From: Allobosea sp. Leaf344
GTDB lineage: Bacteria; Pseudomonadota; Alphaproteobacteria; Rhizobiales; Beijerinckiaceae
DNA length: 64,000 bases
Assembly: GCF_001426225.1 (NCBI RefSeq)
Contig: NZ_LMRT01000014.1
Coordinates: 730,318-794,317 of the forward strand
Reading direction: 5' to 3'
Made by a program: the position numbers and the translations under genes. Of the stretch, positions 1-64,000 are shown in pieces. Position 1 is the first letter of the stretch. Each line of letters starts with the position of its first letter. The notes beneath the pieces are model-generated. The model saw only the letters and a program-made list of their open reading frames with translations. It was not told the DNA's origin and did no database searches.

Positions 1-455
1 ACCGCGAATTCGACCACGTCATCGCCGCCTGCGCGGAATCCAAGCCGGACCGGCCCGAGACCTGGATCAACGGCCGCATCCGGCAGATCTTCCGCGAGCT
101 CTTCGCGCTCGGCCATGTCCACACCGTCGAATGCTGGCGCGACCACCGGCTCGTCGGCGGGCTCTACGGCCTCTCGCTGGGCGGCGCCTTCTTCGGCGAA
201 AGCATGTTCCACCGCGAGACCGACGCCTCGAAGGTCGCGCTGGTGCATCTCGTCGCGCGGCTGCGGCGCGGCGGCTACCGGCTGCTCGACGCCCAGTTCC
301 AGACCAGCCATCTCGCGCAATTTGGCACGCAGGAGGTGCCGCGCGCCGCCTATCAGGGGCTGCTGGAACAGGCCGTCCAGGCGCAGGCGCAATGGTGGTC
401 CTGGCCCAAGGGCGAGAGCGTCAGCGGCGCGCAGGCGCTGGCCGAGCTCGCCTAG
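1..455 (+). CDS. aat: Leucyl/phenylalanyl-tRNA--protein transferase, 5' truncated by the window edge
   Basis: This enzyme transfers Leu or Phe from aminoacyl-tRNA to the N-terminus of proteins bearing basic N-terminal residues, marking them for ClpAP (N-end rule). The reading frame is already open at base 3 and gives about 150 C-terminal residues. They include WINGRI, HTVECW, LVGGLYGLSLGGAFFGESMF and LDAQFQT, which are hallmark blocks of the Aat family; only the N-terminus is missing. It ends at TAG 453-455 and converges on the DUF2155 gene 32 bp away. The aat / DUF2155 / NDUFA12-like order is familiar from Hyphomicrobiales. Identification is firm. Confidence 0.95.
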   Translation, partial: REFDHVIAACAESKPDRPETWINGRIRQIFRELFALGHVHTVECWRDHRLVGGLYGLSLGGAFFGESMFHRETDASKVALVHLVARLRRGGYRLLDAQFQTSHLAQFGTQEVPRAAYQGLLEQAVQAQAQWWSWPKGESVSGAQALAELA

Positions 456-457
456 CG

Positions 458-480
458 CGGCGGCCCACTCTCGGCCGCCG
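458..480. terminator. GC-rich hairpin between convergent genes
   Basis: Arms cggcggcc (458-465) and ggccgccg (473-480) pair perfectly around a 7-nt loop in the 32-bp gap between convergent aat and the DUF2155 gene. There is no T tract, so intrinsic termination is uncertain; a bidirectional terminator is inferred from position. Confidence 0.35.
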
Positions 481-487
481 GCAGGCT

Positions 488-1153
488 TTAGCGGCCGCCG
501 CCGGCGGGATCGGGCGCACCGCCGCGGCTGCCGCCCGGATTGGTCGGGAAGAAGCGCTGGGAGGGCGCCTGGCGCGGCGCGACCGGCACGCCTTGGGGCG
601 GCTGGACGTCGATGCGCCCGGAGGGAGCCGGCTGCTGCTCCAGCGGCGGCAGGCCGGGCTGCTGGTTGACGTCGCGCGACGGGTTGCGCGGCCGGCGCGG
701 CTCTTCCGGTGGCGGCGGCGGCTCCGGCTCCTTGGGATCGACGACCAGCTCGGTGCCGCCTTTGCAGTCGGTCAGCCAGACATCGTAGATCGCATGCTCG
801 ACGCCATGGAGCCCGGGGCTGGCCGCATACATCCAGCCGGTGAAGATGCGCCGGTATTCATTGTTGAAGGTGACCTCGTCGACCTCGGTGAAGGCCGTGG
901 TCTGGGGCGCCTCGGTCGGCGGCCTGGTCCAGCAGACGCGCGGCGTCAGCTGCAGGGCGCCGAACTGCACGGTCTCGTCGATCGCGACCTCGAACGAGAT
1001 GATCCGGCCGGTGATCTTGTCCAGCCCGGCGAAGACCGCGGTCGGGTTGCGGATGCGATCGGCGGCGGCGGGCCCGGCCATGGCGAGCAGCGCGAGGCCG
1101 GATGCGGCGAGGCAGGTGACGGAGGACGTGGAGAGGCTGCGGAGCGGCGACAT
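488..1153 (-). CDS. DUF2155 domain-containing exported protein
   Basis: A 221-aa protein of unknown biochemical role. The N-terminus MSPLRSLSTSSVT followed by a hydrophobic stretch ending AMAGPAAA is a clear Sec signal peptide, which is why this start is preferred over an ATG 60 bp upstream. The core (about residues 40-130), with KITGRIISFEV, RVCWTRPPTEAPQT, FTGWMYAASPGLHGVEH and YDVWLTDC, matches the DUF2155 family. The C-terminal third is Pro/Gln/Arg-rich and probably disordered (repeated PPPP and QQP runs). It is probably periplasmic. The family is commonly found beside aat in this order; function is not known. Confidence 0.85.
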   Translation of the reverse strand: MSPLRSLSTSSVTCLAASGLALLAMAGPAAADRIRNPTAVFAGLDKITGRIISFEVAIDETVQFGALQLTPRVCWTRPPTEAPQTTAFTEVDEVTFNNEYRRIFTGWMYAASPGLHGVEHAIYDVWLTDCKGGTELVVDPKEPEPPPPPEEPRRPRNPSRDVNQQPGLPPLEQQPAPSGRIDVQPPQGVPVAPRQAPSQRFFPTNPGGSRGGAPDPAGGGR

Positions 1154-1426
1154 GTTGATCGTCTGCGAATCCCAAGCGCGGACGTTCCGCGACGGCGGGC
1201 AGTAACACGGCAAAGGCAGCGGAAAAAGGGCGCGCGAAACCGCCGGACCCGTGAGGCTGTCGTGACGGGGGCGGCAGCCGCCCTGCCCGCCTCTCGCGAC
1301 ATGGCTGGTCGATCAGATCCGGCGGTACGAGCCCGCACGGCAGCGCCGAGCCCTGCGGGCCGCGACAGGATCAGGGTTCCGGAAAAACCATAGAGCGCGA
1401 CGAAGCGGCCCGCCTGGTGGAGCGGC

Positions 1427-1843
1427 TCAGCGGCCGGGAGTCCAGGGCTCGTAATCGCCGGTCGCCGGCGGGCGCTCGCCCTCGGCCAGGATCGAGCCCT
1501 TGGGACGATAGGCCAGCGGCGTGCCGGTGAGGTTCGGCTTGTGCGGCTTCTGCCAGTCGCGCGGCTGATAGGCTTCCTCGGAGGGCGCGACATCGACCGT
1601 GTGCTGCAGCCAGCCCTTCCAGCCCGGCGGCACGCGGGAGGCCTCCGCTTCGCCGTTGAAGACCACCCAGCGGCGCTGGACGCCGAGCGCCTTGTCCTTC
1701 GCCCCGCCCTTGGTGCGGTAATAGACGTTTCCAAGCTCGTCCTCGCCCACCCGCTCGCCGAAACGCCAGGTGTGGAAGCGCGTGCCGATGGTCTGGCCGT
1801 TCCACCAGGTGAAGATCTGCAGCAGCCAAGGCTTCATGGACAT
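1427..1843 (-). CDS. NADH:ubiquinone oxidoreductase subunit NDUFA12 family protein
   Basis: This 138-aa protein is homologous to the mitochondrial complex I accessory subunit NDUFA12 (B17.2), found in alphaproteobacteria outside the nuo operon. Visible family features are the N-terminal IFTWWNGQTIGTRF and RFGERVGEDELGNVYYRTK, then RRWVVFNGEAEASRVPPGW and the YEPWTPGR tail. Length is typical. It is expected to bind the peripheral arm of complex I at the inner membrane. The start MSMKPW is the first in frame. It lies 273 bp upstream (in its own direction) of the DUF2155 gene. Confidence 0.92.
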   Translation of the reverse strand: MSMKPWLLQIFTWWNGQTIGTRFHTWRFGERVGEDELGNVYYRTKGGAKDKALGVQRRWVVFNGEAEASRVPPGWKGWLQHTVDVAPSEEAYQPRDWQKPHKPNLTGTPLAYRPKGSILAEGERPPATGDYEPWTPGR

Positions 1844-2548
1844 GCGCCCGTCGCGGTTCGTCTCGGATCGCGCTGCTTATGCGACTGCGAGGCGTCCATG
1901 TCCAGTCTCCGGCTGGTCGCGGCGCCCCCTTAACCCATGCCTTGATTCGGCCATGATTCGGACGGGGTCTGCGGCTGAAGCCGAGCCGGCAGCATCGGCA
2001 GATTCAACCACTTGCAGCGATCTCTGCAGGCGCAGGATCGAACGGGCCCCGCGAGCCCTGCATTTGCAATTCGTCAACCCTGAACGACGCGATTCAGCGG
2101 CCCGCAGAGTTCCGGAGACTGTGGCAATCCTGCCGCTCCGCTTCGATTCCCACGCGATTCCGAGGGGTTAGCGGCGGGCTTGCAACTTATCCCCACTACT
2201 CACATATCCCTACCACATCTCGTGTCCACAGCCCCTGCCTCGCACTAATCCTTGACGGGTCGGCTCATTCGGGACTAGTTTTTGACGGTCGCATGACGGC
2301 TGGCGGGAACGCCTCTCGACACCTGCGAATGAGTTTCCAGTCGGTCGGAGCGGTCAGCGCGGCATGTCGGCAACGGCAGTCGTGGCCGGCCGTCTGCGGG
2401 CCTGCTGGCCGCAACCGGACGAGCGAGGCGGGACACAACGCCGCGACGTCCACGGGGCATCAAACCGAGTTGGGCTGACATCAGGAGCCGGTGATCAATC
2501 GGCCGCGCGCGGCGTGTCGCCCGCGCCTTTTGTAAGGGACGTGGAACC
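1844..2548. other. 705-bp gene-free region upstream of nrdJ
   Basis: No convincing gene is seen on either strand; the open frames here lack family motifs and have shadow-like composition. The part nearest nrdJ, from about 2180 to 2300, is AT-richer than its surroundings and carries the candidate promoter and NrdR-like sites listed separately. No cobalamin riboswitch B12-box could be recognised by eye. Confidence 0.6.
2210..2281 (+). promoter_or_regulatory. Possible NrdR box pair overlapping a weak sigma-70-like promoter of nrdJ
   Basis: Two 16-bp segments starting at 2210 and 2242, 32 bp apart, match the NrdR consensus ACACWATATATWGTGT at about 10/16 and 8/16. The best halves are CTCGTGT in the first and CACTA in the second. 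NrdR normally binds paired boxes about 31-32 bp apart and represses ribonucleotide reductase genes, so the spacing is suggestive. The second box overlaps TTGACG (2252-2257), which is followed after 18 bp by TAGTTT (2276-2281). The individual matches are mediocre. Confidence 0.33.
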
Positions 2549-5500
2549 ATGCGCATCGAGCGCCGCTATACCGCAGCCGGCCAATCGCCCTATGCGGCGA
2601 TTCCGTTCCGTTCCGCCGTCAGCGAGATTCGCAATCCCGATGGCTCGATCGTCTTCCGGCTGGAGGGCATCGAGGTGCCGGAATCCTGGTCGCAGGTCGC
2701 CAGCGACGTGCTCGCGCAGAAATATTTCCGCAAGGCCGGCGTCCCGGCCAGGCTGAAGCGCGTCGAGGAGAACGACGTGCCGAGCTTCCTCTGGCGCTCG
2801 GTGCCGGACGAGGCGGCGCTGGCGGCCCTGCCCGAGGCGCAGCGCTATGTCTCCGAGATCTCCTCCAAGCAGGTCTTCGACCGGCTCGCCGGCTGCTGGA
2901 CCTATTGGGGCTGGAAGGGCGGCTATTTCACCGCGGAAGAGGATGCGCAGGCCTTCCATGACGAATTGCGCTACATGCTGGCCACGCAGCGCGTCGCGCC
3001 GAACTCGCCGCAATGGTTCAATACCGGCCTGCACTGGGCCTATGGCATCGACGGGCCGAGCCAGGGCCATTTCTACGTCGACTTCAAGACCGGCAAGCTG
3101 ACCAAGTCGAAGTCGAGCTACGAGCACCCGCAGCCGCATGCCTGCTTCATCCAGGGCGTGCAGGACGACCTCGTCAACGAGGGCGGCATCATGGATCTCT
3201 GGGTGCGCGAGGCGCGCCTGTTCAAATACGGCTCCGGCACCGGCTCGAACTTCTCGATGCTGCGCGGCGAGGGCGAGAAGCTCGCCGGCGGCGGCCGTTC
3301 CTCCGGGCTGATGTCCTTCCTGAAGATCGGCGACCGTGCGGCGGGCGCGATCAAATCCGGCGGCACCACGCGCCGCGCCGCCAAGATGGTGGTGGTCGAC
3401 GTCGATCACCCCGATATCGAGACCTATATCGAGTGGAAGGTGAAGGAGGAGCAGAAGGTCGCGGCTCTCGTCACCGGCTCGAAGGTCGTGCAGAAGCACA
3501 TGAAGGCCGTGATGAAGGCCTGCGTGAACTGCGAGGGCGATGGCGACGCCTGCTTCGACCCGGAGAAGAACCCGGCGCTGAAGCGCGAGGTCAAGCTCGC
3601 CCGCAAGGCGCTGGTCCCGGACAATTACATCAAGCGGGTCATCCAGTTCGCCCGGCAGGGCTACACCGACATCCAGTTCGACGTCTACGACACCGATTGG
3701 GATTCCGAGGCCTATCTCACCGTCTCCGGCCAGAACTCCAATAATTCGGTCTCGCTGACCGACGACTTCCTGCGGGCGGTCGAGACCGATGGCGACTGGA
3801 ACCTGGTCGGCCGCACCACGGGCAAGGTGACGAAGACGCTGAAGGCGCGCGAGCTCTGGGAAAAGATCGGCTACGCCGCCTGGGCGAGCGCCGATCCCGG
3901 CCTGCATTTCAACACGACGATGAACGATTGGCACACCTGCCCGGCCTCGGGACGCATCCGCGCCTCGAATCCGTGCTCGGAATACATGTTCCTCGACGAT
4001 ACCGCCTGCAATCTGGCCTCGGCCAACCTGCTGCAATTCTACGATCGCGAGGCCAAGGCCTTCGACGTCGCCGCCTATGAGCATCTCTGCCGGCTCTGGA
4101 CCGTGGTGCTCGAGATCTCGGTGACGATGGCGCAGTTCCCGTCGCGGGAAATCGCCGAACTCTCCTATGAATATCGCACGCTCGGCCTCGGCTACGCCAA
4201 TATCGGCGGGCTGCTGATGACCATGGGCCTCGGCTATGATTCAGACGAGGGCCGCGCTCTGGCCGGCGCGCTCACCGCCGTGATGACCGGCGTCGCCTAT
4301 GCCACCTCGGCCGAGATGGCGGCCGAGCTCGGCCCCTTCCCCGGCTACAAGAAGAACGCGAGCCACATGCTGCGCGTCATCCGCAACCACCGCACCGCCG
4401 CCCATGGCATGGCGACCGGCTATGAGGGGCTGCAGGTCACCCCGGTTCCGCTCGACCATGGCACGCTGGCCCGGCTCGGCGGCTCCTCGACCCTTCTGTC
4501 GGAGCGCGCCCGCATCGCCTGGGACAGGGCGCTGGAGCTCGGCGAGCAGCATGGCTACCGCAACGCCCAGGCGACGGTGATCGCGCCCACCGGCACGATC
4601 GGCCTGGTGATGGATTGCGACACCACCGGCATCGAGCCCGATTTCGCGCTGGTGAAGTTCAAGAAACTGGCCGGCGGCGGCTATTTCAAGATCATCAACG
4701 CGGCCGCCCCCGATGCGCTGCGCGCGCTCGGCTATCGCGAGAGCGAGATCGCCGAGATCGAGGCCTATGCGGTCGGCCACGGCTCGCTCGCCCAGGCGCC
4801 CGGCGTCAACCATGGCAGCCTGCGCGCCAAGGGTTTCACCCAGGACAAGATCGACGCGATCGAGAAGGACCTGAAGGCGGCCTTCGACATCAAGTTCGTC
4901 TTCAACAAATGGACGCTGGGCGAAGATTTCCTGCTCAACACGCTGAAGGTCCCGGCCGAGAAACTGGCCGACATGTCCTTCGAGCTGCTGCCCTTCCTCG
5001 GCTTCGGCAAGGCCGAGATCGAGGCCGCCAACGTCCATGTCTGCGGAGCGATGACGCTGGAAGGCGCGCCGCATCTGAAGCTCGAACATTACCATGTCTT
5101 CGACTGCGCCAACCCCTGCGGGCGCGTCGGCAAGCGCTACCTCTCGGTCGAGAGCCATATCCGGATGATGGCGGCCGCCCAGCCCTTCATCTCGGGGGCG
5201 ATCTCCAAGACCATCAACATGCCCAACGACGCCACCGTCGAGGATTGCAAGAGCGCCTATATGCTCTCCTGGAAGCTGGCGCTGAAGGCCAACGCCCTCT
5301 ACCGCGACGGCTCGAAACTGTCGCAGCCGCTGAATTCGGCGCTGATCAGCGACGATGACGAGGAGGAGGATGCGGTCGAGGCGCATTACCAGCAGCCGAT
5401 GACGGCCCGCGCCACCCAGGTCGCGGAGAAGATCGTCGAGCGCATCGTCGAGAAGGTGGTGCGCGAGCGCGAGAAGATGCCCGCCCGCCGCACCGGCTAC

Positions 5501-6274
5501 ATCCAGAAGGCCGTGGTCGGCGGACACAAGGTCTATGTCCATACCGGGGAATATGCCGATGGACGCCTCGGCGAGATCTTCATCGACATGCACAAGGAGG
5601 GCGCTGCCTTCCGGGCGATGATGAACAACTTCGCCATCGCGGTCTCGCTCGGCCTGCAATATGGCGTGCCGCTGGAGGAATATGTCGAGGCCTTCACCTT
5701 CACGCGCTTCGAGCCCTCGGGCTTCGTGCAGGGCAACCAGTCGATCAAGAACGCCACCTCGATCCTCGACTACGTCTTCCGCGAGCTGGCCATCTCCTAT
5801 CTCGGCCGGCACGACCTCGCCCATATCGACCCGAGCGAGATCGGCCATGACGTGATCGGCGGCGGCGTCGGCCAGGACAAGGCGCCGGAGACGGCGGCTC
5901 CCGTCTCGCTCTCGCCGCTGGCCTCGACCGGGTTCCGCCGTGGCAAGCCGATGAATTTTCACGCGATCCAGGGCGGCGGCGGCAGCCCGGCCACGGAGAC
6001 CGTGGCCAGGGGCGGCGCCAATGTCACCGCCTTCGGCACCATCGGCGCCACGGCGCTGAAGGAAGAGCCGGAGCAGGCCTATGGCGAGGCCGAGATGGCC
6101 AAGCTCGGCTTCTCCGCCCCCGCCGCGCAGCCGACCCAGTCGGAGCGCCGGGCGGAGGCGATCATGAAGGGCTATGTCGGCGACAGCTGCGGCGAATGCG
6201 GCAACTTCACGCTGGTCCGCAACGGCACCTGCCTGAAGTGCAACACCTGCGGAAGCACGACGGGCTGCTCGTGA
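2549..6274 (+). CDS. nrdJ: Vitamin B12-dependent (class II) ribonucleoside-diphosphate reductase
   Basis: The 1241-aa enzyme reduces ribonucleotides to deoxyribonucleotides using adenosylcobalamin as radical source, without a separate small subunit and independent of oxygen. Visible features include the N-terminal [11 protein letters not shown] and [10 protein letters not shown] blocks, the [17 protein letters not shown] and [16 protein letters not shown] motifs, active-site segments [17 protein letters not shown] and [17 protein letters not shown], and the [16 protein letters not shown] segment. The C-terminus has a zinc-ribbon-like cysteine set ([15 protein letters not shown]). Length is typical of the large alphaproteobacterial form. 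The start follows AGGGACGTGG. It stands alone as a monocistronic unit. Confidence 0.97.
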
Positions 6275-6378
6275 AGCGGTGACGGGGGCTGTCGACTGAA
6301 ATGAGAGGCGAAGTTCCCCGTTTTTGAGCTTCGACTTCCGCGTGTGGCCCGATCTTTGGGGCCCGACTGACACGGTCA

Positions 6379-6404
6379 TGGCGGCGAGGTTTCCCTCGCC
6401 GCCA
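6379..6404. repeat. Perfect 11-bp inverted repeat downstream of nrdJ
   Basis: Arms tggcggcgagg (6379-6389) and cctcgccgcca (6394-6404) enclose a TTTC loop, 104 bp after the nrdJ stop. No T run follows on either strand, so it may be an end fragment of a lost mobile element or a weak terminator rather than a classical intrinsic terminator. The 6275-6476 segment around it has no gene. Confidence 0.45.
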
Positions 6405-6469
6405 AGAGGCAAGCTGGCCTGCTGAAGGTCCTGTGGATGCGCGGTTAGTCGACGCCGGAGCCGAGCGGT

Positions 6470-6779
6470 CCGTGCTTCACGCATCGGCTCTGTCAGTTCG
6501 AAGGGCACTGGTCGGCCCGTCTTCTGCTGGATGATCGAGGTTCGCGGTCTTACCGTTCCGCCGAGCAGATATCGGTGATCCGAAGCCGAACCAGGTCGCG
6601 ACCTCGCGACTTGCTGTCGATCGCCATGTTGAACATGGCGAGATCGCGTATGCGATGATCATGCTGAGCCGGGTCCGAATAGCCCAGATGTGACGGGGCT
6701 TCGGCGGGGGCTTGGGGCCAATCAGGCGCCCGGTGTTCCAGGCAGGACGTCGAGCGATTTTTTCCTGTTCGATACGCAT
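6470..6779 (-). pseudogene. Remnant of a tyrosine-type recombinase/integrase with two frameshifts
   Basis: Read leftward from ATG 6779, the frame gives MRIEQEKIARRPAWNTGRL and then IWAIRTRL. The text continues one frame away as RDLAMFNMAIDSKSRGRDLV, and after a TAA as KTGRPVPFELTE. These blocks in this order are the core-binding and early catalytic region of a tyrosine recombinase family common in Alphaproteobacteria. Two single-base deletions explain the shifts, near 6666 (cggctcagc for an expected cggctccagc) and near 6553. Similarity stops at about 6470, so the catalytic C-terminus (later R, H and Y) is absent. It cannot encode an active enzyme and marks past mobile-element activity beside the kdp operon. 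Confidence 0.8.
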
Positions 6780-7039
6780 GGTGCATCCTCCTCAGGAGGC
6801 AGCATCCATCCCATCCTATCGGCTCGCGATGCTCCTGCCGCGCCTCATGGCTGGCTGATCGTTTGAGCGTCACGCCAGATGCCGCCGCGGGCCATGGCTG
6901 GGCTGGCAGAGCCGGCTATGGCGACTCGGCGCAACAAAATTGCCTCTGACCAACCCGGAGAGGTCCACTTCGTCACTTTACGCGGACGTTATGTCGAACC
7001 CCCTCAATCGACATGGCGGCCTTACGGGCATCGCCTCTA

Positions 7040-7065
7040 GCTCCGATCGAGCACGCGATCGGAGC
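7040..7065 (+). promoter_or_regulatory. Strong hairpin covering the ribosome-binding site of the kdp leader ORF
   Basis: The perfect 10-bp inverted repeat gctccgatcg / cgatcggagc (7040-7049 and 7056-7065, 6-nt loop) ends 6 nt before the ATG of the 28-aa leader ORF. The 3' arm contains GGAG, the only obvious Shine-Dalgarno sequence for that ORF. Folding would therefore mask translation initiation. A role in control of the kdp operon is inference; alternatively the palindrome is a protein-binding site. Confidence 0.5.
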
Positions 7066-7071
7066 ATCATC

Positions 7072-7158
7072 ATGATCATCGATACCCTGTTCTTCCTCGG
7101 CGGCCTTGGCCTGTTTGCGCTCGCGGGCGCCGCGGCCGCGGCCGCTGACCGGCTGTGA
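7072..7158 (+). CDS. Small (28 aa) hydrophobic leader protein at the head of the kdp operon
   Basis: The ORF begins MIIDTLFFLGGLGLFALAG and ends AAADRL: one predicted transmembrane helix with a short polar tail. GGAG lies 7 nt upstream, inside a hairpin. It ends 8 bp before kdpF, so it is probably co-transcribed. I do not recognise a named family. Its single-helix build resembles KdpF, so it could be an extra small subunit of the pump or a regulatory leader peptide. The coding call rests on the RBS, the hydrophobicity and its place in the operon. Confidence 0.55.
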   Translation: MIIDTLFFLGGLGLFALAGAAAAAADRL

Positions 7159-7166
7159 GGCGCATC

Positions 7167-7256
7167 ATGCCCCTCGACATCATCCTCGGGTTGACGGCGG
7201 CCGCGCTGCTGCTGGTCTACCTGCTCAAGGCGCTGCTGCGCCCCGAATCCTTTTGA
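7167..7256 (+). CDS. kdpF: K(+)-transporting ATPase small subunit KdpF
   Basis: A 29-aa single-helix membrane protein: MPLDIILGLTAAALL, then VYLLKALLRPESF. The pattern of a short hydrophobic helix followed by Y-L-x-x-A-L-L-R-P-E-x-F is characteristic of KdpF, which stabilises the KdpABC complex. GAGG lies upstream of the ATG. It sits 15 bp before kdpA, as in other kdpFABC operons. It is easily missed because of its size. Confidence 0.9.
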   Translation: MPLDIILGLTAAALLLVYLLKALLRPESF

Positions 7257-7271
7257 GAGGGCTCACTCCCC

Positions 7272-8963
7272 ATGACCCTCGATCTGATCCAGTTTCTGAT
7301 CTTCGCGACCCTGCTGCTGGCCCTCGCCTGGCCGCTGGGCCATTACATGGCCCGCGTCTTCACGGGGGAGGCGCAGTTCCTCGCGCCGGTCGAGAACGCG
7401 ATCCTGCGCCTGGCCGGCCAGGGCCAGCCACAGCCGCAGCGTTGGCAGACCTATATGTTCTCGCTGCTCGCCTTCAACGCGGCGGGCTTCGCCCTTCTGT
7501 TCCTGATCCTGCGCTTCCAGCACCTGCTGCCGCTCAATCCGCAGGGTTTCGACGGGCTTTCGGCACATCTTGCGTTCAACACTGCGATTTCCTTCGTCAC
7601 CAACACCAACTGGCAGTCCTATGGCGGCGAGACGACGCTCTCGCACCTCAGCCAGATGTTCGGCCTGACGACGCAGAACTTCGTCTCGGCCGCGACGGGA
7701 GCAGCGGTGGCAGCCGCCGTCGCGCGTGGCTTTGCGGCGAAGCAGACCAGGCTGCTCGGCAATTTCTGGGCGGATCTGACCCGCACCACGCTCTACATCC
7801 TGCTGCCGGCCGCGCTTGTTCTGGCCCTGGTGCTGGTCGCGCTCGGGCTGCCGCAGACGCTCGCCGGATCCTTCGAGGCCACGACCCTGGAGGGCGCGAA
7901 GCAAAGCATCGCGATCGGCCCCGTCGCTAGCCAGATCGCGATCAAACAGCTCGGCACCAATGGCGGCGGCTTCTTCAACGTCAACTCGTCCCATCCCTTC
8001 GAGAATCCCAATGCGCTGAGCAATCTGCTGACGACGATCTCGATTCTGCTGATCCCCGTCGCCTTCTGCTTCACCTATGGCCGCCTCGTCGGCGACCGGC
8101 GCCAGGGCCGCGCGCTGTTTGCCGCTATGGCGGTGCTGTTCCTCGTCGGATTTGCCGCGATCTATGGCGCGGAGCGGCTGGGCAACCCTCTTCATGCCGG
8201 CTTGGTCGACCCGGCGTCCGGCAACATGGAGGGCAAGGAGGTTCGCTTCGGGATTCTCGCCTCGTCGCTCTGGGCCGCCGCGACGACGGCGGCCTCGAAC
8301 GGCTCGGTCAACGCAATGCACGATTCCTTCACGCCGCTGGGTGGGCTCGTCGCCATGCTGAACATGCAGCTCGGCGAGGTCGTGTTCGGTGGCGTCGGCG
8401 TCGGCCTCACCGGCATGCTGCTCTTCGTCATCATCACCGTCTTCCTGGCGGGGCTGATGGTCGGCCGCACGCCGGAATATCTCGGCAAGAAGATCGAGGC
8501 GAAAGAGATCAAGCTGGCGGCGCTGACTTTGCTGGTCATGCCACTCGGCATCCTTGTCCTGGCCGCGCTCGCCATCGTCACCGGCCATGCGCAGGCGTCC
8601 GTGCAGGATGCCGGCCCGCACGGGCTCTCTGAGCTGCTCTATGCCTACACCTCGGCGACCGGCAACAATGGTTCGGCCTTCGCCGGTTTCACGGCCAACA
8701 CGCTTTGGCACAACAGCTTCCTCGGCATCGCCATGATGCTCGGCCGCTTCGGCTACATCGTCCCGATCCTCGCGATCGCCGGCAGCCTCGCCGCCAAGCG
8801 CCCCGCGGCCGAGACCGCGGGCACCTTCCCCACCCATGGGCCGCTTTTCGTCACGCTGCTGGTGGCGACGATCCTGATCGTCGGCGCGCTCACCTTCCTC
8901 CCCGTCCTCGCTCTGGGCCCGATCGCCGAACACGTGTCGATCCTGGCCGGGCAGAGCTTCTAG
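7272..8963 (+). CDS. kdpA: Potassium-transporting ATPase subunit KdpA
   Basis: 563 aa; the K+-selective channel-like subunit of the KdpFABC high-affinity pump in the inner membrane. The four filter-type repeats are recognisable around [18 protein letters not shown], the [11 protein letters not shown] segment and [10 protein letters not shown]. About ten hydrophobic segments span the protein, and the length equals the family norm. It is preceded by GAGAGGG. Eight bases separate it from kdpB. The gene looks intact and functional. Confidence 0.97.
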
Positions 8964-8971
8964 AGGTCAAC

Positions 8972-11014
8972 ATGAGCAAACATGCTCCCGCCGAGATGGG
9001 CCTGTTCTCGCCCGTCATCCTTCGGCCCGCGATCCTGCAGGCCTTCCGCAAGCTCGATCCGCGCAGCCTGGCGCGCAACCCGGTCATCTTCTCGACCGCG
9101 CTGGTCTCGGTCCTCGCCACCGGCCTCGTCATCCGCGAGGGGCTGACCGGGGGGCCGGTCTTCTGGATCGGGCTTCAGATCGCGATCTGGCTGTGGTTCA
9201 CCGTGCTCTTCGCCAACTTCGCCGAGGCGGTCGCCGAAGGCCGCGGCAAGGCGCGGGCCGATGCCTTCCGCTCGACGCGATCCTCGGCGCTCGCCAAGGT
9301 GCTGGTCGATCCCGCGAACCGCGTCGTCTACGGCACCAAGGAGGTCGAGCTCGTCGAGCCCGGCGAGGTCATCCTGATCGAGGCCGGCGACATCGTGCCG
9401 ACCGATGGCGAGATCATCGAGGGCGTCGCCTCGGTCGACGAGAGCGCCATCACCGGCGAATCCGCTCCGGTGATCCGCGAGTCAGGCGGCGACCGCTCCT
9501 CGCTCACCGGCGGCACGCGGCTGGTGTCGGATTGGCTCGTGGTGCGCGTCACGGCCCGCCAGGGCGAGACCTTCCTCGACCGCATGATCGCGCTGGTCGA
9601 AGGCGCCAAGCGCCAGAAGACGCCCAACGAGATCGCGCTCGACATCCTGCTGGCGGCGCTGACGCTGGTCTTCCTTTTCGTCGTGGTGACGCTGCCTGTC
9701 TTCGCCTCCTGGTCCGGCACGACGCTGCCTGTGATCTATCTCGCTGCGCTGTTCGTGACGCTGATCCCGACCACGATCGGTGGGCTGCTCTCGGCCATCG
9801 GCATCGCCGGCATGGACCGGTTGGTGAAGGCCAACGTCATCGCGAAATCCGGCCGCGCGGTCGAGGCGGCCGGCGATATCGACGTGCTGCTGCTCGACAA
9901 GACCGGCACGATCACCTTCGGCAACCGCATGGCCCATGCCTTCGAGCCGGCGGCGCAGGTCAGCGAGCGCGAGCTGGCCGAGGCCGCCTTCCTGGCCTCG
10001 CTGTCGGACGATACGCCGGAGGGCAAGTCGATCGTCGATCTCGCCGCCAGGCGCTTCGGCTTCGATGCCGCGGCCGGCGCCGGGGCAGTCTTCGTGCCCT
10101 TCACCGCCCAGACCCGCATGTCCGGTGTCGACCTTCCGGACGGCCGCGCCTTGCGCAAAGGTGCCTCCGACACCATGGCGAAGCTCACCGGCGGCGCGCT
10201 ACCGGTCACCGTCGAGCAGGCGGTGCGAAAGATCGCCTCCTCGGGCGGCACGCCGCTGGTGGTGGCGCGCGACAACGACGTGCTCGGCGTCGTCCATCTC
10301 AAGGACGTGGTGAAGCCCGGCATTCGCGAGCGCTTCGCGGAACTTCGCCGCATGGGCATTCGCACGGTGATGATCACCGGCGACAACCCGCTGACGGCGG
10401 CCGCCATCGCGGCCGAAGCCGGCGTCGACGATTTCCTGGCCGAGGCGACGCCGGAAGCCAAGCTCGCCCTGATCCGCAAGGAGCAGGCGGAGGGTCGCCT
10501 CGTGGCGATGTGCGGCGACGGCTCCAACGACGCGCCGGCGCTGGCGCAGGCGGATGTCGGGGTCGCCATGAATTCGGGCACGCCCGCCGCCAAGGAGGCC
10601 GGCAACCTGATCGATCTCGACAGCGACCCGACCAAGCTGATCGAGATCGTCATGGTCGGCAAGCAGCTGCTGATTTCGCGCGGCGCGTTGACGACCTTCT
10701 CGATCGCCAATGACGTAGCGAAGTATTTCGCGATCCTGCCGGCGCTGTTCATCACCGCCTATCCGGGGCTCGCGGTGCTCGATGTGATGGGGTTGGGCAG
10801 CCCGCAATCGGCGATCCTGTCCGCGATCATCTTCAACGCGCTCGTCATTATCGCGCTGATCCCGATCGCGCTGAAGGGCGTGCGCTACGCCCCGGCTTCG
10901 GCGGCCTCGCTGCTCGGGCGCAACCTGCTCGTCTATGGGCTGGGCGGGCTGATCGTTCCCTTCATCGGCATCAAGGCGATCGACCTGATCGTCGATCTGC
11001 TGCACCTCGCCTGA
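8972..11014 (+). CDS. kdpB: Potassium-transporting P-type ATPase subunit KdpB
   Basis: 680 aa; the ATP-hydrolysing subunit of the Kdp pump. The phosphorylation motif DKTGTIT has its aspartate at residue 309. Also present are the TGES loop (DESAITGES), the nucleotide-binding KGAS region, the hinge motif [10 protein letters not shown] and [16 protein letters not shown]. The chosen ATG ([10 protein letters not shown]) follows AGAGGTC; a long in-frame extension upstream overlaps kdpA and is not real. All catalytic motifs are intact. Confidence 0.97.
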
Positions 11015-11023
11015 GGAGATTTC

Positions 11024-11614
11024 ATGACCAATCATCTGCGTCCCTCGCTCGCCCTGCTCGGTGTCTTCAGTCTGCTGACCGGCGCGGCCTATCCGCTGGC
11101 CGTCACCGGCGTCGCCCAGGCCGTGTTCCCGGCCAACGCCAATGGCTCGCCGGTGATGAAGGACGGCGCCGTCATCGGCTCGGTGCTGATCGGCCAGTCC
11201 TTCACTTCGGATCGGTACTTCCAGCGCCGCCCCTCGGCGACCTCGGCAACCGATCCGCAGGACCCATCGAAGCCGGTGGAGAGCCCCTACAATGCTGCGA
11301 ACTCGACCGGCTCGAATCTCGGACCAAGCTCTGCGGCGCTGGTGGCCGCGATCAAGGAGCGTGTCGAAGCGCTCGGTGGCGGGCAGCAGCCGGCCGATCT
11401 CGTGACGGCATCAGGCTCAGGACTCGATCCGCACATCTCGCCGGCGGCCGCCCTGATCCAGATCGGTCGCGTCGCCTCGGCGCGCGGCCTCGCCGAGGAT
11501 CGTCTCCGGCAACTGGTGCGGGCGCAGGTCGAGCCGCCGCTGCTCGGCGTCCTCGGAGAGCCCCGCGTCAACGTCCTGGCGCTCAATCTCGCGCTCGACA
11601 GGCTGGCGCGCTGA
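11024..11614 (+). CDS. kdpC: Potassium-transporting ATPase subunit KdpC
   Basis: 196 aa; the periplasmic subunit, anchored by one N-terminal helix, that supports K+ transfer in KdpFABC. Family blocks seen are the N-terminal LLTGAAYPLAVTG, IGQSFTSDRYFQRRPS, YNAANSTGSNLGPSS, ASGSGLDPHISPAAA and GRVASARGL, near the C-terminus GEPRVNVLALNLALD. GAGGAG precedes the ATG. It is separated from kdpB by 9 bp and from the kdpDE gene by 18 bp. Confidence 0.96.
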   Translation: MTNHLRPSLALLGVFSLLTGAAYPLAVTGVAQAVFPANANGSPVMKDGAVIGSVLIGQSFTSDRYFQRRPSATSATDPQDPSKPVESPYNAANSTGSNLGPSSAALVAAIKERVEALGGGQQPADLVTASGSGLDPHISPAAALIQIGRVASARGLAEDRLRQLVRAQVEPPLLGVLGEPRVNVLALNLALDRLAR

Positions 11615-11632
11615 TGCTCTGGTCGGTGGCCC

Positions 11633-14600
11633 ATGCCGAGCGCGCCTGACGAGAGACCGACGCCCGAATCCTTCCTCGCCGAGGCGCGCGGCGAGGTCGA
11701 AAGGAACGTCGGTCGGCTCAAGATCTTCCTCGGTGCCTCCCCCGGCGTCGGCAAGACCTTCGCGATGATCGAGGAGGCTCGCATGCGGCTGCGCGCGGGC
11801 CTCGACGTCGTGGTGGCGCTGGTCGAGACCCATGGCCGCGCAGAGACCGCCGCTCTGCTCCATGGCCTGGAGCAGTTGCCGCGCCGGCCGGTCGTCTATC
11901 GCGAGCAGGATCTCAGCGAACTCGATGTCGATGCTCTGCTCGCGCGGCGGCCTGCGATCGCGCTGATCGACGAACTCGCTCACACCAACGCGCCGGGCTC
12001 GCGCCACCCCAAGCGCTGGCAGGATGTTGTCGAGGTGCTGGACGCCGGCATCGACGTCGTCACCACGCTGAACATCCAGCACGTCGAGAGCCTCAACGAT
12101 ATCGTCGCCCGGATCACGGGCGTGCGCGTGCAGGAGACGGTGCCCGATCACATCCTGCAGCGGGCGGACGCGATCGAGCTGATTGATTTGCCGCCCGAAG
12201 AGCTGATCAAGCGCCTGCAGGACGGCAAGGTCTATGTGCCGGAGCAGATCGGTCGGGCGCTCGATAATTTCTTCGGCAAGGGCAAGCTCACGGCGCTGCG
12301 CGAACTCGCCTTGCGCACGGCCGCCAGCCGGGTCGACGCCGAGATGCTGGCATGGATGCAGGACCATGCCGTCAAGGGCCCCTGGCCGGCCGAGGAGCGC
12401 CTGCTGGTGTGTATCAACGAGGCGCCTTCCGCGCGCAGCCTGGTGCGGGCCGGGAAGCGCATGGCCGATCGCGCGCGCCTGCCCTGGATCGTCGCGACCG
12501 TGACGACGCCGCGTCATGAAGCGATGCCGGCCGAGACCCGTGCCGTCACCACCGAGGCCTTGCGGCTTGCGGAAACCCTCGGCGCCGAGTCGGTGGTACT
12601 GCGGGCGGAGACGGATGCCGCCGGCGAAATCCTACGCTATGCCCGACAGCGCAATGTCTCGCGTCTGGTGATCGGGCGCCCACGCTCGCAGCGCTCCTGG
12701 TGGCAGCGGCTGGCCGGGGCCTTCCGCGAACCCGTCGCGGACCGCCTGCTCGACGACGCCACCGATTTCGAGATCACGGTCGTGACGCCGCATGCCCGGA
12801 TCGAGCGGCGCAAGGCTGTCGCCGGGCCTTGGCTGCACGGTCCCTGGCAGGGCTACGCCACGGCCTTCGGCGCGATCGCGCTGGCGAGCCTGCTGGCCTT
12901 GCCGATCTCGATCTGGGATGCCGTGCCGGGCGGCGCGATCTCGGCGATCTATCTCATCAGCGTTCTGATGGTCGGCGCCCGCTGGGGGCTCGGTCCTTCG
13001 CTGGCGGCGGGGGCACTTGGCTCGCTGGCCTACAACTTCTTCTACACGCCGCCCTATTACTCGCTGAATATCAGCCGATCCGAAGACATCATTTCGATCG
13101 CGGTCTATCTCCTCGGCGCAATGTTCACCGGCACGCTGGCCGGGCGCCTCAAGGCCCAGGTCGAGGCGATGCGTGCCGCCCAGCGCCGCACCGAAACCCT
13201 CTATGATTTCGCCCGCAAGATCGCCACGGCTACCGGAACGGACGATGTGCTCTGGGCGGCGGCCTTCCACATCGCGGCGACCCTCGACTGCCGGTCGCTG
13301 ATCCTGATGCCCGATGTGACGGGCGCGCTGCAGCAGGTGCAGGGCCACCCTACGATCGAGGATCTCGATGCCCGTGCCGAGGGCGCCGCGCGGTGGGCGT
13401 TCGAGAAGAACGAACCGGCCGGAGCGGGCACGGCGACGCTGCCGATGGCCGAATGGCTGTTCGTCCCTCTCGCGACAGCCAGCAGCATTCTCGGCGTCAT
13501 CGGCGTGCGCTTCCGCGACCGGCAGCGCGGGCTCGACCCGGAGACGCGGCGTCTGCTGCTGGCCGTCGAGGATCAGGTCGCCGTCGCGGTTGAGCGGACG
13601 CGGCTCGCCGGAGAACTGGCGAATGCCCGTGTTTCGGCGGAGGGTGAGAAGTTGCGCGGGGCGCTGCTCAATTCGGTGAGCCACGATCTGCGGACGCCGC
13701 TGGTCACCGTGATCGGCGCCGTCTCGAGCCTCGCCGAGAGCGACGGCGTGCTCGGCGCCGCCGACCGGCGAGCCTTGACGGTGACGGCGCTCGACGAGGC
13801 ACGTCGCCTCGACCGCTATGTTCAGAACCTGCTCGACATGACGCGGCTCGGCCATGGCGCGCTCGCACCCAAGCGCGCGGCGGTCGATTTGCGCGAGATC
13901 CTCGGCGTGGTGCGAAACGATCTCGAGCGCGTGCTCGCGAGCCATGGCCTCGTCATCGACACACCGCGCGACCTGCCGCCGCTCCATGTCGACCCGGTGC
14001 TGACAGGGCAGGCCATCGCCAACATCGTCGAGAACGCCGCGAAATACGCGCCGGTCGGCACGTCGATCACGATCACGGCCCGCGCCGATGGCGACATGGC
14101 CGAGATCGCCGTGACCGATGAGGGGCCCGGCATCCCCGAGGCCGAGCGGGAGCGCGTCTTCGATCTGTTCCACCGCGTCGCGGAAGGCGATGCCAGGCCG
14201 GCCGGCACGGGTCTGGGGCTTTCCATCGTGCGGGGGCTGGTCGAGGCGCATGGCGGCACGGCCCGGGCCGAAGCCGGGCCAGGTGGACGCGGCGCGGCGA
14301 TCGTGATCAGGCTGCCCGTCGCCCCCGCCTGCATTCTGGTGATCGACGACGAGGCGCCGATCCGGCGCTTCCTCGCCATCGTGCTCGGCGCCGGCGGCTT
14401 CGAGATGCTGGAGGCCGACCGCGGGCGACTGGGAATCGAGCGCGCCGCGACCCTGGCGCCCGACGCCGTGCTGCTCGATCTCGGCCTGCCCGATATGGAC
14501 GGCAAGGCGGTGATCGAGGCGATCCGTGAATGGTCCGGCGTGCCGATCCTGGTCCTCTCCGTGCGCGATGCAGAGACCGAAAAGATCGCCGCGCTCGATG

Positions 14601-15019
14601 CCGGCGCGGACGACTACGTCACCAAGCCGTTCGCGACCGGTGAACTGCTGGCCAGGCTGCGAGCCCTGCTGCGCAGCCGCCGCGACCGCGCCGCCGAGCC
14701 GGCAGAGATCCGTATCGGCGGGCTCGCAATCGACCTGGCGAGCCGTTCGGTCGTCGTCGATGGCGCGGCCGTCAAGCTGACGCGCAAAGAATTCGATGTC
14801 ATCGCATTGCTGGCCCGCAACGCCGGCAAGCTGGTGGGACACAAGCAGTTGCTGACGACGATCTGGGGACCGGCCCATGCGGCCGACACCCATTACCTGC
14901 GGATCGCGGTGGGCCACATCCGCGAGAAAATCGGCGACGACGCGGCCGATCCCCGCTTCATCGTCACCGAGCCCGGCGTTGGATATCGGCTCGTCGATGC
15001 CTGTAACCCGATCAATTGA
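11633..15019 (+). CDS. kdpDE: Fused KdpD sensor histidine kinase - KdpE response regulator (single polypeptide)
   Basis: 1128 aa. Residues 1 to about 894 are a complete KdpD: Walker-like GASPGVGKT (34-42), DELAHTNAPGSRHPKRWQD, a USP-like domain, four membrane segments (about 400-500), a GAF-like region, the HisKA motif SHDLRTPL with His684, and ATPase boxes ENAAKYAP, DEGPGIP and GTGLGLSIV. Without any stop the chain passes through RLPVAPAC into a complete KdpE from ILVIDDE (residue 901): phospho-acceptor Asp949 in LLDLGLPDMDG, the receiver lysine in DDYVTKPF, and an OmpR-type winged helix (LTRKEFDVIALLARN, THYLRIAVGHIREKIG, GVGYRLVD). The pair is normally encoded by two genes; the total length is close to the sum of both. 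It senses low K+ or turgor and drives kdpFABC. Independent KdpE synthesis from an internal GTG (14303 or 14339) cannot be excluded. Confidence 0.93.
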   Translation: MPSAPDERPTPESFLAEARGEVERNVGRLKIFLGASPGVGKTFAMIEEARMRLRAGLDVVVALVETHGRAETAALLHGLEQLPRRPVVYREQDLSELDVDALLARRPAIALIDELAHTNAPGSRHPKRWQDVVEVLDAGIDVVTTLNIQHVESLNDIVARITGVRVQETVPDHILQRADAIELIDLPPEELIKRLQDGKVYVPEQIGRALDNFFGKGKLTALRELALRTAASRVDAEMLAWMQDHAVKGPWPAEERLLVCINEAPSARSLVRAGKRMADRARLPWIVATVTTPRHEAMPAETRAVTTEALRLAETLGAESVVLRAETDAAGEILRYARQRNVSRLVIGRPRSQRSWWQRLAGAFREPVADRLLDDATDFEITVVTPHARIERRKAVAGPWLHGPWQGYATAFGAIALASLLALPISIWDAVPGGAISAIYLISVLMVGARWGLGPSLAAGALGSLAYNFFYTPPYYSLNISRSEDIISIAVYLLGAMFTGTLAGRLKAQVEAMRAAQRRTETLYDFARKIATATGTDDVLWAAAFHIAATLDCRSLILMPDVTGALQQVQGHPTIEDLDARAEGAARWAFEKNEPAGAGTATLPMAEWLFVPLATASSILGVIGVRFRDRQRGLDPETRRLLLAVEDQVAVAVERTRLAGELANARVSAEGEKLRGALLNSVSHDLRTPLVTVIGAVSSLAESDGVLGAADRRALTVTALDEARRLDRYVQNLLDMTRLGHGALAPKRAAVDLREILGVVRNDLERVLASHGLVIDTPRDLPPLHVDPVLTGQAIANIVENAAKYAPVGTSITITARADGDMAEIAVTDEGPGIPEAERERVFDLFHRVAEGDARPAGTGLGLSIVRGLVEAHGGTARAEAGPGGRGAAIVIRLPVAPACILVIDDEAPIRRFLAIVLGAGGFEMLEADRGRLGIERAATLAPDAVLLDLGLPDMDGKAVIEAIREWSGVPILVLSVRDAETEKIAALDAGADDYVTKPFATGELLARLRALLRSRRDRAAEPAEIRIGGLAIDLASRSVVVDGAAVKLTRKEFDVIALLARNAGKLVGHKQLLTTIWGPAHAADTHYLRIAVGHIREKIGDDAADPRFIVTEPGVGYRLVDACNPIN

Positions 15020-15397
15020 GTGATTATTTGGACGAGACGCAATGATCATGGCCGGGCGAGATGCGCCAGGTTCGGACATTAGGCGCTTGTCTTGAACCGG
15101 ACACTTGGCGGGCGGTGGCGTTCAACGGGCTGAGGCAATCTGATCTCCTTCGCCGAGGCCGTCCTACCGGACAAGCTGAGCATCACGTCTCCCGCTGATC
15201 CACCTTCGCAGAACGGGCCCTCGATGTCGGAGGGCTCGCGCGTTGCCCGAGAGCAGACTTCGCTCAGACCTCTTGAGCTTGCGACGGCGCCATCACAGCC
15301 ACGCTGGCACATTGCAGCGGCGGCTCGAGGCTGATCGAGGCCCACCGTTTGCGCCGTCGATCGATCCGGGGCCGCGACGCGGCCCCGGATGCTATTG
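15020..15397. other. 378-bp gene-free stretch between kdpDE and the PhyH-like gene
   Basis: No credible gene or T-tailed terminator after kdpDE is visible. Short imperfect direct repeats (cggacattaggcg and cggacacttggcg, about 15074-15112) and the perfect hairpin at 15364-15390 are the only structures seen. Confidence 0.55.
15364..15390. terminator. Perfect 12-bp hairpin after the PhyH-like gene
   Basis: Arms atccggggccgc (15364-15375) and gcggccccggat (15379-15390) enclose a 3-nt loop, 7 bp beyond the stop of the leftward PhyH-like gene. A position directly after a stop codon suggests a transcription terminator. It lacks a T tract on either strand, so it may act as an mRNA 3'-end stabiliser instead. 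Confidence 0.5.
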
Positions 15398-16219
15398 TCA
15401 GACCCTCAGCCCGCATGCCTGGCGGATAGCGATCTGCACCGGCGATGGCGGAAGCGTGGGATCGAACTCGACGCGCGGCAGCAGCGGAGGCTGTGCCATG
15501 AAGCGCGGCTGTCGACCTCGATGAGGCTGCGCGGCATGGACAAGGAACGGGTGGCAAAGAAAAACCGTTCCCGCTGCACCGACCGCTAGATCGACCGGGC
15601 AGTCAGCCGTGGAGGCATAGTCATTCGCCGATAGCTGCCGCAGCGTTGCTCCCTGTTCGCCATAGGGCAGTAGCTCTCTGGCTATGGTCAAATGCGAGCC
15701 CCTTCGGATCCGCGTCGGCGCATCATCGGGTCCGACATCGGACAGCAGGAAGAGCAGAAGCAGGGATCTTCCGCGGCTCTTGCTGTTTGCCCGCCATTCC
15801 ATGAAGTCGGGGACGTCGAAGCCGAAGCTCACATCGACGTGCCAGCCATCGTCGCCCGGAGCGTCCGGCGAAGGGAACCGTATCGGGAAGGTTCCGAGTC
15901 CGGTCGGAGCCATCCACCGCCCCTCTCCGACAAGCTGATTGTAAGCCACGTGAAGGGCCGGCGTGTTGGATGCCTCGACAAAGGCTATAGTCGACTTCGA
16001 TCCGACCCGAATGACGGGTTTCGTCCACGCTTCTGGCCTGTTCGGCGACAGGCCTATTTCGGCCCACAACTCATCTCGGCATCGCCGCGCAAGGTCATCG
16101 TCAAAGGCGTGATCCAACGCGACGTAACCGTCGTCAATGAAGGACCGCACCTGACTTTCAGTCAGGCCGAGAGCATCACTATTGGGCATGTCACATATCT
16201 CCGCTCGGCTGTCGCTCAT
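15398..16219 (-). CDS. Phytanoyl-CoA dioxygenase (PhyH) family protein
   Basis: 273 aa; a predicted Fe(II)/2-oxoglutarate-dependent oxygenase with unknown substrate. The iron-binding HxD is seen at His127-Asp129 in GWHVDVSFG. A distal histidine lies in CHPFLVHAAQPHRG (His228), followed by an arginine (about 239) fitting 2-oxoglutarate binding. The N-terminus (LTESQVRSFIDDGYVALD) is the typical PhyH opening. An alternative start is Met11. It is a single leftward gene flanked by gene-free stretches of 378 and 343 bp. Confidence 0.8.
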   Translation of the reverse strand: MSDSRAEICDMPNSDALGLTESQVRSFIDDGYVALDHAFDDDLARRCRDELWAEIGLSPNRPEAWTKPVIRVGSKSTIAFVEASNTPALHVAYNQLVGEGRWMAPTGLGTFPIRFPSPDAPGDDGWHVDVSFGFDVPDFMEWRANSKSRGRSLLLLFLLSDVGPDDAPTRIRRGSHLTIARELLPYGEQGATLRQLSANDYASTADCPVDLAVGAAGTVFLCHPFLVHAAQPHRGRQPRFMAQPPLLPRVEFDPTLPPSPVQIAIRQACGLRV

Positions 16220-16562
16220 GCGACGCCGGTTTGATCTGATCGGCGCCAGGGCGCCGTGCTGCGTCAGCGGTCAGATCAGCGGAAAGAATGTGGAGAAGTA
16301 CATCATTACGACATTGCTTATCATGAGAGCATCACTGCCTCAAGCTTTCGGCACTCAGCAGCCCTGCCAATTAGCTCGTATGACAGTCGCGCCACAAACA
16401 GGCGTTGGCGCATGCGCCTCGAGCGGACTTTGGCCTCTTGCTCATTGAACGCCCGCTTCGCCGCCCTCCGGGAGGATCAGAGCTTAAAACAATCGCCGCG
16501 TGAACACCGGTAGTCGCCTTCACGCACTTGACAAGCCGCTGGTTGTCCGAACACTTAAGTGA
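16220..16562. other. 343-bp intergenic region between PhyH-like and ArsR-type genes
   Basis: It separates divergent genes. It holds a small inverted repeat cggcgcc-ag-ggcgccg (16241-16256) and the candidate ArsR operator and promoter at its right end. It is less GC-rich than most of the window. No gene is seen. Confidence 0.55.
16528..16561 (+). promoter_or_regulatory. Candidate promoter and palindromic operator of the ArsR-type gene
   Basis: TTGACA (16528-16533) is a perfect -35 hexamer. After 17 bp comes the palindrome cacttaagtg (16552-16561), which overlaps the expected -10 and ends one base before the ATG at 16563. ArsR-family repressors typically bind such short palindromes over their own promoter. 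The -10 itself is weak, and the transcript would have almost no leader. Confidence 0.4.
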
Positions 16563-16910
16563 ATGCTACAGTATGCGTCGCACCCTCTCGACCGGGCGTT
16601 TCACGCTCTTTCCGATCCTAGCCGCAGGGCGATGGTCGAGCGGCTATGTCGCGCGCCCGCATCAGTGAGCGAGCTTGCCGAACCCCTGCCCATGACCCTC
16701 TCGGCGGTGACCCAGCATCTGAAGGTGCTCGAACAGGCCGGGCTAATCAAAACCAGTAAGGCGGGGCGGATTCGGACTTGCGCGCTCGATGTGGAAGCCA
16801 TGGCTCGGATCGAACTCTGGATCGCGCAGCGTAAGCAGTTCTGGGAACGACAATACGATCAGCTGGAGGCCTACCTGGCCTCGACCTCACCAACGGAGGG
16901 AACGGAATGA
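16563..16910 (+). CDS. ArsR/SmtB-family transcriptional regulator
   Basis: 115-aa winged-helix protein. DRAFHALSDPSRRAMVERL, SVSELAEPLPMTLSAVTQHL and VLEQAGLIKTSKAGRIRTC are the classic ArsR fold from helix 1 through the wing. No cysteine/histidine metal site of the SmtB type is apparent. This subgroup is typically paired with SRPBCC (AHSA1) genes and acts as an autorepressor. Its stop overlaps the ATG of the next gene (16907), so the two are translationally coupled. Confidence 0.9.
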   Translation: MLQYASHPLDRAFHALSDPSRRAMVERLCRAPASVSELAEPLPMTLSAVTQHLKVLEQAGLIKTSKAGRIRTCALDVEAMARIELWIAQRKQFWERQYDQLEAYLASTSPTEGTE

Positions 16911-17380
16911 CCGTCACGAATGCGACCTTCGTCATTGATCGGCAGGTCAGTGCGTCGCCTCAGCGTGTATTTGCGGCCTTCAAAACGCTTGAGGCGAAAA
17001 GCGCGTGGTTCAAAACTCCAACTGAGTGCGAGGTTCTAGTCCGCAAACTCGACTTCCGAGTGGGAGGTGAAGAGCGTTTCCGCGCTCGTTGGCCGAGCGG
17101 TTTGATTACCGACTTTCACGCCACCTACCATGACATCGTAGAAAACGAGCGGATCGTCCTCGTCTATGACCTGTTTCACGGCGACGAGAAGCTTTCCGTT
17201 TCGCTGCAGACGATCGAGATCAAGCCTGAAGGCGACAAGACCCGCCTGCTTCACACCGAGCAGGGCTCCTATTTCAGCGGAGGATTGGAGGCCGTGCAAG
17301 GCCGCGAGCATGGCACGGGCTGGCATGTCGACAATCTGGTCGCAAATCTCGAAGGCCGAGAAGGGAGGCCATTCTCGTGA
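16907..17380 (+). CDS. SRPBCC (AHSA1-like) domain protein
   Basis: 157 aa; START-like fold. The opening FVIDRQVSASPQRVFAAFKT, then FRVGGEERFRARWP, DIVENERIVLVYDLF, TRLLHTEQGSYFSGG and a final GTGWHVDNLVANLE match the AHSA1 subgroup of SRPBCC proteins, which bind hydrophobic ligands in a deep pocket. Substrate unknown. It overlaps the upstream regulator and the downstream GST gene by 4 bp each, defining a tight three-gene operon. Confidence 0.88.
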   Translation: MTVTNATFVIDRQVSASPQRVFAAFKTLEAKSAWFKTPTECEVLVRKLDFRVGGEERFRARWPSGLITDFHATYHDIVENERIVLVYDLFHGDEKLSVSLQTIEIKPEGDKTRLLHTEQGSYFSGGLEAVQGREHGTGWHVDNLVANLEGREGRPFS

Positions 17381-18030
17381 CCCTCGAACTTTTCGCCCAT
17401 CCATTCTCGTCCTACTGTCAGAAGGCACTCATCGCCTTCTATGAAAACGATATTCCGTTCACCTACCGCTTCATGGAGGACGACGGCGTCGGAGAAGAAC
17501 TCGCTTCACTCTGGCCTCTTCGCAAGTTCCCCATCCTGCGCGACGATGGGCGGGTGATCATGGAAGCTTCGATCATCATCGAGCATCTGCACGTTCGCCA
17601 TCCCGGCGCCGTTCGGCTTGTCCCCGACGATCCTGCCGAAGCTGTCGAGGTCCGAATGCTCGACCGATTTTTCGACAACTACGTCATGACGCCGCAGGGC
17701 AAATTCGTATTGGACGCACTGCGGCCGCCCGAGAGCCGGGACTCCTACGGCGTCGAGGAGGCACGCAAGATGCTGGATGTGAGCTACGCCTGGCTGGACG
17801 AACGCCTGAAAGGGCGCATATGGGCTGTCGGTAATGCGTTTTCGCTTGCCGACTGCGCCGCGGCACCCTCCCTATTCTATGCCGACTGGACGTATCGAAT
17901 TCCCGCCCGATTTCAGACGCTCACCGCGTACCGAGCTCGTCTCCTGGCCAGACCATCATTCGCGCGCGCCGTTGATGAGGCGCGCCGCTTTCGCCACTAT
18001 TTCCCGCTTGGAGCCCCTGACCGCGACTGA
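17377..18030 (+). CDS. Glutathione S-transferase family protein
   Basis: 217 aa. The N-terminal thioredoxin-like domain (LELFAHPFSSYCQKALIAFY, KFPILRDDGRVIMEASIIIE with the Glu/Ser glutathione-contact pair) is followed by an all-helical C-terminal domain (NAFSLADCAAAPSLFYADW). It likely conjugates or isomerises an electrophile with glutathione; substrate unknown. Overlap with the SRPBCC gene suggests the three proteins handle the same compound. Confidence 0.88.
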   Translation: MTLELFAHPFSSYCQKALIAFYENDIPFTYRFMEDDGVGEELASLWPLRKFPILRDDGRVIMEASIIIEHLHVRHPGAVRLVPDDPAEAVEVRMLDRFFDNYVMTPQGKFVLDALRPPESRDSYGVEEARKMLDVSYAWLDERLKGRIWAVGNAFSLADCAAAPSLFYADWTYRIPARFQTLTAYRARLLARPSFARAVDEARRFRHYFPLGAPDRD

Positions 18031-18079
18031 GCAATGCGGCCCAGTTCAGACGACAGTCTCACCAAGGAGATCGATAGAG

Positions 18080-18481
18080 ATGCGAAGCGATTTCGACCTA
18101 TCAGTGATCGAAGCGAATGGGCGCAGCGCGGCAAAAGCCCAGCTGTTCGAACCCCAACCGAAAGGGCCTTGGCGCGGAAACGTCGAAGGCGCCAGACTCG
18201 ACGCGCCGCTCACCATCCTCGCCTATGGCAACGAGACGCCCGGTGAGGGACCCCTGCTTCACGTTCATCCATACGACGAGGTCTTCATCGTTGTGGCGGG
18301 GAACGCGCGCTTCTTCGTCGGCGACGAGGTCATCGATGCGACAGCAGGAGATATCGTGCTCGGACCGGCAGGCGTTCCGCATCGCTTCGAAAACCTGGGG
18401 CCCGGACGCTTGCAAACAATCGACATACACCACTCGCCGAAGTGGCTGCAGGTCGACATCGGTACAGAGCAGCCTTCTTGA
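18080..18481 (+). CDS. Cupin domain-containing protein
   Basis: 133 aa. Cupin motif 1 is PLLHVHPYDEVFIVVAG (HxH with downstream Glu) and motif 2 is AGDIVLGPAGVPHRFENLG with its His; together they would bind one metal ion. The ATG at 18080 follows AGGAG and fits the fold better than upstream in-frame starts that overlap the GST gene. It lies 49 bp after the GST gene and may share its transcript. Function beyond the fold cannot be told. Confidence 0.82.
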   Translation: MRSDFDLSVIEANGRSAAKAQLFEPQPKGPWRGNVEGARLDAPLTILAYGNETPGEGPLLHVHPYDEVFIVVAGNARFFVGDEVIDATAGDIVLGPAGVPHRFENLGPGRLQTIDIHHSPKWLQVDIGTEQPS

Positions 18482-18586
18482 AGCGATTGGCGGCAGGCCC
18501 GCGCCAAAAGCCGACCCTGGCACAACGCCCGAAACCTGACGTTCGTGCCGCCGCGATGAAGCACTTTCCGCCCGTCGCATCATTTC

Positions 18587-19474
18587 TCAGCTAACCCAGC
18601 CCCGCAGACCCTCCGCCAGGGCTGCAAAGGCCAGCCTGACCGGTCGATTGGCGCGTTGGTCCTCGTGCATGACGAGCCAGACGTCCAGCTTGAAGGCAAT
18701 CGCAGCCGGCAGGACCGGCCGAAGCTCGGGATGCCGCGCGGCTAAGCCATGTTGAACCGCGCCGATCCCGAGCCCTGCGCGGACAGCGGCGTACTGCGCA
18801 AGATCGCTGTCGGCCCGAAAGCTGAACAGGGATCGGTCAAGCGCGATCGTCCCTGCTGCCAGCGATCGGGCGGAGCGGTCCTCGCGATCGAAGCCGATTA
18901 TGTGGAAGGTCTTCAGAGCCTCGATCGTCTCCGGCATCCCATAGCGAGCCAGATAGCGCTCATGAGCGAACAATCCCAGCCTGACCTCGCCGAGACGTTG
19001 CGCCAACAGAGCCTCTTGCGTCGGCCGGTTCATTCGGACCGCGATATCGGCATCCCTGCGCAACAGGTCGTCGTTGCGATTGCTCAGCACGAGTTCGAGC
19101 GTAATGCCCGGATGGTCCTCGCGAAATCCGGCCAGTATCATGGGTAGCACCTCCGCGCCCATGATCTCGCTGGCCGTGATCCGCACCGTCCCGCCGGTGT
19201 CGCTGCGCGCGCCGTCTGCGCTCCTCTGGAGCCCAGCCGCCGCGGCTTCCATGGCCTCGGCCGATGCCACCAGCGTCGAGGCGGCGGCTGTCGGCTGAAG
19301 GCCGCCTTGCGAACGCGTGAAAAGAGACAGCCCGAGCGCTGTCTCCAACGTTTCGATATGGCGCCCCATGGTCGGCTGCGTTGTGCCGAGAGCCCGCGCT
19401 GCGCCCGATAGACTGCCTTGTCTGAAAACAGCAAGGAAGGAGCGGTACAGGTCCCAGCCGATCTGGTCAGTCAT
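18587..19474 (-). CDS. LysR-family transcriptional regulator
   Basis: 295 aa. The N-terminal helix-turn-helix is DLYRSFLAVFRQGSLSGAARALGTTQPTMGRHIETLE shortened here to its key parts: FRQGSLSGAARALGTTQP then MGRHIE. A two-lobed effector domain follows (GTVRITASEIMGAEVLPMI, DADIAVRMNRP). It is divergent from the epimerase gene with an 88-bp gap, the usual arrangement for a LysR regulator and its target. Effector unknown. Confidence 0.92.
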   Translation of the reverse strand: MTDQIGWDLYRSFLAVFRQGSLSGAARALGTTQPTMGRHIETLETALGLSLFTRSQGGLQPTAAASTLVASAEAMEAAAAGLQRSADGARSDTGGTVRITASEIMGAEVLPMILAGFREDHPGITLELVLSNRNDDLLRRDADIAVRMNRPTQEALLAQRLGEVRLGLFAHERYLARYGMPETIEALKTFHIIGFDREDRSARSLAAGTIALDRSLFSFRADSDLAQYAAVRAGLGIGAVQHGLAARHPELRPVLPAAIAFKLDVWLVMHEDQRANRPVRLAFAALAEGLRGWVS

Positions 19475-19486
19475 ACGAAAACGTAT
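19473..19486. promoter_or_regulatory. Possible autoregulatory operator at the LysR start
   Basis: The inverted repeat atacg-aaaa-cgtat overlaps the LysR start codon and faces the divergent epimerase promoter region. LysR proteins usually bind interrupted palindromes in such a gap. The arms are only 5 bp and no clear -35/-10 is seen, so this is weak. Confidence 0.3.
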
Positions 19487-19562
19487 AACAGATCCACAGG
19501 TCTGGGCAATTTCCGTTTGTCATGGCCACGGGCATCCTCCGCTCATCACAACGGAGGTGTCC

Positions 19563-20573
19563 ATGACCCAGCCTGCTTCGTCTTCGCGCATCGCACTCGT
19601 CCTCGGCGTCACGGGCGGCCTCGGCCGCGCGCTGGCTGTCGCCCTACACGGCCGCGGCTACATCATTCGCGCTTTGTCGCGCGATCCTGCCAAAGCCGCC
19701 GCCTCAGCCAGACTGCCCTTTGCTGTCGACTGGCGCCGAGGTGACGCCCTCGACCGCGGCGCGGTGCTCCGTGCCGCGGCCGGCGCGGCCGTCATCGCGC
19801 ATGCAGTCAATCCGCCAGGCTACGCCAAATGGCGTGAGAAGGCGGTGCCGATGCTGACCAACAGCATCGTCGCAGCCCAGCACTCCGGTGCGCGCATTCT
19901 TTTTCCTGGCAACATCTACGCGTTCGGCCCCGAGGCCGGTGCGCTCATCAACGAGGACAGCCCGCAGAACCCCCATACGGTGAAGGGCGCAGTCCGGATG
20001 GACATGGAGGCCATGCTGCGGCACGCCGCCGGCGATGGCGTCCGGTCGCTCATCGTTCGAGCTGGCGACTTCTTCGGTCCAGATGTCCCGAGCTCCTGGT
20101 TCAGCCAGGCCGTGGTCAAGAACGGACGCACAGCCAAGGTGATCCAGGATTTGGGTGCCACCGGTGTCGGTCATTCATGGGCCTATGTTCCTGACCTGGC
20201 CGAAACCTTCATGTGCCTTCTCGACCGGCAGGATAGCCTCACCAACCACGACGTCTTCCACTTCCAGGGACACTGGGTCCCCGATGGCCGCGGCATGGCG
20301 GAGGCGGTCCAGCGCGCGCTTGGAGGCACCATTCCGATCCGACGGTTCTTCTGGCCGCAGATCTACCTGATCGCGCCGTTCATGACCTTCTTCCGCGAGT
20401 TGATCGAGATGCGTTGGCTCTGGCGCGAAAGCGTCCGGCTCGACAATCGAAAGCTCGAAGCAGCGATCGGGCCGGAGCCGCATACGCCGCTCGCGCTCGC
20501 GATCGAAACATGTCTGGGGCCGGCGCGGGTCCCCGCGCGCCCGATCTCCGCTGCCCGTCCGCGCGCCGTCTGA
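19563..20573 (+). CDS. NAD-dependent epimerase/dehydratase family (extended-SDR-like) protein
   Basis: 336 aa. The Rossmann glycine motif is VTGGLGRALAVAL near the N-terminus, followed by RDPAKAAASARLPF and the conserved FPGNIYAFGPEAG and VRAGDFFGPDVPSSWF segments. The canonical YxxxK is not obvious, as in many atypical SDR reductases, so catalysis is uncertain. The ATG follows GGAGGTGTCC. It is divergent from the LysR gene and precedes the membrane protein gene by 37 bp, so a LysR-controlled two-gene unit is likely. Confidence 0.82.
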   Translation: MTQPASSSRIALVLGVTGGLGRALAVALHGRGYIIRALSRDPAKAAASARLPFAVDWRRGDALDRGAVLRAAAGAAVIAHAVNPPGYAKWREKAVPMLTNSIVAAQHSGARILFPGNIYAFGPEAGALINEDSPQNPHTVKGAVRMDMEAMLRHAAGDGVRSLIVRAGDFFGPDVPSSWFSQAVVKNGRTAKVIQDLGATGVGHSWAYVPDLAETFMCLLDRQDSLTNHDVFHFQGHWVPDGRGMAEAVQRALGGTIPIRRFFWPQIYLIAPFMTFFRELIEMRWLWRESVRLDNRKLEAAIGPEPHTPLALAIETCLGPARVPARPISAARPRAV

Positions 20574-20610
20574 ACGCCCCCATCAGATTCGAATTCGACA
20601 GGACATCGTC

Positions 20611-21378
20611 ATGTCATCCTCTGCCGTTCCCAGCCTTGCTCTGCAAGGTGATGCCGCCGCCTCGTCCCAAAACATTGCCCGAGCGGCGGCGGCTCTCGCC
20701 GCTCTTCAGACCGTGCTCTTCCTCGTGCCGATGGCCGTGCTGGGCCAAGCCATCGGTTGGCCGGCTTCTCTAAGGCTCCCCGCGACGGAAGTCCTGCCCT
20801 TGATCGCAGGGCAGACGAATGCCGTTCTCATCGGCTACGGGGCTTACCTCACGGTCTCCTTGGCCCTGATCCCACTCGCCTTCGTCATGCGGACTTGGCT
20901 CGCGACAAAGGGCGTTATCGGCTGGCATGTGGATGCAGCCGCTTTCATCGGTGCCGGCGCCGGCCTGTTCAAGACGCTCGGCATCGTGCGCTGGCTCTCC
21001 GTCATGCCGATGCTCGCCGCCGAGTACAAAGCGGCTGATCAGTCGGCACGCCAGGTGATCGAGCTGAGCTACCGCACGATCAACGCCTATGCCGGAGCTG
21101 TCGGCGAACTCCTCGGTGTCCAGCTCCTCAGTGGGATCTGGCTCGTCGCGATCGGCTTCGCCCTGAGGCAGGCGGACAAGAGCTGGCTCGGCATCGCCGG
21201 GATTGCCCTGGGATCGATGTTCTTGGCCACGGCGCTGCGGGTCGCATTTCCGGTTGCCGCTCTGATCCAAAGTGCGGCCGTGCCACTCGCGCTGCTCTGG
21301 TTCGCCGGGCTGGCGGTCATGCTTTGGCGCGACATGGTGCTCGGCGGGCTCAACCTCCGGTCGACCGCTCCAGCATGA
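20611..21378 (+). CDS. Multi-pass membrane protein, DUF4386-like
   Basis: 255 aa with about six hydrophobic segments: LQTVLFLVPMAVLG, YLTVSLALIPLAFVM, a helix near residue 110, IWLVAIGFALRQ, IALGSMFLATALRVAFPVAA and LALLWFAGLAVMLW. The pattern resembles DUF4386-type integral membrane proteins of unknown function, but assignment is tentative. It lies 37 bp after the epimerase gene and its 3' end overlaps the convergent permease gene by 29 bp. Confidence 0.6.
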   Translation: MSSSAVPSLALQGDAAASSQNIARAAAALAALQTVLFLVPMAVLGQAIGWPASLRLPATEVLPLIAGQTNAVLIGYGAYLTVSLALIPLAFVMRTWLATKGVIGWHVDAAAFIGAGAGLFKTLGIVRWLSVMPMLAAEYKAADQSARQVIELSYRTINAYAGAVGELLGVQLLSGIWLVAIGFALRQADKSWLGIAGIALGSMFLATALRVAFPVAALIQSAAVPLALLWFAGLAVMLWRDMVLGGLNLRSTAPA

Positions 21379-22483
21379 CACGGAAACGACGCAGCGCGAT
21401 GAGGCTATAGAGGACGCCCAATATCGCCATCCAAGCCAATTCGGGCCAGACCACGTCCAATTCCGCGTCTCGAAACAGAACGCTCAGCGAAAATTTGACG
21501 TAATGGGTCGAGGGAACCGCCGTCATGATCATCTGCAGATAAGCTGGCATACTCTCGATCGGGGTCATGCCGCCTGAAAGCACCTCCATCACGATAATGA
21601 CAGGGAACGCGAGAAGCGCGAACTGCGGCATGGCGGGCGTCAGCGTCGCCAGCATCACACCGAGTGCCATCACCGAGAACAGGAAGATGCCGGCCCCAAC
21701 CATGTAGAGCGCGATCGAGCCGCTGATGGTGATGCCCAACGCGCCTCGAGCTACCAGAACGAGCGACAAAACCACTGCCAGCAGAACGACCGCACCATTT
21801 GCCAGGATCTTGGCGAAGACGATCTCGGCTGCGCCCACTGGCATCACCAGGAGATGCTCGATCGTACTATGCTCACGCTCCCGCACCACCGCGGCGCCGA
21901 CAAGTATAATCGACAGCATGCAAACATTGTTGACGATCTCCATGACTGCCATATGGCGCTTGTCGTCGAGATTGGGGTTGAAGAACGCGCGGACGGTGAA
22001 GGAGAGCGGAGGCGCTGCATCGACGCCACGTTCCGAAAGGAACCTCCGCGTCTCGCGGGTCAGGATTTCGGCGATATAGCCGGTGCCGATCCCCGCCTGC
22101 GTCATCGCCGTCGCATCGACCATGAGCTGGATCGCCGGACTGTGACCGGCCAGCAGGTCCTGCTCCAACCGGGGTGGGATGACCATGATGAAGGTGAAGC
22201 GCGCAGCATCCATCGCGCTGTCGATGGAAGCCTGATCGAGCGTGACCGGCGCCGCGAAATCCGGCGGTCGCAGCGCATCCCTGATGCCGGCCGAGAGCTG
22301 CGAGCCATCACTGTCGACGAAGCCGACGCTGGCGTTGCGCATCTCGATATTGGCGCCGGAGGCCACGAGATAGATCGCACCCGTGAAAGCCCAGACCATG
22401 AAGATCATCATGCCCCGGTCGCGCCAGATGCTGGCGAACTCCTTCAGCGAAAGATAAACGACATTGGCGAGTCTGCGGGCCAT
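21350..22483 (-). CDS. ABC-2 type permease, YhhJ-like
   Basis: 377 aa. One N-terminal helix (MMIFMVWAFTGAIYLV) leads into a large periplasmic loop, followed by five C-terminal helices with the ABC-2 signature ...EREHSTIEHLLVMPV and GGMTPIESMPAYLQ. It would form the export channel together with the membrane half of the RbbA-like protein, whose stop is one base from this start. The order HlyD - RbbA - YhhJ on one strand reproduces the E. coli yhiI-rbbA-yhhJ locus. Confidence 0.88.
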   Translation of the reverse strand: MARRLANVVYLSLKEFASIWRDRGMMIFMVWAFTGAIYLVASGANIEMRNASVGFVDSDGSQLSAGIRDALRPPDFAAPVTLDQASIDSAMDAARFTFIMVIPPRLEQDLLAGHSPAIQLMVDATAMTQAGIGTGYIAEILTRETRRFLSERGVDAAPPLSFTVRAFFNPNLDDKRHMAVMEIVNNVCMLSIILVGAAVVREREHSTIEHLLVMPVGAAEIVFAKILANGAVVLLAVVLSLVLVARGALGITISGSIALYMVGAGIFLFSVMALGVMLATLTPAMPQFALLAFPVIIVMEVLSGGMTPIESMPAYLQMIMTAVPSTHYVKFSLSVLFRDAELDVVWPELAWMAILGVLYSLIALRRFRVMLERSTGG

Positions 22484-22484
22484 G

Positions 22485-25235
22485 TCAGCGCTCCTGCTTG
22501 GGGAGCAGGAGCTGCGCCGCCATCACGTAGACCAGCGGAAACAGCGTCAGCGCCAGGAACGCGTTGGTGAAGGCGATGAGCGGCAGCCCCTTGGCGAAGA
22601 CGCCTATGCTGATCTGCTGGAACCAGGACGAGGGGAAGGCAAGCCCGATAACTTGCGCCGCAGGCGACAGGTTGGAGACCGGTTGCAGGAAGCCGGAGAA
22701 GTTCAAGGCCGGCATCAGGGTCAGTAGCGCGCAGGCGAAGATGGCCGCGACTTGGGAGCGGACGAGGCTCGACACCAGAATGCCAAAGCTCGCGGCCGTG
22801 ATCACATAGAGCACGCCGCCGACCAGGAGCGCGGCCAGCGAACCCTTGATGACCAGCCCCAGTCCGAACACGGCCAGCCCGACCATCATCAGCAGGGTCA
22901 CTGTGCCGATCGCCACATAGGGCAGCAGTTTCCCGATCAGGAAGGTCAGCGTCGTCGCCGGCGAGACCGCCAGGTTGATGATCGAACCGATCTCGCGCTC
23001 GCGCACCACTCCGAGCGCAGTCATCATCGACACGATCATCATCAGCAGGAACATGATGACGCCCGGGGTCATCGCATACACACTGGCAAAGTCCTGATTG
23101 TAGACGAAGCGCGGCTCCAGCGTGATCAGGGCTTGCGCCGCGGGCCGTTGCCGTGAACCCCGACCCTGCTCCAGTGCGGCGACAAAGGATTGTGCCACGC
23201 CCTCGGCATAGCCGCGCGCGGTGTTGGCGCGGGCGGGATTGGCGCCATCCAGCCAAAGGCCGATGGTCGGGCTGTACCCGCGAAGCAGATCGCGCCCAAA
23301 CCCCGGAGGAATCTCGACCACCAGCGCGGCGTCGCCCGATTGCAGCCGCCTGTCGACGTCGGCGTCGTCCTGGATCGGCGGACGTTCTGCAAAATAGCGC
23401 GACCCCGTCAGGTGCCGCGTCAGAGACAGGCTCTGGCTCGACCGGTCTCGGTCGTAGATCGCGAAGGGCAGAGCCTCGATGTCGAAAGAGATACCCTTGG
23501 CGAAGGTCAGCATCAGGATGAGCGGCGCGATCAGCGCGAAGCTCAGGCGGATCGGATCACGCAGGAGCTCGCGCATCTCACGAGCGGCGAAGGCGCCGAC
23601 CCAGCGCAGCCAGTCATGCTGGCCAACCGTATGGTTCGTGCCCGTGGGGATCCAATCGCCGGCGGGCGCCGGAGACGGGGTTCCAGGCGGCGCTTGCCGT
23701 TGCAGGCATGCGACGAAAGCGTCCTCGAGCCCCTGGCCGTCCTTACGCAGCTCCGCCGGGGCGCCGACTGCGAGGACCTTTCCCGCATGCATGAAGGAGA
23801 CGCGGTCGCAGCGCTCGGCCTCGTTCATGAAATGCGTGGAGATGAAGATGGTGACGCCGTCGCGCCGGGAGAGTTCACCGAGATAGCGCCAGAACGCGTC
23901 GCGCGCCTCCGGATCGACGCCCGAAGTGGGCTCGTCCAGGATCAGCACCTCGGGCCGGTGCAAGCAGGCAGCTGCAAGTTGCAGGCGCTGTCGCACGCCA
24001 AGCGGTAGCGCAGCCGGATAGGCGTTGCGCAGCGCGTCCAGATCGAAGCGCTGCAGAGTCTTGCGGATCCGCTCGTCCCGCTCCGCCATCGGTAGGTGGT
24101 AGAGCCGAGCATGCAGCAGCAGGTTGCCGAGGACCGTCAGTTCTCCGTAGAGCGAGAAGGACTGCGACATGTAGCCGACGCGTTGCCTCGTCTCGACATT
24201 GCTCGCGTCGACGGGGGTTCCCAGCAATTCGGCACGGCCCGAACTGGCGGGAAGCAGGCCGGTCAGCATTTTCATTGTCGTGGTCTTGCCGCAGCCGTTC
24301 GAGCCGAGGAAGCCGAAGATTTCGCCCCGCTCGATGCGAAAGCTCACCGAGTCTACGGCGGTGAAGTCGCCAAAGAGGCGCGTCAGGTCTTCCGCAACGA
24401 TAGCCGGCGGACCGGTATAAGAGGTCCGTACAGGCAGGGTAGGCGCAGCCCTCCGGACGGAGCCGTCACCGGGATGGAGCAGGTTCAGGTAGGCAGTCTC
24501 GACCGTGGCGGCGCCGGCTCGCGCCAGTACAGCCTGCCGGAGCCCCGCAGCCAGGACGCGGCCGGAATCCATCGCCACCAGGCGACTGAATCGTTCCGCC
24601 TCCTCCATATACGCCGTGGCCACGATCAGGGTCAGCTCCGGTCGGGCAGCTCTGATCTCGTCGATCAGCTGCCAGAACTGACGACGCGAGAGAGGGTCGA
24701 TACCCGTCGTCGGCTCGTCCAGGATCAGCAGATCGGGGTCGTGAACCAGCGCGCAGCAAAGAGAGAGCTTCTGCCGCATCCCGCCTGACAGCTTCCCCGC
24801 CGGTCGATCGGCGAAAGGGGCAAGGCCAGTGGCCTGGAGCAGGCGTTGCATCCGCGCATGCCGGCCGACCACGGAGGTGGCGTAGAGGCTGGCGAAGAAG
24901 GCGATGTTTTCGGCGACGGAAAGCGCGGGGTAGAGGTTCTTGCCCAAACCCTGCGGCATGAAGGCGATCCGCTTGGCGACGCGCGAGCGGTGAACCGGAT
25001 CGGCCATGTCGCCCGAGAGCGTCTCGACCCTGCCCCTCTGGATGACGCGGGCACCTGCCAGAAGGCCAAGCAGCGTTGATTTACCCACACCGTCAGGCCC
25101 GATGATCGCCGTATCGGACCCGGTCGGGACGACGAGCGAAACATTCTGCAGCGCTGCCACCTCGCGATAGAGGTGGCCGACACCGGACAACTGCGCGGCA
25201 GGGCCTGCGCTCGTGGTATCAGGGCGCACGACCAT
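22485..25235 (-). CDS. rbbA: RbbA-like ABC transporter: two ATPase domains fused to an ABC-2 permease
   Basis: 916 aa. ABC domain 1: Walker A GPDGVGKST (46-54), signature LSGGMRQKL and Walker B LLILDEPTTGIDP. ABC domain 2: Walker A GSNGCGKTT (311-319), a degenerate signature LPLGVRQRL and Walker B LILDEPTSGVDP. A C-terminal membrane half from about residue 545 carries the ABC-2 motif VREREIGSIINLAVSP. This architecture is that of RbbA, a ribosome-associated ATPase in E. coli; the operon context with HlyD and YhhJ argues for export. Which role dominates here cannot be decided. It overlaps the upstream HlyD-type gene by 17 bp. Confidence 0.88.
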   Translation of the reverse strand: MVVRPDTTSAGPAAQLSGVGHLYREVAALQNVSLVVPTGSDTAIIGPDGVGKSTLLGLLAGARVIQRGRVETLSGDMADPVHRSRVAKRIAFMPQGLGKNLYPALSVAENIAFFASLYATSVVGRHARMQRLLQATGLAPFADRPAGKLSGGMRQKLSLCCALVHDPDLLILDEPTTGIDPLSRRQFWQLIDEIRAARPELTLIVATAYMEEAERFSRLVAMDSGRVLAAGLRQAVLARAGAATVETAYLNLLHPGDGSVRRAAPTLPVRTSYTGPPAIVAEDLTRLFGDFTAVDSVSFRIERGEIFGFLGSNGCGKTTTMKMLTGLLPASSGRAELLGTPVDASNVETRQRVGYMSQSFSLYGELTVLGNLLLHARLYHLPMAERDERIRKTLQRFDLDALRNAYPAALPLGVRQRLQLAAACLHRPEVLILDEPTSGVDPEARDAFWRYLGELSRRDGVTIFISTHFMNEAERCDRVSFMHAGKVLAVGAPAELRKDGQGLEDAFVACLQRQAPPGTPSPAPAGDWIPTGTNHTVGQHDWLRWVGAFAAREMRELLRDPIRLSFALIAPLILMLTFAKGISFDIEALPFAIYDRDRSSQSLSLTRHLTGSRYFAERPPIQDDADVDRRLQSGDAALVVEIPPGFGRDLLRGYSPTIGLWLDGANPARANTARGYAEGVAQSFVAALEQGRGSRQRPAAQALITLEPRFVYNQDFASVYAMTPGVIMFLLMMIVSMMTALGVVREREIGSIINLAVSPATTLTFLIGKLLPYVAIGTVTLLMMVGLAVFGLGLVIKGSLAALLVGGVLYVITAASFGILVSSLVRSQVAAIFACALLTLMPALNFSGFLQPVSNLSPAAQVIGLAFPSSWFQQISIGVFAKGLPLIAFTNAFLALTLFPLVYVMAAQLLLPKQER

Positions 25236-26223
25236 CCCCCGGAGGCTGCGGTAGACGCGGCTGCAGCGCCGGTGGAAAGGCGATGTCAGGACTGAGCCTC
25301 ACGGTGCCCGTGCCAGTCAGACCGGCGCGGACATAGTCGCGATAGCTCGCAAGCAGCTCGGGCGCGACCTTCAGCTTGACGCGGTACATCAACTTTTCCC
25401 GCTCGTTCTTGGTCTCCACATATTTCGGGGTGAACTGCGCCTCACCGGCGACGAACGAGACCGTAGCGGGGAAGACGAATCTAGGCGCGGCATCCAACAC
25501 GATTCGCGCTTCCGAGCCGAGGGCGACCCTGCCCATGGCGGCGGTCGGCAGAAAAATCGTCATGAAGACATCGGAGACGTCGAGTAGGGTCACCACCCGC
25601 CCGCCTGCGGCAATCACCTCTCCGGGCTGCGCCAGCCGGTATTCCACCCGGCCCGCCATCGGCGCCTGCAGGGTCATGTCGTCGATCGTCACCTGGATCA
25701 GGTCGAGCTGAGCCTGCGCTGCGTCGCGCGCCGCTTCGGCGTCGGCAATGCCGGCCTTTGCAACCGTCACGGCTGCGCTCGCGACATCGCGTTGCGCCTG
25801 GCGCCTGTCGGCCTCGGCCTGGCTCATGATGTGGCGTCCGAGATCGAGGGCGCGGCGGAGTTCCAGTTCGTGCAGCTTCAGGTCGGCCTCCCGGCTGCCC
25901 AGTTCCGCCTTCGTCTTCTCGATACTGACCTCGCTCCGCCGGAGCGAAGCCTGGGCTGCGGCGCGCTGCGCCATCAGCTCTGCGACGTCCATCCTGGCGA
26001 TGATCGCACCTTTGGCGACGAACTCGCCCTCCTTAACCAGGATCTCGGCGACGCGGCCTGCAAGCCTGGTGGCTACATCGACGCGTTCGACCTCGACCCG
26101 GCCATTCGCTTGCAGCAGCCCCGCCGGCAACGCCACGTCCTTGGGCCGCACCGCGTAGAGATAGGCGCCGACCGCGGCGGCAAGGCCCAGCGCGATGATC
26201 GTTGGTGAGAGGCGCATCGGCAT
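25219..26223 (-). CDS. HlyD/EmrA-family periplasmic adaptor, YhiI-like
   Basis: 334 aa. A signal-anchor helix (IIALGLAAAVGAYLYAV) is followed by a lipoyl half-motif GRVAEILVKEGEFVAKG, a long coiled-coil region of about 100 residues, and the second half APMAGRVEYRLAQPGEVIA. The start MPMRLS was chosen because the helix begins directly after it; the open frame extends further upstream without a signal-like start. It links the ABC exporter to the outer membrane or cell exterior. First gene of the leftward three-gene exporter operon. Confidence 0.87.
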   Translation of the reverse strand: MPMRLSPTIIALGLAAAVGAYLYAVRPKDVALPAGLLQANGRVEVERVDVATRLAGRVAEILVKEGEFVAKGAIIARMDVAELMAQRAAAQASLRRSEVSIEKTKAELGSREADLKLHELELRRALDLGRHIMSQAEADRRQAQRDVASAAVTVAKAGIADAEAARDAAQAQLDLIQVTIDDMTLQAPMAGRVEYRLAQPGEVIAAGGRVVTLLDVSDVFMTIFLPTAAMGRVALGSEARIVLDAAPRFVFPATVSFVAGEAQFTPKYVETKNEREKLMYRVKLKVAPELLASYRDYVRAGLTGTGTVRLSPDIAFPPALQPRLPQPPGDGRAP

Positions 26224-26305
26224 CACGGCCCAAGTGAATGGATGCCGCCCCTTTGCGGAGAACGCGCGGCTCGACGAGAGATGCTCGGAATGATTGCGCG
26301 GCGCC

Positions 26306-26319
26306 TTGATCCTGCTCAA
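26306..26319. promoter_or_regulatory. FNR/FixK-type site upstream of the exporter operon
   Basis: TTGAT-CCTG-CTCAA matches the core TTGA-N6-TCAA completely and the fuller TTGAT-N4-ATCAA at 9 of 10 positions. It lies in the short gap between the DUF6629 gene and the exporter operon, about 90 bp before its start codon. A role for an FNR or FixK-type regulator under low oxygen is an inference from the motif. Confidence 0.42.
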
Positions 26320-26327
26320 CAGAGGCT

Positions 26328-26984
26328 TCAGCCAGTCCCGGCAGCGACACGGTACCGAGCCAGTTTCTCGAAATGCAGGAGGATCACCGTGCTCGCCGCC
26401 GCGGCGAAGAAACACCAGACCGAGACCAAGGCCTCCCAGTAGAAGAAATAGGCTGTCGCCCAGCCTGCCAGCACAACCGTGCCGAAGAGCCCGATGACGC
26501 GCTGCGTCGAGAGCACGAAAGGGATCGCGATGACGCCGACATAGGCGACCCCTGCCGCGAACGAGAATTTGTTATCGGTGACGTAGACGACATGCTCTCC
26601 AAGGATGCTGGCGCCGAGAGGCCGAGTCAGTATGCCCCAGGCTAGATAGGTGGCGACAGCTGCGCCCAAGGCGAGCCAGGGCAGCATCAGCGTCCTGCGT
26701 CGAGCATCGGGCTCGATCAGCAGGACCGCCAGCGGCATGTAGACGGGCCAGAGCACCTCGGCGAACAGCAGGAACAGCAGCGTCAGCGTCGAAACGCCCG
26801 CCCTATCGGAAGCCATTGGAAGGTTGAGCCATAACAACCCCTCGATGACCTGCTGCGTGCCGAAGACAACGGGCACCGCAGCCAGCAGCAGCTGCGACCT
26901 GTCCGATGCTCTCATTAGCGACGCGATCCCGATAATTCCCGTCACTCCTGCGGTGACGAAGCTGGCCGTCGCTGAGAAGCACAT
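26328..26984 (-). CDS. DUF6629 family membrane protein
   Basis: 218 aa with about seven hydrophobic helices. It opens with MCFSATASFVTAGVTGIIG, the hallmark N-terminus of this uncharacterised family, and contains VVFGTQQVIEGLLWL and a tail of helices with aromatic residues (YFFYWEALVSVWCFF). Its start is 17 bp from the phosphoketolase stop on the same strand, so the two are probably co-transcribed. Function unknown. Confidence 0.78.
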   Translation of the reverse strand: MCFSATASFVTAGVTGIIGIASLMRASDRSQLLLAAVPVVFGTQQVIEGLLWLNLPMASDRAGVSTLTLLFLLFAEVLWPVYMPLAVLLIEPDARRRTLMLPWLALGAAVATYLAWGILTRPLGASILGEHVVYVTDNKFSFAAGVAYVGVIAIPFVLSTQRVIGLFGTVVLAGWATAYFFYWEALVSVWCFFAAAASTVILLHFEKLARYRVAAGTG

Positions 26985-27001
26985 CGGGTGCTACAGCCCT
27001 T

Positions 27002-29442
27002 TCACAGAGGACGAACCGGCACGTCTTCGACCGGCTGGCGCGGACCATTTGTGATTCCAAACGGCCACCGCCAGGCTTTGATCTCGGGCATATCCTCGCC
27101 ATGGGCGCGAATGTACTGGGCATGAGCCGCCAGCCTGCCGCAAAATGCCTGCTTCGCTGCGGCCGCATCCTCCCCGAGATGCGGCAGCCGGTCTAGGGCC
27201 GCGATGGCCAGGTGGAAGCGGTCAAGTCGGTTGAGGACCAGCATGTCGAAAGGTGTCGTGGTGGTGCCCTCCTCCTGATAGCCATGGACATGTAGCCCGG
27301 CATGGTTGGTCCGGTTGTAGGTCAGCCGGTGGATGAGCTGGGGTAGCCGTGAAAGGCGAAGATCACCGGCCGATCGCGCGTGAACAGCGTGTCGAATGCA
27401 GCGTCGTCGAGACCATGGTGATGCTGCTTGCGCCCTTGCAGAACCATGAGGTCGACGATGTTGACCACGCGGATGCCCAGACCCGGCTGCACTTCCTGCA
27501 ACAACGCGACGGCTGCCAAAGTCTCGATGGTCGGCACGTCTCCGGCGCACGCCATGACGATGTCGGGATCAGAGCCTGGCCGTTCGGAGCCGGCCCATTC
27601 CCAGATTCCGGCACCCGCGGCGCAATGCGTCGCCGCCTGTTCGATCGACAGCCATTGCGGCGCCGCCTGCTTGCCGGCGACGATGGCGTTGATACGATCA
27701 TAGGTTCCCAGGCAATGGTCGATGACCCAGAGCAGGCAGTTCCCGTCCGGTGGCAGATAGATGCGGCCGATATCGGCCTTCTTGTTGGCGATCAGGTCGA
27801 GGAAGCCGGGGTCTTGATGGCTGAATCCATTATGGTCCTGCTGCCAGACATGCGAGGTCAGGAGGTAGTTGAGCGAGGCAATCGGTTTCCGCCACGGGAT
27901 TTCGCGCGACACTTTCAGCCATTTGGCGTGCTGGTTCACCATGGAATCGACGATGTGGATGAAGGCTTCGTAGCAGGAAAACAGCCCGTGCCGGCCGGTC
28001 AGGAGATAGCCCTCCAGCCAGCCCTGGCAGAGATGTTCACTCAGCACCTCCATCACCCGCCCGTCCCGCGCGAGATGGACATCAAAGGGCTCGATCGGCC
28101 CCATCCACACCCGCTCGGTCGCATCGAACACGGCGTCGATCCTGTTCGAGGCTGTCTCGTCAGGTCCCATGATGCGGAAGTTCCGGCTGGCGGCGTTCAG
28201 CCTGACCACCTCCGCGAGATAAGCGCCCATCATCCGCGTCGCTTCGGCCTTGACGCTTCCAGGCTGCGTCAATTCCAAGCCGAAGGGACGATAATCCGGC
28301 AGGGTGAGCTCGCGCTTGAGGAGCCCGCCATTCCCGTGCTGGCTCGCACCCATGCGGAGGCGGCCTTGCGGAGCCAGCGCCTGCAGTTCGGGAAGCAAGC
28401 CTCCCGCAGCATCGAACAGCGTTTCGGACCCATAGCTGCGCAGCCATTCTTCCAGCAGCGCCAGATGAGCCGGATCGCCATGCGCATTGCTGATCGGCAC
28501 CTGATGGGACCGCCAGGATCCCTCGACCTTCTTGCCGTCGACGATCTTCGGCCCCGTCCACCCTTTCGGGCTCCGCAGGATGATCATCGGCCAGCGCGGC
28601 TGCCCGGCCTGCCCCCTGCTGCGCCGCGCCTCGGCCTGGATCGCGCGGATCTGGTCAAAGGCTGTGTCGAGCGCCGCCGCCATCGCCTGGTGCATCGTGG
28701 CGGGGTCGCTGCCCGAGACCAGCAGCGGGCTGTAGCCATAGCCGATGAAAAGGCTGCGCAACTGCGCCTCGTCCATCCGCGCCAGCAGGGTCGGATTGGC
28801 GATCTTGTAGCCGTTGAGGTGCAGGATCGGCAGGACCGCCCCGTCATGCGCCGGATTGATGAACATGCTGGAATGCCATGAGGCCGCCAGCGGGCCGGTT
28901 TCCGCCTCGCCATCACCGACGACGCAGGCGGCGATCAGCTCGGGATTGTCGAGAACCGCGCCGAAGGCGTGAACCAGCGCATAGCCGAGTTCACCGCCCT
29001 CATGGATTGAGCCGGGCGTCTCCGGCGCCGCATGGCTGGGAATGCCGCCGGGGAACGAGAACTGCCGAAACAACCGGCGCAGGCCGTCAACATCCCTGCC
29101 GATATCGGGGTAGACCTCGCTATACGACCCTTCGAGATAGGTGTTGGCGACAACGGCCGGGCCGCCATGGCCAGGCCCGCAGATGAAGAGCATCTCCAGA
29201 TCCCGCATCCTGATGCTGCGGTTGAGGTGCGCATAGATGAAGTTCAAGCCCGGCGTCGTGCCCCAATGGCCGAGCAGCCTCGGCTTGACATGCTCCGGTC
29301 GCAGTGGTTCGCGCAGCAGCGGATTGTCCAGCAGGTAGATCTGGCCGACCGAGAGATAATTGGCGGCGCTCCAGTAGCGCTGGATCAGGTTCAGCTCGTC
29401 GGCGGCAAGCGGACCGGCCGGGCCTTCTGCGGATGCACTCAT
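27002..29442 (-). pseudogene. xfp: Phosphoketolase, disrupted by one frameshift
   Basis: The family splits xylulose-5-phosphate (and often fructose-6-phosphate) to acetyl-phosphate using thiamine diphosphate. Frame one (start [10 protein letters not shown], 29442) runs through [57 protein letters not shown] and [13 protein letters not shown] to [10 protein letters not shown], then meets a stop. The C-terminal part, [10 protein letters not shown] and HGYQEEGTTTTPFDMLVLN, continues in another frame. Restoring one base in the GGGG run at 27340-27343 rejoins them to about 813 aa, the normal length. It is either a recent inactivation or a homopolymer sequencing error; everything else looks intact, favouring error or a very young mutation. 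Confidence 0.85.
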
Positions 29443-29624
29443 GGCACGATCCCATTCGAAGTCGGACGGGAGCTGATCACGCGGCGCTGCGCCAAACCCT
29501 GATCCATCGCAAGCCACGGTGCATAGGGAGCGCCGAGCCGAGCATGCCCCAGCGCTGCGCCAGGCGATCTCGATGTAAGCATGCGCCCGGCATGATCGGA
29601 CCGGGGTCGGCGCGTCGACAGGTC

Positions 29625-29779
29625 AGCGCCAGCACGCGCTCCCCCTGCGCGGCGATCTCGTCGGCCGTGTGACGCCAATGTTCTGTATCGAGAGGGCCTG
29701 CACCGTCGGGGCGCCATTGGTCGGCGCACATCTCCAGCACGCGCTCCGGCGCGCTTTTGACGTGCAGCAGCGCCCTCAC
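29625..29779 (-). pseudogene. Fragment of a cation-transporting P-type ATPase
   Basis: The leftward frame reads LHVKSAPERVLEMCADQW and then [26 protein letters not shown], matching the nucleotide-binding domain of Mg/Ca-type P-ATPases (K-G-A-P-E-R-V-L and I-A-A-Q-G-x-R-V-L-A). Only about 50 residues are recognisable; neither DKTG nor the hinge motif is nearby, and the rest of the frame resembles nothing. It is a decayed remnant next to the phosphoketolase gene. Confidence 0.6.
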
Positions 29780-29849
29780 AGCCCTCCGTCGCCCCGGCCG
29801 GCGCCGCGCCTCGCCCGGGCGTCTCGGCTGAACACCCGCTGTCGCGTCC

Positions 29850-30149
29850 CTATTCCTTCTCCGCCCCCAGCGCCTCTGCTATCGCTTCCTTGCGCCGGCG
29901 GGGGGCCAGCTTCATCACCAGGATGAAGGCGGCGAAGAGCAGGCAGATCCCGTTGGTCAGGATCAGCGGCCATTGCCCCAGCGCCAGCCCGTAACCCAGC
30001 CAGAGCGCGAAGCCGACCGTGGTGATCGCATACATCGGCGCCGAGAGCGCCGAGGTGTCGCGGGTCTTCACCACGCGCCAGGCCTGCGGCACGAAACTGA
30101 CGGTGGAACACAGGGCGGCGGCGAAGCCCAGCGCGGCGATCCAGTTCAT
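29850..30149 (-). CDS. SemiSWEET / PQ-loop sugar transporter
   Basis: 99 aa with three transmembrane helices, the single triple-helix bundle of SemiSWEETs, which dimerise to transport sugars. Helix 1 holds the PQ motif in CSTVSFVPQAWRVVKTRDT; SALSAPMYAITTVGFALWLGYG and LTNGICLLFAAFILVMKL complete the fold. The start MNWIAALGFAAAL gives the usual family length. It is a stand-alone gene, divergent from the FAD oxidase gene. Confidence 0.93.
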   Translation of the reverse strand: MNWIAALGFAAALCSTVSFVPQAWRVVKTRDTSALSAPMYAITTVGFALWLGYGLALGQWPLILTNGICLLFAAFILVMKLAPRRRKEAIAEALGAEKE

Positions 30150-30331
30150 CTGCGGCGCTCTCCAGCCCGGCGGTTGCGTGGGCTCAATGCGGCGCGCCGC
30201 GCGATGTTCCCGCCTCTCGCGCCGGCCACGCCCCGGCCCGGCGCCGCCGGCGGTTTACTCGCGGCCTCGGCTCGGCCAATGCTGCGGTGATTCCGGCGCA
30301 TCTTGCGCGTTTCGTCAGGGCCTGTTCCGCC

Positions 30332-31618
30332 ATGCCACGCTATCCCGACACCTTCTACGCCCGCACGGCCGAGACCGATGCCGCCCGCCCCGCCCTCGAC
30401 GGCGCGATCGAGGCCGAGATCTGCATCGTCGGCGCCGGGCTCGCCGGGCTGAGCTGCGCCTATGAACTCGCCAGGGCCGGGCGCTCGGTCGTCGTGCTGG
30501 AGGCCCAGGCCGTCGGCTGGGGCGCCTCGGGGCGCAATGGCGGCTTCGTCGGCCCGGGCTATGCGCGCGGCTATGCCTCGATCGCGGCGGCGATCGGCGA
30601 GGATGCGGCGCGGCGGCTGTTCGACCTGTCGATCGAGGGCATGGGCTTCGTCGCCGACGCGATCCGCGATCTCGGCATCGCCGGCGCCCGGCCGGTCCAC
30701 GGCAAGATCAGCGCCTTGCGCTATGACGGTGCCGAGGCGCTGAAGCGCAATCAGGAGCGCCTGGCGCGCGACCATGGCTATGCCGTCTCCTTCATGCCGA
30801 CCGAGGAGGTCCGCGCCGTTCTGCGCTCGCAGAAATACCATCAGGCGCTGCATGATCCGCAATCCTTCCACATCCACCCGCTGAACTATGCCCGCGCGCT
30901 GGCCGCCGGGGTGGAGGCGCTGGGCGGGCGGATCTTCGAGGGCTCGCAGGTGGTCTCGGCCGCGCTCGACGGGGCGCAGAAGAGGCTCGCGACCGCCGGC
31001 GGCACGATCTCCTGCCGGCACGTCGTCTTCGCCGCCGGCGGCTATACCGACCGGCTGGTGCCGCGCCTGCGGATGAGCCAGCTGCCGATCGCCACCTATG
31101 TGCTGACCACGGAGGTGGCGCCGGAGCTGATCGGCTCCGTCATCCGCACCCGCTGCGCGATCAGCGACAACCGCCGCGCCGGCGACTACTACCGGCTGGT
31201 CGAGGACGGACAGCGGCTGCTCTGGGGCGGGCGCATCACCACCCGCACCGCCGAGCCGCGCGATCTGGCGGCGCTGCTGCGCCGGACCATGATCTCGACC
31301 TATCCGGAGCTGGCGCCGCTGAAGATCGAGATGGCCTGGTCCGGGCTAATGTCCTATGCGCGCCATCTGATGCCGCAGATCGGCACGCTCGGCCCCGGCA
31401 TCTGGCATTGCCTCGGCTTCGGCGGCCATGGTCTCAACACCACCGCGATCGGCGGGCGCGTCGTCGCCGAGGGCATTCTGGGCACGAGCGAGCGCTACCG
31501 GCTCTTCGCCCCCTTCGGCCTGAACTGGAATGGCGGGCCCTTCGGCGTCGCAGCGGTCCAGGCGACCTATTGGTATCTCCAGCTCAACGACTGGCTGAAA
31601 GAGCGCAAGGCGGCCTGA
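30332..31618 (+). CDS. FAD-dependent amine/amino-acid oxidase (DAO family, PuuB-like)
   Basis: 428 aa. The FAD Rossmann motif is CIVGAGLAGLSCAYELARAG with VVVLEA beyond it, followed by WGASGRNGGFVGPGYARGY, characteristic of the gamma-glutamylputrescine-oxidase-like branch of the DAO family. HVVFAAGGYTDRLVPRL and a C-terminal GLGFGGHGLNTT-like segment (CLGFGGHGLNTTAIGGR) complete the FAD site. Substrate is probably an N-substituted amine or amino acid but cannot be fixed. Start chosen at MPRYPDTFYART, 45 bp inside the longest frame. A Gfo/Idh gene follows 33 bp later. Confidence 0.85.
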   Translation: MPRYPDTFYARTAETDAARPALDGAIEAEICIVGAGLAGLSCAYELARAGRSVVVLEAQAVGWGASGRNGGFVGPGYARGYASIAAAIGEDAARRLFDLSIEGMGFVADAIRDLGIAGARPVHGKISALRYDGAEALKRNQERLARDHGYAVSFMPTEEVRAVLRSQKYHQALHDPQSFHIHPLNYARALAAGVEALGGRIFEGSQVVSAALDGAQKRLATAGGTISCRHVVFAAGGYTDRLVPRLRMSQLPIATYVLTTEVAPELIGSVIRTRCAISDNRRAGDYYRLVEDGQRLLWGGRITTRTAEPRDLAALLRRTMISTYPELAPLKIEMAWSGLMSYARHLMPQIGTLGPGIWHCLGFGGHGLNTTAIGGRVVAEGILGTSERYRLFAPFGLNWNGGPFGVAAVQATYWYLQLNDWLKERKAA

Positions 31619-31651
31619 GGCCGTCCCCGCCAGACCCGAGGAAGGATCGCC

Positions 31652-32635
31652 ATGCCCGAGTCACCCGTCGCCATCGGCCTCATCGGTGCCGGCATCATGG
31701 GCGAGCGGCTGCTGCGCGCCATCACCGAGCAGCCGCCCGGGCTGCTGCGGGCCGGCGGCATCTGGGACCCCTCGCCCCAGGCCATGGCGCGCATCGCGGC
31801 CGCTTTCCCGATGGTGCCGGCCGCCGCCGACGCGGCCGCGCTGATCGATCGCAGCGACTGCGTCTACATCGCCTCGCCGCCCGCCTCGCATCTCGGCCAT
31901 GCCCGCGCCGCCATCGCGGCGGGCAAGGCGGTGTTCTGCGAGAAGCCGCTCGCGGTCGACGTCGCGCAGGCACGCGACTTCGTGGCGGAGGCCGGGGGCC
32001 GCGGCGCGGTCAATTTCCCCTTCGCCTCCTCGCCCGCCATCGCCACGCTGCGCGGCTGGATCGAGAGCGGCGCGGTCGGCGCCGCCCCACGCCTCGAAAT
32101 CAGCGTCGCCTTCGCGAAATGGCCGCGCTCCTGGCAGGTCGATGCCGCGGGCTGGCTCGACGGGCCGGCCGAGGGCGGCTTTACGCGGGAGGTCGTCTCG
32201 CATTTCCTGTTTCTGGCGCGGCGCTGCTTCGGAGCACTGCACGGCCTCGAAGCGCAGGCGACCTTCTCCGAGCCCGGCCGCTCCGAACGCGCCATCGCGG
32301 CCCGGCTGATGGCGGGCGAGGTGCCGGTGACGCTGACCGGCAGCGTCGGCACCACGAGCAAGGACGATCACAATATCTGGCAGCTGGAGGGCGATGCCGG
32401 TGCCGTGCGCCTCTACGACTGGTCGCATGCGGAGCGGCGCCAGCCCGATGGCAGCTGGCGGCGCGCCGACGTAGCGCTGCCGCAGGACCAGGCGCGGCCG
32501 CTGGCCCTGAAGCGGCAGCTCGAAGGCGTCGTCAGGCTGGTCCGCGGCGAGCCGCACCACCTCGCCACGCTGGAGGAGGCGCTGGACGTGCAGGAAATCG
32601 TCGAGGCGATCCTGAAGAGCGGCCGGCCGGGCTGA
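31652..32635 (+). CDS. Gfo/Idh/MocA family oxidoreductase
   Basis: 327 aa. NAD(P)-binding N-terminus IGLIGAGIMGERLLRAI and the family motif FCEKPLAVDVAQARD (EKP), with a second alpha/beta domain around EISVAFAKWPRSWQ and GGFTREVVSHFLFLARR. These enzymes oxidise or reduce sugar-like or imino compounds; substrate not deducible. GAGGAAGG precedes the ATG. Probably co-transcribed with the FAD oxidase just upstream, so the two may act in one catabolic route. Confidence 0.88.
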   Translation: MPESPVAIGLIGAGIMGERLLRAITEQPPGLLRAGGIWDPSPQAMARIAAAFPMVPAAADAAALIDRSDCVYIASPPASHLGHARAAIAAGKAVFCEKPLAVDVAQARDFVAEAGGRGAVNFPFASSPAIATLRGWIESGAVGAAPRLEISVAFAKWPRSWQVDAAGWLDGPAEGGFTREVVSHFLFLARRCFGALHGLEAQATFSEPGRSERAIAARLMAGEVPVTLTGSVGTTSKDDHNIWQLEGDAGAVRLYDWSHAERRQPDGSWRRADVALPQDQARPLALKRQLEGVVRLVRGEPHHLATLEEALDVQEIVEAILKSGRPG

Positions 32636-32695
32636 GGGGGCGGCCCGGACAGGGCCGGCCGAGACGAGATGGTGCGAGCGCGAGGGAGGATGCCG

Positions 32696-32974
32696 ATGCG
32701 GAGCCTTTTATGGATGATGTGCCTCGGATGGCTGCTCGTGGGGCTCGGTGCCCCGGCGCGCGCCCAGCCGCAGAGCTGCGAGGATCTCTGGTTCGCCCGC
32801 AACGAGATCTACAAGGCGCAGGGCTACTGCTTCAGGACCAGGCGCGGCATCGCCGCCTTCGGCAATGCCGGCTGCGTCTATGACGAGGTCGGCGACGTGC
32901 CGCTCTCGGCCGCACAGCGCCGCGAGATCGCCGCGATCCAGCGTGAGGAGCGGGCCCGCGGCTGCCCGCGCTGA
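32696..32974 (+). CDS. YARHG domain-containing small exported protein
   Basis: 92 aa. A Sec signal (MRSLLWMMCLGWLLVGLG, cleavage after APARA) precedes SCEDLWFARNEIYKAQGYCF, the conserved YARHG core with its DLWxxRNxIYxxxGYCF pattern, and two later cysteines. GAGGGAGG lies 6 nt before this ATG and decides the start among three in-frame options (32669, 32690, 32696). Periplasmic; function unknown. Confidence 0.82.
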   Translation: MRSLLWMMCLGWLLVGLGAPARAQPQSCEDLWFARNEIYKAQGYCFRTRRGIAAFGNAGCVYDEVGDVPLSAAQRREIAAIQREERARGCPR

Positions 32975-33109
32975 GCCCCGGCCGGTCCTCCCGCGCCCAG
33001 AGGTCGCGGGCATTAGCTGTGGAAGGCTGGGCGGAGATCCGCCTGGCCCGGGGGCTGGCGTGCTAGAAGCGCCCTCCATCCGCTCGGCAAGAGGCGACGC
33101 GACACCGGC

Positions 33110-34621
33110 ATGACCACGGCTATCGACATGGGGACCGCCCAGGGCGGCGAACCGGCCTTGCTCGATCTCGCCGAATTGCTGGCGACGCGGCTCCTGGTGC
33201 AGGGAAATTCCGGCTCCGGAAAATCGCATCTGCTGCGCCGCCTGCTCGAGCAGAGCGCGCCGCTGGTGCAGCAGGCGGTGATCGATCCGGAAGGCGATTT
33301 CGTCTCGCTCGCCCAGCAATTCGGCCATGTCGTGGTCGATGCCGCCTGCGGCGAGGCGGAGCTGCAGCGTGTCGCGCTGCGCGTTCGCCAGCACCGGGTC
33401 TCGGTGGTGCTCAATCTCGAAAACCTCGAAGCGGACGAACAGCTGCGGGCGACCGCGGCCTTCCTCGGCGGCCTGTTCGACGTCGATCGCAGCCTGTGGT
33501 TCCCCATGCTGATCGTGGTCGACGAGGCCCAGCTCTTCGCACCGGTGATGGCGGGCGAGGTCTCCGACGAGGCGCGGCGCCTCTCGCTCGGCGCGATGAC
33601 CAATCTGATGTGCCGCGGGCGCAAGCGCGGGCTGGCGGGCGTCATCGCCACCCAGCGCCTCGCCAAGCTCGCCAAGAACGTCGCCGCCGAGGCGTCGAAC
33701 TTCCTGATGGGCCGCACCTTCCTCGACATCGACATGGCCCGCGCCGCCGATCTGCTCGGCATGGACCGCAAGCAGGCCGAGATGTTCCGGGATCTCGAGC
33801 GCGGCCAGTTCGTTGCGCTCGGACCCGCCCTGTCCAAGCGCCCGCTGCCGCTGCGGATCGGCCCCGCCACCTCGGTCGACCGCGGCGGCGCACCCGGGCT
33901 GATGCCCCTGCCGGAGCAGGCGCCGGAGGAAGCCGGGCGGCTGATCTTCACCGCCGGCGCCGACGAGCTGCCGGTCGTGAGCTACATGCCGCGCCCTGCC
34001 CCGCGCCCGCGCCCGGCCGCCAACGACGTGCTGCGCCAGATCGAGAGCTACCGCCCGGCGCCGTCGCCCGAGCCGGAGCCCGAAATCCCGATGGAGCCGG
34101 AGGAGCGCGAGGCCGTCATGGCCGAGATCCTGCGCGAGCTGATGGCGGATCCGGACGCGCGCCAGCGCCAGATCGCGGTGCTCTACCAGGATTTCACGGT
34201 GCGCTGCCGGATGCGCCGGCTCGGCCGCCAGAGCCTCAGCCTCGACGAGTTCCGCCGCAGGCTCGCCGTGGCCCGCGCCGGGGCGAGCGAGGAGGTCGCC
34301 GCCTCGCAGGCCTGGCAGCAGGCGCTGGACGCCTCGGCCGGCCTGCCGGAGGATCTGCAGGGGCTGTTCCTCTACATCGCCCGCGCCGCGATCGAGCGCC
34401 AGCCCTGCCCGGGCGATGCGGAGCTCGCCGGCGTCTATGGCAGCCATTCGCCGAGCCGCGCGCGTCGCCTGATCGGCTATATCGAGGAGCGCGGGCTGAT
34501 CGTCTGCCATGTCGATTTCCGCGGCCAGCGCACTTTGGCGCTGCCCACGCTCGGGCTGGAGACGATGCCGGGGCTGGCGCAGCCGCGCCTCGCCGGCATG
34601 CCGCGCGGCCTGCGCGGCTAA
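33110..34621 (+). CDS. HerA-like (DUF87) ATPase
   Basis: 503 aa. P-loop QGNSGSGKSH (31-40), Walker B MLIVVDEAQLF, a sensor-like GVIATQRLAKLAKNV and EASNFLMGRTFLDIDMARAADLLGM trimmed to its core LMGRTFLDIDMARAADLLG make a complete HerA/FtsK-superfamily core in the first 260 residues. The second half is Pro/Glu-rich linker and a helical domain ending in a winged-helix-like segment (SPSRARRLIGYIEERGLI). No NurA nuclease or other partner is next to it. It may move or clamp DNA; role unknown. Confidence 0.8.
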   Translation: MTTAIDMGTAQGGEPALLDLAELLATRLLVQGNSGSGKSHLLRRLLEQSAPLVQQAVIDPEGDFVSLAQQFGHVVVDAACGEAELQRVALRVRQHRVSVVLNLENLEADEQLRATAAFLGGLFDVDRSLWFPMLIVVDEAQLFAPVMAGEVSDEARRLSLGAMTNLMCRGRKRGLAGVIATQRLAKLAKNVAAEASNFLMGRTFLDIDMARAADLLGMDRKQAEMFRDLERGQFVALGPALSKRPLPLRIGPATSVDRGGAPGLMPLPEQAPEEAGRLIFTAGADELPVVSYMPRPAPRPRPAANDVLRQIESYRPAPSPEPEPEIPMEPEEREAVMAEILRELMADPDARQRQIAVLYQDFTVRCRMRRLGRQSLSLDEFRRRLAVARAGASEEVAASQAWQQALDASAGLPEDLQGLFLYIARAAIERQPCPGDAELAGVYGSHSPSRARRLIGYIEERGLIVCHVDFRGQRTLALPTLGLETMPGLAQPRLAGMPRGLRG

Positions 34622-34655
34622 GTTGGCGGAATTGGCGCGCGGCCTGCGCGGCTAA
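34603..34655 (+). repeat. 34-bp tandem duplication of the end of the HerA-like gene
   Basis: The 19-bp string gcgcggcctgcgcggctaa, which includes the TAA stop, occurs at 34603-34621 and again at 34637-34655. It looks like a recent local duplication of the gene's last codons with a shifted copy beyond the stop. No functional effect is expected. Confidence 0.7.
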
Positions 34656-34664
34656 ACCGCCGCC

Positions 34665-35237
34665 TCAGTGATGGTCCTTCGCGGGGATATGCGCGGTCAT
34701 CTTGTCGACCCAGGCGATGCCGATGGCCGAGAGGATGAAGACCACATGGATCATGGTCTGCAGCAGCACGCCGGTCGTCGTATAGGTGGTCGCCGTCGCG
34801 CCGCCGATATTGCCGGCCTCGATGAAGGTGCGCAGCAGATGGATCGAGGAAATGCCGATGATCGCCATCGCCAGCTTGATCTTCAGCACGCTGGCATTGA
34901 CGTGGCTGAGCCATTCCGGCTGGTCGGGATGGCCCTCCAGCCGCAGCCGCGAGACGAAGGTCTCGTAGCCGCCGACGATGACCATGATCAGCAGGTTCGA
35001 GATCATCACCACGTCGATCAGGCCGAGCACCACCAGCATGATCTGCTGCTCGCCGAAGGAGGTGGCATGGCTCAGCAGATGCCACAGCTCCTTGATGAAG
35101 AGGAAGACATAGACGCATTGCGCCACGATCAGCCCGAGATAGAGCGGCACCTGCAGCCAGCGTGAGCCGAAGATGATGAAGGGCAGCGGCTTCATCGCGG
35201 CGGTTTCGACGCGGACGGGATCGAGGGGCGTTGTCAT
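34665..35237 (-). CDS. YqhA/UPF0114 (TIGR00645) family membrane protein
   Basis: 190 aa, with four hydrophobic segments. Family blocks are the N-terminal IIFGSRWLQVPLYLGLIVAQ, IDVVMISNLLIMVIVGGYETF, LKIKLAMAIIGISSIHLLRTF and TMIHVVFILSAIGIAWVDK. The start MTTPLDPVRVETAA gives typical length. Function of the family is not established. It converges on the HerA-like gene and is divergent from the BA14K gene. Confidence 0.9.
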   Translation of the reverse strand: MTTPLDPVRVETAAMKPLPFIIFGSRWLQVPLYLGLIVAQCVYVFLFIKELWHLLSHATSFGEQQIMLVVLGLIDVVMISNLLIMVIVGGYETFVSRLRLEGHPDQPEWLSHVNASVLKIKLAMAIIGISSIHLLRTFIEAGNIGGATATTYTTTGVLLQTMIHVVFILSAIGIAWVDKMTAHIPAKDHH

Positions 35238-35344
35238 GGCTGGATATCCGGTGGGATGCTGCGCCGCAGCGTCTGGCGTGAGCTAGATGGGCGGGCCGCG
35301 TCGCGAGCGCAAGCATCTTCTTCACCCGGCGGCGCTCCGTCGCG

Positions 35345-35369
35345 GGAACGGACGCAATTTCAGTGCGTT
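35345..35369 (+). promoter_or_regulatory. EcfG-type general-stress promoter upstream of the BA14K gene
   Basis: GGAAC (35345-35349), exactly 16 bp, then CGTT (35366-35369) is a perfect match to the alphaproteobacterial EcfG (SigT/RpoE2) consensus. It points to the BA14K-like gene 150 bp downstream, implying a leader of about 140 nt. Confidence 0.6.
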
Positions 35370-35518
35370 GCTGACGCATATGGCCCCGAGACCGCCTCAT
35401 TCCGGCGGGAGAGTGGACCGTGACGTCCTTCCGGATCGGAAGGACAGTGATTAGGATGGTCGGGCGTGCCCGGAGCAGCCGATAAATCGCTCTCGCCCGG
35501 AGAGGAAAGGACCAAGCC

Positions 35519-35974
35519 ATGAAGACGAAGTTCACCCTAGCTGCGGCCCTGATCGGCGGCGCGCTGTTCGCCGGGCCGGTCACCGCCGCCCCGATGGGCG
35601 CCGCCCATGCCGGCTTCCAGGCCCTCGGCGCCGCATCGCCGGATCTCGTGGAGACGGTGCAGTACCGCCGCTACGGCTATGGCCCGCGCTATGGCTACGG
35701 CCCGCGCTACGGCTATCGCGGCTATTACCGCGGCAATCGCGGCGCCGCGGTCGGTGCCGGCATCGCGGCCGGCGCGCTCGGTGCGCTGGCTGTCGGTGCG
35801 CTCGCCGCCCAGCCCCGCTATTACGAGCCCGTCCCGGTCTATCCGGCGCCGGCCCCGGTCTATGCCGCGCCCGATTCCGACGCGATCGCCTATTGCTCGC
35901 GCCGCTTCCGCACCTACGATCCGGAGACCGGCACCTATATCGCCAATGGCGGCGTCGTACGCGCCTGCCCCTGA
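35519..35974 (+). CDS. BA14K-like exported protein
   Basis: 151 aa. A signal peptide (MKTKFTLAAALIGGALFAG, cleavage near VTAA) is followed by a Tyr/Gly/Arg-rich repeat (RYGYGPRYGYGPRYGYRG), a glycine-zipper-like hydrophobic segment (AAVGAGIAAGALGALAVG), a Pro/Tyr-rich linker and the C-terminal BA14K core (YCSRRFRTYDPETGTYIANG with a final Cys). BA14K was described as an immunoreactive Brucella lectin-like protein; role here unknown. GAGAGGAAAGG precedes the ATG and an EcfG promoter lies upstream. Confidence 0.83.
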   Translation: MKTKFTLAAALIGGALFAGPVTAAPMGAAHAGFQALGAASPDLVETVQYRRYGYGPRYGYGPRYGYRGYYRGNRGAAVGAGIAAGALGALAVGALAAQPRYYEPVPVYPAPAPVYAAPDSDAIAYCSRRFRTYDPETGTYIANGGVVRACP

Positions 35975-36031
35975 TGTGGGGCTGAGATCGGCCGCGTCTC
36001 CTGCCCCGGTCTGACACCAGGCGATGAGATC

Positions 36032-36060
36032 ACTCCCCGCAGCGATGCGGGGAGTTTTTT
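36032..36060 (+). terminator. Rho-independent terminator of the BA14K gene
   Basis: A perfect stem actccccgca / tgcggggagt (36032-36041 and 36046-36055) with loop GCGA is followed by a T run through 36060. It is the clearest intrinsic terminator in the window, 58 bp after the BA14K stop. Confidence 0.92.
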
Positions 36061-36120
36061 GTGGGCTTTGTCGGCGGCATTGCTACTGTTCCGCATCCCG
36101 CCCGGAGCTCCGAATCCGAG

Positions 36121-36507
36121 ATGATCCCAGCGCTGTCGCTTCTCCTGGGCTGCCAGCTCGCCGGCGAGATCCTGGCGCGGCTGCTCGCTCTGCCGGTGCC
36201 GGGGCCGGTGCTGGGCCTGGCTTTGCTGTTTCTGGCGCTGCAGCTCCGCACCCGGCTGCGTCCTGACGCGGCCGCCATCGAGACCCTGCCGCTCGGCGCC
36301 GTCTCCGGCGTGCTGCTGGCGCATCTCTCGCTGCTCTTCGTGCCGGCCGGCGCCGGCATCGTCCGCCATGCCGGCACGGTGCTGGCGCATGGGCCGAGCC
36401 TGCTGGCGGCGCTGCTGCTGTCGACGGCGCTGACCCTGATCGTCACCGCCTTCGTCTTCGTGAAGGTCGCCGCCCTCGTCGGCAGCCCGGCGGAGCCCGA
36501 CAGGTGA
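36121..36507 (+). CDS. CidA/LrgA family membrane protein
   Basis: 128 aa, four hydrophobic helices. LLGCQLAGEILARLLALPVP, PGPVLGLALLFLAL, LLFVPAGAGIVRHA and a final helix (ALLLSTALTLIVTAFVF) are typical of the holin-like CidA/LrgA family. The ATG at 36121 is preferred over the upstream GTG at 36061, which would start inside the terminator's flank. It overlaps the LrgB gene by 4 bp. Suggested roles are control of autolysis or export of small carboxylates. Confidence 0.9.
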   Translation: MIPALSLLLGCQLAGEILARLLALPVPGPVLGLALLFLALQLRTRLRPDAAAIETLPLGAVSGVLLAHLSLLFVPAGAGIVRHAGTVLAHGPSLLAALLLSTALTLIVTAFVFVKVAALVGSPAEPDR

Positions 36508-37232
36508 CCCCGCTCGATCTCGCCCGCATCGAGACGCTTTGGGTCTACCTCGCCGCCGACCCGCTGCTCTGGCTGACCGTGACGCTGCTGGCCTACGGGC
36601 TGGCGGACAGGTTCTCGGCCGCCTGCGGCCGCCATCCCCTCGCCAATCCGGTGCTGATCGCCGTCGCGCTGATCGCTGCTCTGCTCACCGCCACCGGCAC
36701 CGGCTTCGACGCCTATTTCCAGGGCGCGCAATTCGTGCATTTCCTGCTCGGGCCGGCGACCGTCGCCCTGGCGGTGCCGCTGCACAGGCATTGGCCGCTG
36801 GTCCGCAAGGCGGCGCTGCCGATCCTGGCGGCGCTGCTGGCCGGCGCCGTGACGGCGGTGGTCAGCGCCGTCGCCATCGCGGCCCTGCTCGGCGCGCCCT
36901 ACCCCGTCCTGGCCGCGCTGGCGCCGAAATCCGTCACCGCCGCCATCGCCATGGGCGTGGCGCGCGAGATCGGCGGCGAACCCTCGCTGACCGCGACTCT
37001 GGTCATCGCCACCGGCATCCTCGGCGCCGTGATGGTCACCCCGCTGATGCGGCTCTGCCGCATCAGCGACTGGCGCGCCCGCGGCTTCGCGGCCGGGCTC
37101 GCCTCGCATGGCATCGGCACCGCCCGCGCCTTCCAGGTCAACCCCGTCGCCGGCGCCTTCGCCGGCATCGCCATGGGCCTGAACGGACTTGTCACGGCCG
37201 CGCTGGTGCCGCTTATCCTCGCCCTCTTCTGA
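36504..37232 (+). CDS. LrgB/CidB family membrane protein
   Basis: 242 aa. LLGPATVALAVPLHRHWPLV, then PKSVTAAIAMGVAREIGGEP and ARGFAAGLASHGIGTARAFQ are diagnostic LrgB motifs, set among six to seven helices. It begins with GTG inside the end of the CidA/LrgA gene and forms a two-component membrane system with it. The exonuclease III gene starts 14 bp downstream. Confidence 0.94.
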   Translation: MTPLDLARIETLWVYLAADPLLWLTVTLLAYGLADRFSAACGRHPLANPVLIAVALIAALLTATGTGFDAYFQGAQFVHFLLGPATVALAVPLHRHWPLVRKAALPILAALLAGAVTAVVSAVAIAALLGAPYPVLAALAPKSVTAAIAMGVAREIGGEPSLTATLVIATGILGAVMVTPLMRLCRISDWRARGFAAGLASHGIGTARAFQVNPVAGAFAGIAMGLNGLVTAALVPLILALF

Positions 37233-37246
37233 TCCGGAGCCGTCCC

Positions 37247-38029
37247 TTGCGTATCGCCACCTGGAACGTCAATTCCGTCCGCCAGCGGCTCGGCCATCTC
37301 CTCGACTTCCTGCGCGAGGCCGAGCCCGACGCGCTCTGCCTGCAGGAGCTGAAATGCACCGATGCGGATTTTCCGCGGGCCGAGCTCGAGGCCGCCGGCT
37401 GGCAGGTGGCGACCCATGGCCAGAAGACCTTCAACGGCGTCGCGATCATCAGCCGGAGCCCGCTGGAGGATGTCCGCCGCGGCCTGCCGGGCGATGATGG
37501 CGACGAGCAGGCGCGCTATATCGAGGGCGTCCTGCCGTTCGGCACCCGGGTGCTGCGCGTCGCCTCGATCTATCTGCCCAACGGCAACCCGGTGAACACC
37601 GAGAAATACCCGTATAAGCTCGGCTTCATGCGCCGGCTCAAGAACCACGCGCAGGAGCTGCTGCAGCATGAGGAAGCGCTGGTGCTGGCGGGGGATTACA
37701 ACGTCATCCCCGACAGCCGCGACGCGCGCGATCCCGCGGCCTGGGTGCATGACGCGCTGTTCCTGCCGCAGACCCGCAGCGCCTTCCAGGAACTGCTGAA
37801 CATCGGGCTCACGGAGGCGCTGCGCGCCACCACCGACGCGGCCGGGCTCTACACCTTCTGGGATTATCAGGCCGGCGCCTGGCAGCGGAACAACGGCATC
37901 CGCATCGACCATCTGCTGCTCTCGCCCCAGGCGGCGGATCGTCTGGAGGGGGTGACGATCGCCAAACATGTGCGCGGCTGGGACAAGCCCTCCGACCATG
38001 TCCCGGTGATGCTGGCGCTGAAGGCCTGA
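37247..38029 (+). CDS. xth: Exodeoxyribonuclease III / AP endonuclease
   Basis: 260 aa; Mg-dependent 3'-5' exonuclease and apurinic-site endonuclease of base-excision repair. Key residues are visible: RIATWNVNSVRQRL with the metal-site Asn, the catalytic Glu34 in LCLQELK, AGDYNVIP (Asp/Asn pair), RIDHLLLSP and the DKPSDHVPV terminus with its Asp-His. No ATG fits the conserved N-terminus; a TTG at 37247 placed directly before RIATWNV is the most likely start. Confidence 0.94.
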   Translation: MRIATWNVNSVRQRLGHLLDFLREAEPDALCLQELKCTDADFPRAELEAAGWQVATHGQKTFNGVAIISRSPLEDVRRGLPGDDGDEQARYIEGVLPFGTRVLRVASIYLPNGNPVNTEKYPYKLGFMRRLKNHAQELLQHEEALVLAGDYNVIPDSRDARDPAAWVHDALFLPQTRSAFQELLNIGLTEALRATTDAAGLYTFWDYQAGAWQRNNGIRIDHLLLSPQAADRLEGVTIAKHVRGWDKPSDHVPVMLALKA

Positions 38030-38198
38030 GCCGGCTCCGGCCCGCCCGGCCCGCGGCGGCCAGAACTGAAGTCTCGCCGTCAGGCTTCTTTGCCTCTTTC
38101 CCCGGATGGTAAGATTCTGTTAAGGGATTCCGGCTTCCTTTCCGGCCATCGGTTTCGTCCGCCGTGACGACCCGGTCCCGCCAAACGGAGATTGCTGC

Positions 38199-39092
38199 AT
38201 GAAGCGGATCCAAGCCGTCGCAAAGTCCCGCAGCATGGGCGGCAGGAGCCGCAAGGCCGTCCCCCTCCTGATCGGGCTCTGCGCCCCGGCCTTGGCCGCC
38301 TGCAGCTCGGCCTCGGTCGAGACCGCATCGACGGCGGCCTGGTCGGCGAAGACGCCGCATGAGGCCGGCAAGCGCGCCATCGCTCTGGCGAAATCCGATC
38401 CGCGCGAGCGCGACTGCCTGGTGCGCGCGATGTATTTCGAATCGAACCGTTCCAGCACCTCCGGCCTGCTCGGCGTCGGCACCGTGGTGATGAACCGGGT
38501 CGAATCCGGCCGCTATCCCCAGACCATCTGCGGTGTCGTCGGCGCGCCGCGCCAATTCGCCGCCGGCGTGCTGAGCCGTCCGATGTCGCCGCGCGACCTG
38601 CCGAAGGTCGAGGCCGTGGCGGAGGATATTTTGAACGGCCGCCGCAGCGAGGCCGTCGGCAACGCCAAGCATTTCCATATGGCGGGCCTGCGCTTCTCCT
38701 ATCCGAACATGCATTATGTGACGGTCGCGGGCGGCAACGCCTTCTACGTCAAGGGCGAGCGTCCGGAGCGCCGCCCGGCGGAGCCGAGCTACCAGCTCGC
38801 CGCGGTCTCCACCCCGGCGCCGGCCGAGACGCCCGCGCCGAGCCCGGCCGCGAGCTTCGCTTCCGTGCTGGCCTTCGCGACGCAGTCGCAGCCGGCCGAG
38901 CCGCAAGCCACCCCCGCGACGGCCGAGGCGCCGCAGCGCCTGGCTCTGGCGATGCTGCCGCCGAGCCGTCCGATCGACCTCGGTCTCGGCCTGCCGCGCA
39001 AGTCGATCCGGGCCTTCGTGCCGCCGCCGAAGACCGGCACGCGCCTCGCCGCGCTTTCGCCCGGCCTGCGCGGCCCGGTCGCGCAGGACTGA
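38199..39092 (+). CDS. SleB-type cell wall hydrolase, lipoprotein
   Basis: 297 aa. The N-terminus has a hydrophobic stretch ending in LAAC (lipobox, Cys at about residue 35). The hydrolase domain follows at about 65-190: RDCLVRAMYFESNRSSTSG, LLGVGTVVMNRVESGRYP, RQFAAGVLSRPM and AKHFHMAGLRFSYPN. The catalytic-type glutamate sits in YFESN. The C-terminal third is Ala/Pro-rich and probably unstructured. It cleaves peptidoglycan cross-links or glycan strands and is presumably exposed in the periplasm. Confidence 0.88.
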   Translation: MKRIQAVAKSRSMGGRSRKAVPLLIGLCAPALAACSSASVETASTAAWSAKTPHEAGKRAIALAKSDPRERDCLVRAMYFESNRSSTSGLLGVGTVVMNRVESGRYPQTICGVVGAPRQFAAGVLSRPMSPRDLPKVEAVAEDILNGRRSEAVGNAKHFHMAGLRFSYPNMHYVTVAGGNAFYVKGERPERRPAEPSYQLAAVSTPAPAETPAPSPAASFASVLAFATQSQPAEPQATPATAEAPQRLALAMLPPSRPIDLGLGLPRKSIRAFVPPPKTGTRLAALSPGLRGPVAQD

Positions 39093-39133
39093 GCGCGCGG
39101 GCCGCACGTCGCGGCCCTCTGTCCCGACTGCGA

Positions 39134-39151
39134 GCGCGGCCCCGGCCGCGC
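39134..39151. terminator. GC-rich hairpin between convergent genes
   Basis: Perfect arms gcgcggcc / ggccgcgc with a 2-nt centre lie between the ends of the cell wall hydrolase gene and the leftward small gene. No T tract is present; a terminator role is inferred from position only. Confidence 0.3.
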
Positions 39152-39177
39152 CGGGGCGGACCCCTCTCCCGCCCCGC

Positions 39178-39570
39178 TCACGACCCGTCTCCGCCCACGC
39201 GGCGGCGCGCCGGCTTCGCCCTGCGCTCGGCCGGCAGCAGCTCGGCCTTGCCGCCATCGATCAGCGTGAGCCCGCCCATCGCCGGCGGCAGGTCGGGCGG
39301 CCCGCTGCGCCCGATATCCGGGCAATAGGCCCCGCATTTCATCCCGTATTTCTGCGGCTTGCGCAGCGGGCTGTGCGGGTTCCAGGGGCAGCGGCCGACG
39401 AAGATATCCAGCAGCTCGCCGAGCGTGGTGTTCATGCCGTAGCGCGCCGCCAGCGCCGCGAGCCGGCTATCCCCGGCCCGCTCGCAATAATGACAGCGAA
39501 ACCGCACCACGATCCACGGGTAATGCAGGAGCGTGGTCTCGGTCGAGGGCGTGGTCGGGGGCGGAATCAT
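39178..39570 (-). CDS. Conserved hypothetical protein with a putative zinc-binding cysteine set
   Basis: 130 aa from MIPPPTTPSTETTLLHYPW. A CxxC pair in VRFRCHYCERAGDSRLAAL is followed by an isolated cysteine in FVGRCPWNPHSP and by CGAYC in KYGMKCGAYCPDIG, which together could form one or two zinc sites. The start was chosen because the upstream extension is Arg/Pro-rich and unlike protein. The middle RLAALAARYGMNTTLGELLD resembles a helix-turn-helix-like helix pair, but I do not recognise a named family. Confidence 0.6.
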   Translation of the reverse strand: MIPPPTTPSTETTLLHYPWIVVRFRCHYCERAGDSRLAALAARYGMNTTLGELLDIFVGRCPWNPHSPLRKPQKYGMKCGAYCPDIGRSGPPDLPPAMGGLTLIDGGKAELLPAERRAKPARRRVGGDGS

Positions 39571-39823
39571 GCCCCAGCCAAGCGCGAGACGCGCCGGCAG
39601 AGCAAGTGGTTTGTTCTGGTTATGTTCTGTTTTGCGGGTGCGGCGGCATGGGGCCGGAGAGCGCTGAAATAGCGGCATCCGTCGGCGAGGCGCGCGCTCT
39701 GGGCCGGGCCCAGCGCAACGGCGATCGAGGCTGGACATCACGCGTGGTCGGAGAGCGGCCATGCGACGGTGACGGCAGCATCATCGGGTGTATGCTTCGC
39801 TGAAGCGGTGCATGACACGCGTT

Positions 39824-39913
39824 TGGCGGAAGGGGTGGGATTCGAACCCACGGTGGGCTTGCACCCACGGCGGTTTTCAAGACCGCTGCCTTAAACCACT
39901 CGGCCACCCTTCC
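39824..39913 (-). tRNA. tRNA-Ser (anticodon TGA)
   Basis: Read leftward from 39913: acceptor GGAAGGG, D arm with the serine-type GGCCGAGTGG, anticodon stem gcggt/accgc with loop CTTGAAA (anticodon TGA), a long variable arm (class II), T-loop GGTTCGAATCC, 3' acceptor CCCTTCC, discriminator G and an encoded CCA at 39824-39826. All stems pair. It decodes UCA and related serine codons. Confidence 0.96.
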
Positions 39914-40260
39914 AGCACCGACCGCTGCCGATCTTCCTCGCCGCCACAAAGGGCTCGCGTCCATTCGGCGCCGGGCCGGTCGATCCCGGCCCTGCTGGTG
40001 CCGCCAGTCATTGCCGGTCTCGCGCCGCTTTGGCAAGCCTGCACGCCATGCCGGCGGCGGATGGCCCGGGCCGGCAGGCTGCTCAGCCGGCGCCGGAGCG
40101 GCGCGCGGACTCCCCCGCGACAGGCCATTCGGCCTAGTCCGTTCGGCAGGTCTAACACCTTGTTTTACAGTGAGAATAACCTGTGCCGCATTTCCCGCGG
40201 CCGGTCCTTGGTCTAGATGTCGGCGAAGCGGGCGATTCAGCGTCCGACCGGGACCTGGAT
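39914..40260. other. 347-bp gene-free region between tRNA-Ser and pepT
   Basis: This region contains the divergent promoters of the tRNA and peptidase T, but none is clear by eye. The segment around 40155-40185 is notably AT-richer (ttgttttacag then gagaataac) and is the best place for the pepT promoter. No gene is seen. Confidence 0.5.
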
Positions 40261-41508
40261 ATGAGCCTCCGCGAGCAGTTGATCGAGCGCTTCTTCCGCT
40301 ACCTCGCGGTGGAGAGCCAGAGCGACGGCAAGGCCGTGCGCCTGCCGAGCACGCAGGGGCAGCAGCGCCTGGCCGCCCTGCTGGCGCAGGAGCTGCGCGC
40401 GCTCGGCCTCTCCGACGTCGTCGTCGATCAGCAGGCGACCGTGACGGCGGTCAAGCGCGGCACCTGCCGGAAGGCTCCGAAGATCGGCTTCATCGCCCAT
40501 CTCGACACCGTCGATACCGGACTTTCGCCGGCGATCAGGCCGCAGATCTTGCGTTTCGACGGCCGCGATCTCTGCCTGAACCGCGAGGCGGGCATCTGGC
40601 TGCGCGTCGCCGAGCATCCGGAGATCGCGCCCTGGTCCGGTCAGGACATCATCTTCAGCGACGGCACCAGCGTGCTCGGCGCCGACAACAAGGCGGCGAT
40701 CGCGGTGATCATGACGCTGCTCGCGGAGCTCGGTCCGGACGAGGCGCATGGCGACATCCACATCGCCTTCGTGCCGGATGAGGAGATCGGGCTGCGCGGC
40801 GCCAAGGCGCTGGACCTCACCCGATTCGCCTGCGACTTCGCCTATACGATCGATTGCTGCGAGATCGGCGAGGTGGTCATCGAGAATTTCAATGCAGCCT
40901 CGGCCGAGCTGGTCTTCACCGGGGTCAGCGCCCATCCGATGTCGGCGAAGGGGGTGATGGTCAATCCGCTGCTGATGGCCTGCGACTACATCGCGCAATT
41001 CGACCGGGCCCAGACCCCGGAGCGCACCGAGGGGCGCGAGGGATATTTCTGGTTCAGCGAGATCGCCGCCGGGCCGAGCGAGGCGCGGCTGCGCGTGCTG
41101 ATCCGCGATTTCGACCGGAGCAGTTTCGCGGCGCGCAAGCAGCGCCTGCAGCAGGCCGCCGAGACCATCGCCGCGCGCTATCCGACCGGCCGGGTCAGCT
41201 GCTCGTTGTCGGATACCTATGGCAACATCGCCGACAGCCTGGGCGGCGAGCATCGGGCGGTCGACCTCCTGTTCGGGGCCATGGCCGCCCTGCAGATCCA
41301 GCCGCGGCAGATCCCGATGCGCGGCGGGACGGATGGCGCCGCCCTGTCGGCGCGCGGCCTGCCGACGCCGAACTTCTTCACCGGCGCCTACAACTTCCAT
41401 TCCCGCTTCGAATTCCTGCCGGTGGCGGCGTTCGAGAAATCCTACGAGACGGCGCGGATGATCTGCCTGATGGCCGCCGAGGCCGAGCCCGCGGTGGCGG
41501 CTCAATAG
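40261..41508 (+). CDS. pepT: Peptidase T (tripeptidase)
   Basis: 415 aa, M20B metallopeptidase that removes N-terminal residues from tripeptides in the cytoplasm. Dinuclear zinc ligands are visible: His80 and Asp82 in FIAHLDTVDT, Asp in LGADNKAAIA, the catalytic and ligand Glu pair in PDEEIGLRGAK, Asp in YTIDCCEIGE, and a late His in NFHSRFEFLP. The dimerisation domain lies in the middle (GVSAHPMSAKGVMVNPLLMA). ATG 40261 is preferred to an upstream start. Its 3' end overlaps the convergent oxidase gene by 7 bp. Confidence 0.94.
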   Translation: MSLREQLIERFFRYLAVESQSDGKAVRLPSTQGQQRLAALLAQELRALGLSDVVVDQQATVTAVKRGTCRKAPKIGFIAHLDTVDTGLSPAIRPQILRFDGRDLCLNREAGIWLRVAEHPEIAPWSGQDIIFSDGTSVLGADNKAAIAVIMTLLAELGPDEAHGDIHIAFVPDEEIGLRGAKALDLTRFACDFAYTIDCCEIGEVVIENFNAASAELVFTGVSAHPMSAKGVMVNPLLMACDYIAQFDRAQTPERTEGREGYFWFSEIAAGPSEARLRVLIRDFDRSSFAARKQRLQQAAETIAARYPTGRVSCSLSDTYGNIADSLGGEHRAVDLLFGAMAALQIQPRQIPMRGGTDGAALSARGLPTPNFFTGAYNFHSRFEFLPVAAFEKSYETARMICLMAAEAEPAVAAQ

Positions 41509-42593
41509 ACCAGATCGCGCGGGATCTCGCGCAGGTCCCGGATGCCGGTCAGCGCCATGGCGACGCAAAGCTCCTCCACCAGGAGTTTCAGGCCATGGGC
41601 GACGCCGAGCGGGCCGGCCGCCGCCAGCGCCTGGGCGATCGGGCGCCCGACCAGCACCGCGCGGGCCCCCAGCGCCAGCGCCTTCAGCACATCCGTGCCG
41701 CGCCGGACGCCGCCATCGAGCAAAAGCGGGATCTCGCCGGCCACGGCCTCGGCGCAGCGCGGCAGAGCGGCGATGCTCGGCGGCAGCGTATCCAGCGTCC
41801 TGCCGCCATGGTTGGAGACGATGATCGCCTTCGCCCCCTGCGCGACCGCCTCGCGCGCATCTTCGGGGTGAAGGATGCCTTTCAGAATGAGCGGCAGGCT
41901 CGTCTGCCCCAGAAGCCAGGCGACGTCGCTCCAGAGCGGCGCATGCGCCATCGCGACGTCGAAGACCGGATGGCCCTCCCCGCGCGGCGGCGGCGCCCGC
42001 CCGGCGAGATTGGCGGCGACGACGCCCGGCGGCAGGGCGAAGCCGGCCCGCTGCTCGTGATTGCGAAGCCCGTTGATCGGCGCGTCGACGGTGAGGACCA
42101 GCCCGGCAAAGCCGGCCGCCTCGGCGCGCCGCACCAGATCGAGGGTCAGCCCGCGATCGGGCTGGAGATAGAGCTGGAACCATTGCGGCACGCCCTCGGC
42201 CTGCGCCGCGATCGCTTCCAGCGGCACGCTCGACAGGGTGGAAGCGACCATCAGCGCCTCGACCGCCGAAGCCGCCATGGCGATGGCCGCCTCGCCCTCG
42301 GGGTGGAACAGCCGCTGATAGGCGAGCGGCGCCACGATCACCGGATGAGCGAGATCGAGCCCGAGCAGCGAAATCCGCGTCGTCGCACCGGCGGAGCCGC
42401 GCAGCAGGCGCGGCCACAGCCGCAGCGCATCGAAGGCGGAACGGTTCGCGGCCTGCGTCAGCCCGTCCCCCGCCCCGCCCGCGAGATAGGACCAGGCCTG
42501 GTCTCCGAGCCTGGCGCGCGCTTGCGGCTCGTAATCGGCGAGGCAGGCGATCTCGCGCGGAATCCGCTCGAGCGGCGGCAGGAGCCCGGTCAT
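41502..42593 (-). CDS. FMN-dependent alpha-hydroxy-acid oxidizing protein
   Basis: 363 aa; LldD/glycolate-oxidase-like TIM barrel. Seen are WSYLAGGAGDGLTQAANRSA, an N-terminal FMN-contact region PVIVAPLAYQRLFHPEGE, QWFQLYLQPDRG, and the active-site segment IIVSNHGGRTLDTLPP with its catalytic His, followed by LLDGGVRRGTDVLKALALGA and VLVGRPI for phosphate binding. It oxidises an L-2-hydroxy acid; which one is unknown. Its ATG overlaps the tonB stop by 4 bp, making it the last gene of the iron-uptake operon, an unusual position for this family. Confidence 0.92.
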   Translation of the reverse strand: MTGLLPPLERIPREIACLADYEPQARARLGDQAWSYLAGGAGDGLTQAANRSAFDALRLWPRLLRGSAGATTRISLLGLDLAHPVIVAPLAYQRLFHPEGEAAIAMAASAVEALMVASTLSSVPLEAIAAQAEGVPQWFQLYLQPDRGLTLDLVRRAEAAGFAGLVLTVDAPINGLRNHEQRAGFALPPGVVAANLAGRAPPPRGEGHPVFDVAMAHAPLWSDVAWLLGQTSLPLILKGILHPEDAREAVAQGAKAIIVSNHGGRTLDTLPPSIAALPRCAEAVAGEIPLLLDGGVRRGTDVLKALALGARAVLVGRPIAQALAAAGPLGVAHGLKLLVEELCVAMALTGIRDLREIPRDLVY

Positions 42594-43414
42594 TTCAGAC
42601 GGTAATTGATCGGCACGACCAGCTCGACCTGCTCGCCCTTGACCTGCGTCGGCAGGGACGGCAGCGGCTGGGCGCGCACCAGCATGGCCAGCGCCTCGGC
42701 GTCCAGGATAGGGGTGCCGGAGGGTTTGGTGAGGCTGGCGCTGCGGATCTTGCCGGTCCGGTCCATGACGAAGCGCAGCAGCACCTCCCCTTCCAGCCGC
42801 TTCTGCCGCGCCTCGACGGGATAGCGCTTGTGCCGGCCGAGATGGGCCATCACCGCCTTCTGCCAGCCCGGCGGCAGGGTCTGCGCCTCGCTGACGCTGC
42901 CCTCGGCCGGTGCTGCGGCCCGCTCGTCGGTCGCCAGCGCCATCGGCGCTGCGGCGGCGGCGGCCGCGGCCGCGGCCGCCTGGCTCGGCGCGGCCTCCTG
43001 GGGACGCGCATCCATCGCCTCGGTCGGCTGCCCGTCCTCGGCCTCTTCCTGGCGCTTCTGCGTCTGCTGCTGCGAGAGCTGCAGATCCGGCGGCGCTTCC
43101 ACGGGCGCGGCCTCGGCGCTGGGCAGGTCGGTCTCCTTGGGGGCCGACAGCTTCTCAGTCACCTCCTGGGCCGCGGCGGCCGCCTCCATCTCCTCGGCCG
43201 GCGTCGCATCCGCCTGTTCCGCCTCGGGCGCCACGGGCAGCGCGTCGAACTCGACGACCATCGGCGCGCCGACATCCTCCATCGACTGCTCCGGCGGCGT
43301 CGCGGTCACCAGCGCCAGCGCCACGCCGCCGCCATGCATGGCGACGACGACGAGCGCCGCCGCCGCCAGCCGCAGCCCGCGCAGCCGGCCGCTCTCATGG
43401 ACGACGCCGCTCAT
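42590..43414 (-). CDS. tonB: TonB family energy-transducing protein
   Basis: 274 aa. One N-terminal helix (LRLAAAALVVVAMHGGGVALA) anchors it. A long Pro/Glu/Ala-rich periplasmic span of about 150 residues includes an alanine run of more than ten residues, and the C-terminal TonB domain shows WQKAVMAHLGRHKRYPVEARQ (split here as WQKAVMAHLGRHKRYP) and GEVLLRFVMDRTGKI with SGTPILDAEALAMLVRAQPL. It couples ExbBD proton flow to the outer-membrane receptor. It overlaps exbD by 4 bp. Confidence 0.9.
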   Translation of the reverse strand: MSGVVHESGRLRGLRLAAAALVVVAMHGGGVALALVTATPPEQSMEDVGAPMVVEFDALPVAPEAEQADATPAEEMEAAAAAQEVTEKLSAPKETDLPSAEAAPVEAPPDLQLSQQQTQKRQEEAEDGQPTEAMDARPQEAAPSQAAAAAAAAAAAPMALATDERAAAPAEGSVSEAQTLPPGWQKAVMAHLGRHKRYPVEARQKRLEGEVLLRFVMDRTGKIRSASLTKPSGTPILDAEALAMLVRAQPLPSLPTQVKGEQVELVVPINYRLK

Positions 43415-43884
43415 GGCTGCGCGGCCGGCGGATCGGAGGCCGGAGGCCGGCCATCGCCGCCGCCTTCCAGCCCGACTAGCGCGATCTTGAGATAGCCCGC
43501 GGCACGCAGAGCGTTCATCAGCCGCACCACCGCGCCATAGGAGACCGATTGATCGGCACGGACATAGATGCGCTGCTCGCGATCGAGCCGCGTCTGCATG
43601 TCGATGGCCGAGGCCAGCCCTTCCGGCGTCACCGGCTGCTCGCCGATCAGGAGCGACAGATCGGCCTTCAGCGTCAGGAAAACCGGCTTGTCCGGGCGCG
43701 GCTGCGGCTTCGCCGTCGAGACCGGGAGCTCCACCGGCGCGTCGACCGTCGAGAGCGGCGCCGCCACCATGAAGATGATCAGCAGCACCAGGATCACGTC
43801 GATGAAGGGCGTGACGTTGATCTCGCTGTTCTCGGCCAGATCATCGCCGCCGATGCCGCTGGATTGGTTGATGCCGCCGGCCAT
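43411..43884 (-). CDS. exbD: Biopolymer transport protein ExbD
   Basis: 157 aa. A single helix with the proton-relay aspartate at residue 29 in the motif NVTPFIDVILVLLIIFMV is diagnostic. The periplasmic domain (DAPVELPVSTAKPQ, RIYVRADQSVSYGAVVRLMN) follows the family pattern. It forms the proton-driven motor with ExbB. Four bases separate it from exbB and it overlaps tonB by 4 bp, so all three are translated in a chain. Confidence 0.95.
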   Translation of the reverse strand: MAGGINQSSGIGGDDLAENSEINVTPFIDVILVLLIIFMVAAPLSTVDAPVELPVSTAKPQPRPDKPVFLTLKADLSLLIGEQPVTPEGLASAIDMQTRLDREQRIYVRADQSVSYGAVVRLMNALRAAGYLKIALVGLEGGGDGRPPASDPPAAQP

Positions 43885-43888
43885 GCGC

Positions 43889-44677
43889 CTACTCCGCCGC
43901 CGACCGCAGGGGCGGGCCGCCCCGGTCGAGATCGCGCGAGACGAGCTGCGCCACCGAGGCGGCCGCGTCGCCGACCTCGCCGCGATAGGCGGCGATGCCG
44001 CGGCTGAAGATGTTGTAGATGATCACCGCCGGGATCGCCGCGACGAGACCGATGGCGGTGGCGAGCAGCGCTTCCGCGATGCCGGGCGCGACCACGGCGA
44101 GATTGGTGGTCTGCGCCTTCGATATGCCGATGAAGCTGTTCATGATGCCCCAAACCGTGCCGAACAGCCCGACGAAGGGCGCCGTCGAGCCGATGGTGGC
44201 GAGCCAGCCCGTGCCGCGGGCGATATCCCGGCTGGCGGCGAGCTCGATCCGGTTCAGCCGCGAGACCACCCGCTCCTTGATGCCGTCCTTGTCGCTCAGC
44301 TGGTCGGAGAGCCGCATCTCGGCCAGCGCCGCCTCGACCAGTTGCCGCCCGAGCCGATGCGTCTTGCCGAGCGCCACCGAGGCTTCCGCCAGGGTGCCGC
44401 GGGCGGTGAGGATCGTCGTCGCCTGGCGCAGGCGGCGCTTGGCGGCGCGCAGCTCGAGCGCCTTGGCCAGCCAGATCGTCCAGGTGACGACGGAGGCGAA
44501 GGCCAGCCCGATCATCACCGCCTTCACGACGATGTCGGCCGCCATGAACATGCCCCAGGGCGACAGCTCGTGCGGGATGGTGGGCGCTTGCTGTGCGAAG
44601 GCCGCGCCCGGCGAGAGAACCAGCGCGGCAAGGCAGCCGGCCAGGGCGCGGCTGCGGATCGGTCGTGTCGGAGTCAT
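43889..44677 (-). CDS. exbB: TonB-system energizer ExbB
   Basis: 262 aa with an N-terminal signal-like extension ([18 protein letters not shown]) as seen in rhizobial ExbB. Three transmembrane helices: [20 protein letters not shown], the [20 protein letters not shown] block followed by GIMNSFIGI, and [20 protein letters not shown]. These two last blocks are the ExbB/TolQ signature. It forms the proton channel pentamer around ExbD. Three bases separate it from the PKHD gene upstream. Confidence 0.95.
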
Positions 44678-44680
44678 CGT

Positions 44681-45364
44681 CTACGTCTCGGCCCAGTGGC
44701 GGATGAGGTTGTGGTAGATGCCGGTGAGGCGCACGCTCTGCGGATCGTCCAGCCCGCGCTCGGCCTGGAGTTCCTGGATGGTGCGGTCGAGGTCGAACAG
44801 CATGGTGCGGGCGCCCTCCTCCCGGATCATGCTCTGGATCCAGAAGAACGAGGCGCGCCGCAGCCCCGCCGTCACGGGCGTGACGCAATGCAGGCTGGTG
44901 GCGGGATAGAGCACGAGATGGCCGGCCGGCAGCTTGACCGCGTTCGAGCCGTAGAGCGTCTCGATCATCAGCTCGCCGCCCTCATATTCCTCGGGATCGG
45001 CGAGGAAGAGCGTGGCCGAGAGATCCGTCCGGATCCGGACGGGCGAGCCGGGCACGTTGCGGATCGCGTTGTCGACATGGACGCCGAAGGTCTGGCCGCC
45101 GGAATAGCTGTTGAACATCGGCGGGAGGATACGCAGCGGCAGCGCCGCCGACAGGAACAGCGGGCTGCGCGAGAGCGCGTCGAGCACGATGTCGCCCAGC
45201 TCATGCGCGGCCGCCGAGCCGACCGGCAGCTGGCTGTTGAGCTTCACCTGCGCCGATTGCGCGCCGGCCGTCTCGCGCCCGTCCTGCCAGGCGGCAGCGT
45301 CCATCACCGCGCGGCAATGGGCCACCTGATCGGGGGTCAGAACATCGGGAACGCAAAGCAACAT
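44681..45364 (-). CDS. Fe(II)/2-oxoglutarate PKHD-type hydroxylase (PiuC/YbiX family)
   Basis: 227 aa. The double-stranded beta-helix iron site is His96 and Asp98 in [10 protein letters not shown] with distal His159 in [10 protein letters not shown], and Arg169 (GLRRASFFW) for 2-oxoglutarate. [18 protein letters not shown] and [19 protein letters not shown] are typical of the PiuC/YbiX proteins that accompany catecholate-type TonB receptors. Its physiological substrate is unknown; a role in modifying or releasing siderophore iron is suspected. It lies 58 bp after the receptor gene. Confidence 0.92.
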
Positions 45365-45422
45365 GCGGTCGGCTCTTTCGGTGTGGCCGGGGCACGAGCA
45401 AACGCGCCCCGGCTCTGGCGGA

Positions 45423-47882
45423 TCAGTATTTGAAGGCGAGCGAGAACTGCGCGGAGCGTCCCGGCGCGAGATACACGTAAGGCGAGCCGCTGCGGTAGAA
45501 CGCGTCGTACAGCACCTCGTTGGTGAGGTTCAGGACCTGGACCTTGGCGGAGATGGTCGGGGTGAATTTGTACTCGGCCAGCGCATCGAAACGCCAACCC
45601 GCCGGCAGCACATTGTTGTTCGCCGCGAGCGTCCCGCCATATTGCTTGCCGGTATAGGTCGCCTGGACGCCGACTGCGAGCTTGTCGGTGACGTCGTATT
45701 TCGCGAGGATATTGAAGGATTCATGCGCCACATTGGCGAGCTTGCGCCCGATATTGGCGGCGGTGACCGATTTCGTCACCTCCGAGGTCATGAACACGGC
45801 GCCACCGAACAGGCTGAGCCGATCCATGACCTTGCCGCCGACGCTGAACTCGACGCCTTCGACCTTGTATTCGCCGCCGCCGACGATGCTGCCGCCGAAG
45901 CTTTCGCGGGCATTGTTCTTCTCGGTCCGGAACAGGGCCGCGGTCATCAGCAGGCGGCGGTCGAACGCCTCCCATTTCGCGCCGACCTCGTAGGATTTGT
46001 TCTTCTCCGGGCCGATCGTCGCGTTCTGCGCGGTGAGGCCGCCATAATCATTGCCGCCGCCGTCGAGCTCGGCGCCGGAGGGGTTGGAGGAGGTGCCGTA
46101 GGCGGCGTAGATCGCGAGCTCCGGCAGCAGCTTGTAGGTCGCGCCGAGATTGTAGTTGACCAGCGTATCGTCGCGGCTGAGCGTGGTGACGACGCCGTTC
46201 GTCGCCGTCGAGCTCGCCGTGGTGTCGTAATGCTCGACGCGCACGCCGCCGCTCAGATAGAGCCGGTCCTGGATGTTGATCGTGTCGAGCGCATAGAGGC
46301 TCGCCGTATCGACCTTCACCTGCGTCGGGCGCCCGGTCTTGATGAACTGGCCGGTCCAGGGGATGTCGACCCCGCGCGGATTCCACAGGTTCAGGGTCGA
46401 GCCCGGGATATTGGTGACGCCGAACGCCTCCGTCGCCAAAGCGAGATAGGTGTCGCGCGAGAGATCCTCGCGGCTGAATTCGGCGCCGGTGACCAGCGTG
46501 TGCTTCCAGCCGAAGGTCTCGAACTTGAAGGTGGCGTTGGTCTGGTTGGCGTAGGTCTCGACCTCCTGATAGCGGCTCTTGGCGGTCGATGGCACGGTCC
46601 AGAGCAGCGGATTGGCCGCGGTGCGCACCGGCGTGCCCGGCGCACCCGCGACATAGTCCAGCACCGAGAAGCCGTAGCGCGAGATGTTGGTGACGTTGAA
46701 CCAGGGCGTCACGTCCCATTCGACCTTGGCCGAGGCGATGTCCTGCTTCGCCTTCTGGAAATCGCGATTGGGCAGGCCGTAGAAATTCGAGCGCCGCAGC
46801 CCGTTCTCGGTGAAGGGCCGCAGATTGGTGGTGTCGAACGGCACGCCCCAATCGGGCAGCTGGTCGATATCGGTGTGGGAGTAGCTCAGCGTGACCTTGA
46901 AGGTCTCGAGCGGGCGATAGGTGACCGCGAAGGCACCGCCCCAGCGATTGTCGAAGACCTCGTCGCGCCCGGCGACATCGGCGAGCTGGCCCATGCCGTT
47001 GATGCGGATGGCGAGGTCGGGATTGACGACGTAATTGGTGTCGAGCGTGGCGCGGCGGGTCGCATCCGTGCCGAGCTGCACCCCGGCATTCATGAAGTTG
47101 ACGAAGGACGGGGCCTTGGTGACGACGTTGACGGCGCCGCCCGACGAGCCGCGCCCGCCGACCGTGCCGGACGGACCCTTCAGGATCTCGACCTGCTCGG
47201 TGTTGAAGTTCTCGCGGATATTGACGCCGGCATCGCGGACGCCGTCGACATAGATGTCGTTGCGGGCGTCGAAACCCCGGATCGAGACGCGGTCGCCATA
47301 GGCATTGCCGCCCTCGCCCGTTCCCAGCGTCAGGCCGGGGGTGGTGCGCACCAGTTCACGGAAGGAGGTCGCGCCCTTGTCGGCGATCACCTCCTTGGGG
47401 ATCGTGGTGACGGTGCGGGGGGTGTTCAGCAGCGGCTCGGTGAGCTTGCCGGAGGCCGAGCGGTCGACCTTGTAGGGGGCGGCGGCATCGGCATAGGGGT
47501 TGGCGCCCGGTGCGGCGGGCGCCGGGCCGGCCGGTGCCGGCGCGGCGGTGGCGACGGGGCGCGCGGCCCGCGGCCGGGCGGCCGCCCGGCTCGGCGCGCG
47601 GGCTGGCGTGGCACGGGCCCTGGCGGGCTGGGCGCGGCGCACCTCCGCGGGAGCCTCGACATTCAGCGCCGGCAGCTGTCCTGACGCCGATTGGGCGCGG
47701 GCCTCGTCCAGCGGCGCGGTGGAGGCGATGCAGGCCGCGGCGAAGACGCCGAGCGCCGCCGGATGGGACGCGGCCGAGGCCACACGATTGGCAGCGGGAA
47801 GTTTGGCAGTGGGAAGTTTGGCAGTGAGAATCGATGTCGGCTCTGCGCCTCGCAAGGAAAACGGAATCTTTGTGTTGCTCAT
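45423..47882 (-). CDS. TonB-dependent siderophore receptor (Fiu/CirA-like)
   Basis: 819 aa from [12 protein letters not shown]. After a signal region and an unusual Ala/Pro/Arg-rich linker (about residues 75-135) comes the plug ([78 protein letters not shown]) and a 22-strand barrel ending in the aromatic FSLAFKY typical of outer-membrane insertion. Its position with a PiuC-type hydroxylase and a private exbBD-tonB set indicates ferric-siderophore import. An Irr-like palindrome lies 178 bp upstream. A short repeated segment ([10 protein letters not shown]) reflects a 15-bp tandem repeat in DNA near 47805-47825. Confidence 0.95.
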
Positions 47883-48059
47883 GACAGCCCCTGGCACGGC
47901 GCAACGGCGCCGTGCATGCCCGAAATGTGAGTGATGAACGAGCTGGGTTGCCGTTCGAGGGGGCTGCCTGTCGTCTGGCGGCTTTTTGCGGCGCAGAATG
48001 CCGAGCGTCAATGACGAATTGGCAACACTAATGTGAAAATCTCGATCAATATCAATAAC

Positions 48060-48074
48060 TTAGAAGTATTCTAA
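48060..48074. promoter_or_regulatory. Iron control element (Irr-type ICE box)
   Basis: TTAGAA-GTA-TTCTAA is a perfect 6-bp-arm palindrome matching the ICE motif TTTAGAA-N3-TTCTAAA, recognised by Irr in Hyphomicrobiales, at all but the outermost base of each arm. It lies in an AT-rich stretch 178 bp upstream of the receptor start, a distance that fits activation or control of the iron operon under low iron. Confidence 0.72.
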
Positions 48075-48156
48075 TGAAGAACTGCGGGCCTTCCTCCCCT
48101 GCCCGGCTGCCGCTCCGGACCCTGTATCCCGCCATGGCGAAAGGCGCGCCGGCCGC

Positions 48157-49017
48157 TCAGCCGGCCTTGCGGCGCGGGGCCTCGGCGGCCGGTGCGGACG
48201 CCTTCTTGCGCTTGCTCGGCTTGGCCTCGGCAGCCGCCGCGGCCTGGCCGGCGCTGGCGCGCAGCGCTTCCATGAGATCGACCACCTTGGAGGGCGCGGG
48301 CGGCTTGCGCGCCTTCAGGGTGCGGCCTTCCTGCTTGGCCCTGACCAGCTCGGCGAGCGCCGCCTCATAGCGGTCGTCGAAGGCGGCCGGGTCGAATTCG
48401 CCGCGCTTGGTGTTGATGATGTGCTTGGCGAGGTCGAGCATCTCGCCCTTCAGCTTCAGCTTTGGCAGATCCGAGAAGGCGGTGTCGGAGGAGCGGACCT
48501 CGTAATCATAGTTCAGCGTATGCGCGACCAGCCCCTGCCCCTGGGCGCGGATCATCACCGTGCGGTGGCGGCGAAACAGCACCGCCTGTGCGACGGCCGC
48601 CGCCTGGCTCTCCCGCAGCGCCTCGCGGATCACGGCGAAGGGCTCGGCCGCGATCTTCTCCGCGGGAGCGAGGTAATAGGGTTTGTCGAAATAGACGGTG
48701 TCGATGTCGCCGCAGGGGACGAAGGCCGTCACGTCGAGCTTCTTGTCGCTGACCGGCATGATCTTGGCGACCTCGTCGGGCTCGATCAGCACGTAGCGCC
48801 CATCGCCGACCTCGAAGCCCTTGACCTGGTCGTCGCGCTCGACCGGCTTGTTGGTGACGGGATCGATGAATTCGCGGCGTACACGATGGCCGGTGGCGCG
48901 GTTCAGCGTGTGGAAGGAGATACGCTCGGCGGTGCTCGCCCCGGTATAGAGCGCGACCGGGCAAGACAATTCGCCGAAGCTCAGAAAGCCTTTCCAGACT
49001 GCACGGATCCCGGCCAT
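48157..49017 (-). CDS. ku: Non-homologous end joining protein Ku (copy 1)
   Basis: 286 aa from MAGIRAVWKGFLSFGELSCP; this and VALYTGASTAERISFHTLNR are the bacterial Ku N-terminus. Core motifs EVAKIMPVSDKKLDVTAFVP, YYLAPAEKIAAEPFAVIREA and MLDLAKHIINTKRGEFDP follow, then a basic Lys/Ala tail (KPSKRKKASA). Ku binds DNA ends as a dimer and recruits LigD for NHEJ; no ligD is in this window. The start was placed after a 63-bp upstream extension lacking Ku similarity. An exact EcfG promoter lies 44 bp upstream. Confidence 0.95.
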   Translation of the reverse strand: MAGIRAVWKGFLSFGELSCPVALYTGASTAERISFHTLNRATGHRVRREFIDPVTNKPVERDDQVKGFEVGDGRYVLIEPDEVAKIMPVSDKKLDVTAFVPCGDIDTVYFDKPYYLAPAEKIAAEPFAVIREALRESQAAAVAQAVLFRRHRTVMIRAQGQGLVAHTLNYDYEVRSSDTAFSDLPKLKLKGEMLDLAKHIINTKRGEFDPAAFDDRYEAALAELVRAKQEGRTLKARKPPAPSKVVDLMEALRASAGQAAAAAEAKPSKRKKASAPAAEAPRRKAG

Positions 49018-49060
49018 CGACGCTCCTCCCCGCACCCTCACGCTGGCGCCGCAGCGCTTC

Positions 49061-49085
49061 AACGCCCGCGGCAGGGACACGTTCC
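49061..49085 (-). promoter_or_regulatory. EcfG-type general-stress promoter of ku copy 1
   Basis: On the minus strand GGAAC (49085-49081), exactly 16 bp, then CGTT (49064-49061) matches the EcfG consensus perfectly. Transcription would start near 49053, about 36 nt before the ku ATG, an ideal distance. Confidence 0.7.
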
Positions 49086-49157
49086 GCCGGGCCGGCGGCG
49101 GAATCAGGAACCGCCTGCGAACTGGCGCATTGTCCTGAGGTCGTCACGGAGACCCTC

Positions 49158-50123
49158 ATGGCCCAGCGCACCTTCTGGAAGGGCTACCTCAAGCTGTCGC
49201 TGGTGACCTGCCCGGTGGCGATGTCGCCCGCCACCAGCGAGAGCGAGAAGGTCCGCTTCCACACCGTCAACCGGGCGACCGGCAACCGCATCGTCAGCCG
49301 CTATGTCGATCTCGAGACCGGCAAGCCGGTCCGCGACGAGGAGGAGGCGAAGGGCTACCAGACGGGCGACGACAGCTTCGTCATCCTCGAGGACGAGGAT
49401 CTCGACACGGTGGCGCTAGAAAGCACCCGCACCATCGATATCGACATGTTCGTGCCGCGCGACAGCATCCCCTGGGTCTATCTCGACAGCCCGCATTACC
49501 TCGTGCCGAACGATCAGGTCGGCGAAGAGGCTTTCGCCGTGATCCGGGAGGCGATGGCGGCGACCAAGATGGTCGGCATCTCGCGGGTAGTTCTCTATCG
49601 GCGCGAGCGGGCGGTGATGCTGGAGCCGCGCGATAAGGGCATCGTGCTCTGGACGCTGCGCTATGGCGACGAGGTCCGCGATCAGAAGGCCTATTTCGCC
49701 GGTATCGACAAGGCGAAGCCGGAGCCGGAGATGCTGCAGCTCGCCACCCGCTTCATCGAGCAGAAGCGCGAGGCCTGGTCGCCCGAGATGGTCCAGGACC
49801 CGCTGCAGGAGAAGCTGCTCCAGCTGATCGCCACCAAGAAGAAGAGAAAGCCGAAGCCGTCCGCTTCCGGCGAGCCTGCGGAGCGCAAGGACAATGTCAT
49901 CAACCTGTTCGATGCGCTGAAGAAGAGCCTGGCCCAGGACAAATCCGAGGCGGGCTCCGCCAAATCCTCTGCCAAGACGGGCGATGCCAAGACGAGCGCC
50001 GCCAAGACGGCCGCGTCCAAAGCCGACGCGAAGAAGAGCGACGCGAAGAAGAGTGCTGCCGCCGAAGCGGGAGAGAAGAAGGCCACGCGCAAGCCCGCCG
50101 CCAAATCGAAGCGCAGCTCCTGA
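49158..50123 (+). CDS. ku: Non-homologous end joining protein Ku (copy 2)
   Basis: 321 aa. MAQRTFWKGYLKLSLVTCPV, VRFHTVNRATGNRIVSRYVD and DLDTVALESTRTIDIDMFVP mark the second Ku subfamily found in rhizobia; YLVPNDQVGEEAFAVIREAM and MLQLATRFIEQKREAWSPE complete the core. The last 60 residues are a low-complexity Lys/Ala/Ser tail with repeated AKTG/ADAKKS units, longer than in copy 1, likely a DNA-contact tail. Divergent from copy 1 across 140 bp. Upstream GGAAC-N16-CATT (49107-49131) is only an imperfect EcfG match. Confidence 0.95.
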   Translation: MAQRTFWKGYLKLSLVTCPVAMSPATSESEKVRFHTVNRATGNRIVSRYVDLETGKPVRDEEEAKGYQTGDDSFVILEDEDLDTVALESTRTIDIDMFVPRDSIPWVYLDSPHYLVPNDQVGEEAFAVIREAMAATKMVGISRVVLYRRERAVMLEPRDKGIVLWTLRYGDEVRDQKAYFAGIDKAKPEPEMLQLATRFIEQKREAWSPEMVQDPLQEKLLQLIATKKKRKPKPSASGEPAERKDNVINLFDALKKSLAQDKSEAGSAKSSAKTGDAKTSAAKTAASKADAKKSDAKKSAAAEAGEKKATRKPAAKSKRSS

Positions 50124-50162
50124 AGCCTGCAGCCCGCATCGGACCGTAGCAGGCGCCTAGTC

Positions 50163-50465
50163 TCAGTCCGCCTTGAGTTTCCCGAGATTGCCCGGCAGCC
50201 CGGCGAAGGGCAGCTCGTCCGGCGCCACGTCGCCGACCGGCGCGTCAACGCTGCCGCGCTTCTCCCCGAGAAGCCGCTGGGCCGCGTCGGAAATCGCGGC
50301 CGGCGGCGCCATCTCCTCCTGCAGATGCCATTCGACCGTGTTGCGATCCCAGCCCGAGGCCCGGACCAGCGCGTCCACCCAATCCTGCTGCGGGAATTCC
50401 TGCTGCATCGTCAAGGCGAGCTGGCGGCCGGTCTGCATGCTGTCGGTTCCCTGCATGATCATCAT
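50163..50465 (-). CDS. Hypothetical protein
   Basis: 100 aa (94 or 97 aa if translation starts at an internal Met). GWDRNTVEWHLQEEMAPP, preceded by FPQQDWVDALVRAS, looks helical; the C-terminus is Pro/Gly-rich and ends LPFAGLPGNLGKLKAD. No named family is recognised. GGGAG lies just upstream of the first ATGs. It converges on ku copy 2 with a 39-bp gap, and a near-EcfG promoter sits above it. Confidence 0.55.
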   Translation of the reverse strand: MMIMQGTDSMQTGRQLALTMQQEFPQQDWVDALVRASGWDRNTVEWHLQEEMAPPAAISDAAQRLLGEKRGSVDAPVGDVAPDELPFAGLPGNLGKLKAD

Positions 50466-50479
50466 CTCCCTGAGCGGAG

Positions 50480-50504
50480 AACCCGGGCCGCGGAGCGTGG
50501 TTCC
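50480..50504 (-). promoter_or_regulatory. Near-consensus EcfG promoter of the 100-aa hypothetical gene
   Basis: Minus strand GGAAC (50504-50500), 16 bp, GGTT (50483-50480): one mismatch in the -10 from CGTT. The predicted start point near 50472 would leave only a short leader unless translation starts at Met10. Confidence 0.35.
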
Positions 50505-50643
50505 GGCCGCCGCCCCCGGCTTGCGTCCGCGTCGGCTTTTCCGGAAGGAGGCTTATCAAAGGTTAATGATCGCGAATGGCGACGACCTAGCCTTGTGCGT
50601 TTGCAGCCGCACACGCGCTGCGACAGGTATTGGGAGTGCCCGC

Positions 50644-51528
50644 ATGGACAAGGCTCTGGCGAGAACCATCCGCCCGCTCGAACAATCCCGGGACTGGATC
50701 CGTGGCGAGATCGGCCCCAAGCCCAGCATGGCCCTGCTGCGTCCGCAGGATCTCTCGGTCGACGCCGCCTATCAGCGAGACCTCTCGCCGAAATCGCTCA
50801 AGCTGATCCGCAAGCTGGTCGAGGAATGGGACTGGCGCAAATACAAGGTGCCGGTGGTTACCCGGGTCGGCGACGCCTGGCACGTCATCGACGGGCAGCA
50901 TACGGCGATCGCCGCCGTCAGCCATGGCGGCATCGATGAGCTCGAGGTGCTGGTGGTCGAGGCCGGCAGCCAGCAGGACCGCGCCAGCGCCTTCATCGGC
51001 CACAACAAGGACCGGGTGCAGATCACCAACAGCCAGCTGTTCTTCGCCGCCGCGGCGAGCGGCGACGAGGACGCGCTGACGGCGCTGCAGATCTGCGAGC
51101 GGGCCGGCGCCACCGTGCTGCGCAACCCCTCTCCCGGCCGCCCCTTCCGCGAAGGCGAGCTGATCGCGGTGGCGGCGCTGGTGCAGCTCGTGCGCCGGCG
51201 CTCCGCGGTGAAGGCGCGCATCGTCATCGAGACCCTGGTCAAGGCCCGCGCCGCGCCGATCACCGCCGATCTGATCCGCGCCGTCGACATGGTGCTGAAC
51301 GACAAGAATTACGGCGATGTCGAGCCCGACGACATCGTCACCGCCTTCGACCGCTTCGGCCCGGCGCTCTCGACCAAGGCGATCGAGCTCGCCATGGCCA
51401 AGAGCCTGCAGCGCTCGCGGGCGCTCGGCATCGTGCTCTACCAGCATCTGCGCAAGCGCAAGCCGGTCCGCACCCCCGACGAATCCCGTGTCCACATGGC
51501 AGCGGCGCTGGCCCAGCCGGAGCGCTGA
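50644..51528 (+). CDS. Orphan ParB/Srx-fold (ParB N-terminal-like) protein
   Basis: 294 aa from MDKALARTIRPLEQSRDWIR. The ParB-like nuclease/CTPase-type fold is suggested by LRPQDLSVDAAYQRDLSPKS and VTRVGDAWHVIDGQHTAIAA, where the DGQHT box replaces the usual GERR motif, as in the DUF6551-like group. The second half is helical. There is no ParA, no parS-like cluster and no plasmid gene nearby, so partitioning is unlikely. The start was chosen at an ATG 157 codons inside a longer open frame that is antisense to another gene. Confidence 0.7.
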   Translation: MDKALARTIRPLEQSRDWIRGEIGPKPSMALLRPQDLSVDAAYQRDLSPKSLKLIRKLVEEWDWRKYKVPVVTRVGDAWHVIDGQHTAIAAVSHGGIDELEVLVVEAGSQQDRASAFIGHNKDRVQITNSQLFFAAAASGDEDALTALQICERAGATVLRNPSPGRPFREGELIAVAALVQLVRRRSAVKARIVIETLVKARAAPITADLIRAVDMVLNDKNYGDVEPDDIVTAFDRFGPALSTKAIELAMAKSLQRSRALGIVLYQHLRKRKPVRTPDESRVHMAAALAQPER

Positions 51529-51556
51529 TCGCGTCTCCCGCGCCAAAGCCTGAAGA

Positions 51557-51832
51557 TTGGACACGCGGGAACCCGGTCGCCGCACCCCGATTTCAACGGC
51601 ATTGCGGGAGGTGGCCAAGAGCCGTTCGCGTGTCCTGACCGATCACGAGGCGATCCGCGGCTGGGCGACCGATCGCGGCGGACGGGCCTGCGACGACCCC
51701 GTCATCCGTTCCTGTGCCGCTGCCGGGCTTCTGGCGGCCGTACTCGACGCGCTCAACTCCGGCGTGCCCCGGATCGTCGCCGCCGAGACCTCGAAGGAGG
51801 CGCCGGCGGAGCTGGAGGCCCTGCCCTCCTGA
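51557..51832 (+). CDS. Hypothetical protein (weak call)
   Basis: 91 aa beginning at TTG. Content: RTPISTALREVAKSRSRVLT, then DHEAIRGWATDRGGRACDDP and a helical AAGLLAAVLDALNSGVPRIV. It lies 28 bp after the ParB-like gene and 12 bp before the convergent flavoprotein gene, so it fills an otherwise empty gap. No family recognised and no good RBS; it may be spurious. Confidence 0.4.
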   Translation: MDTREPGRRTPISTALREVAKSRSRVLTDHEAIRGWATDRGGRACDDPVIRSCAAAGLLAAVLDALNSGVPRIVAAETSKEAPAELEALPS

Positions 51833-51844
51833 GCGCAGGCACCG

Positions 51845-52780
51845 TCACAGCGGCGGCTGCGGCGCGGGGGCGCGTGGCAGGCTGTTGTGGATGGACGTCG
51901 CCGCCACGGCCGCATGGCCGATCGCGACGGAGATCTGGTGGATGTCCGAGACCACGTCGCCCGCGGCATAGAGGCCTGGCACGCTCGTCGCATATCTCTC
52001 ATCGACGAGGAGGCAGCCGGCCTCATCCACCTCGGCGCCCAAGGCGCCCGCCAGAGCGGAGCCGGGCGTCGCCCCGAGCGCCGGATAGACCCCGTCGAAG
52101 GCCTCGCTGTCGCCGGTCCGATAGCTCACCACCAGCGTGTTCCCCCTGCGCAGCAGCGGCCGCGTCGGTGCCAGTTCCCGCACGGCGACGCCGAGCTCCG
52201 CCAGTTCGCGGGCGGTCGCTTCGCTCAGCGCATCGGCGGCATCCGTGGTGGCGAGCGTGACGCTGGCCGTGAAACTGCGCAGAAACAGCGCCTTTCCAGC
52301 CGCTTTTTCGGCCGGGCCGATCACGCAGAGGCGCTGGTCGCGCCCCTCATAGCCGTCGCAGATCGGGCAGTAGCGCAGCAGCCCGTCGATCACCGCGGGG
52401 TCATGCGGCTCGAATTCCGGCCGGTGATCCTTGATTCCTGTGGCGAGCAGGATGCTGCGCGCGGCGAGGCGCCGGTCGTTCACGGTCACCGCGAAACCCG
52501 CCTCCTCGCGGCTGAGTTCTGTGGCGAGGCCCCGCCGCATCTCCACCGGATAGGCGCGGAGCTGGGCATCGAGCGCAGCCAGCAGCGTTTGCCCCGACAC
52601 GCCCTCGCTCGCGCCGGGATAATTATGGGAATGGGGCGCGAGCCGCGCGCGGCTGTCGCCGTCATCGACCAGCAGGATGCGACGCCGGTAGCGCGCGAGA
52701 TAGAGCGCGGCCGTCTTTCCCGCCGGACCACCGCCGATGATCACGCAATCGAAGGCCGGTCCTGAACCAAGATCTGTCAT
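51845..52780 (-). CDS. Thioredoxin-reductase-like NAD(P)/FAD-dependent oxidoreductase
   Basis: 311 aa. FAD-binding CVIIGGGPAGKTAALYLAR at the N-terminus, a redox-type Cys138-Pro-Ile-Cys141 in LLRYCPICDGYEGRD, an NAD(P) domain (LCVIGPAEKAAGKALFL, glycine-poor and therefore unusual), and the FAD-closing segment VPGLYAAGDVVSDIHQISVA. It is TrxB-like; in bona fide TrxB the active site is usually CATC and the NADP motif GxGxxA, so the electron acceptor may differ from thioredoxin. Confidence 0.85.
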   Translation of the reverse strand: MTDLGSGPAFDCVIIGGGPAGKTAALYLARYRRRILLVDDGDSRARLAPHSHNYPGASEGVSGQTLLAALDAQLRAYPVEMRRGLATELSREEAGFAVTVNDRRLAARSILLATGIKDHRPEFEPHDPAVIDGLLRYCPICDGYEGRDQRLCVIGPAEKAAGKALFLRSFTASVTLATTDAADALSEATARELAELGVAVRELAPTRPLLRRGNTLVVSYRTGDSEAFDGVYPALGATPGSALAGALGAEVDEAGCLLVDERYATSVPGLYAAGDVVSDIHQISVAIGHAAVAATSIHNSLPRAPAPQPPL

Positions 52781-52966
52781 CCCCGGCCAACGCGGGCGCG
52801 CTCCGCCTGTTCATTCCGGCCGTTCGCCGGCCGGTCGGCCGCTACAGCTCTGGCGAGGGCGAGGCCCCGTGGATGCCTCCGAACGGCCCGGCCGGGCGCC
52901 GGTTTCCTCCTCCCCCGCTGCAAGCCGCCGTCGCACGCTCGCGAATGCAATGCTCTGGAGGCCGCA

Positions 52967-53187
52967 ATGGCAGCGAATTACTTGGTGACAGGTGGTGCAG
53001 GATTCATTGGGCGGTATCTCTGCAAGGAATTGCTGTCCGAGGGGTGGCGCGGGACCAGAATTTCGCCGGCGACCGCACCAATTGGTGGATCCCGAACCGG
53101 GCCTGCATAGAGGCGATGCTGCGCAGCGCGGGCCTCGCCGTGCTCGAGCGGCCGGCCGACGACGTCTATCTCTGCCGCGTCCGCTGA
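52967..53187 (+). pseudogene. Chimeric remnant: start of an epimerase joined to the end of a methyltransferase
   Basis: ATG 52967, after CTGGAGG, opens MAANYLVTGGAGFIGRYLCK, the start of an NAD-dependent epimerase, and stays open for 47 codons. From about 53060 a second frame reads TNWWIPNRACIEAMLRSAGL and ends VYLCRVR at 53187. That block is the C-terminus of a class I methyltransferase of the DUF1698 / TIGR04290 type. An internal deletion joining two adjacent genes explains it. Neither part can be functional. Confidence 0.65.
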
Positions 53188-53190
53188 GCG

Positions 53191-53215
53191 GGAACCGCGA
53201 CCCGCGAGCCGCGTT
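53191..53215 (+). promoter_or_regulatory. EcfG-type general-stress promoter of a small gene pair
   Basis: GGAAC (53191-53195), exactly 16 bp, CGTT (53212-53215): perfect EcfG consensus. The expected start point near 53223 is about 28 nt before ATG 53251, an ideal distance. Confidence 0.7.
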
Positions 53216-53250
53216 GCCGCTGTGGCCGGATGGCGCGCAGGAGACCCGAC

Positions 53251-53451
53251 ATGGATCGACGTACTCTCGACCCGACCCTCGGCAGCGCCCCGCCGGCGCG
53301 TCCGGACCAGGCGCTCGAACGGGCCTCGCTCGCTCTGTCGCGCATGGACCAGGCGCTGTCCGCGCTGCGCAGCCGCTCCGCCCAATCCCAGCCGGGCTCG
53401 TCCGGCCACCCGACCGCCTCATCCTCCGGAGCCCGGCATGAACACCGCTAA
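53251..53451 (+). CDS. Small hypothetical protein, likely stress-induced
   Basis: 66 aa: MDRRTLDPTLGSAPP, an amphipathic helix ALERASLALSRMDQALSALR, and a Ser/Gly/His-rich tail. CAGGAG lies upstream of the ATG and an exact EcfG promoter precedes it. The stop overlaps the next ORF by 14 bp, which supports translation as a coupled pair. Function unknown; alternative in-frame ATG at 53230. Confidence 0.6.
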   Translation: MDRRTLDPTLGSAPPARPDQALERASLALSRMDQALSALRSRSAQSQPGSSGHPTASSSGARHEHR

Positions 53452-53743
53452 TCTGCAGCTCGAAGGGCTGCTCGTCGTCATGGCCCAGCTGGTGCGGCAG
53501 GTCGCCGAGGCAGGCCCTGGCGCGCGCCAGGCGGTGGAGAAGGCGCTGAACGCGGCCGAGGCGACGATCCTCTCCGACGAACAGCGCCGCCGGCAGCTCA
53601 GCGACAGCCAGATGGAAGCGATGCTGTTTCCGGTGCGCTATCTCGCCTCGACGCTCGATTCACCGGGTGGCGAGCGCAATTTCTCGCAGACCGCCGCCGA
53701 TATCGGCCGCAGCAAGAACGGCGCTGCGACGCGGGCTGACTGA
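53438..53743 (+). CDS. Hypothetical helical protein, second gene of the EcfG-driven pair
   Basis: 101 aa: MNTANLQLEGLLVVMAQLV, EKALNAAEATILSDEQRRRQ and MEAMLFPVRYLASTLDSPG. It appears wholly helical and contains no signal. GGAG lies upstream in the end of the preceding gene. No family recognised. It converges on the DUF2269-like gene with a 2-bp gap. Confidence 0.6.
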   Translation: MNTANLQLEGLLVVMAQLVRQVAEAGPGARQAVEKALNAAEATILSDEQRRRQLSDSQMEAMLFPVRYLASTLDSPGGERNFSQTAADIGRSKNGAATRAD

Positions 53744-53745
53744 CT

Positions 53746-54234
53746 TCACAGCCAGCCTTCGAGCAGCCCCGGCGGCCGGGCGATCATCAGCCAGACGATC
53801 GCGAGAACCGCGGCGAAGGCGGGAAAACCGCAGGCGAACCAGGTCCAGAACAGGCGGTGATAGCTGCGCGGCAGCTCCGTGCCGGCCGCCACGGCCGCCT
53901 CCGAGAGGTCGCGCAGCCGCATCTGGATCCATACCACCGGCAGCCAGAACAGGCCGGTGACGATATAGAGCACGATCGACAGGACGATCCAGCCCTCCGT
54001 CAGGGGGTAGCCGACCGTCCAGGCGAGGCCGACCCCGGTGAGCGGCTGCGCCACCACCGCCGTGGCGGTGAAGACGAAATCCGCCAGCACGACGATCCGC
54101 GCCACGGCGGCGATCTTGACGGCCGAGCCGGTGAGATGGGCGATCAGCATGAAGAAGGCGATGCCCGCGCCAGTGCCCAACAGCACGCAGGCGCCGATGA
54201 TGTGCAGGAATTTCAGCAGGTAATAGCTGGTCAT
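53746..54234 (-). CDS. DUF2269 family integral membrane protein
   Basis: 162 aa, four helices. MTSYYLLKFLHIIGACVLLG with its His in helix 1, then LADFVFTATAVVAQPLTGVG and a WFACGFPAFAAVLAIVWLM final helix are typical DUF2269 features. ATGA overlap with the upstream SDR gene (54231-54234) shows that the two are co-translated; the same gene pair recurs in other proteobacteria. Function unknown. Confidence 0.85.
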   Translation of the reverse strand: MTSYYLLKFLHIIGACVLLGTGAGIAFFMLIAHLTGSAVKIAAVARIVVLADFVFTATAVVAQPLTGVGLAWTVGYPLTEGWIVLSIVLYIVTGLFWLPVVWIQMRLRDLSEAAVAAGTELPRSYHRLFWTWFACGFPAFAAVLAIVWLMIARPPGLLEGWL

Positions 54235-55523
54235 CGGTCCCTCAGCAGCGCCAATGCGACGAGGTTGAGCATGATGATCGGCCAGATCTTCAAGAGCGGC
54301 CCCAGCGGCTCGATCCAGAGCCGCGGCAGCAGGATCGATCCGGCCAGCGCATAGAACAGCGAGATCGCCAGCGCCGCATAGAGCCCCCAGCGGCTGGTGC
54401 GCCTGATCGCGATGGCGATCCCGATGGCGAGATCGGCGAGCCCGCCCGCTATGACCGCGGGGCCGGACAATGGCCCCGCCCCGCCCTCCAGCATCAAATC
54501 GACGCCGATCTGATACCCCGGGCCGATCGAGACCAGCCCGGTGGCGATCCAGAAACCGGCGAAGATCACGAAGATCAGCGGCTTCAGCACATAGAGATCG
54601 GCGAACCATTTTTCCTGGACGGAGGCCGGTTCCGCCGCCAGCATCGCCGGCAGGGAGCGCGGCGTGATCCCGGTCGTGCGGGCCCAGGCCTCCGGCTGCT
54701 CGCTCGTCGCGCCCCTGACGATCTCCTGCCCGGCGGTCGAGCGCAGCGGCGGCTTCCAGCCGAGGCGCCCGGCGAAATCGCCGAGCCGGTAGAGCAGCGT
54801 CGCGAGCCCGAGCGGCAGGACCGTCTCGCGGGCTTTCGGCCGCCCGAGCCAGCGCCGGAAGGCCGCCACCACATCCGGCATGGAGAGCCGGTCCGGCCCC
54901 GCCAGATCGAGCGCCACCGGGCCCGCGAAATCCGGCCGCACCGCCCGCGCCACGGTCTCGACCACATCATCCAGCGCGACGACCTGCAGCGGGCCCGTCT
55001 GCGGCATCACCGGCAGCAGAGGCAGCGAGGCGAGCCCGCGAAACAGCGCGCTGCCGCCGTAGGCGGGCCGCCCGATCACGACCGATGGCCGCAGGATCAC
55101 CCAGTCGAGAGCGCTCTCCATCAATGCCAATTCGGCGGCGCGCTTGCTCCCGGAGAATGCCGTCGGCGTCTGCCGGTCGACGCCTATCGCCGAGAGCTGG
55201 ACGAAGCGCGAGACACCGGCCTGCTCGCAGGCGGCGAAGAGCCGGCGCGGCCCGGCATCCTGCACGGCTTCGACGTCGTCCGCCGGCCCGTCCTGCAGCA
55301 CGCCGGCGCAGTTGACGACGCAATCGCATCCGGCCAGCACGCCGGCCCAATCCGTAGTTTCGGCTATCGCCAGATCGATGCGGCGCCAGTCGATCCGCGG
55401 CGCGGCAAGGCTCGCCTCGCCGATCGCCCGCGCGACGCCTATGACCTCATGCCCGTCAGTCAGCAGCCTGGCGGCGACTGCCGATCCGATCAGCCCCGTG
55501 GCTCCGATCACCGTGATGCGCAC
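54231..55523 (-). CDS. SDR-family oxidoreductase fused to a DoxX-like membrane domain
   Basis: 430 aa starting at GTG. Residues 1-280: atypical SDR / NmrA-like Rossmann fold with ITVIGATGLIGSAVAARLL, VVNCAGVLQDGPADDVEAV, FVQLSAIGVDRQTPTAFSGS and VILRPSVVIG. Residues 300-430: four transmembrane helices of a DoxX-like type (LKPLIFVIFAGFWIATGLVS; GGLADLAIGIAIAIRR; YAALAISLFYALAGSILLPR). GGGAGGG precedes the GTG. The membrane-tethered reductase presumably acts with the DUF2269 partner; substrate unknown. Confidence 0.83.
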   Translation of the reverse strand: MRITVIGATGLIGSAVAARLLTDGHEVIGVARAIGEASLAAPRIDWRRIDLAIAETTDWAGVLAGCDCVVNCAGVLQDGPADDVEAVQDAGPRRLFAACEQAGVSRFVQLSAIGVDRQTPTAFSGSKRAAELALMESALDWVILRPSVVIGRPAYGGSALFRGLASLPLLPVMPQTGPLQVVALDDVVETVARAVRPDFAGPVALDLAGPDRLSMPDVVAAFRRWLGRPKARETVLPLGLATLLYRLGDFAGRLGWKPPLRSTAGQEIVRGATSEQPEAWARTTGITPRSLPAMLAAEPASVQEKWFADLYVLKPLIFVIFAGFWIATGLVSIGPGYQIGVDLMLEGGAGPLSGPAVIAGGLADLAIGIAIAIRRTSRWGLYAALAISLFYALAGSILLPRLWIEPLGPLLKIWPIIMLNLVALALLRDR

Positions 55524-55902
55524 CCTGCCCTCCCCGCGGTCGGCGCCGAAGCGGCTCCGCTGACAGGCCAATGACGGGGGCGGGTCGCAGTTCCGGGCGG
55601 CTCGGCGCCGTCGCCTGGCCCGGCGCCGCAGCCATGATACGCCCGCCGAACTGGATTTGGAAGGCATGGGCATGCGCGGCTTCGGGGAAGCTGACGGCGA
55701 TCTGCAACGCGGAGGCGGTACGCCCGATATCGAGCCGGTGCGGCATTTGCCAGTCCAGCAGCCAGGCCCGGATGGTCCGCAGCCGCTTCTGCAGGGCCTC
55801 GGGCGAGCAGTTCAGGCGGACGGTGAAGGATCCCTCCTCGCCGACGAGGGCGATCGGCAGGGACAGCGCCGAGAGGGGGTCGAAAGTGAAGTGAAGCGTC
55901 AT
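55456..55902 (-). CDS. Hypothetical protein overlapping the SDR gene start
   Basis: 148 aa from MTLHFTFDPLSALSLPIALV. The first 100 residues look genuine (GSFTVRLNCSPEALQKRLRT, HAHAFQIQFGGRIMAA); the last 40 are Arg/Gly-rich and overlap the SDR gene in another frame by 68 bp, so the natural end may be earlier or a frameshift may be present. No family recognised. Confidence 0.5.
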   Translation of the reverse strand: MTLHFTFDPLSALSLPIALVGEEGSFTVRLNCSPEALQKRLRTIRAWLLDWQMPHRLDIGRTASALQIAVSFPEAAHAHAFQIQFGGRIMAAAPGQATAPSRPELRPAPVIGLSAEPLRRRPRGGQGAHHGDRSHGADRIGSRRQAAD

Positions 55903-55991
55903 CGTCAGGGTCTCCAGGCCGGCCGGCCCGATCGGCATCGGGCAGGCCGCGAGGAGAAATGCGCCGGCCGGCTCGCGGTTCCGCGCGCCGC

Positions 55992-56173
55992 TCAGAATGC
56001 GTCGTCGTCGCGCGCCGACTGGGCCAGAAGCCCGCCCGCGGCCAGGCCGAGCGCCATCGCCACGAAACCGCCGACGACCGAGCGTGTCGACACCGCGAGC
56101 TCCCAGCCGGGCGTCAGCCGCTTCGGCACCAGGGCGAAGGCGGCCTGCACAGCAGGACGTAACGCAGGGTCAT
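55992..56173 (-). pseudogene. Small membrane protein gene, apparently frameshifted near its start
   Basis: CGGAG sits 9 nt before ATG 56173, but that frame stops after 19 codons. One base out of frame follows ALRPAVQAAFALVPKRLTPG and a helix VVGGFVAMALGLAAGGLLA, ending ARDDDAF at 55992. A single missing base between about 56150 and 56170 would restore a roughly 60-residue protein; a GTG at 56150 is an alternative, poorly supported start. A near-EcfG promoter precedes it. No family recognised. Confidence 0.4.
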
Positions 56174-56205
56174 GAGCGGTCTCCGATCGGCTCCTGATTG
56201 GGCTG

Positions 56206-56257
56206 AACCGCAAAGGCGGCCCGACGTTCCGCGGAACGGGCCCGACCGCCCGGCGTT
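56206..56257. promoter_or_regulatory. Divergent EcfG-type promoters sharing a palindromic -35
   Basis: The 12-bp palindrome gttccgcggaac (56226-56237) supplies GGAAC on both strands. Rightward: GGAAC, 16 bp, CGTT (56254-56257), exact consensus, towards the Crp/Fnr gene at 56298. Leftward: GGAAC, 16 bp, GGTT (56209-56206), one mismatch, towards the small membrane gene at 56173. Confidence 0.6.
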
Positions 56258-56297
56258 GATCCCCGACCTTCACACCGCGTGAACAGGCGGAGCGCAT

Positions 56298-57026
56298 TTG
56301 TCAGGCCCATACCAGTCCTTCATCCGCAATCTCGAGCAGCGGGACGAACTGACGTCGCAGGAGCGTGCTCTCATCGAGTCCCTGCCGGCCAATATGCGCA
56401 GCTTCGAGCGGGGCGAGGAGCTGGTGGTCGAGAACAGCCGGCCGAACCATAGCTGCCTGCTGCTGAGCGGCTTCGCCGGACGCGAGATCATCCTGCGCGA
56501 CGGCAAGCGGCAGATCGCGGCCGTCAACATCCCGGGCGATTTCGTCGACCTGCACGCGATGCTGCTCAAGGTGATGGACCACACCGTCGTGGCGCTGACG
56601 CCGTGCCGCGCCGCCTTCGTCCCGCATGAGGATCTGCGGCGGGTCGTCGCCGAATCCCTGCATCTCGGCCGGCTGCTCTGGCTGATGACCGTCATCGATG
56701 CCGCCATCCACCGCGCCTGGATCGCCTCCATCGGCCGACGTCACGCGGGGGCACGCGTCGGCCATCTCGTCTGCGAATTGTTCCTGCGCCTCCAGGCGGT
56801 GGGCCTCTCCGAACCCAACCGCCTCGATTTCCCCGTCACCCAATCGGAGCTCGCCGATATGCTGGGGCTCTCGGTGGTCCATGTGAACCGGTCGCTGCGC
56901 GAATTGCGCGAGAAGAACCTGCTGGTCTGGCGCGGCAACAAGATCGAGATTCCCGATTTCGCCGCGCTGTCCGGCGCCTGCGGCTTCGAGCCGACCTATC
57001 TGAACCTGCACAAGGAGCCGCGCTGA
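56298..57026 (+). CDS. Crp/Fnr-family transcriptional regulator
   Basis: 242 aa starting at TTG (after GGCGGAG; no ATG fits). A cyclic-nucleotide-binding-like beta-roll (FERGEELVVENSRPNHSCLL, VNIPGDFVDLHAML) is followed by a Crp winged helix with recognition region QSELADMLGLSVVHVNRSLR. There is no FNR-type cysteine cluster at the N-terminus, so it is not an iron-sulfur oxygen sensor. Signal unknown. An exact EcfG promoter implies induction in the general stress response. Confidence 0.88.
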   Translation: MSGPYQSFIRNLEQRDELTSQERALIESLPANMRSFERGEELVVENSRPNHSCLLLSGFAGREIILRDGKRQIAAVNIPGDFVDLHAMLLKVMDHTVVALTPCRAAFVPHEDLRRVVAESLHLGRLLWLMTVIDAAIHRAWIASIGRRHAGARVGHLVCELFLRLQAVGLSEPNRLDFPVTQSELADMLGLSVVHVNRSLRELREKNLLVWRGNKIEIPDFAALSGACGFEPTYLNLHKEPR

Positions 57027-57074
57027 GGCGCGATCTTCGTGAAACCATCCGGCAGCCGCGTGATTTCAGGAATC

Positions 57075-57323
57075 ATGCCGCGCTACTTCTTCGATACGAC
57101 CAATGGCGAGACGGCCTACGTCGATACGGACGGGATGCATCTCGCCGACGACGAGGAGGCGCGCCGGCACGCGCTGGACGCGCTGCCCGACATGGCGAGC
57201 GACGACATGCCCAATGGCGACGACCGCCGGCTGGTCGTGACCGTGCGCGGCGAGGACGGTGCCATGGTCTATACCGCGAGCCTGACCCTGCGCGGCCGCT
57301 GGACCCATCGGAAAAGAGGGTGA
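57075..57323 (+). CDS. DUF6894 family protein
   Basis: 82 aa: MPRYFFDTTNGETAYVDTDG, then DDEEARRHALDALPDMASDD and VVTVRGEDGAMVYTASLTL. This P-R-Y-F-F-D start and the DEEAR-AL-AL helix are hallmarks of the small DUF6894 family widespread in Hyphomicrobiales, often in stress or plasmid contexts. ATG 57075 follows CAGGAATC. It lies 48 bp after the Crp/Fnr gene, same strand. Confidence 0.85.
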   Translation: MPRYFFDTTNGETAYVDTDGMHLADDEEARRHALDALPDMASDDMPNGDDRRLVVTVRGEDGAMVYTASLTLRGRWTHRKRG

Positions 57324-57375
57324 ACGGAGCCGGCGGCGGCGCGCGCCCCAAAGCTTTGTCCCCGACGAGCCGCCG

Positions 57376-57663
57376 TCAGGCGCCCGCGGACAGCGCCGCG
57401 ATATAGCGCAGGCGCGCATCGCCATTATCCGCGAGGCCCCGCTTGGCGATCCAGGCGCGGTAGCGCTCGGGCCTGACCGATACGATCTCGACGGCATGGC
57501 CGCTGGCGAGCTGTCGATAGACCTCGGAGGACGCCGCCCGGCGCCAGTTTTCATAGGATAGCGCGACCCGGGCGTCGGGCCGGGCGGGCTGCAACTGCTG
57601 GAAATCGCTTTCGTGGTACCAGGGCAGCACGACCACGCAGCCCTCGGAGGTACGACCAGGCAT
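57376..57663 (-). CDS. Conserved hypothetical protein
   Basis: 95 aa: MPGRTSEGCVVVLPWYHESD, then RVALSYENWRRAASSEVYRQ and AVEIVSVRPERYRAWIAKRG. GGAGGAACC precedes the ATG and excludes a longer frame extending upstream. No annotated family recognised; probably a small cytosolic protein of this lineage. Confidence 0.62.
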   Translation of the reverse strand: MPGRTSEGCVVVLPWYHESDFQQLQPARPDARVALSYENWRRAASSEVYRQLASGHAVEIVSVRPERYRAWIAKRGLADNGDARLRYIAALSAGA

Positions 57664-58015
57664 GATGCGGTTCCTCCGGCCGGCGATCCCGGCCGAAGCC
57701 GCAACCTCATGCTGCGGGGCGCGGTCCGCATTAACAAAAGAGAAGGGAACCTTTCTTCGCCTGCGCGCGAGCACCACATCTTTGACATCCGGACAGGCGA
57801 GATTGAGCCGATCCCGCGGCCGTTTCACAGGTTGTCGAAGGTCGCCCGAGGCCGCGTGCGGCGCGACCGCGACCTCCTCCATCCCGCCGCGGCCGACCGC
57901 GCTATTCTAGTTGGCTGGCTAAACAAAATCGGCCTATGCTGGACACCGCGAGACCGGCGAAAGCTGCCCCGATTCCGCGAGCCTGACGAGGGCCAACTGA
58001 CGAGGAACGCCTGGA
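57664..58015. other. 352-bp region upstream of the Na/Pi cotransporter gene
   Basis: No gene is seen. A candidate promoter, TTGGCT (57911-57916), 18 bp, TATGCT (57935-57940), precedes the cotransporter gene by about 75 bp. No PHO-box-like CTGTCAT repeats were found. GGAAC at 57737 has no CGTT at 16-17 bp. Confidence 0.4.
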
Positions 58016-59743
58016 ATGATCACCGCCTCCGCGAGCGCCACCGCGATCCTGGTCCATCTGGCCGGTAGCGTGGCGCTGCTGATCTGGGCCGTGCGGCTGG
58101 TGCGCACCGGTGCGATGCGGGCCTTCGGCAGCTCGCTGCGCCAGACGCTGCAGAGCTTCACGGGCAATCGCTTCAGCGCCTTCGGCAGCGGTGTCGGCGT
58201 GACGCTCGTCCTGCAGAGCTCGACCGCGACGACGTTGCTGATCTCCTCCTTCGCCGGGCGCAATCTGATCGGCGCCGGAATGGCGCTTTCCGTGCTGCTC
58301 GGCGCCAATCTCGGCACGGCGCTCGCGGCCTTCGTCATCTCGCTGGATCTGGGCTGGCTCTGGGGGCTCTGCACGGCCGTCGGCGTCGCGCTCTATCTGG
58401 CGCATGACGCCATGGACCGGGCCCGCAATATCGGCCGGATCATCGTCGGGATCGGGCTGATCCTGCTCTCCCTGATCGAGCTCGGCAGCACCGCCTCGGT
58501 GCTGGCGCAGTCGCCGACCTTCCGCACGCTGCTCGGCGCGCTCGGCCAGGAGCCCGTGCTCATCCTGCTCGTCGCGGTGGCGGCGACCTGGCTCACCCAT
58601 TCGAGCATCGCCATCATCCTGCTGATCGCGACCTTCGCGGGCGCGGGAGTGTTTCCGCCCGCGACGGCGCTGGTCCTGGTGATCGGCGCCAATCTCGGCA
58701 ATGCGCTGATCCCGGTGCTGGCGCAGCTCGGGGCGCCGGCCGCGCAGCGCCGCCCCGCCATCGGCAATCTGCTGACGCGGCTGCTGCTGACCGCCTTGCT
58801 GGTGCCGCTGGTCGCGCCGATCAGCGGCTGGATGCTGGCGCTGCCGCTGGACGATGCGCGGCTGGCGCTCGAATTCCATCTGCTGCTGAATCTGGTCGGC
58901 GCCCTCGCCTTCCTGCCCTTCGTCGAGCCGATCGCGCGGCTGGCGAAGCGGATCCTGCCGGCCGGCGACATCGCCGAGGTCGCGGCCAGGCCGCGCCATC
59001 TCGATCCCGCGGTGCTGGACAGCCCCTCGGAAGCGCTGGCCTGTGCGATGCGCGAAGCGCTGAGCCTCGGCGAGCGCGTGCAATCCATGCTGCAGGATAC
59101 GCTGACGCTGATCGCGACCAACGAGCTGAAGCTGTCGCGCAGCATCGCCGCCGCGGATGACAGCGTCGATGCCATCCACGAATCGATCAAGCTCTATCTC
59201 GTGCGGCTCTCCCGCAACGAGCTCGGCGAGGAGGACAGCCGACGCCTCTACGAGCTGATCGCGGTGATCACCAATCTCGAGCATATCGGCGACATCATCG
59301 ACAATAATCTGCGCGATCTCGCGGAGAAGAAGATCCGCAAGGGCTACACCTTCTCGGCCGAGGGGCTGGCTGAAATCCGGGATTTCCACGGCCGCGTCTA
59401 TGCCGGGCTCGTCCTCGCGCTCAACGTCTTCGCCAGCCGCGATCTCGCCCTCGCGCGCCAGCTCTTCGCGGAGAAGGCGGTGATCAGGGATGCCGACCGG
59501 CGCGCCACCGAGAGCCATTTCCTGCGGCTGCGCAGCGGCCGGCCCGAATCGATCGAGACCAGCGCGATTCATCTCGACATCATCCGCGACCTCAAGCGCA
59601 TCCATGGCCATGCCGCGGCGATCGCCTATCCGATCCTCGAAAGCGCCGACGCCCTGCGCGAGAGCCGCCTGAAGGACGGCAAGGACAGCCGCGCCGCACC
59701 GGCACAGGATTTGCTAGTCACGACCGGTGGCTCGCGCGGGTGA
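58016..59743 (+). CDS. Na/Pi cotransporter family protein with C-terminal PhoU-like domain
   Basis: 575 aa. Two inverted repeats of the Na-Pi-cotransporter fold are visible, each with a QSS-type motif: VLQSSTATTLLISSFAG and ATWLTHSSIAIILLIATFAG, plus LLGANLGTALAAF and VIGANLGNALIPVLA. From about residue 340 a helical PhoU-like region (ALACAMREALSLGERVQSML; LEHIGDIIDNNLRDLAEKK) follows. It imports phosphate with sodium, or a related anion. No pst/pho genes are adjacent. Confidence 0.92.
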   Translation: MITASASATAILVHLAGSVALLIWAVRLVRTGAMRAFGSSLRQTLQSFTGNRFSAFGSGVGVTLVLQSSTATTLLISSFAGRNLIGAGMALSVLLGANLGTALAAFVISLDLGWLWGLCTAVGVALYLAHDAMDRARNIGRIIVGIGLILLSLIELGSTASVLAQSPTFRTLLGALGQEPVLILLVAVAATWLTHSSIAIILLIATFAGAGVFPPATALVLVIGANLGNALIPVLAQLGAPAAQRRPAIGNLLTRLLLTALLVPLVAPISGWMLALPLDDARLALEFHLLLNLVGALAFLPFVEPIARLAKRILPAGDIAEVAARPRHLDPAVLDSPSEALACAMREALSLGERVQSMLQDTLTLIATNELKLSRSIAAADDSVDAIHESIKLYLVRLSRNELGEEDSRRLYELIAVITNLEHIGDIIDNNLRDLAEKKIRKGYTFSAEGLAEIRDFHGRVYAGLVLALNVFASRDLALARQLFAEKAVIRDADRRATESHFLRLRSGRPESIETSAIHLDIIRDLKRIHGHAAAIAYPILESADALRESRLKDGKDSRAAPAQDLLVTTGGSRG

Positions 59744-59796
59744 AGCGCTCCGCGGCGCGCCGCGACGCCTTGCCGGCGACGGCCTGATCTGATTGT

Positions 59797-59817
59797 TGAC
59801 GCGGCCGGGCCGCGTCA
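59797..59817. promoter_or_regulatory. 21-bp near-perfect palindrome upstream of cysG
   Basis: Arms tgacgcggcc (59797-59806) and ggccgcgtca (59808-59817) around one central G form a palindrome too tight for a good RNA hairpin, so a protein-binding site is more likely. It lies 51 bp before the cysG ATG and about 54 bp after the cotransporter stop. The cognate factor is unknown. Confidence 0.4.
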
Positions 59818-59868
59818 CGCAGGCTGCCCGGCAGGACGGGTGCCGCCCGGAGGTCCGACGAAGACGCG

Positions 59869-61320
59869 ATGAGCCAGAGACGCCCCGAACCCACACCGGC
59901 CCGGCGCATCGAGCCGCTGGCGACCCTGCCGCTGTTCCACAAGCTGGACGGGCGACGCGTGGTGCTGGCCGGCTCCGGCGAGGGCGCGGTCTGGAAGGCG
60001 GAGCTCCTGGCTGCGGCCGGGGCGCAGCTGCATGTCTTCGCCGGCGACCTCGGGGCGGATTTCGCGGGACTCGCGGCGGACCCGCCGGCGGGGACGGTGA
60101 TCGTCCACCACCGCGGCTGGGAGCCTCGCGATCTCGCCGGTGCGGCGCTGGCGATCGGCGATCTCGCCGATGAGAGCGACGCCGCCGCCTTCGCCGCCGC
60201 CGGCCGCGCGGCCGGCTGCCCGGTCAACGTCGTCGACAAGCCGGCCTATTGCGACGTCTCCTTCGGATCGCTGGTCAACCGGTCGCCGCTGATCGTCGCG
60301 ATTTCCACCGATGGCGCCGCGCCGGTCTTCGGCCAGGCGATCCGCGCCAAGATCGAGGCGCTGCTGCCCGGCCGGCTCAAATCCTGGGCCGAGGCGGCGC
60401 GGGCGTGGCGGCCGGCCGTCCAGGCGCGCGAGCTGCCCTTCGCGCTGCGCCGCGCCTTCTGGGAAGGCTTCACCCGCCGCGCCTTCGAGGCGGAGCATGC
60501 GCCCGAGGAGAGCGACCGCACCGCCCTCTTCGCTTCGCTGGAGCGGCTGGAGACCGCGCGATCCGGCACCGGGCGGGTCTCGCTTGTCGGTGCCGGTCCG
60601 GGCGATCCCGATCTCCTGACGCTGAAGGCGATCCGCGCTCTGCAGAGCGCCGACATCATCCTCTATGACGATCTGGTCTCGGCCGGCGTGCTCGAGCTGG
60701 CGCGGCGCGAGGCCAAGCGCATGCTCGTCGGCAAGACCGGCCACGGCCCGTCCTGCAAGCAGAGCGACATCAACGCGATGCTGGTCCAGCTCGCCGGCCA
60801 GGGCAAGCATGTGGTGCGGCTGAAGAGCGGCGATCCCGGGATTTTCGGCCGCGCGGGCGAGGAGCTCGACGCCTGCGCCGCCGCCGGCATCCCCGTCGCG
60901 ATCATTCCCGGCATCTCGGCCGCGCAGGGTGCGGCTGCGGCGCTCGGCCTCTCCCTCACCCATCGCGACCATGCCAGGCGGCTGCAATTCGTCACGGGCC
61001 ATGCCCGCGACGGGCAGCTGCCGGCCGATCTCGACTGGCAGGCGCTGGCCGATCCCGCCGCGACGACGGTAATCTACATGCCGCGCGCCACGCTCGCGCT
61101 GTTCCGCGAGAAGGCGCTCGCGGCGGGGCTGAGCCCGGAGACGCCCGCCATCGCGGTGCTGGCCGCGACCCGGCCCGACGAGATCAGGCTCGCCGCCACG
61201 ATCGCCACGCTGCCGGAGCGCCTGGACGAGCTGCCGGCGAAAGGTCCTCTTCTCGTCCTGATCGGCTGGAGCATGAACCCGGCCGCCGCGCTCGCCGCCG
61301 CCAGCCGCCTCAGCGCCTGA
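59869..61320 (+). CDS. cysG: Siroheme synthase (precorrin-2 dehydrogenase/ferrochelatase and uroporphyrinogen-III methyltransferase)
   Basis: 483 aa, two fused enzymes making siroheme for sulfite or nitrite reductase. N-terminal half (20-210): NAD-binding RVVLAGSGEGAVWKAELLAA, NVVDKPAYCDVSFGSLVNR and ISTDGAAPVFGQAIRAKIE. C-terminal SUMT (from about 225): VSLVGAGPGDPDLLTLKAIR, ILYDDLVSAGVLELARR, VRLKSGDPGIFGRAGEELDA and IPGISAAQGAAAALGLSLTH. All SAM-binding motifs are intact. The catalytic half-motif order matches CysG of enteric bacteria. Confidence 0.95.
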   Translation: MSQRRPEPTPARRIEPLATLPLFHKLDGRRVVLAGSGEGAVWKAELLAAAGAQLHVFAGDLGADFAGLAADPPAGTVIVHHRGWEPRDLAGAALAIGDLADESDAAAFAAAGRAAGCPVNVVDKPAYCDVSFGSLVNRSPLIVAISTDGAAPVFGQAIRAKIEALLPGRLKSWAEAARAWRPAVQARELPFALRRAFWEGFTRRAFEAEHAPEESDRTALFASLERLETARSGTGRVSLVGAGPGDPDLLTLKAIRALQSADIILYDDLVSAGVLELARREAKRMLVGKTGHGPSCKQSDINAMLVQLAGQGKHVVRLKSGDPGIFGRAGEELDACAAAGIPVAIIPGISAAQGAAAALGLSLTHRDHARRLQFVTGHARDGQLPADLDWQALADPAATTVIYMPRATLALFREKALAAGLSPETPAIAVLAATRPDEIRLAATIATLPERLDELPAKGPLLVLIGWSMNPAAALAAASRLSA

Positions 61321-61417
61321 ACCGCTGCGCCCGAAGCAGGCTGGTTCTGCGCCCCGCCGTCTCGCGCTCGCCATGTGGAGACGCTAGACAGGCGCTTCGC
61401 AGCCGGAGGATGAGCCG

Positions 61418-61855
61418 ATGAAAGCACGCGCGAAATGGGTCGAAGGCATGGCCTTCATGGGCGAGGCCGGCAGCGGCCATGCCGTCATCATGGATGGTGC
61501 GCCTGAATATGGCGGGCGCAATCTCGGCATCCGCCCCATGGAGATGCTGCTGATCGGGCTGGCCGGCTGCACCGGTTTCGACGTCGTGCAGATCCTCAAG
61601 AAGGGCCGCGAACCCGTCACCGGCTGCGAGGTCGAGGTCGAGGCCGAACGCGCCACCGAGGATCCGAAGGTCTTTACCAAGATCCATCTCGCCTATCGGA
61701 TCAGCGGGCGCGGGCTGTCCCCGGCCAAGGCCGAGCGCGCGGTCTCGCTGTCGAAGGAGAAATACTGCTCCGCCTCGATCATGCTCGGCGCCACCGCCGA
61801 GATGAGCTACGCGATCGAGATCGTCGACGACTTGCAGAAGGTGGCGGCGGAATGA
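61418..61855 (+). CDS. OsmC family peroxiredoxin-like protein
   Basis: 145 aa. MKARAKWVEGMAFMGEAGSG, then MEMLLIGLAGCTGFDVVQIL with the first redox cysteine and LSKEKYCSASIMLGATAEM with the second. The two cysteines define the OsmC/Ohr thiol peroxidase fold, here of the YhfA-like OsmC branch. Expected to detoxify organic peroxides. GGAGGATGAGCCG precedes the ATG. Its stop overlaps the sulfurtransferase ATG. Confidence 0.9.
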   Translation: MKARAKWVEGMAFMGEAGSGHAVIMDGAPEYGGRNLGIRPMEMLLIGLAGCTGFDVVQILKKGREPVTGCEVEVEAERATEDPKVFTKIHLAYRISGRGLSPAKAERAVSLSKEKYCSASIMLGATAEMSYAIEIVDDLQKVAAE

Positions 61856-62718
61856 GCGACACCACCCTGTCCGGCCTGATCACGGCCGAGGCCCTGGCGG
61901 AGCATCTGGCGACGCCCGACCTCGTCATCCTCGACATTCGCTCCAGCGTCGATGGCGGCGGCAAGGCGGCCTTCGAGGCCGGCCATCTGCCCGGCGCGGT
62001 CCATACCGATTATGTCGCCGATGGCTGGCGCGCCAAGGTCGGCGCCGCGCCCGGCCTGCTGCCGCCGCTCGATCATCTCGCCGGGCTCGCGGGGCGGCTC
62101 GGCATCCGCCCGCAGAGCCAGGTGGTCATCGTCCCCGCCGGGGTCAGCGCCATGGATTACGCCGCCGCGGCGCGGGTCTACTGGACGCTGAAGACGATGG
62201 GCCATGGCCAGCAGGCCATTCTGGACGGCGGCTTCAAGGGCTGGAGCGACCAGGGCCGCCCGGTCGAGGCCGGAGCCTCGAGCCCCGTCGCGGCCGCGCC
62301 CTATCCGGTGGTGATGCAGCAGCGCCTGCGCAGCACGGCCGATGCGACGCTGGTCGCCTCACGCTCGCGCCTCGCCACCCTGGTCGATGCTCGCGCCGCC
62401 AGCTATTTCGAGGGCCGCGAGAAATCGCCCGATGCCGCCCGCCCGGGCCGCATTCCGGGCGCCGTCTCCCGCGACTACACCCAGGCCTTCGACCCCGATA
62501 CCGGCCGGCTGAAGCCGGCCGCGACCCTGGAGGCGATTTTCGGCAGCGTGCCCAAGGGTCCGGTGATCAGCTATTGCAACACCGGCCATACCGCCGCCCT
62601 CGCCTGGTTCGTCCTGTCGGAGGTGCTGGGGCGCGAGGAGGTCGCGCTCTATGACGGCTCGATGAGCGACTGGACGCAGGATCCCGACCGGCCGGTGCAG
62701 ACAGGACCCGCCGGCTGA
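61852..62718 (+). CDS. sseA: Sulfurtransferase with two rhodanese domains (SseA/TST type)
   Basis: 288 aa. Domain 1 (inactive, about 1-130): LVILDIRSSVDGGGKAAFEA, GHLPGAVHTDYVADGW. Domain 2 (about 150-280): LVDARAASYFEGREKSPDAA, GRIPGAVSRDY and the catalytic loop SYCNTGHTAALAW with Cys242. The CNTGHTA loop differs from the mercaptopyruvate-type CGSGVTA, so the donor could be thiosulfate or another thiol. ATGA overlap with osmC indicates one operon. Confidence 0.9.
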   Translation: MSDTTLSGLITAEALAEHLATPDLVILDIRSSVDGGGKAAFEAGHLPGAVHTDYVADGWRAKVGAAPGLLPPLDHLAGLAGRLGIRPQSQVVIVPAGVSAMDYAAAARVYWTLKTMGHGQQAILDGGFKGWSDQGRPVEAGASSPVAAAPYPVVMQQRLRSTADATLVASRSRLATLVDARAASYFEGREKSPDAARPGRIPGAVSRDYTQAFDPDTGRLKPAATLEAIFGSVPKGPVISYCNTGHTAALAWFVLSEVLGREEVALYDGSMSDWTQDPDRPVQTGPAG

Positions 62719-62865
62719 CCGGCGGCGCGGCGCCCCATCCGCGAGGCGGGCGCCGCGCTATCCGCCTCCGGATTTGCAAAATCGCCGAAAAACCGTCAAA
62801 GGAAGCCGCATCAGCGCAGGCCTGATGCCGCGCCTTCCCGTTCCCGATCCCCAGGTCTGCCGCCG

Positions 62866-64000
62866 ATGAACGCTGTCGCGCCGAAAATCTCGTTCGTCTC
62901 GCTCGGCTGCCCCAAGGCGCTGGTCGATTCCGAGCGCATCATCACCTCGCTGCGCTCCGAGGGCTACGAGCTCAGCAAGAGCCATGCGGGCGCCGACCTC
63001 GTCATCGTCAACACCTGCGGCTTCCTCGACTCGGCCAAGGCGGAGTCGCTGGAGGCGATCGGCGCTGCCATGGCCGAGAACGGCAAGGTCATCGTCACCG
63101 GCTGCATGGGCGCCGAGCCGGAGCAGATCCGCGAGGCCTTCCCCAATATCCTCGCGATCACCGGCCCGCAGGCCTATGAGAGCGTCGTCTCAGCCGTGCA
63201 TCAGGCCGCGCCGCCGCGCCACGACCCCTTCGTCGATCTCGTCCCCGACCAGGGCATCAAGCTGACGCCGCGCCACTACGCCTATCTCAAGATCTCGGAG
63301 GGCTGCAATAATCGCTGCAGCTTCTGCATCATCCCGAAGTTGCGCGGCGATCTGGTCTCGCGGCCGATCGCGGATGTGCTGCGCGAGGCCGAGAAGTTGG
63401 TGAAGGCCGGCGTCAAGGAGCTGCTGGTGATCTCGCAGGACACCAGCGCCTATGGTCTCGACATCCGCTATGCGCCCTCGCTCTGGAAGGACCGCGAGGT
63501 GCGCACCCGCTTCTTCGAGCTGGCGCGCGAGCTCGGCCAGATGGGGGTCTGGGTGCGGATGCACTATGTCTACCCCTACCCGCATGTCGACGAGGTCATC
63601 CCGCTGATGCAGGAAGGCCTGATCCTGCCCTATCTCGACATCCCCTTCCAGCACGCATCTCCCAATGTTCTCAAGGCGATGAAACGCCCTGCTCATCAGG
63701 ACAGGACGCTGGAGCGCATCCAGAAATGGCGCTCGATCTGCCCCGACCTCGCCATCCGCTCGACCTTCATCGTCGGCTTCCCCGGCGAGACGGAGGAGGA
63801 TGTGCAGTTCCTGATCGACTGGCTGAAGGAGGCCAGGCTGGAGCGCGTCGGCTGCTTCAAATACGAGCCGGTGAAGGGCGCGCCGGCCAATGATCTCGGA
63901 CTGCCGCTGGTCCCGGAGGAGGAGAAGGAGGCGCGCTGGCACCGCTTCATGAAGGCCCAGGCCGAGATCAGCACGCGCATCATCCGCAACCGCGTCGGCA
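62866..64000 (+). CDS. rimO: Ribosomal protein S12 methylthiotransferase RimO, 3' end beyond the window
   Basis: 378 codons seen of about 440. N-terminal UPF0004 domain with three cluster cysteines ([37 protein letters not shown]), then the radical-SAM motif [20 protein letters not shown] and [25 protein letters not shown] and [15 protein letters not shown]. The C-terminal TRAM domain lies outside. It adds methylthio to Asp of S12. ATG chosen at [14 protein letters not shown]. Confidence 0.96.

Follow-up and report, generated by a model that had tools for sequence, protein, structure and literature searches.

A fused kdpD–kdpE gene in a Bosea genome and its probable origin in a 38-bp deletion

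The Kdp system of Escherichia coli works with two proteins: at low K+ the sensor KdpD autophosphorylates and phosphorylates KdpE, which then dimerises and activates kdpFABC, and at high K+ KdpD acts as a phosphatase and, via its N-terminal domain, as a serine kinase of KdpB (PMC11018627). The KdpE half-sites of E. coli, TTTATA and TTTACA, lie 5 bp apart (PMC3264566), and kdpD and kdpE also appear as separate genes in a survey of Azospirillum (PMC4618731). Membrane-tethered fusions of kinase, receiver and DNA-binding domain are known from two other groups of proteins. The HTCS of Bacteroides hold a membrane histidine kinase, a receiver and a DNA-binding domain in one chain (PMC11253607), and hybrid TTRs, which are membrane proteins with a DNA-binding domain and two-component domains, have been suggested to be recent and are described as conserved at neither genus, class nor phylum level (PMC10269533). 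The fusion of a sensor and regulator gene pair is itself a recognised route (PMC3018481, PMC4558063). No KdpD–KdpE member was seen among the hybrid TTRs in the portion of PMC10269533 drawn on here, and in the PMC literature a phrase search for such a fusion matched no paper, while none of the papers listed by word searches reports one in its title or the start of its abstract, with subscription journals outside the scope of both. Here we describe a window (the whole analysed stretch, 64,000 nucleotides from Allobosea sp. Leaf344, contig NZ_LMRT01000014.1, positions 730,318 to 794,317) in which the two genes form one.

The fused gene and its operon

The fusion is confirmed as present in the assembled sequence. 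An earlier note on this DNA had described one open frame carrying the KdpD domains and then those of KdpE, and both this frame and the phospho-acceptors His684 and Asp949 are found where it placed them (Table 1). All the domains expected of a KdpD stand above the Pfam cut-off and in the expected order, namely the N-terminal domain, DUF4118, HisKA (residues 675-742) and HATPase_c (788-897), with GAF_3 (537-655) ahead of HisKA; a Usp match at residues 256-373 lies below the cut-off. They are followed by a receiver with its phospho-acceptor Asp and an OmpR-type winged helix, and this KdpE half aligns nearly end to end with the solved KdpE structure 4kny. Residues that we take to be the N box, the G box, the receiver acidic pair and Lys998 are also present. 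NCBIfam PRK10490 matches residues 6-898 with 719.7 bits, under its cut-off of 1123, a score obtained for the fusion only, which is thus not singled out by it; PRK10529 scores 224.4 bits where its cut-off asks for 325, again for the fusion only.

Table 1. Features of the kdp locus, in positions of the window
Feature	Position	Strand	Remarks
Putative KdpE tandem half-sites	6977..6993	+	TTTACG-N5-GTTATG, 11-bp period; upstream of kdpF
kdpF	7167..7256	+	29 aa, read by eye; conserved in G009, G010, G027
kdpA	7272..8963	+	563 aa, intact
kdpB	8972..11014	+	680 aa, intact
kdpC	11024..11614	+	196 aa, intact
kdpDE fusion gene	11633..15019	+	ATG to TGA, 1128 aa, no internal stops
KdpD N-terminal domain	11711..12334	+	Residues 27-234 (Pfam KdpD); Walker-A-like GASPGVGKT at residues 34-42
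DUF4118 membrane domain	12854..13174	+	Residues 408-514 (Pfam)
HisKA plus HATPase_c	13655..14323	+	Residues 675-897; phospho-acceptor His684 at 13682-13684
Deletion scar	14324..14333	+	CCCGCCTGCA, the one 10-base repeat copy kept; 38 bp of close relatives missing
KdpE receiver	14333..14659	+	Residues 901-1009 (Pfam Response_reg); phospho-acceptor Asp949 at 14477-14479
KdpE winged-helix DNA-binding domain	14765..14992	+	Residues 1045-1120 (Pfam Trans_reg_C)

Along its length the frame is orthologous to kdpD (residues 1-896, 93% amino acid identity with the relative G009, or 92.9%) and then to kdpE (residues 900-1128, 91%, or 90.8%), and it is therefore not a chance open frame. For the KdpD part G009 is the closest relative, and for the KdpE part another relative, L037 (94.8%), is closer than G009. 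In Pfam order the polypeptide holds a membrane segment, whose transmembrane helices are deduced from DUF4118, a kinase, a receiver and a DNA-binding domain, and so the output would be tethered to the membrane sensor, from DUF4118 to Trans_reg_C in one frame, as had been proposed.

As in other KdpDE systems the gene is located with kdpFABC, but one open frame takes the place of two separate proteins. Neither gaps nor stops are seen in kdpA, kdpB and kdpC. The putative tandem site upstream of kdpF has the same 11-bp period as the E. coli half-sites, and its pattern, TTTACGNNNNNNTTAYG, has a single match in the window and none in 100 shuffles. One match is found in each of L031, L032, L033 and L034, of which only L033 and L034 are independent, since the window, L031 and L032 served to define the pattern. 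In L035 and L036 the stretch ahead of kdpD is 4850 and 4728 bases long and should about reach the site region, but it holds no exact match. Elsewhere in the same genome, G000, in which the window lies on contig 13, there is a second pair of separate genes, one KdpD-like but without the N-terminal sensor and the other KdpE-like (G000:C13:117712-119881).

The junction in relatives and in wider surveys

In close relatives kdpD and kdpE overlap as ATGA, in which TGA is the stop of kdpD and ATG the start of kdpE. With the 161-bp junction of the window as query, 57 of 67 genomes of the genus gave some match, and seven besides the window's own gave one over the full length. In all seven of these other Bosea close orthologues the junction measures 199 bp, a difference of exactly 38 bases; five of them align cleanly with the window on both sides of one gap, six read in register within the junction survey, and the seventh, G841, was read directly. 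Compared with G009, the missing 38 bp are the last five KdpD codons with their stop and the first eight KdpE codons. The two halves, which the earlier note had called complete, are therefore so in their domains, all of which are there, but not at their facing ends, where the final five residues and the stop of KdpD are lost, together with the first eight residues of KdpE. The same note had named as decisive against a fusion close relatives with overlapping genes made of the same bases; the relatives do overlap, but they carry 38 extra bases.

In G009 the missing stretch is bounded by near-identical 10-base repeats, CCTGCCTGCA and CCCGCCCGCA, seen by eye, and in G841 the copies CCCGCCTGCA and CCCGCCCGCA lie exactly 38 bases apart, the left one being identical to the scar of the window. 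A repeat finder returned no family at the G009 and L037 junctions. Slipped mispairing in replication would be the simplest origin of the loss, and we infer that a single deletion removed both stop and start and joined the two genes in frame. Judged by this alignment, the fusion is the derived state and split overlapping genes are the arrangement of the relatives.

The rarity of the fusion was followed through surveys of 61, 297, 249 and 289 genomes in overlapping sets, in which each KdpD place with an open frame > 1100 aa and a stop-free match was read at the junction; shorter KdpD frames were mostly skipped, as less than 1100 aa cannot hold both proteins. The 144 loci fetched are a non-random sample that includes the places most fusion-like, and 28 of them were not used: 20 were duplicates, 5 had no kdpD/kdpE pair, 2 lacked the KdpD C-terminus and 1 was too short. 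This left 116 distinct kdpD/kdpE-type junctions, some of which, like that of the second pair in the window's own genome, involve a KdpD-like protein that lacks the N-terminal sensor. Only the window is fused; at 81 junctions the kdpD stop lies in an ATGA, and the remainder are separate otherwise, including one odd case (G121). That known Kdp systems use two proteins, as the earlier note put it, thus holds in 115 of 116 junctions, and the search of relatives it proposed finds the same fusion in none of the seven close Bosea orthologues. On plasmids KdpD and KdpE come in two pieces in all of the 25 listed of 390 matching records. A second KdpD–KdpE fusion was not seen in the sampled Proteobacteria genomes and 51 loci of named records, and it is to these, rather than to nature at large, that the claim of rarity applies. 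The fusion is carried so far by one genome, with no second strain.

Several other loci had looked like fusions. Open frames > 1100 suggested one in G002 and G046, in G106, G142, G157, G186, G218, G234, G248 and G254 from the order survey, in G372 and G487 from the phylum survey, and in G580, G585, G699, G714 and G792 from the class survey; in all of these the junction was read as a stop with a separate kdpE. G403, G445, G461 and G666, with a stop inside the match, also read as separate genes, and in G121 (order survey), whose open frame was likewise > 1100, the kdpD frame continues out of frame beside kdpE and is not fused. G527, G488 and G654 were left unjudged, the fetched stretch holding no kdpE match beside kdpD. 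The Xanthobacter MAG locus L086 was flagged as fused, with KdpD residue 802 joined to KdpE residue 54 and both domains broken; we regard it as an oddity due to the MAG or to a deletion, and it is not counted among the 116.

A hybrid sensor-regulator and the rival explanations

We think that the product is one membrane-bound hybrid sensor-regulator, natural and formed in a single step. Low K+ would be sensed by the KdpD part, leading to autophosphorylation of His684 in the dimer; the phosphate would pass to Asp949 of a receiver attached to that same dimer, and the two tethered winged-helix domains would bind the tandem site and switch on kdpFABC. The steps would be those of E. coli, carried out inside one membrane dimer, at 1:1 and without diffusion, and the intramolecular phosphotransfer raised by the earlier note would be a natural consequence of the single polypeptide. 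Copy numbers of KdpD and KdpE were not found in the part of PMC5458449 consulted, and the argument on stoichiometry is therefore drawn from gene structure only. The need to capture a promoter from the membrane is one that hybrid two-component systems and other transmembrane regulators in general already face (PMC11253607, PMC10269533), so it is by itself no argument against function.

Selection along the lineage speaks for this reading. Changes were polarised with four outgroups, at least three of them agreeing, and with G009 as sister. On the window branch the KdpD part shows 38 non-synonymous and 101 synonymous changes (pN/pS 0.138) and the KdpE part 8 and 35 (0.084); on the G009 branch the figures are 22 and 73 (0.111) and 11 and 10 (0.402). 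With two outgroups the window branch gives 0.138 and 0.092, with kdpA at 0.128, kdpB at 0.055 and kdpC at 0.465, the last a high value from few changes (13 non-synonymous, 11 synonymous). The KdpE figures are less sure because this part is nearer to L037 and G009 was assumed to be the sister. R900C is among the substitutions of the KdpE part. Both halves thus appear to be under purifying selection along the window lineage, and neither looks decayed; since the test averages over the entire branch, it would give the same picture for a fusion of very recent date, and it does not prove function after the fusion.

What is odd about the fusion is how tight its join is. In an AlphaFold2 model of residues 650-1128 (a monomer of part of the protein, from 53 alignment rows in which kinase and regulator relatives were unpaired; mean pLDDT 90.8, pTM 0.74) the ATPase domain finishes its last strand with residue 896 and the receiver begins its strand beta-1 with residue 900, each within a block of pLDDT 96-98. 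Foldseek matches the two halves separately to kinase and KdpE structures, whereas over the whole chain the model agrees poorly with the hybrid kinase ShkA (6qrj) in how the domains are placed (rmsd 17.5). Among solved structures the complex 6lgq pairs a chain C named KdpD with a chain D that is a KdpE-like regulator; the segment from residue 896 to residue 900 could span about 14 A. There are 14 hybrid frames in this genome, the fusion included, that hold HATPase_c and then a receiver. The fusion leaves 3 residues between the two Pfam matches, whereas the other 13 leave 22, 23, 23, 24, 25, 25, 26, 26, 26, 30, 53, 155 and 304, and it is the only one with Trans_reg_C in the same frame. To our knowledge it would be the tightest natural ATPase-receiver join. 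So short a distance from the ATPase domain to the receiver probably confines phosphotransfer to one constrained geometry, in cis or in trans, and gating may differ from that of the two-protein system; with a spacing so far under the at least 22 residues of the other hybrids, the receiver may not reach His684 at all.

Loss of regulation is therefore a serious rival to the working hybrid. The same deletion would be real and recent, and the tight join would either break regulation, with kdp off, or unlock it, with kdp on; the frame would be kept by its youth, or by a still-useful KdpD N-terminal serine kinase inhibiting KdpB. KdpD of E. coli does not require its DHp and CA domains to inhibit the pump (PMC11018627), the second KdpD-like/KdpE-like pair might cover for the loss, and the restriction of the fusion to one genome fits as well. 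For HTCS it has been argued that the dimeric kinase joins the DNA-binding domains and holds them close whatever the stimulus, so that inhibition must come via interdomain contacts (PMC11253607), a problem that by analogy would apply to the fusion too. Against such a loss, stops, frameshifts and an excess of non-synonymous changes are absent from both halves, and the KdpE-like putative site is present with an intact kdpABC. We regard broken or unlocked regulation as possible, though not probable. That the fused protein still regulates kdp as a hybrid is our best explanation overall, held at about even chances because the dimerisation problem adds to the short linker; the fuller claim, that one 38-bp slippage made a working KdpD–KdpE hybrid with sensing, phosphotransfer and promoter binding in one membrane complex, is tentative and rather doubtful.

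It is improbable that KdpE is still made separately, from an internal start near the junction, or released by a protease cutting the linker. The in-frame GTG codons at 14303 and 14339, from which the earlier note had thought a regulator might be translated, do exist, but by eye the 20 bases ahead of each show no recognisable ribosome-binding site; the first falls inside the last ATPase strand (residue 891) and the second inside receiver strand beta-1 (residue 903), and the native start went with the 38 bp, as did the stop-start overlap. A linker of 3 residues between two confidently predicted strands would also be a poor protease target. The deletion itself is very probably real: an assembly or sequencing artefact, to which a draft genome of 15 contigs and near-repeats flanking both ends of the missing stretch might point, is highly improbable, as the repeat has only 10 bases and the usual assembly k-mers are far longer, the clean 38-bp loss keeps both domains in frame, kdpABC has no other disruption, and genome completeness is 100 with contamination 0.05.

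Comparison with known systems

The origin of hybrid kinases and of membrane-tethered transcription factors is usually inferred from old, diverged families. In Bosea the state before, in seven split close orthologues, and the state after are set apart at the junction by a single defined deletion, and what tethering does to stoichiometry, specificity and access to the promoter is therefore directly testable. If our reading is true, a diffusible two-component system has here become a membrane-tethered transcription factor naturally and in a single step. The frequency of the stop-start overlap suggests that such gene pairs stand one small deletion away from fusion.

With the KdpD and KdpE of E. 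coli the fusion shares its domains, their order, the kdpFABC operon and the type of tandem site upstream, but it is one polypeptide, which compared with G009 has lost 13 residues along with the stop and the start. Like the other 13 hybrid kinases of its genome it has HATPase_c and then a receiver in one frame, and unlike them it has 3 rather than 22 to 304 residues between the two and a Trans_reg_C match in its frame. The definition of hybrid TTRs fits it. It resembles the HTCS of Bacteroides in bringing kinase, receiver and DNA-binding domain onto one membrane chain. HTCS have an AraC-type output and periplasmic Y_Y_Y sensors, whereas the fusion combines a KdpD input with an OmpR-type winged helix, with no Y_Y_Y among its Pfam matches, and so is not an HTCS in the narrow sense; and while HTCS are an expanded family, the fusion appears to be a single derived event.

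Divergence within the kdp operon and a small ORF upstream of kdpF

On the branch leading to the window, with changes polarised by outgroups, kdpC has a pN/pS of 0.465, which is rather high compared with kdpA and kdpB, albeit from small numbers (13 non-synonymous and 11 synonymous changes). The two parts of the fusion protein differ in their nearest relatives: the KdpD part is closest to that of G009, a Bosea relative with separate, overlapping kdpD and kdpE genes (92.9% amino acid identity), while the KdpE part is closer to the locus L037 of another relative (94.8%) than to G009 (90.8%). Recombination inside the operon is a possible explanation, as are uneven rates. Immediately 5' of kdpF lies a hydrophobic ORF of 28 amino acids, with a counterpart of similar sequence at the same position in G009, G010 and G027; it possibly encodes one more small membrane peptide belonging to the kdp operon of Bosea.

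Coordinates of the features discussed
Feature	Location	Strand
28-aa hydrophobic ORF	window 7072-7158	+
kdpC	window 11024-11614	+
KdpE part of the fusion	window 14333-15016	+
Second KdpD-like/KdpE-like pair	L121 2710-4882 (G000:C13:117.7-119.9 kb)	
In-frame KdpD-KdpE join, Xanthobacter MAG	L086 4001-4582	
kdpD frame anomaly, G121	L099, about 3278-4128	kdp strand

A second KdpD-like/KdpE-like pair

The window's genome carries a second such pair, which is without the N-terminal KdpD sensor domain and adjoins a transporter gene on the opposite strand, MFS-like by eye. Similar pairs are present in several other Bosea genomes.

Junctions between kdpD and kdpE in other genomes

In the Xanthobacter MAG, KdpD runs to residue 802 and continues in frame into KdpE at residue 54, leaving both domains broken; either a deletion or an error in the MAG is the probable cause. 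The KdpD match in G121 ends near residue 874 and its frame continues out of frame alongside kdpE, which we read as a frameshift or sequencing error. In three loci of genus g55 (L094, L095 and L096) kdpD and kdpE share a frame, separated by a stop plus about 100 bp, and the spacers of L094 and L096 contain an inverted repeat, as judged by eye. Finally, the match to the fusion protein in L045 (Phreatobacter) and L050 is listed at 4863 bp rather than about 3400, even though kdpE starts 26 bp past the kdpD stop, and an additional match downstream is likely.
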